The notes beneath the pieces were generated by a model, which was given only the letters and a program-made list of their open reading frames with translations, searched no databases and was not told where the DNA came from. Positions 1 to 20,848 of a DNA stretch of 20,848 nucleotides are shown here, in pieces. Source of the stretch: a virus; IMG/VR virus record IMGVR_UViG_3300020156_000086, positions 1-20,848 of that record. One strand, written 5' to 3'. Numbering within the stretch: position 1 is the stretch's first letter; each line of letters starts with the position of its first letter. Made by a program: the position numbers and the translations under genes.

Positions 1-193
1 GGTAATTCGCAGCCCGCGAGCTTCCGCTAGTCAAGAAACCGTCAGATGGGTTTGATTGGCGCCGGTATTCTGACGCCACGCAATATTGACAGCGTGAATA
101 CTGGCAGATTGCAATCGTCCAACGCTTTGCAGTTTGCAACCCTGGTTGGCGTGTTGATATTATCGCGATGACAACTTGCCGCCATGGAGCCCT
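1..193 (+). promoter_or_regulatory. Leader with two tandem promoter-like elements
   Basis: This stretch is visibly richer in A+T than the genes after it and has no convincing gene. The first candidate promoter has a perfect -35 TTGACA at 86-91, an 18-base spacer and TGCAAT at 110-115. The second has TTGCAA at 134-139, an 18-base spacer and an extended -10, TGATATTAT, at 155-163. A transcript from the second would start near 170, about 24 bases before the methyltransferase ATG. Bases 1-30 read as nine codons and TAG in one frame and could be the tail of an upstream gene, but this is too short to claim. The promoters are judged by eye from sigma70-type consensus. Confidence 0.4.
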
Positions 194-1846
194 ATGTCAT
201 CGCCCGCCCTTGCCAGCCGTATCGAGCGCTGGCCGCTCGAAAACTTGATCCCCTACAAGTCGAACTCCCGAACGCACAGCGCCGAGCAGGTTCACCAGCT
301 CGCGGCCAGCATCCGCGAATTCGGGATGGTCGGCGCCATCGTCACGCGCGACAGGGTCATTGCCAAAGGCCACGGCACCCTGTCCGCCATCAAGCTGATC
401 TACGAGAGCGGCGACCTGCTCTACCCGGCGCCAGGCGAGACTGCCGGCGCCGAGCCTTACCCTGCCGGCACGGTCCCGGTCTTCGACGCGAGCGGCTGGA
501 CCGACGAGCAGTTCCGCGCCTACGTGATCGCCGACAACAAGCTGGCGCTCAACGCCGGCTGGGACGAGGAAGTCCTCTCCGCTGAGCTCGCCGCGCTGGA
601 TGATGCCGGTTTCGACCTGGACGTGATCGGCTTCAGCGACGAGGAGCTGGAACGCCTGCTCGCCGAGGAACTGCCGCCCGAGGAAGCGCCGAGCGGCACC
701 GACGAGACGCCCGAGGTCCAGCCGGATCCGGTCAGCCGTCAGGGCGACGTCTGGGTCCTTGGCCGGCATCGGGTTATGTGCGGCGACAGCACCAGCATCG
801 CCGATGTCGAGCGGCTGGTCGCCGGTGCCAGCGCGCAGCTGCTGCACGCGGATCCGCCCTACGGCATGGGCAAGCAGGCCGACGGCGTGGCGAACGACAA
901 CATCTACCGCGAGGAGCTGGACAAGTTCCAGATGGAGTGGTGGGCGACCTTCCGGACCTTCCTGGCCGACAACGCCAGCGCGTACATTTGGGGCAACGCG
1001 CCGGACCTGTGGCGGCTGTGGTATCGCGGCGGGCTGGCGGACAGCGAGCGCATCGAGCTGCGGAACCAGATCGTATGGGACAAGCAAAACATTGCCGGCA
1101 TGGCATCGCCGGACCTGACGCAGTACCCGATCGTCACCGAGCACTGCCTGTTTTTCCAGCTCGGCGAACAGTTCCGCGGCAACGTCAACACCGACGAGTT
1201 CCCCGAGGAATGGAAGCCCCTGCTGGCGTACATGGAGGGCGAAGCGAAGGCGGCCGGCATCACGGCGCCCGAGATCAAGCGCGTGTGCGGCGCGGGCATG
1301 TATGGCCACTGGTTTACCCGGTCGCAGTTCAACCTGATCCCGGAAAAGCATTACGCCACGCTGCGCACCGAATACCCGGGTCGGTTTGAAAGGCCGTGGC
1401 GCGACCTGAAGCGCGATTGGGATGCCGTGAAATCGATTCCCACGAAGGCGGTGCAGGAGGCGCGTAGCTACTTCGACAACGCGCACGAGATCATGCGCGA
1501 CGTCTGGAACTTTCCGCGCGTGGTCGGCGACGAGCGGCACGGCCACGCCACGCCGAAGCCGGTCGCAATGATGGAACGCGTGATGAAGTCCAGCCTGCCG
1601 GTCGGCGGCATCTGCCTGGAACCGTTCGGCGGATCTGGCGCCACGCTCATGGGCGCCGAGAAGACCGGCCGGGTCTGCTACACCATGGAACTGCAGCCCG
1701 TCTACGTCGACGTGATCGTCCGCCGCTGGCAAAACTATACGAACAAGCAAGCCGTGCTCGAGAGCAGCGGCCAGACCTTCGCCGAGGTCGAAGCCGGGCT
1801 GGTCGCGGCCAACGATAACGAGCCCGCCGAAGAATGGCCGAACTGA
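194..1846 (+). CDS. ParB-like domain / DNA adenine- or cytosine-N4 methyltransferase fusion
   Basis: This is a 550-residue two-domain protein. The N-terminal part (about residues 8-120) looks like a ParB/Srx-type domain (LENLIPYKSNSRTHSAEQV, then a GHGTLSAI box). The C-terminal part is an amino-methyltransferase with the catalytic motif IV DPPY at about 220-223, HATPKP at about 451-456 and the AdoMet-binding FGGSG at about 478-482. Motif IV before motif I is the beta-class order. Exocyclic amino methylation of adenine or cytosine is therefore expected. About 230 residues lie between DPPY and HATPKP and probably include the target-recognition region. I chose the ATG with GGAG four bases upstream; an in-frame TTG at 176 would add six residues. 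The last 13 bases overlap the small terminase gene, tying it to the packaging operon. The target site and any protective role are inferred. Confidence 0.88.
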   Translation: MSSPALASRIERWPLENLIPYKSNSRTHSAEQVHQLAASIREFGMVGAIVTRDRVIAKGHGTLSAIKLIYESGDLLYPAPGETAGAEPYPAGTVPVFDASGWTDEQFRAYVIADNKLALNAGWDEEVLSAELAALDDAGFDLDVIGFSDEELERLLAEELPPEEAPSGTDETPEVQPDPVSRQGDVWVLGRHRVMCGDSTSIADVERLVAGASAQLLHADPPYGMGKQADGVANDNIYREELDKFQMEWWATFRTFLADNASAYIWGNAPDLWRLWYRGGLADSERIELRNQIVWDKQNIAGMASPDLTQYPIVTEHCLFFQLGEQFRGNVNTDEFPEEWKPLLAYMEGEAKAAGITAPEIKRVCGAGMYGHWFTRSQFNLIPEKHYATLRTEYPGRFERPWRDLKRDWDAVKSIPTKAVQEARSYFDNAHEIMRDVWNFPRVVGDERHGHATPKPVAMMERVMKSSLPVGGICLEPFGGSGATLMGAEKTGRVCYTMELQPVYVDVIVRRWQNYTNKQAVLESSGQTFAEVEAGLVAANDNEPAEEWPN

Positions 1847-2430
1847 TCAGCATCCGCGAGGCCGCGCGCAGGCTTGGCGTGAGCGATACTGCGGTTCATA
1901 AATCAATCAAGTCCGGCCGCGTCGTCGTGCATAGCCACAACGAGGGGAACGGCCGCCCCCTGCTGGACTGGCCCGACGTCGAGCGCCGCTGGCTGGCGAA
2001 CAGCGACGTCAGCAAGCGCAGCCACGTCGGCAGCCAGGGCAGCAAGATGCGCGCGAAGGATGCGCCTCGCGTCGACCTGGCGACAAGCGATCGCATGGAC
2101 GAACAGGAAGTGCCGGACAGTGGCGACACGGGTCCGCGCAGTGGTCGAGGTGGTGGGTACGCGCAAGCCCGAGCGGCGCGCGAAGCGATCGAGGCCAGGA
2201 TCGCGAAGATCAAGCTGGACCAGATGACCGGCAAGGTCGTCGACGCCGCCGAGGTCAAGGCGCAGGGCCACGCGCTCGCCGCCGCCGTGATCGCCAGCCT
2301 GTACAACATTCCCGACCGGGTTTCCGACCAGATCGCCGGCATGAGCAGCGCGCACGAGATCGCGAAGCTGCTGCTGACCGAGATCGACCAGGCCGTCGAG
2401 GACCTTCGAGCGCAGTATGCCGCAGCCTAG
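1834..2430 (+). CDS. Terminase small subunit (Nu1-like)
   Basis: A 198-residue DNA-packaging protein, close to the 181 residues of lambda Nu1. Residues 1-60 form a winged helix-turn-helix of the MerR/Nu1 kind (SIREAARRLGVSDTAVHKSI, then a wing ending in DWPDVERRW), which should bind the packaging-initiation site. Residues about 60-105 are polar and probably a flexible linker. Residues 110-198 are strongly helical (AREAIEARIAKIKLDQ) and fit the oligomerisation and large-subunit-binding region. It starts inside the end of the methyltransferase gene and its TAG lies inside the start of the large subunit gene, so the three are probably translationally coupled. The call rests on the HTH, the size and the neighbour; sequence in this family is poorly conserved. 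Confidence 0.85.
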   Translation: MAELISIREAARRLGVSDTAVHKSIKSGRVVVHSHNEGNGRPLLDWPDVERRWLANSDVSKRSHVGSQGSKMRAKDAPRVDLATSDRMDEQEVPDSGDTGPRSGRGGGYAQARAAREAIEARIAKIKLDQMTGKVVDAAEVKAQGHALAAAVIASLYNIPDRVSDQIAGMSSAHEIAKLLLTEIDQAVEDLRAQYAAA

Positions 2431-4258
2431 CGCCAACCCGCTGGTCGCGGGTTTCTTCGAAGCCTTCCGCCGCCCGAGCCGTCGCACCGTGACCGAGTGG
2501 GCGGACGCCAAGCGCATGCTGCCGTCGAAGGGTGCCGCAGAGCCCGGCAAGTACCGCAGCTCGAGGACGCCCTACGTGCGCGAGCCGATGGACTGCCTGT
2601 CGACCATGTCGCCGGTGCAGGAACTGGTGCTCATGTGGGCCGCGCAAACGAGCAAATCGGAGAGCGGCAACAACTGGGTCGGCTACGTCATCGACGACGC
2701 GCCCGGCCCGATGCTACTCGTGCAGCCGACGGTCGACAACGCCAAGCGCTACAGCAAGCAGCGAATCACACCGATGATCCAGGCGACACCGTCTCTGCTC
2801 GCCAAGGTCATCGAGAACAAGAGCCGCGAGGGCGGCAACACGATCCAGGAGAAGGAATTTCCGGGCGGCATCCTGATCCTGGGCGGCGCAAACTCGGCGG
2901 CCGGCCTACGGTCCATGCCGATCCGCTACCTGTTCGCTGACGAGATCAGCAACTGGCCGGCGGACGTCGACGGCGAAGGCGATCCGCTGCAGCTCGCCGA
3001 GGCCAGGACGGAGACGTTCGGCCGCAAGCGCAAAATCCTGAAGACGTCGACGCCGGGTCTCAAGGGCTCGTGCCGCGTCGAGACCGAGTACCTGAAGACC
3101 GACCAGCGCCGGTATTTCGTGCCCTGCCCGCACTGCGAGCACATGCACGTCCTGGCTTGGGCAAACTTCATCATCCCGAAAGGCGCCGACTGCAGGAAGC
3201 GACCGGCGGAAGCCTACATGGCCTGCCCGGAATGCGGTGGCGTGATCGAGGAGCGGCACAAGACCGACATGCTGGCGCGCGGCGAGTGGCGGGCAACCTG
3301 TCTCGAGAACCTGGACGAGACGCGCCGCGGCTACCACCTGAGCGCTCTGTACTCGCCAGTCGGCTGGAAGTCCTGGGCGAAGATCGCGCGCCAGTGGATC
3401 GAGGCGCAGGGCAACCCGACGAAGCTGCAGGCGTTCATCAACAACGTGCTGGCCGAGACCTGGGAGGTCCGCGGCGACAAGCCGAATCACGAGGCGCTTG
3501 CGCAGCGCGCCGAGGACTACGGCACGGATCCGCTGCCGGCTGGCGTCGTCCTGCTGACCGCCGGCACCGACGTCCAGCCGAACCGCCTGGAGACCGAAAT
3601 CGTTGGCTGGGGCAGCGGCGAGGAAAGCTGGTCGATAGACTACGTGATCACATATGGAAATCCGGATTTGGACGACATCTGGCTCCTGCACGACGCCAAC
3701 GTATTGCAGCGCGTGTACCGGCGAGCCGACGGCGTGCAGTTGCGCGTCGCCCGGTGCTGCGTCGATACGGGCGGGGCCAATACTGCGGCGACCTATTCTG
3801 CGGTCCGCGCCAGGCTGGCCGGCGGCGTGCTGCTCGGCACCAAGGGCATGCCCGGAGAAGGCAAGCCGATCATCGGCACGCCGACACAATCAAACCTTGG
3901 CAAGATCCCGCTCTTCCCGATCGGCACGTTCACGGCGAAGGACCTGGTCGTCGGACGCCTGAAGATCGAGCGACCGGACGGCGCGACGGGTCCGGTGCCT
4001 GGCCTGTGTCACTTCCCGAAGCGCTACCCGCCCGAGTATTACCGCGGGCTGACGGCCGAGGAAGTTCGGACCAAGTTCAACAAGAAAGGATTCCCGGAGC
4101 GCGAGTGGCATCTGCCGCCAGGCGCCCGCAACGAGCCGTTCGACTGCCGCGTGCTGGCGACCGCGGCCTTCGCGTCACTGAACATCCGCATCGACGAGCT
4201 CGTCGCCGCCATGAATGCCGCGCCTCGCGCGCGCGGCGTGCGCAACGCAGGCCAGTAA
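2417..4258 (+). CDS. Terminase large subunit (lambda GpA family)
   Basis: A 613-residue motor and nuclease that cuts concatemeric phage DNA and pumps it into the prohead through the portal. The ATPase half shows a deviant Walker A-like segment at about residues 74-82 (WAAQTSKSE), a Walker B at about 170-178 (RYLFADEIS) and a TSTP coupling motif near 210-213. A CxxC...CxxC zinc-ribbon-like pair (C237/C240 and C270/C273) sits between the halves. The nuclease half begins around residue 375 with GTDVQPNRLE, whose Asp (about 385) is a likely metal ligand, followed by CCVDTGGANT. The length is near that of lambda gpA (641). It overlaps the small subunit gene by 14 bases and is followed by a 243-base non-coding gap, the largest such gap between genes here. 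Confidence 0.95.
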   Translation: MPQPSANPLVAGFFEAFRRPSRRTVTEWADAKRMLPSKGAAEPGKYRSSRTPYVREPMDCLSTMSPVQELVLMWAAQTSKSESGNNWVGYVIDDAPGPMLLVQPTVDNAKRYSKQRITPMIQATPSLLAKVIENKSREGGNTIQEKEFPGGILILGGANSAAGLRSMPIRYLFADEISNWPADVDGEGDPLQLAEARTETFGRKRKILKTSTPGLKGSCRVETEYLKTDQRRYFVPCPHCEHMHVLAWANFIIPKGADCRKRPAEAYMACPECGGVIEERHKTDMLARGEWRATCLENLDETRRGYHLSALYSPVGWKSWAKIARQWIEAQGNPTKLQAFINNVLAETWEVRGDKPNHEALAQRAEDYGTDPLPAGVVLLTAGTDVQPNRLETEIVGWGSGEESWSIDYVITYGNPDLDDIWLLHDANVLQRVYRRADGVQLRVARCCVDTGGANTAATYSAVRARLAGGVLLGTKGMPGEGKPIIGTPTQSNLGKIPLFPIGTFTAKDLVVGRLKIERPDGATGPVPGLCHFPKRYPPEYYRGLTAEEVRTKFNKKGFPEREWHLPPGARNEPFDCRVLATAAFASLNIRIDELVAAMNAAPRARGVRNAGQ

Positions 4259-4286
4259 ATCCTTTCCAGCTTTACGCCCGCCACCG

Positions 4287-4313
4287 GTTCGGCATGATCA
4301 GCCGGTGCCGAAC
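4287..4313. repeat. Perfect 8-bp inverted repeat, 11-base spacer
   Basis: GTTCGGCA (4287-4294) and TGCCGAAC (4306-4313) are exact reverse complements around an 11-base spacer containing TGATCA. The repeat begins 28 bases after the stop of the large terminase gene and lacks a following run of T. Confidence 0.65.
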
Positions 4314-4328
4314 ACGACAGCCCCAGCA

Positions 4329-4389
4329 GCACCGGCAAGCACTTCGGCACTCTGGCACGATGAGGGGGAAGCCAGCAGCTTGCCGGTGC
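4329..4389. repeat. Perfect 12-bp inverted repeat with a nested stem
   Basis: GCACCGGCAAGC (4329-4340) and GCTTGCCGGTGC (4378-4389) are exact reverse complements, 37 bases apart. Inside them CTGGC (4352-4356) can pair with GCCAG (4371-4375). The predicted shape is a two-tier hairpin with an asymmetric internal loop and a 14-base apical loop. There is no T-tract, so this is not an ordinary terminator. Its function is unknown. Confidence 0.65.
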
Positions 4390-4461
4390 ACCGCTTTCCA
4401 TTTCGATCACCTAGCCATTTGCCCGCTAATCCTTGCCGTATGTTCGGGCCGGATAATTTCA

Positions 4462-4470
4462 TGCTAGAAT
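4462..4470 (+). promoter_or_regulatory. Extended -10-like element before the head genes
   Basis: TGCTAGAAT matches an extended -10 (TGnTAnAAT) in an AT-rich pocket of the non-coding interval. A transcript would begin near 4478, about 24 bases before the first head gene. No good -35 lies at the right distance, which an extended -10 or a phage activator could tolerate. By eye only. Confidence 0.4.
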
Positions 4471-4501
4471 CGCGGCGACATTACTTTGCCGCCGGCCGTG
4501 T

Positions 4502-4741
4502 ATGACCGATCTCGCCGAAGAACTTGCAACGAAGCGCGCGCAGCTGGCCGAGGTCCGCGCGGCGATCACGGCCGTCATGACCAAGGGCCAGTCGTACACG
4601 ATCCAGGACGGCGGCGCGATGCGCCAGCTCACGCGCGCCAACATGGCGTGGCTTCAGGAGCGCGAGAAGGAACTCGAGGTCATCGTAAACCGTCTCAGTC
4701 GCGGCGGCGGCATCGGCATCAACTACGGGATGCCGCAGTGA
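4502..4741 (+). CDS. Head-tail joining protein, gpW-like
   Basis: A 79-residue protein, mainly helical, of the lambda gpW kind (lambda W has 68 residues). Helix 1 is TDLAEELATKRAQLAEVRAA. It is followed by a short beta region (SYTIQDGGAMRQLTR) and a second helix (MAWLQEREKELEVIVNRLS), ending in a glycine-rich tail. In lambda, W plugs the portal after packaging and provides the surface to which FII binds. The position between terminase and portal is exactly that of lambda W. The upstream Shine-Dalgarno is weak. Its TGA overlaps the portal GTG (GTGA). Confidence 0.82.
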   Translation: MTDLAEELATKRAQLAEVRAAITAVMTKGQSYTIQDGGAMRQLTRANMAWLQEREKELEVIVNRLSRGGGIGINYGMPQ

Positions 4742-6339
4742 CCGCCTACGTCGACACGCCAAGGGACAGCCGGTTCGGTGGCCTGATACTGCCGGAGACC
4801 ACGCTCGCCCAGATGATTCGCGCCGAGATCGGTGCCAGCTACGAGGCGACGCGGCCGAACAACAAAAATCTCATGGGCTGGGCAACAAGCATGGGCTCGG
4901 CTGACGCCGACGTCCTGCCGCATCGCGACCAGATCGCCTACCAGGCGCGCGACCTGGACCGCAACAACCCGCTCGCCGCCGGCGCACTGGACACGATCGT
5001 CGACAACGTCGTCAGCGTCGGCCTGCGCCCGCAGTCGCGCATCGACGCCGAAGTGCTCGGCCTCACGCCCGAGCAGGCCAGCGCATGGCAGCGTCAGGCC
5101 GAGCGCATTTTCTTCACGTGGGCCGACAGCAAGGACAGCGACGTCACGCGCGCACAATCGTTCTGGGAATACCAGGCGCTCGCCCTGCTCAATCCGCTGA
5201 TGTCCGGCGACATGTTCACCATCCGCCGCTTCAAGCCGCGGCCCGGCTCGATCCTGGGAACCTGCCTGCAGGCTGTCGAGGCTGACCGCTGCGCCACGCC
5301 GCCGGGCCGCGAAGGACCGACGAGCAACGTGTACAGCGGCGTCGAGTGTGACAGCGACGGCGAGGCCGCGCGCTACCACTTCCTGAAAGACCATCCTGGC
5401 AGCATGATTTACGCGCGCATCGCCAACGTCGGCGAGTACACGAGCGTGCCCGCCGTCGACGGCAACGGCATCCCGCTTTGCCTGCACCACTATGTTCGGC
5501 GCCGTCCGGACCAGAAGCGCGGCGTGTCGGTCTTCGCGCCCGTGATCGAGACCTTCAAGCAGCTCGGCCGCTACAGCGAGGCCGAACTTACGGCAGCCGT
5601 CGTGTCCAGCATGTTCGCGGTCTTCATCAAGTCGCAGTTGCCGTCCGGCCCGCTCGGCGGTCTCGCCGGCACGATCCCCGGACAGGTCGGCAGTATGCAG
5701 GTCACGCCGACCGGCACCGGTCTCACGAAACTACAGTCCGGCATGATCGCCGACCTGGCGCCTGGCGAGGACATCGCCTTTGCGAATCCGATGCGCGCGA
5801 ACTCGCAATTCGAATCGGTCGTGGCCGCGTTCTACAGCCAGATCGGCGTGTGTCTCGGCCTGCCGCGCGAGGTCCTGATGAAGCACTTCGCGGCCAGCTA
5901 CAGCGCGAGCCGCGCTGCCATCCTGGAAGCCTGGAAAAGCTTCAAGCGCCGCCGCCTGTGGCTGACCACCAGCCTGTGCCAGCCGGTATGGGCATGGGTC
6001 ATCAGCGAAGCCGTGGCGCGCGGCATGCTCAAGGCGCCTGGCTTTTTCGAGGATCCGTGGAAGCGCGCAGCATGGCTCGGCACCACTTGGCGCGGCGCGC
6101 CGATGGGCCAGTTGGATCCGCTCAAGGAAGCCAAAGCCGCGCAGGAGTGGCTGAAGATACCTGGCGCCACGACGATTCAGGACATCGCGGCCGAGCAGAC
6201 CGGCACCGACTACGAAGACAATCTCGAGCAGACCAGGCGCGAGCGCGAGCAGATTGCCGCGCTGCCGCCTGATCCGCTGCAACCGGTCGCGGCCTCGCCC
6301 GCTGATCCGGACGACGAAGACGAGGGCGAGCAGCAATGA
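4738..6339 (+). CDS. Portal protein (lambda gpB family)
   Basis: A 533-residue portal, the same length as lambda gpB. The portal ring sits at one head vertex, nucleates head assembly, and is the channel through which terminase drives DNA. Family-typical segments are RDLDRNNPLAAGALDTIVDN near residues 78-97, the SFWEYQALALLNPLMSGDMF region, and LPREVLMKHFAASYSASRAA, shared by lambda-type portals. The C-terminus is acidic and proline-rich (PADPDDEDEGEQQ). I start it at GTG 4738, which overlaps the W stop by four bases. The frame is open further upstream, but that stretch is an arginine-rich shadow of gpW and has no homologous look. Its TGA overlaps the ATG of the protease gene (ATGA). Confidence 0.95.
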   Translation: MTAYVDTPRDSRFGGLILPETTLAQMIRAEIGASYEATRPNNKNLMGWATSMGSADADVLPHRDQIAYQARDLDRNNPLAAGALDTIVDNVVSVGLRPQSRIDAEVLGLTPEQASAWQRQAERIFFTWADSKDSDVTRAQSFWEYQALALLNPLMSGDMFTIRRFKPRPGSILGTCLQAVEADRCATPPGREGPTSNVYSGVECDSDGEAARYHFLKDHPGSMIYARIANVGEYTSVPAVDGNGIPLCLHHYVRRRPDQKRGVSVFAPVIETFKQLGRYSEAELTAAVVSSMFAVFIKSQLPSGPLGGLAGTIPGQVGSMQVTPTGTGLTKLQSGMIADLAPGEDIAFANPMRANSQFESVVAAFYSQIGVCLGLPREVLMKHFAASYSASRAAILEAWKSFKRRRLWLTTSLCQPVWAWVISEAVARGMLKAPGFFEDPWKRAAWLGTTWRGAPMGQLDPLKEAKAAQEWLKIPGATTIQDIAAEQTGTDYEDNLEQTRREREQIAALPPDPLQPVAASPADPDDEDEGEQQ

Positions 6340-7616
6340 AACGAAACGCGATAGCGGCAGTCCTGTCGACCACGTGGGCGATCCAGCCGGAATGGCTGGA
6401 CATCATCGCCAGCATCGCCGAGCGCGAGCACGAGTTTGCCGGGAACCTGGAAGCGCTCGAGGCGCGCCTTGGACGCCCGCTCGGCAACACGATGACGGCT
6501 ACGACGCGCGACGGCGTGGCGATCCTGCCGATCGAGGGTCCGCTCTTTTCAAAAGCAAACCTGATGACGGAATTCAGTGGCGCCACGAGCTACGGCACAT
6601 TGGCACGCGACTTCACGCAAGCCGAGAGCGATCCCGCGATCAGGGCGCACCTGCTGAGAATTTCCAGTCCAGGTGGCGCGGTCGAGGGCGCCAGCGAATT
6701 CGCGCAGATGGTCGCCGCGGCGACGAAGCCTGTCTGGGCATTCATCGAAGGAAACGGCGCGAGTGCGGCCTACTGGATCGCCAGCGCAGCCGATCGCGTC
6801 GTCGCTGCCGACACGGCAATCATCGGCTCGATCGGCGCTCAAGGCGGAATCACGGTGCGCGACCCGAAGCCCGGGGAGAAGGCCTACCGGTTCGTCAGCA
6901 GTCAGTCGCCGCTCAAGAACGCCAGCCCGGACACCGAAGCCGGCGCGAACGAAATGCAGGCGCTGGTCGACGGACAGGCGCAAGTATTCATCGAGGCTGT
7001 CGCCAAAAATAGAGGCATTTTGCCAGCAGAGGTGATATCATCCTATGGCGCCGGTGCTGTATTCGTCGCCGCCGAAGCTAAGAAGCGCGGCATGATCGAC
7101 GAGATCAGCACATTCGAAGACACACTCAAAGCCCTGAAAGCGGAGACCGAGACCATGGATTTTAAAACGCTTACTGCTGCCAGCCTGAAAGAAAACCGTG
7201 CGGATCTCGTCACCGAGATCGCGACGGCCGCCGTTGCCGAAGCCATGGCCGGCGTCGAGAAAGTCGATGCCGCAGCCGTCAAGGCTGCTGGCCACCAGGA
7301 AGGCGTCGCAGCCGAGCGCAAGCGCATCGCCGAGATCGAAGCGCTGGCCGTGCCTGGCGCCGAAGCCATGATCGCCGGCTTCAAGGCCGACGGAACCGAG
7401 CCTGCCGCTGCAGCCATGGCAATCCTGAAGGCGCAGAAGGAAGGCAAGATCAACGCGGGCGCCGCCGGCCACCTGCAGAACCTGCAGAACACCGAGGCGA
7501 ACCTGAATCCGCCGAAGGCTGGCGACGGCAAAGACGAGCCGAAGACGGCCGACGAAATGGCCGCTGCGATCGTCGCGGCAGCCGGCAGCATCGGGACGAT
7601 CCAGGTCGCCAAGTAA
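6336..7616 (+). CDS. S49 (SppA/ClpP-like) prohead protease with C-terminal scaffold region
   Basis: A 426-residue protein with the plan of lambda gpC: an N-terminal serine protease (about residues 55-265) and a C-terminal scaffold-like part (about 274-426). The protease shows ISSPGGAVEGA at about 109-119, the likely nucleophile Ser143 in GASAAYW, and a probable catalytic Lys194 in SPLKNASPD, as expected for the Ser-Lys dyad of the S49 family. The protease would remove scaffold and tails during head maturation. The C-terminal part is rich in Ala, Glu and Lys, is probably coiled-coil, and can also be started separately at Met274 (see next entry). The ATG overlaps the portal stop. A pocket of rare codons around 7010-7043 contains a promoter-like sequence. 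Confidence 0.92.
   Translation: MKRNAIAAVLSTTWAIQPEWLDIIASIAEREHEFAGNLEALEARLGRPLGNTMTATTRDGVAILPIEGPLFSKANLMTEFSGATSYGTLARDFTQAESDPAIRAHLLRISSPGGAVEGASEFAQMVAAATKPVWAFIEGNGASAAYWIASAADRVVAADTAIIGSIGAQGGITVRDPKPGEKAYRFVSSQSPLKNASPDTEAGANEMQALVDGQAQVFIEAVAKNRGILPAEVISSYGAGAVFVAAEAKKRGMIDEISTFEDTLKALKAETETMDFKTLTAASLKENRADLVTEIATAAVAEAMAGVEKVDAAAVKAAGHQEGVAAERKRIAEIEALAVPGAEAMIAGFKADGTEPAAAAMAILKAQKEGKINAGAAGHLQNLQNTEANLNPPKAGDGKDEPKTADEMAAAIVAAAGSIGTIQVAK
7155..7616 (+). CDS. Probable internally started scaffold protein (lambda Nu3-like), nested in the protease gene
   Basis: An in-frame ATG at codon 274 of the protease gene has GGAG nine bases upstream (7142-7145). It would give a 153-residue protein, MDFKTLTAASLKENRADLV and onward, that is helical and Ala/Glu/Lys-rich, the composition expected of a head scaffold. 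In lambda the scaffold Nu3 is made exactly this way from within gene C. The codons just after this ATG (GAT TTT AAA) are poorer in GC than their surroundings, which favours open mRNA at an initiation site. Independent translation is inferred. Confidence 0.5.
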   Translation: MDFKTLTAASLKENRADLVTEIATAAVAEAMAGVEKVDAAAVKAAGHQEGVAAERKRIAEIEALAVPGAEAMIAGFKADGTEPAAAAMAILKAQKEGKINAGAAGHLQNLQNTEANLNPPKAGDGKDEPKTADEMAAAIVAAAGSIGTIQVAK

Positions 7617-7661
7617 TCGAACGAACCTAAACCCACGGACGCACAATCGGAGGCTCACACC

Positions 7662-8327
7662 ATGACCACGTCCTTCCAGCCGGCCTTCTCTTCTGCCGGC
7701 AGTCACACCCACGACAGACTGCTGGCCGGTGACGCGGTCAACGCGGTCACCGAGAGCATCGTGCTGGATACGGGCAACCTTACCCGCGGCGCGCTCCTGG
7801 GCAAGATCACCAACGGCTCGGCGAGCTCCGAGGCCAAGTCCGGCGGCAACACCGGCAACGGCACGATGGGCACCGTCACCGTGGGCAGCGGCGCGAAGGC
7901 TGGCGTGTACCAGCTTCGCATCGTGACCGCCGCCAGCAATGCCGGCGAGTTCACCGTGAAAGATCCGGACGGTGTCGTGGTCGGCGTCGGCGATGTCGCG
8001 ACCGCCTTCGCTGGCGGCGGCCTGAGCTTCACGCTCGCCGATGGCGGCACCGATTTCGTGGTCGGCGACGGCTTCGACATCACGGTCGCGGCCGGCTCTG
8101 GCAAATACGTGCTTTCGGCGACCGCTGCCACCGACGGCAGCGAAGTGCCGCGCGCGATCCTGGCAGAAGATGCCGACGCCACCAGCGGCGACGTAACCAC
8201 CGTCGCCTACCTGACCGGCGAGTTCAACAGCGACGCCATGACGTTCGGCACTGGTCACACGGCCGACAGCGTCAAGGATAAGCTGGCCGATCGCGGCATC
8301 TTCCTGAAGACGAACACGCCTTACTGA
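7662..8327 (+). CDS. Head decoration protein (lambda gpD-like) with an inserted domain
   Basis: A 221-residue protein, about twice the size of lambda gpD (110). The D-like parts are the two ends: the N-terminus (DRLLAGDAVNAVTESIVLD, then GNLTRGALLGKI) and the C-terminus (SEVPRAILAEDADATSGDV, then TGEFNSDAMTFG). Between them, about residues 55-150, lies a beta-rich insert starting SGGNTGNGTMGTVTVGSGAK and ending near GDGFDITVAAGSGKY. Similar inserts occur in decoration proteins of other phages as I recall them; it would face outward from the capsid. D trimers stabilise the expanded head. There is a strong GGAGG at 7649-7653, eight bases before the ATG. The gene lies between scaffold and capsid as in lambda. 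Confidence 0.9.
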   Translation: MTTSFQPAFSSAGSHTHDRLLAGDAVNAVTESIVLDTGNLTRGALLGKITNGSASSEAKSGGNTGNGTMGTVTVGSGAKAGVYQLRIVTAASNAGEFTVKDPDGVVVGVGDVATAFAGGGLSFTLADGGTDFVVGDGFDITVAAGSGKYVLSATAATDGSEVPRAILAEDADATSGDVTTVAYLTGEFNSDAMTFGTGHTADSVKDKLADRGIFLKTNTPY

Positions 8328-8397
8328 TCGGAAATTCCAGAAGTTCGATTTGCAGGTTTGAAACTTTACTTTTTGCGGAACGGGGAGGCCTGACGCA

Positions 8398-9444
8398 ATG
8401 GCAATTGAAATCTACAACACCGCGGTACTTAACGGCGTCGTGGACCGGCTCATCCCCGTCCCGTCGCCCTTTCTCGATCTGTTCTTCGGTTCCGTGATCA
8501 ATCACGACACCGAGGAAGTCTATTTCGACGTCGCAACCGACAAGCCGCGCATCACGCCGTTCGTGCATCCGCTGAGCGAAGCGGGTGTCGTCGACAGCGC
8601 AGGCTATTCCACCAAGTCGGTCAAGCCGGCCTACTTGAAGGACCTGCGCGTGCACAACCCGCTCAAGGCGCTGAAACGCCGCGCTGGTGAAGCCATGCTC
8701 GGCAGCATGACGCCGATGCAGCGCCAGATGGCGAACATCGCCGACGACATCGCCGACCAGAACCGCATGGCTGCCCGCCGCATGGAAGTCATGGCGATCG
8801 AGGCGATCCGCGACGGCAGGGCCACGATCATCGGCAAAGGCTTCAACGCCGTGGTGGACTTCGGTCGTCACGCTGATCTGACCGAGACGCTGTCCAGCAA
8901 CGACCGCTGGAGCGTGGTCGATGCGAGCGCGCCCGACATCCCGGCACAGCTTGAAGAATGGTCGCAGGAGATTGCGAACTTCGGCGGCAACGTCGAGATC
9001 GTGATCATGGACGTCAAGGCCTGGAACCTGCTGCGCAAGGCGCCTTCGATCGTGAACGGCGAGAAAGGCCTGCTGGACATCCGTCGCGGCGATGACAGCT
9101 CGCTGATCATCAGCCCGAAGATCGCGATCGAAGCCGGCCTGCAGTACAAGGGCATGATCGGCAATTTCCCGATCTACGTGTACACCGGCGAGTACATCGA
9201 TCCGGCCGACGGCCAGACGAAAAAGTACATGCCCGACAACACTGTGCTGATGGCTGGCCGCGCTGTCGAGGGTGTCCGTCACTACGGCGCGATCATGGAC
9301 GTCGATGTCCTGGTGAGCCGCGACCGCTACGTCCAGTCCTGGGTCGAGAAGAACCCGAGCCGCCGCATGCTTCAGCTTGAATCGGCGCCGCTGCTCGTGC
9401 CCTACCGCCCGAACAGCTCCAAGAAAATCACGGTGACCAGCTAA
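8398..9444 (+). CDS. Major capsid protein (lambda gpE family)
   Basis: A 348-residue shell protein (lambda E has 341) with the HK97 fold expected of the E family. Recognisable segments are the N-terminal IPVPSPFLDLFFGSVINHDT, the long spine-helix region around residues 95-130 (MTPMQRQMANIADDIADQNR) and the C-terminal AVEGVRHYGAIMDVD followed by LQLESAPLLVPYRPNSS. It has one of the strongest ribosome-binding sites in the window, GGGGAGG at 8382-8388, nine bases before the ATG, which suits the most abundant virion protein. It stands alone between a 70-base leader and a strong terminator. Confidence 0.96.
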   Translation: MAIEIYNTAVLNGVVDRLIPVPSPFLDLFFGSVINHDTEEVYFDVATDKPRITPFVHPLSEAGVVDSAGYSTKSVKPAYLKDLRVHNPLKALKRRAGEAMLGSMTPMQRQMANIADDIADQNRMAARRMEVMAIEAIRDGRATIIGKGFNAVVDFGRHADLTETLSSNDRWSVVDASAPDIPAQLEEWSQEIANFGGNVEIVIMDVKAWNLLRKAPSIVNGEKGLLDIRRGDDSSLIISPKIAIEAGLQYKGMIGNFPIYVYTGEYIDPADGQTKKYMPDNTVLMAGRAVEGVRHYGAIMDVDVLVSRDRYVQSWVEKNPSRRMLQLESAPLLVPYRPNSSKKITVTS

Positions 9445-9488
9445 GGCTGGTCCCTGATCTTCACCGAGGCCTGAAGCCCGGAAAACAG

Positions 9489-9513
9489 AAAGGGCGGGCG
9501 ACCGCCCTTTTTT
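9489..9513 (+). terminator. Strong rho-independent terminator after the capsid gene
   Basis: AAAGGGCGG (9489-9497) pairs perfectly with CCGCCCTTT (9502-9510) around the tetraloop GCGA, a stable GNRA-type loop. Six T run from 9508 to 9513. It lies 45 bases after the capsid stop and 24 before the next ATG, splitting the structural genes. It should limit or set transcription into the connector and baseplate genes unless antitermination or another promoter acts. Confidence 0.9.
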
Positions 9514-9536
9514 CATCCTACTGACAGGAGATCGCA

Positions 9537-10076
9537 ATGGGCAGGAAACTGAAGCTCAAACAGACCATCCGCAACGGCGGCAAACAGTACAGGCCGCCGA
9601 CGGTCATCGACTGCGACGCGCTGAACATCAGCAACGGCGAGGCCGACGTGCTGGTGCGCCGCGAGGTTGCCGTCAACTACATCGAGCCCGTGCCCGCGCT
9701 AGAACCCGAGCAGGCGCCAGCGCCGGCCAGCACCGGCCCGGAGATTGTTCCCGCTGGTGAGCAGGTCGTCATCACTGACGACGCCGAGGCAGTGGTGGTC
9801 GTGGCCGTCGATGTCCTAGCCGATGGCGAGCACGTGGGCGATCCCGTGGTGGTCGTGCCCGGACAGGTCACCGAGGAACCCGTGCTCGAGCAAGCGCAGG
9901 ACGAACAGGCCGCCACCAGCGACGACCAGAACGCCGGCGAGCAGGCAGAGCGCGCCCGCCACGAGGACGGCACGTTCAAGGCCGACGACCCGGCGACGCC
10001 CGACGTGAACGAGGCCTACGTCCAGACCGAGCAGGCGCCCGCGCTGGCCGGCAAAAGCAACAAGCGGAAACGGTAA
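9537..10076 (+). CDS. Hypothetical protein in the FI position, acidic low-complexity centre
   Basis: A 179-residue protein between capsid and FII-like genes, the place of lambda FI (132 residues). The first 50 residues form a small compact domain of the type common in short phage proteins (KLKLKQTIRNGGKQYRPPT, then EADVLVRREVAVNYIEP). Residues about 52-135 are acidic and rich in Ala, Val, Glu and Gln. The C-terminal stretch (ARHEDGTFKADDPATPDVNEAY) has a DDPxTPDVNEA motif that I recall in FI-like and connector-region phage proteins. The end is basic (KSNKRKR). The acidic centre resembles lambda FI, which helps terminase find proheads, but no homology can be shown here. AGGAG at 9526-9530 is a good ribosome-binding site. 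Confidence 0.7.
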   Translation: MGRKLKLKQTIRNGGKQYRPPTVIDCDALNISNGEADVLVRREVAVNYIEPVPALEPEQAPAPASTGPEIVPAGEQVVITDDAEAVVVVAVDVLADGEHVGDPVVVVPGQVTEEPVLEQAQDEQAATSDDQNAGEQAERARHEDGTFKADDPATPDVNEAYVQTEQAPALAGKSNKRKR

Positions 10077-10082
10077 GCCCTG

Positions 10083-10403
10083 ATGGCTGTCGAGACTGCC
10101 GAGGACCTGGACGCCTTTTTCGATCCCGATGCGTTCGGCGAGGAAATGGTGGCGCACGTCGGCGGTGAGCCGGTGCCGTTCGTCGGCATCCCGACCACCG
10201 GCCAGGTCCACGAGCAGACCAGCACGATGACCGCGCAAGCTTCCATGATTCAGCCGCGCATCCTGGCGAAGCGCGAGGACCTGGAAGCCCTGGAGGTCGA
10301 CCACGAGATCGAGCGCCAGGACGGCACGCGCGTGAAGGTCATCGACCTGGGATACAAGGGCGATCTCGTCATCATCAGCTACCAGGACGGCGACGTCTAC
10401 TGA
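10083..10403 (+). CDS. Head-tail joining protein, lambda gpFII-like
   Basis: A 106-residue protein (lambda FII has 117). After a short acidic N-terminus (TAEDLDAFFDPDAFGEEM) comes a beta-rich domain, GGEPVPFVGIPTTGQVHEQT, with AKREDLEALEVDHEI matching the conserved turn in which the joiner sets its strand order, then a C-terminal strand pair ending KGDLVIISYQDGDVY. FII attaches to W at the portal and receives the tail. Location and size agree. It starts seven bases after the previous stop and has only a weak Shine-Dalgarno, so it is probably coupled to its neighbour. Confidence 0.75.
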   Translation: MAVETAEDLDAFFDPDAFGEEMVAHVGGEPVPFVGIPTTGQVHEQTSTMTAQASMIQPRILAKREDLEALEVDHEIERQDGTRVKVIDLGYKGDLVIISYQDGDVY

Positions 10404-10406
10404 GCC

Positions 10407-11012
10407 ATGGCGCACCATCGCAAGATCATCCGCGACGCCGTAGCCGCCGTCCTGACGACGGCGGACACCGCTGCCGGCGACAAGGTCTACACGAGCCGCA
10501 GCCGACCGGTGCCCGAGCAGACGCTCAAGCAGAGCCCGGTGCTGTCTGTCTACACGGCCGACGAGACCAGCCGGAAGACGGCTGACAGCCACGCGCTCGA
10601 GCGCGTTCTGATGGTCAGCATCGAAGGACTGGCCGCCGGCGGTGACGACCTGGACGACACACTGGACAACCTGGCCGAGCAGGTCGAGGCGGCGATCAAC
10701 GCGAACCCGAACCCGGACAACCTGCTGACCGAAAGCCTCGCGCTGACCGGCACGACGTCGGAAATTTCGTCGCGCGGCAACCTGCAGGTCGGCGCCTTCC
10801 GCATGGATTTCGAGTGCACGTACATGACGCCGATCATCGACGAGGGCGATCCCGGCACGCGGCCCGACACCGTCTACACGCTGCCGATGCCGAACGCGGA
10901 TCGGTACGAGGAAATCTTCAAGCCCGAGCACCAGCAGCCCGAGGAATGCGGCGTCTGTGATGACGAGGCATGGGGCGGCGACCTGACTGACGAACACCTG
11001 GTGCGGCCATGA
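10407..11012 (+). CDS. Probable tail terminator / minor tail protein (gpU-like)
   Basis: A 201-residue protein whose first 140 residues have the alternating pattern of the gpU tail-terminator family: an N-terminal helix (RKIIRDAVAAVLTTADTAAG), a strand with the phrase SPVLSVYTADE, a strand LERVLMVSIEGLAA, a long helix (DDLDDTLDNLAEQVEAAINA) and a final strand GAFRMDFECTYMT. Such proteins cap the tail tube or sheath and dock to the head joiner. Residues about 145-201 are an acidic extension of unclear role with one CxxC (ECGVCDD). It begins four bases after the joiner stop, and its TGA overlaps the next ATG. An alternative is a P2-type tail completion protein. Confidence 0.6.
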   Translation: MAHHRKIIRDAVAAVLTTADTAAGDKVYTSRSRPVPEQTLKQSPVLSVYTADETSRKTADSHALERVLMVSIEGLAAGGDDLDDTLDNLAEQVEAAINANPNPDNLLTESLALTGTTSEISSRGNLQVGAFRMDFECTYMTPIIDEGDPGTRPDTVYTLPMPNADRYEEIFKPEHQQPEECGVCDDEAWGGDLTDEHLVRP

Positions 11013-11677
11013 CAGCGCGCGACCGCGGCTTCAGCGAACTGGCGCTGCCCGACATGGAGCGCCGCATGGCGAACACCGTGCGCCATGGCAAGGTCATGGA
11101 AGTGAATCATGCGACCAGGCGCGTGCGCGTGAAGTCCGGCGAGATCGAGACCGATTGGATCCCGTGGCCGGCTGGCCGCGCAGCTGCTGGCAAGCGCCGC
11201 TGGGATCCGCCCGAGGTCGGCGAGCAGGTGACGATGCTGTCGCCGGGCGGCGACTTCCGGCAGGCGGTCGTCATCCCGGGCGTCTACCAGACCGAATACG
11301 ACGCGCCGAGCAGCGACCCGAACAAGGACACGACCGAGTACGGCGACGGCACCGTGATCGAGTACGACCGCGGCACGCACACGCTGCGCGCGGACCTGGG
11401 CGACAGCAAGATGACGATGACCCGCGAGGCCGTCGTGATCGAGATTGGTGCCGCGAAGGTCACGATGACGGCGAGCGGCACGACCTGGAACGGGCCGGTG
11501 CTGTTCACGGATCCGGTCACCTACGAAGCCGGCATGACTGGCAGCAACGGCGCCGACATCAACGGCACGCTGACCGTGACGGGCGGCGACATCGTGAACA
11601 ACAGCAAGAGCGTCGGCAGCACGCACACGCACGTCGGCGTATCGCCGGGCGGCGGCGTGACTGGCGTGCCGAGCTGA
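11009..11677 (+). CDS. Baseplate spike protein (P2 gpV family)
   Basis: A 222-residue baseplate assembly and spike protein of the P2 gpV/gp45-like kind. Residues about 25-95 form the OB-fold (VRHGKVMEVNHATRRVRVKS, then WDPPEVGEQVTMLSPGGDF). Residues 100-195 form a run of short beta strands typical of the triple-stranded beta-helix needle. The C-terminus carries STHTHVGVSPGGG. The His-x-His pair at about 206 and 208 matches the metal-binding tip known for the P2 and phi92 spikes, where six His from three chains hold iron. The spike pierces the outer membrane on sheath contraction. It overlaps the previous gene by four bases (ATGA). Confidence 0.92.
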   Translation: MTARDRGFSELALPDMERRMANTVRHGKVMEVNHATRRVRVKSGEIETDWIPWPAGRAAAGKRRWDPPEVGEQVTMLSPGGDFRQAVVIPGVYQTEYDAPSSDPNKDTTEYGDGTVIEYDRGTHTLRADLGDSKMTMTREAVVIEIGAAKVTMTASGTTWNGPVLFTDPVTYEAGMTGSNGADINGTLTVTGGDIVNNSKSVGSTHTHVGVSPGGGVTGVPS

Positions 11678-11688
11678 TAGGGGCGGCC

Positions 11689-12030
11689 ATGCGCGGCATC
11701 AATCGAATCACTGGCAAGGAACTGGACGGCATCCCGCATATCCAGCAGAGCATCCGCGACATCCTGACGACCAAGATCGGGACGCGCGTCATGCGCCGCG
11801 ACTACGGCAGCCGCCTGCCCGAGCTCGTCGACCATCCGATCAATGAAGCCACCAAGATCGAGCTATTCGCGGCCACCGCCGAAGCCTTGGTCCGCTGGGA
11901 GCCGCGCTTCCGCCTGGACCGTGTTTATCTGACGGCAGCAGGAGATCAGGGCAAGATTATTTTGACATTAGAGGGTAGAATCCGCGCTACCGAGCAAGTC
12001 GTCAGGTTTGAAGGCATCGAGATCACGTAA
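11689..12030 (+). CDS. Baseplate wedge protein (P2 gpW / T4 gp25 family)
   Basis: A 113-residue baseplate protein with gp25-like lysozyme-fold features: IPHIQQSIRDILTTKIGTRV, RRDYGSRLPELVDHPINEAT and WEPRFRLDRVYL. The MRRDYGSRLPEL region matches the EPR-type core of gp25 homologs, which start sheath polymerisation from the baseplate. I start it at ATG 11689 with AGGGG at 11679-11683; the frame is open further upstream but there only shadows the spike gene. An AT-rich, rare-codon pocket (ATT TTG ACA TTA ... AGA) at 11959-11983 includes a promoter-like TAGAAT. Its stop overlaps the next start by one base (TAATG). Confidence 0.9.
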   Translation: MRGINRITGKELDGIPHIQQSIRDILTTKIGTRVMRRDYGSRLPELVDHPINEATKIELFAATAEALVRWEPRFRLDRVYLTAAGDQGKIILTLEGRIRATEQVVRFEGIEIT

Positions 12031-12917
12031 TGGCGGGCGATTTTACAACGGTCGATCTTTCGCAACTGGTCGCGCCTGGCGTCGTCGAGACGCTGGACTT
12101 CGAGGCGATCCTGGCGGCGATGGTCGCGGATCTTCAGGCGCGTGATGCGACCTTCACGGCACTGGTCGAAAGCGACCCGGCCTACAAGGTGCTCGAGGTC
12201 GCCGCCTACCGGGAAATCCTGATACGGCAGCGCGTGAACGAAGCCGCGAAGGCCGTGATGCTGGCCTATGCTGCCCGGACCGACCTGGACCAGATCGGCG
12301 CGAACTTCAACGTCGAGCGCCTTGTCGTCGACGAGGGCGATCCCGACGCGGTCCCGCCCGTGCCGCCTACCTACGAAACCGACACCGCCTTCCGCGCCCG
12401 CATTCAACTGGCGCTCGAGGGCATCACGACGGCCGGCAGCGAGGGCAGCTACGTGTTCCACGGGCTGAGCGCTGACGGCGACGTGCGAGACATCCAGGCC
12501 ATCAGCCCTGAACCCGGCGACGTCGAGGTCTATGTGCTCGCCCATTCCGGTGACGGCACGGCCAGCACCGAGCTCGTGAACACCGTGACGGCCGCGCTCA
12601 ATGCGCAGGACGTGCGCCCGCTGACCGACAACGTGACCGTGCAGACGGCGATGATCGTCGAGTATTCCGTCGACGCCACGCTGGAGATCGAGAACGGCCC
12701 GGACCCAGATGTCGTGCTCGCCGCGGCCGAGGAGGCTGTGACGACCTACGTCGAGCAGATCCGGCGCATCGGCTACACCATTCCGCTGTCCGGCCTGTTC
12801 GCGGCACTTCACCAGCCTGGCGTCCGCAAGGTGACGCTGGCCTCGCCGAGCGCCGACGTCGAGATCGAGGACGGCGAGGCTGGCTACTGCGCATCGATCG
12901 CGGTGGCGCAGGCATAA
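12030..12917 (+). CDS. Baseplate protein J (P2 gpJ / Mu gp47 / T4 gp6 family)
   Basis: A 295-residue baseplate wedge protein. P2 gpJ is 302 residues. Family features are the N-terminal VETLDFEAILAAMVADLQA, the helical FTALVESDPAYKVLEVAAYR, then AYAARTDLDQIGANFNVERL, and ADGDVRDIQAISPEPGDVEV followed by VRPLTDNVTVQTA. The protein bridges neighbouring wedges and closes the ring around the spike. It starts one base into the W stop, so the two are coupled, and is followed by gene I after two bases. Confidence 0.95.
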   Translation: MAGDFTTVDLSQLVAPGVVETLDFEAILAAMVADLQARDATFTALVESDPAYKVLEVAAYREILIRQRVNEAAKAVMLAYAARTDLDQIGANFNVERLVVDEGDPDAVPPVPPTYETDTAFRARIQLALEGITTAGSEGSYVFHGLSADGDVRDIQAISPEPGDVEVYVLAHSGDGTASTELVNTVTAALNAQDVRPLTDNVTVQTAMIVEYSVDATLEIENGPDPDVVLAAAEEAVTTYVEQIRRIGYTIPLSGLFAALHQPGVRKVTLASPSADVEIEDGEAGYCASIAVAQA

Positions 12918-12919
12918 CC

Positions 12920-13489
12920 ATGGCCGACCTGCTTCCGCCCAACGCCAGCGACCAGGAGCGCGCTCTATCGAACGCGGTGGACCGGGCTGTGCCGGTCGTA
13001 GTGCGCGAGGTCTGGAGCCCGGACACGTGCCCGGCCGCGCTGCTGCCGTGGCTGGCATGGGCATTCTCTGTGGACACCTGGGATCCGGGGATGACCGAGG
13101 CGCAGAAGCGCGCCGTCATCAAGGCCAGCGTCGCCGTGCACCAGCGCAAGGGCACGATCGGCGCGCTGCAATCTTCGCTTGACGCGCTCGGCTACGACGA
13201 CATCGACGTGACCGAGTGGTTCCAGATGGAACCGCAGGGCGACCCATACACGTTCGCGCTGCTGGTCGGCGTCGAGCAGACCGGCATCGAGGACCAGAGC
13301 GGCTACGACCGCATCATCGCGACCACGATGGCGGCGAAAAACCTGCGCAGCCATCTGGTCGGCGTCGACGTGCTGGCGACGAGCTCCGGCAGCTTCTACA
13401 TCGGCGGCGTGAGCAACGATGCCGAGACGACCGAGATCGATTGCGAGCCGGTGACGATAGTTTTGAACGAAATGGTTTTGATGGGCTGA
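12920..13489 (+). CDS. Tail protein I (P2 gpI family)
   Basis: A 189-residue baseplate protein (P2 gpI has 176). The signature reads LLPPNASDQERALSNA at the start, CPAALLPWLAWAFSVDTWD at about residues 37-55 and VHQRKGTIGALQSSLDALGY at about 73-92. GpI binds wedge protein J and anchors the tail fibre; the fibre gene follows directly, as in P2. The last 12 codons (ACG ATA GTT TTG AAC GAA ATG GTT TTG) are poorer in GC than the rest, just where the module changes from baseplate to fibre. Confidence 0.93.
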   Translation: MADLLPPNASDQERALSNAVDRAVPVVVREVWSPDTCPAALLPWLAWAFSVDTWDPGMTEAQKRAVIKASVAVHQRKGTIGALQSSLDALGYDDIDVTEWFQMEPQGDPYTFALLVGVEQTGIEDQSGYDRIIATTMAAKNLRSHLVGVDVLATSSGSFYIGGVSNDAETTEIDCEPVTIVLNEMVLMG

Positions 13490-13492
13490 CCT

Positions 13493-15343
13493 ATGGAACT
13501 GAAGACCTTTTTTGCGCAGGACCTGCAGGGCAACGCGATCCAGAGCCCGACGGTTTATATCTACACGTCAGGCACCACCACGCCGATCAGCGGCCTGCAG
13601 GATGCAGCCGGCAGCGCGCTCGCAAACCCTTTCACTGGTGGCACTGACGGCAAGATCGTGGTCGCCGCGCCAACCGGCCAGTATGACCTGCGCGTGACTG
13701 GTGGCGGCCGTGACTACACGATCCCGGTGCAGTTCATCGACCTGGCGGAAACACTGGCCGCTGCGGAAGCCGCCATGGCCGCTATCCTGGACAGCTTTGA
13801 CGACCGCTACCTGGGGGCGAAGTCCAGCGACCCGAGCGTGGACAACGACGGCAACGCGCTGGTCACTGGTGCGCTGTACTTCAACAGCAGCGTAGGCGAA
13901 ATGCGCGTGCGCACCGCTGGCGGCACATGGGTGAACGCAGGCGCAGGCGCCGGCTATCTGCCGCTGACGGGCGGGACGCTGACTGGCCAGCTGACAATTC
14001 AAGCTGCCGATGCTGTTGGTCGTCGGTACTCGGACACCAATGGTCCGTTTAACCAGTCGCTTGATAAAGCGAGAGGATCGAGCAGTGTGCCTTCCATTGT
14101 TCAAGACGGCGACGGCCTGGGCCTGGTGCGAATGCGTGGATGGGATGGCGCCGGTTTTATCGAGGCCGCAAGGATATTGGCACAGGTAGACGGCACCCCC
14201 GGCACCAACGACATGCCCGGCCGCCTCGTGTTCGCTACCACCGCCGACGGCGCAGCGAGCCCGACGGAGCGCATGCGCATCGCCAGTACCGGCACCATCA
14301 CCATTCCCGGCGACTGCCTTTTCGGCACCACCACGCCGGGAACGGATACAGCGAAGGTGGATATTGTTGATAGTACAGGCAGGTGCTTGTCGCTGAGCAA
14401 TTCCACTTCAGATGCCACACTCAAGGGTGCGTTCATTGGACTTCGCCACTATACGAACTCAGAAGAAGGCGTGGCCCTTATCGGGGGCTTTGCGCAGAGT
14501 GCGGACAACAGCGTCCGAATTGGCGGAGGATCAGCGACGCAGAACGCGGCCACCGAAGTCGGGATATACACGGCCACAAACAACACAACGCTTAGCGGCA
14601 CAAAGCGATGGGGCTGGAACTCGACTGGTGACTTCTTCCCCAATGCCGACAACACCTACAACATCGGCAGCGCCAGCTTAGGCGTTAAAGAAATCTTCGC
14701 CGACAACGGCACCATCAACACATCCGACGCCCGCCGCAAAACCGAAGTGCAGCCGCTGACGGCGAACGAGCTGGCGGCATCCATCGCGCTCGCGCGCGAA
14801 ATCGGCAGCTTCAAGTTCCTGGAGGCCATCAGCCTGAAGGGCGAGGAAGATGCGCGCTTGCATATTGGAATGACCGTTCAAAAGGCCATCGCCATCATGC
14901 AAAGCCACGGCCTGGACCCGATGGCGTACAGCTTCATCTGTTACGACAGCTGGGGCGACGAGCTGGGCGAAGTCGAAACCACGGCGGACGATCCGGAAGG
15001 CGAGGCCCGCACGCGCGAAATCCCGCGCACGCGCACGAAGGAAACCACCGGCCGCGAAGTCCGCGTGATCGACGGCGTGCCCACGCTGGTGGAAGAAACC
15101 AGCGAAGTGGAAGTGCCGCTGTATGAGGATCGGCCGGTGGTGGATCAGAACGGCGAACCCGTGCTGGGCGAGGACGGCGAGCAAATGATTTTCGCGGTGC
15201 CGGTGGTGGACACCATCACCGAGTATTTCAAAACCGCCGTGATCCGTCCCGCCGGCGACAAATACAGCTTCCGCGTCCAGGAACTGCTGCTGTTCATCGC
15301 GCGCGGCATGGATGCAAGGCTCGCCGCGCTGGAAGCCGCATAA
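13493..15343 (+). CDS. Tail fibre with C-terminal S74 intramolecular chaperone
   Basis: A 616-residue fibre. Residues 1-85 look like a virion-attachment domain (MELKTFFAQDLQGNAIQSPT, then GGTDGKIVVAAPTGQYDLRV). At about 155-168 is the phage fibre phrase YLPLTGGTLTGQL. Residues 170-385 are the variable shaft or receptor region. ADNTYNIGSASLGVKEIFAD leads to the S74 chaperone, with self-cleavage expected before Ser411 in the SDARRK motif, Lys416 being the conserved partner. The chaperone trimerises the fibre and is then released. Its core is HIGMTVQKAIAIMQ, GLDPMAYSFICYDSW and, after about 100 extra acidic residues (about 489-587), YSFRVQELLLFIARG. The middle of the gene (about 14000-14700) is visibly poorer in GC. 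It starts three bases after gene I. Confidence 0.9.
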   Translation: MELKTFFAQDLQGNAIQSPTVYIYTSGTTTPISGLQDAAGSALANPFTGGTDGKIVVAAPTGQYDLRVTGGGRDYTIPVQFIDLAETLAAAEAAMAAILDSFDDRYLGAKSSDPSVDNDGNALVTGALYFNSSVGEMRVRTAGGTWVNAGAGAGYLPLTGGTLTGQLTIQAADAVGRRYSDTNGPFNQSLDKARGSSSVPSIVQDGDGLGLVRMRGWDGAGFIEAARILAQVDGTPGTNDMPGRLVFATTADGAASPTERMRIASTGTITIPGDCLFGTTTPGTDTAKVDIVDSTGRCLSLSNSTSDATLKGAFIGLRHYTNSEEGVALIGGFAQSADNSVRIGGGSATQNAATEVGIYTATNNTTLSGTKRWGWNSTGDFFPNADNTYNIGSASLGVKEIFADNGTINTSDARRKTEVQPLTANELAASIALAREIGSFKFLEAISLKGEEDARLHIGMTVQKAIAIMQSHGLDPMAYSFICYDSWGDELGEVETTADDPEGEARTREIPRTRTKETTGREVRVIDGVPTLVEETSEVEVPLYEDRPVVDQNGEPVLGEDGEQMIFAVPVVDTITEYFKTAVIRPAGDKYSFRVQELLLFIARGMDARLAALEAA

Positions 15344-15350
15344 AGCAACC

Positions 15351-15359
15351 TGATACAAT
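15351..15359 (+). promoter_or_regulatory. Extended -10-like element before the gpH-like gene
   Basis: TGATACAAT lies in the 42-base gap after the S74 fibre stop. A transcript would start near 15366, 20 bases before the next ATG. A matching -35 is not evident. It resembles the elements at 155, 4462 and 18404. Confidence 0.35.
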
Positions 15360-15385
15360 CACCGCGAGATCACTGAGGAATTGCC

Positions 15386-16291
15386 ATGGCATACCTGATG
15401 AAGCTGACCGCCGAGGGCGCCGCGCTGGTAGCGGCTGCGCAGGCCGGCGGTCCAGCGGTCAGCCTCACGCACCTTGCGGTCGGCGACGGTAACGGCAATC
15501 CGGTCACGCCGCCGACAGGCAACGAGACGGCACTTGTGCGCGAGGTCTACCGCGACCAGATCGCTGCGATCTACGTGAACCCGAGCGACGAGCAGACGTT
15601 CGTCGCCGAAATGACGATCCCGAGCGAGGAAGGCGGCTGGACCGTCCACGAGCTCGGCATCTTCACGGCTGACGGCACGCTGTTCGCGTATGGCAACTAC
15701 CCGCCGGTCTACAAGCCGGTCGCCGAGGAAGGCAGCACGCGCGAGCTCCGGATCCGCGGCAGGATGCGCGTGGCGTCGACCGACGTGATCATGCTGACGA
15801 TCGATGCCTCGATCCTGATCGCAACGCGCGACTGGGTGCTGAGCAACATCACAGCCGCCGCGCTGATCCCTGGCGGTCTGACCGGTCAGCATCTGGCGAA
15901 GGCCAGCAATGCCGACGGCGACTTCGAGTGGGTCGACCCGCTGGCAGCCGTCGAGATCGTCGTCGACGTGATCCAGGAAGTGCAGACGCTCGCGGACGAG
16001 CAAACCGTCGTCAACTTCAGCACCGTGAACACGAACGGCCTGGCCGTCTACATCGAGGGCGTGCGCCTGGTGAGCGGCACGGACTTCACGGCCACGGGCG
16101 CCGCGCAGATCACGCTCGCGAGCAGCTACCCGGGCGGCTACACGCTGCACGCCTACCAGAACGATCCGCTCGATACCGCGGCGTACCTGAAGCCCGAACT
16201 GAATCTTGGCGACATCGACAACCCGCACGCGGCGCGCACCAATCTCGGCGTGGCTGGCCGGGCAAAACTCTATTTCATGGCTCAATCATAG
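15386..16291 (+). CDS. Tail fibre protein, P2 gpH N-terminal type
   Basis: A 301-residue protein. Residues 1-150 match the phage tail-collar/gpH N-terminal domain that fixes a fibre to the baseplate: MKLTAEGAALVAAAQ, VSLTHLAVGDGNGNPVTPPT, ALVREVYRDQI, then EGGWTVHELGIFTADG and the strand RMRVASTDVIMLTIDAS. Residues 175-265 are a beta-rich domain with VNTNGLAVYIEGVRLVSG. The C-terminus (LNLGDIDNPHAARTNLGVA) is the NLxDxxNxxxARxNLGL-like phrase of fibre shafts, but the protein then stops, so no long shaft follows. It may be a short fibre or an adaptor for the next gene products. GAGGA at 15375-15379 is its ribosome-binding site. Confidence 0.85.
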   Translation: MAYLMKLTAEGAALVAAAQAGGPAVSLTHLAVGDGNGNPVTPPTGNETALVREVYRDQIAAIYVNPSDEQTFVAEMTIPSEEGGWTVHELGIFTADGTLFAYGNYPPVYKPVAEEGSTRELRIRGRMRVASTDVIMLTIDASILIATRDWVLSNITAAALIPGGLTGQHLAKASNADGDFEWVDPLAAVEIVVDVIQEVQTLADEQTVVNFSTVNTNGLAVYIEGVRLVSGTDFTATGAAQITLASSYPGGYTLHAYQNDPLDTAAYLKPELNLGDIDNPHAARTNLGVAGRAKLYFMAQS

Positions 16292-16303
16292 GGGCGCAGA
16301 TAA

Positions 16304-16621
16304 ATGGCATCCGGACTACTTGGGCAGTCGGCACTTAGCGCCGCGACCAACACCAGCGTCTACCAGGTCCCGAGCAGCAAGGTGGCGGCGCTCAACATCA
16401 ACGCTGTGAACCGCGGCGCGACGTCGGCGCTCGTCCGCCTGGCGCTCGCCTCAACCACGAGCCCGGGCAACGCCGAGTACATCGAGTACGACGTCGAGGT
16501 TCCGGCGAAAGGCGTGCTCGAGCGCACCGGCATCGTGCTCGACGCCAGCAAGCGCGTGGTCGCCTACGCGAGCACGGCCAACGTCAGCGTTTCGGTTTAC
16601 GGATTCGAGGAGGACGCCTAA
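16304..16621 (+). CDS. Small phage virion protein, probably tail-fibre associated
   Basis: A 105-residue, strand-rich protein: SALSAATNTSVYQVPSSKVA, INAVNRGATSALVRLALAST, AEYIEYDVEVPAKGVLERTG and VAYASTANVSVSVYGFEE. The pattern is that of a compact beta-sandwich such as occurs in small proteins beside tail-fibre genes of several phages, as I recall; a precise function is not known to me. It has AGGGG nine bases upstream. Its TAA overlaps the ATG of the glycine-rich gene (TAATG), so the two are probably made together and may act together. Confidence 0.75.
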   Translation: MASGLLGQSALSAATNTSVYQVPSSKVAALNINAVNRGATSALVRLALASTTSPGNAEYIEYDVEVPAKGVLERTGIVLDASKRVVAYASTANVSVSVYGFEEDA

Positions 16622-17586
16622 TGGGCAGATCACTTACGCCGGCAGCGGCGAACAACTCGCTGCCGGTCTACAGCCTGAACAAAGTTGTGGGCGCCGGTCA
16701 TATCGGCGAGTTCGGCAATGGCCGCTGGAAAGTGTTCTCGGCATCTGGTGCCTGGACCGTTCCCGCTGGCGTCACGCAGGCGCGCGTGCGCTGCATCGGC
16801 GGCGGTGGTGGTGGCCGCAATTCCGGCGCGGGCGGCGGCGGCGGCGAGTATCGGCGCGGCGTGATTTCCGTCACGCCTGGCGACAATCACACGATCACGG
16901 TGGGCGCGGGCGGCACTGGTGGCGCATCGCCGACCGATGGCGGCGACTCATCTTTCGGCAGCACGATCATTGCCAAGGGCGGCAAGGCATCGTCCGGCAC
17001 GGCAACGGCTGCAGGCGGCACCGGTGGCACTGGCGGCGATTTCAATGCGGACGGCGGCGCGAGTGGTGCGGCTGCCGGTTCTGGTGGCGGTGGCGCAGGT
17101 TCTGAGCTGGGCGTCGGCGGCAAGAGCGCGGCATCTGGCGGTTCTGGAGGCGGCGGTATTGCTGGCGATGGAAGCGGAAGCAATGGCGGAAGCCCGTTCG
17201 GCCTTGGGCGTGACTGCATCGGCAGAGACTCCATACATTTAGACCATATAGGCTCCACCAGCGCAGATGTGCCGTTTTCTGTGCGCGAGATATTCAATCC
17301 GCTTAGCGCACTGATCCGGTTTCCGTTTGACGGCTTCACGAGCGGGCAAAATACCATATTGGAATCAGGTGGCGGGACAACAAACAATCACGTGCTCAGC
17401 AATAACGGTGGGGGCGGCCATGGTGGCAGCAGTTCCGGCATGGCTCCAGGTGGCGTGGGCGGCGGCGGTGGCGGTAGCAGTTCGGCTGGAACTGGCGCCG
17501 CTGGCGGAATTGGCGGCGGTGGCGGCGGCAGTAATTCCGGCGGCGGCGCCACCGGCGGCCAGGGCCTTGTGATCATCGAGTGGTAA
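16621..17586 (+). CDS. Glycine-rich tail tip / adhesin-like protein
   Basis: A 321-residue protein of the phage glycine-rich family. Residues 1-55 lead in (NGRWKVFSASGAWTVPAGVT). After the strand ARVRCIGGGGGG come long runs of glycine (about 60-190 and 262-315), broken by VISVTPGDNHTITVGAGG and SSFGSTIIAKGGK. The end, GGQGLVIIEW, is the usual closing strand. Polyglycine sandwiches form the receptor-binding tips of T-even gp38 adhesins, so host recognition is plausible; this comparison is structural, not proven homology. Residues about 196-250 are an abrupt non-glycine insert (RDSIHLDHIGSTSADVPFSV and on) coded by AT-richer DNA, 17206-17370. The G-rich coding strand has several runs of four or five G that could form quadruplexes. 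Confidence 0.8.
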   Translation: MGRSLTPAAANNSLPVYSLNKVVGAGHIGEFGNGRWKVFSASGAWTVPAGVTQARVRCIGGGGGGRNSGAGGGGGEYRRGVISVTPGDNHTITVGAGGTGGASPTDGGDSSFGSTIIAKGGKASSGTATAAGGTGGTGGDFNADGGASGAAAGSGGGGAGSELGVGGKSAASGGSGGGGIAGDGSGSNGGSPFGLGRDCIGRDSIHLDHIGSTSADVPFSVREIFNPLSALIRFPFDGFTSGQNTILESGGGTTNNHVLSNNGGGGHGGSSSGMAPGGVGGGGGGSSSAGTGAAGGIGGGGGGSNSGGGATGGQGLVIIEW

Positions 17587-17605
17587 CGCTGGGAGGCGCC
17601 AATGT

Positions 17606-18361
17606 ATGACGAGAGAAGCCCTGGAAGTCCTGAACACCGCGCACGGCCAATGTCGCCTTTCGGTTACTAGCGCCACCGAACTGAAGCTGTCGCCCTACAA
17701 CGGGCGCAACCTGAACATCGCCGGCCGCGTGGAGCAAATCCCATCGGCCGGCGTCACAATTTCGAACACCGGCCTGGCCGCGTCCACGGTTTATTACGTC
17801 TATGCCTACATGGACGAAGGCGACATGGCGCTGGAGCTTTCCACCACCGGCCACGAAACGCACACCAACGGCGTGGAAGTCAAAGACGGCGACGCATCGC
17901 GCACGCTGGTTAGCATGGTCTACACGACGAACAACACGCCAGGCCAATTTTCGGATGCAGCGCAGTTCAGGTTCCTGCTGAACTGGTACAACCGGCGCCC
18001 CATCACAACCGTTTCGTCGTCAGCTGGCGGCACTGTCAGCAGCACTACGTTCGCGGAAATCACTTCTGCCGCCCGCTGCCACTTTCTTTGCTGGGCGGAT
18101 GAGCCTGTGGACATCCAGGTGGTCGGCACGGTTCTGCCGAACACGATAAACGCCATCGCCGGAACCATCGCTGGAACAGGCGCCGGCACCGGCGGATCGC
18201 TGACCGGGGCGCAGGCTTACACGGCGAACGCGACACTGCCAGCGACGGCGCGCATGCTCGGCGATCTAACCGAAGGCTACCACTACGGCACGGGCTACGG
18301 ACGCGTCACGACAGGCAATGGAGCCTGGACCATCGGCGTGATGGTGACGACGCGCGGCTGA
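17606..18361 (+). CDS. Phage tail-fibre-region structural protein of unknown function
   Basis: A 251-residue protein with no catalytic motif or membrane segment. The first 130 residues look like a beta-rich domain seen in fibre-region proteins of other phages: LSVTSATELKLSPYNGRNLN, AGVTISNTGLAASTVYYVYA and DGDASRTLVSMVYTTN, then FRFLLNWYNRRP. The second half (VSSSAGGTVSSTTFAEITSA to the end) is rich in Ser, Thr, Gly and Ala and probably another beta domain. GGGAGG at 17591-17596 is nine bases before this ATG; another ATG four bases earlier is in a different frame. It is likely a virion component at the tail end; the exact role is not known to me. Confidence 0.75.
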   Translation: MTREALEVLNTAHGQCRLSVTSATELKLSPYNGRNLNIAGRVEQIPSAGVTISNTGLAASTVYYVYAYMDEGDMALELSTTGHETHTNGVEVKDGDASRTLVSMVYTTNNTPGQFSDAAQFRFLLNWYNRRPITTVSSSAGGTVSSTTFAEITSAARCHFLCWADEPVDIQVVGTVLPNTINAIAGTIAGTGAGTGGSLTGAQAYTANATLPATARMLGDLTEGYHYGTGYGRVTTGNGAWTIGVMVTTRG

Positions 18362-18403
18362 AGTGCAAAACGCTTTCCAGCTAGTGCAGAGACCGTCAAG
18401 TGC

Positions 18404-18412
18404 TGGTACAAT
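18404..18412 (+). promoter_or_regulatory. Extended -10-like element before the tail sheath gene
   Basis: TGGTACAAT sits in a 102-base AT-rich gap between the fibre block and the sheath. Transcription would begin near 18420, giving a leader of about 44 bases with a purine-rich ribosome site (GGGGG at 18453-18457). A second weaker TATAGT lies at 18421-18426. No clear -35 is seen, so an activator may be needed. Confidence 0.4.
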
Positions 18413-18463
18413 GCTATCGCTATAGTGTCAAACTAATTGCCTATTACCTTTCGGGGGTGACCA

Positions 18464-20215
18464 ATGCCTGAAACTTTCCTGCATGGCGTCGAGGTAGTCG
18501 AGATTACCGACGGCCCGCGGCCTATTCGGACCGTCCGGTCCGGCATCATCGGATTGATCGGCACCGCGCCCGATAGCCAGCAGGAGGTCAAGGCTTCCCT
18601 GCTGACCGGCGTCGCCGCCGACAACAACGCGCTGACGTTCACCAGCAAGCTCGAGGGCGAGCTGGGCAACAACACCGGGATCCGCTTTGTCGACCCGAAG
18701 GCGAACAGCGCCGCGCTGTCCGTGTCCGTCGTGAACGGCGACATCACAGTGAGCCTGGCAACCGACGCCGACGGCGACATCACGAGCACCGCTGCCGAAG
18801 TCCGCTCCGCGATCATGGCGAAAGCCGAGGCGCATGCACTGGTCAAAGTCGCCAACACGGGCGGCGGTGGCGCAACCGCTACCGCCACGCTGAGCACCAG
18901 CACGATCGGTTCTATTGCCGTGACGAACGGTGGCAGCGGCTACCTGACGCCGCCTGCTGTCGTGATCGCTGGCGGTGGTGGCAGCGGCGCGACAGCTACC
19001 GCAGTTCTGACCGACGGCGTAGTTACGTCCATCACGGTCAACAATCCCGGCACCGGCTACAGTTCGCCGACCGTAACGATCACGCCGCCGACTGGTGGCA
19101 GCAGCGGCGCAGGCGTTGTGTCGGCGTTCCGTCGCCAGTCCCTGGCCGACGGCCTCAACGATGAATTCCCGCTGAACCGTCCGGTGCTCGTCGCTGGCGA
19201 CGCGGCCAAGGCTGCCAAGCTGGGCGAGACCGGCACGCTGCCGGGCGCCATGGACGGCATCTTCGACCAGGTCGGCGCCGTAGTGATCGTCGTGCGCGTG
19301 GCCGAGGGCGAGGACGACGAGGACACGATCACCAACGTGATCGGCGGCATCAACACCGGCGACGACACCTACGAGGGCGTGCACGCCTTCCTTGGCGCCG
19401 AGAGCATCACCGGCTTCTGCCCGCGCATCCTGTGCGCGCCAGGCTTCACCAGCCAGCGCCCGGACGATACCGCGAACGCTGTGGTCGCCGAGCTCGTCGG
19501 CATCGCCGAGCGCCTGCGTGCCGTGATCATTGCTGACGGCCCGAGCACCACGGATGCCGACGCGATCGAGTACCGCGGCGACTGGGGCAGCAAGCGCGTC
19601 TACGTCGTGGATCCGGCCGTCAAGATCCGCAACAGCAACGGCGAGCTCGTGAACGAGCCCGCCAGCGCCCGCGTGGCCGGCCTGATCGCGAAGATGGACA
19701 ACGACCGCGGCTTCTGGTGGTCGCCGTCGAACCAGGTAATCAACGGCATCGTCGGCACGGCTCGCGAGATCGACTTCACGCTGGGCGACCAGAACAGCCG
19801 CGCGAACCTGCTGAATGAGCAGGAGGTCGCGACCATCGTGCGCCAGGACGGCTTCCGCCTCTGGGGCAACCGCACATGCGCCGACGATCCGAAGTTCGCC
19901 TTCCTGTCCGTGGTCCGCACTGCTGACATGATCAATGACAGTATTTTGCGCGCCCATTTGTGGGCGATCGACAGGAACATCACGAGATCGTTTTTGGAAG
20001 ATGTTTCGCAGAGCGTGAATGACTACATCGCGCTTCTAACTGCCGAGGGTGCGATACTGGGCGGGCGCTGCTTTCCGTCGCCAAATCTCAACACGCCGGC
20101 TGCGATCGCTGACGGGAAAGTGTTCTTTGATTTCGAGTTCACGCCCAACTTTCCAGCGGAGCACATTACGTTCAGGTCGAAGATCGTCAACGACTACATC
20201 GAACAAATTCTCTGA
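18464..20215 (+). CDS. Tail sheath protein (P2 gpFI family) with inserted domains
   Basis: A 583-residue contractile sheath protein; P2 FI has 396 residues. The N-terminus [20 protein letters not shown] followed by [10 protein letters not shown] is typical. The conserved core resumes at about 233 ([20 protein letters not shown], then [20 protein letters not shown]) and runs to the C-terminal domain ([38 protein letters not shown]). Between them about 195 residues are inserted. Residues 40-130 are a beta/alpha domain ([20 protein letters not shown]). Residues 133-220 are two copies of a Gly-rich repeat ([19 protein letters not shown] and [18 protein letters not shown]). Such inserts would project from the sheath surface. 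The last 90 or so codons (from about 19930) use ATA, AGA, CTA, TTG and TTT far more than the rest. Confidence 0.95.
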
Positions 20216-20848
20216 CTGCTGGACCGCTCGATCAGCCCCGCTTCGGCGGGGCTTTCTTTTTCCGCAAATATCCATTGATGCCCGTAGGCTGTCCGCTGTT
20301 CGCCTCTGCAGCATCTGAGTATCGGCGTGTTTTGCGCCTTTGGCTTTCCCTGCGTAGCGAGCCAAGCGACGGCCTGCATCGCGTGATCAAAGGCGCGCCC
20401 CGTCTCTACGCACTGCACGGATCTTATATTGTGAGCCTTGCGAAACTGCGCGCGGTATTCCGGGGTATCACGAACCGACTTCATCTTCTCGGCCATCATG
20501 CTCTTGAACTTAGGGTCAGCCCAACGGGTTCGTGCCTGGGCGGATCGCTGCTCGCGTCGCTCTACTGTCCACGCCTTCCGCTGCGCATCCGCGCGCGATG
20601 ATCGAAACGCTGAGCAGGATGTTGCTGCGTGATGCCTGGCGCGCACGTCTGGACGCTGGAAGGCTGCGGAGATAGATGCCGATCGTCTCGCTCGCGTCTC
20701 GGCTGACGGAAAATGTCCGCTCATGCCGTCGCCGCCGTCCGTGCCATTGACCAGTGGGCCAAGCCCAAGATCCCGTCGACCATACCGCGCAATAAGCTGG
20801 CGCTCGAGCATAGCTGCCTGCTGGTCGGTCAATCCGTCCTGAGCGATC
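20194..20848 (-). CDS. Homing endonuclease (GIY-YIG/NUMOD type), C-terminal part, runs off the window
   Basis: This minus-strand frame stays open to the window edge, so its 5' end is missing; about 217 residues are visible. The first visible residues ([20 protein letters not shown], then [13 protein letters not shown]) match the last part of a GIY-YIG nuclease domain, including the Glu-containing helix and the NxTDGGxG loop. [16 protein letters not shown] follows and resembles a NUMOD3 DNA-binding motif. The C-terminal [20 protein letters not shown] to [12 protein letters not shown] resembles an IENR1/NUMOD1-like helix-turn-helix module. This is the plan of freestanding phage homing endonucleases. 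The natural end of the family is near the HQW phrase; about 22 further residues run through the terminator hairpin and 22 bases into the sheath gene. It opposes all other genes here and probably sits between sheath and tube genes. An internal TTG (20832) is not the true start. Confidence 0.72.
20234..20261 (+). terminator. Rho-independent terminator after the sheath gene
   Basis: AGCCCCGC (20234-20241) pairs perfectly with GCGGGGCT (20246-20253) around the very stable UUCG tetraloop, followed by TTCTTTTT (20254-20261). It begins 19 bases after the sheath stop. On the opposite strand the same hairpin has no T-tract after it and lies inside the end of the endonuclease reading frame. Confidence 0.92.

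Follow-up and report, generated by a model that had tools for sequence, protein, structure and literature searches.

For the free-standing Seg endonucleases of phage T4, co-conversion of the sequence flanking the endonuclease gene is established, and these enzymes often cut within the neighbouring gene (PMC2988022). Endonuclease genes of phages have also been documented near essential genes and at the boundaries of exchange (PMC10448857), and the EndoVII-type HNH endonucleases include F-CphI of cyanophage S-PM2 (PMC6083498). In fungal mitochondria, mobile ORFs with a foreign C-terminus have been described in atp6 of Allomyces and in atp6, atp9, cox2 and nad3 of Glomus (PMC3630166). Divergence beside mobile introns, for its part, depends either on a template from outside or on repair that is mutagenic (PMC5378118).

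The window that we analysed is a whole virus record of 20,848 bases, whose right end falls inside a gene. Its structural genes are those of a contractile-tailed phage, a virus of bacteria. The tail sheath gene (18464-20215, plus strand, 583 aa) matches the Pfam families Phage_sheath_1, Phage_sheath_1C and Gp18_domIII_N as well as sheath families of PHROGs, and against it lies, on the minus strand, the 3' part of a GIY-YIG/NUMOD (Seg-like) homing endonuclease gene (20194-20848). We consider it probable that this free-standing endonuclease gene was acquired together with a co-converted 3' end of the sheath gene. The likeness to T4 SegA-SegG consists of an endonuclease gene of GIY-YIG type that would lie between two conserved phage genes and a flanking gene that would have been replaced towards the endonuclease (PMC2988022). 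The differences are that the endonuclease of the window is encoded on the strand opposite to the structural genes, that the tract is recognised by codon use and not by crosses, and that its cut site is a predicted one.

The sheath gene can be divided into two parts. The first 485 codons (18464-19918), which include the matches to PF04984 and PF22671, have core-like codon use, while the 3' tract (19919-20215), which corresponds roughly to the Phage_sheath_1C domain, shows a foreign codon use. The sheath also has an extra domain (18845-19130, residues about 128-222) with GSGYxxPPxVxI-type repeats; it matches parts of other virion proteins and is missing from relatives of 504 aa, and the sheath of another relative, L077, has a similar insert at a different place.

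The codon break was located with a scan that scored codons among their synonyms, with the core genes as reference, and thereby removed the effect of amino-acid make-up. The change point falls at 19919, 98 codons 5' of the stop (z 6.5), and none of 20,000 permutations reached a value as high (p about 5e-5). When segments were scanned over all the genes of the window, 19919-20167 scored 21.6, compared with a 99% null maximum of 11.3. The GC3 of the sheath falls from 0.92 (19130-19918) to 0.68 in the final 98 codons, and the rare codons AGG, AGA, ATA, CTA and TTG are present in the tract. The sequence-only reading had placed a switch to AT-rich codons at about 19930, over the last 90 or so codons; the switch and its rare codons are real, the position is now sharpened, and "AT-rich" applies only in a relative sense, since the GC of the tract is 0.52 versus 0.67 in the upstream sheath. 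The difference in GC3 at the sheath end is -0.24 in the window, versus a mean of +0.02 (sd 0.05, lowest -0.11) over 132 other distinct sheath ends, none of which showed a comparable fall. Furthermore, the relatives free of the endonuclease were checked for the same AT-rich end, and they do not have the codon shift.

The nucleotide divergence along the gene changes in the same region. Over 19419-19918 the window is 84% identical to the relative L002 and 83% to L003 (L002 against L003: 85%), but over 19919-20212 the values for the window drop to 71% and 75%, respectively. In this last interval the window is 67-75% identical to L002, L003, L004 and phage ZRG1, while these four are 79-86% identical to one another. 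The window thus moves from an ingroup to an outgroup position at the sheath break. The site patterns of triplets shift at the break in four tests with an outside reference (p 2e-3 to 8e-8), and a change point based on identity only, which gave weaker evidence than the tests on codons and on triplets, falls at 19945 (block permutation p = 0.06). A break at 19919-19945 is therefore present, and the low GC3 of the sheath tract is found in the window only, so that the two outcomes that would have spoken against the sequence-only reading, a shared AT-rich end and an unbroken divergence, were not what we found.

Most of the changes in the tract are synonymous, and half of the codons for identical residues differ. 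The dS between the window and L002 or L003 rises from about 0.5 upstream to at least 1.8, or saturation, in the tract, whereas that between L002 and L003 stays at 0.55-0.65 across the break; the dN of the window rises only from about 0.10 to about 0.15. There are seven departures from otherwise conserved residues in the tract and two upstream. The protein nevertheless keeps a normal sheath C-terminus, as had been claimed, with 82.7% identity to its nearest relative.

Regarding the endonuclease, the open reading frame against the sheath gene is real, as had been proposed. Its stop codon (20194-20196) sits inside the sheath end, where the final endonuclease codons run over the sheath stop, and its start falls beyond the end of the contig, leaving 217 residues visible. 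It had been called a fragment, which is correct in the sense that the end of the assembly cuts it and does not imply decay. The visible residues match Seg-like endonucleases of phages by tblastn, and they align with the second half of the GIY-YIG catalytic domain and with the NUMOD-type DNA-binding parts that follow it; the GIY and YIG motifs, which belong to the N-terminal side of the catalytic domain, lie off the contig edge. The conserved E and N of that second half, E15 and N34, are invariant in the alignment with homologues that bear GIY-YIG, NUMOD3 and I-HmuI-NUMOD-like domains. The visible piece gave no match beyond chance to Pfam, NCBIfam or the sequences of the PDB, and the GIY-YIG/NUMOD assignment therefore rests on the homologues. 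An intrinsic terminator-like hairpin identified by consensus match only (20234-20253, plus strand, 8 pairs with a T-rich tail) lies 3' of the sheath gene, within the C-terminal codons of the endonuclease; in L004, as in the window, the convergent sheath and minus-strand endonuclease genes meet at a hairpin of this kind.

The codon use of the tract resembles that of the endonuclease. Its log-likelihood is 17 nats better under a codon model of the endonuclease than under the core model, and on the same comparison none of 2,000 sampled core blocks of the tract length exceeded -1.2. A model built from the variable tail genes of the window fits the tract slightly better than the endonuclease model, which means that the match is to a non-core codon use and is not uniquely to the endonuclease.

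The position of the insertion is also informative. Of 130 distinct relatives, 126 have the tube gene starting at most 60 bases from the sheath stop; in the window, the sheath, normally followed by the tube, is the left neighbour of the endonuclease, and the right neighbour lies beyond the contig. Inserts at the same junction were found in L004 (1856-2470, minus strand, in a gap of 767 bases; L099 is identical), L029 (6191-6736, plus strand, gap of 528 bases) and L063 (3696-4248, plus strand, gap of 553 bases, with an in-frame stop as read from the sequence). All three are of the EndoVII/HNH kind: the L004 gene is related to phage genes annotated as endonuclease VII, and, as Pfam has no model for any of the three, those of L029 and L063 were assigned by eye from shared motif patterns. 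As in the window, the insertion point is directly 3' of the sheath stop, but the nuclease family is unrelated to that of the window and the three sheath ends show no break in codon use or identity. The presence of unrelated endonucleases at exactly this junction in three other phages indicates a recurrent insertion site. In addition, Escherichia phage ep3 (L231) contains an unannotated EndoVII-like gene (3001-3663) just 5' of a large tail gene, near the sheath/tube junction and not at it.

The abrupt break adjoining an inserted endonuclease, together with their common codon character, points to co-conversion with a diverged donor. Under this explanation, a free-standing GIY-YIG homing endonuclease gene would have entered the sheath/tube junction through double-strand-break repair, and the repair would have copied about 300 bp of the 3' end of the donor sheath, roughly the C-terminal domain, along with it, a single event probably moving both. 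The sheath gene would thereby have become a hybrid, its end now differing from that of the allele without the endonuclease; the predicted cut site is within or close to the replaced tract, and the hybrid allele would be protected from the enzyme.

The donor itself was searched for in several ways. The tract was searched for as protein in viral contigs and genomes, as DNA in phage records, and in 369 genomes of one bacterial class; these searches gave no match above 75% and no donor. The endonuclease had no near relative in viral contigs and in 398 genomes of one phylum (the genome search being run without a positive control), nor in eight related records (also without a positive control). In the phylogeny, the tract protein does not leave the small clade to which the remainder of the sheath belongs, so the "different phage lineage" proposed by the sequence-only reading as the source of a co-conversion tract can only mean a member of this clade with a lower GC. 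Such a donor, a lower-GC relative of the same phage clade, is plausible because the GC3 of the sheath spans 0.61 to 0.92 across the clade. That proposal is upheld in part: the break in codons and divergence and the endonuclease-like codon use agree with it, while the place of the protein in the clade and the failure of the donor search do not. Also counted against a co-transfer are the three junction endonucleases with unbroken sheath ends, the good fit of the variable-tail-gene model and the fact that the right side lies beyond the contig.

Among the other explanations, ordinary homologous recombination with another phage could have replaced the 3' end of the sheath gene along with all that lies to its right, with the endonuclease as a non-causal passenger. 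Tailed phages are mosaic, and other genes of the window have 42-76% amino acid identity to the same relatives with which the sheath shares about 80%; the three other junction endonucleases without a tract agree with this possibility too. We judge it unlikely, however, because the break lies less than 300 bp from the inserted endonuclease gene, the codon use of the tract matches that of the endonuclease, and a break of this sort occurs in none of the 132 other sheath ends.

A distinctly unlikely explanation is an assembly artefact, in which the metagenomic contig would join two related phages at a conserved motif of the sheath and the right-hand 930 bases would belong to another genome. It is suggested by the location of the break in a well conserved stretch of the protein, by the end of the virus contig 930 bases further on and by the finding of the joined sequence in no second contig. 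However, the reading frame is intact, the long shared exact word that such joins require cannot be shown, and the contigs with other junction endonucleases demonstrate that the arrangement exists.

We give only slight credence to the idea that the tract was recoded in place, either by selection for an uncuttable sequence or by mutation from repeated cutting and repair. The mainly synonymous changes, with half of the codons altered for identical residues, would fit it, and mobile introns are reported to have raised polymorphism beside them, for which mutagenic repair is one of the options (PMC5378118). Against it, the break is abrupt and not graded, the length far exceeds a recognition site, the changes at otherwise conserved residues number seven compared with two upstream, and other endonuclease-bearing relatives are not recoded.

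Two other foreign-looking codon patches of the window, both in conserved genes, served as controls. At the end of gpW (11920-12012), GC3 is low in relatives too; the AT-rich codons extend over the gpW end and the gpJ start (11920-12065), and relatives show them to a varying degree. For the patch in the S49 protease (6972-7061, thirty codons), the window has a GC3 of 0.47 and the compared relatives have 0.43-0.54; it is a conserved low-GC stretch 5' of a possible internal scaffold start. Since both patches are shared with relatives, they are old features of their genes, perhaps initiation regions, with a cause other than that of the sheath tract. A general codon patchiness of the genome was rejected as the cause on the same grounds, since relatives share the other patches and not the sheath tract. 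That the shift in codon use serves a function at the end of the gene, such as keeping RNA structure low before the next gene, is hardly credible: the gpW and S49 patches, AT-rich in relatives too, do look like such features, but 83-98 codons are too long for an initiation region and the GC3 of the relatives, whose sheath ends show no such shift, in practice refutes it.

A further version of the co-transfer, which we consider very doubtful, is that the endonuclease travels permanently with its own, differently coded sheath C-terminal domain, like the mobile ORFs of fungi. The likeness lies in an essential gene with a foreign, differently coded 3' end in frame, followed by an endonuclease gene. 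The carried sheath end would restore the target gene after insertion and make it uncuttable, and what is left of the native sheath end should then be found on the other side of the endonuclease gene, past position 20848. In fungi this native end, once displaced, persists downstream (PMC3630166), whereas the contig of the window ends inside the endonuclease gene. No convincing remnant of the native sheath end was detected in 20216-20848 of the window, nor was one of a sheath end in the gaps of L004, L029 and L063, with one weak match of 40 bases in L029. If true, phages would possess an equivalent of these fungal elements, comparable to a recoded gene drive that arose naturally.

Returning to the acquisition of a Seg-like endonuclease with a co-converted sheath end, the replacement looks like a fresh example of known gene conversion, and not like a system of a new kind. 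Homing endonucleases of unrelated families recur as insertions at the sheath/tube junction, and the hybrid allele lends itself to a direct cleavage test. Sequence data by themselves are enough to recognise this locus as one where a major structural protein seems to have had its C-terminal domain exchanged between phages through a selfish endonuclease.
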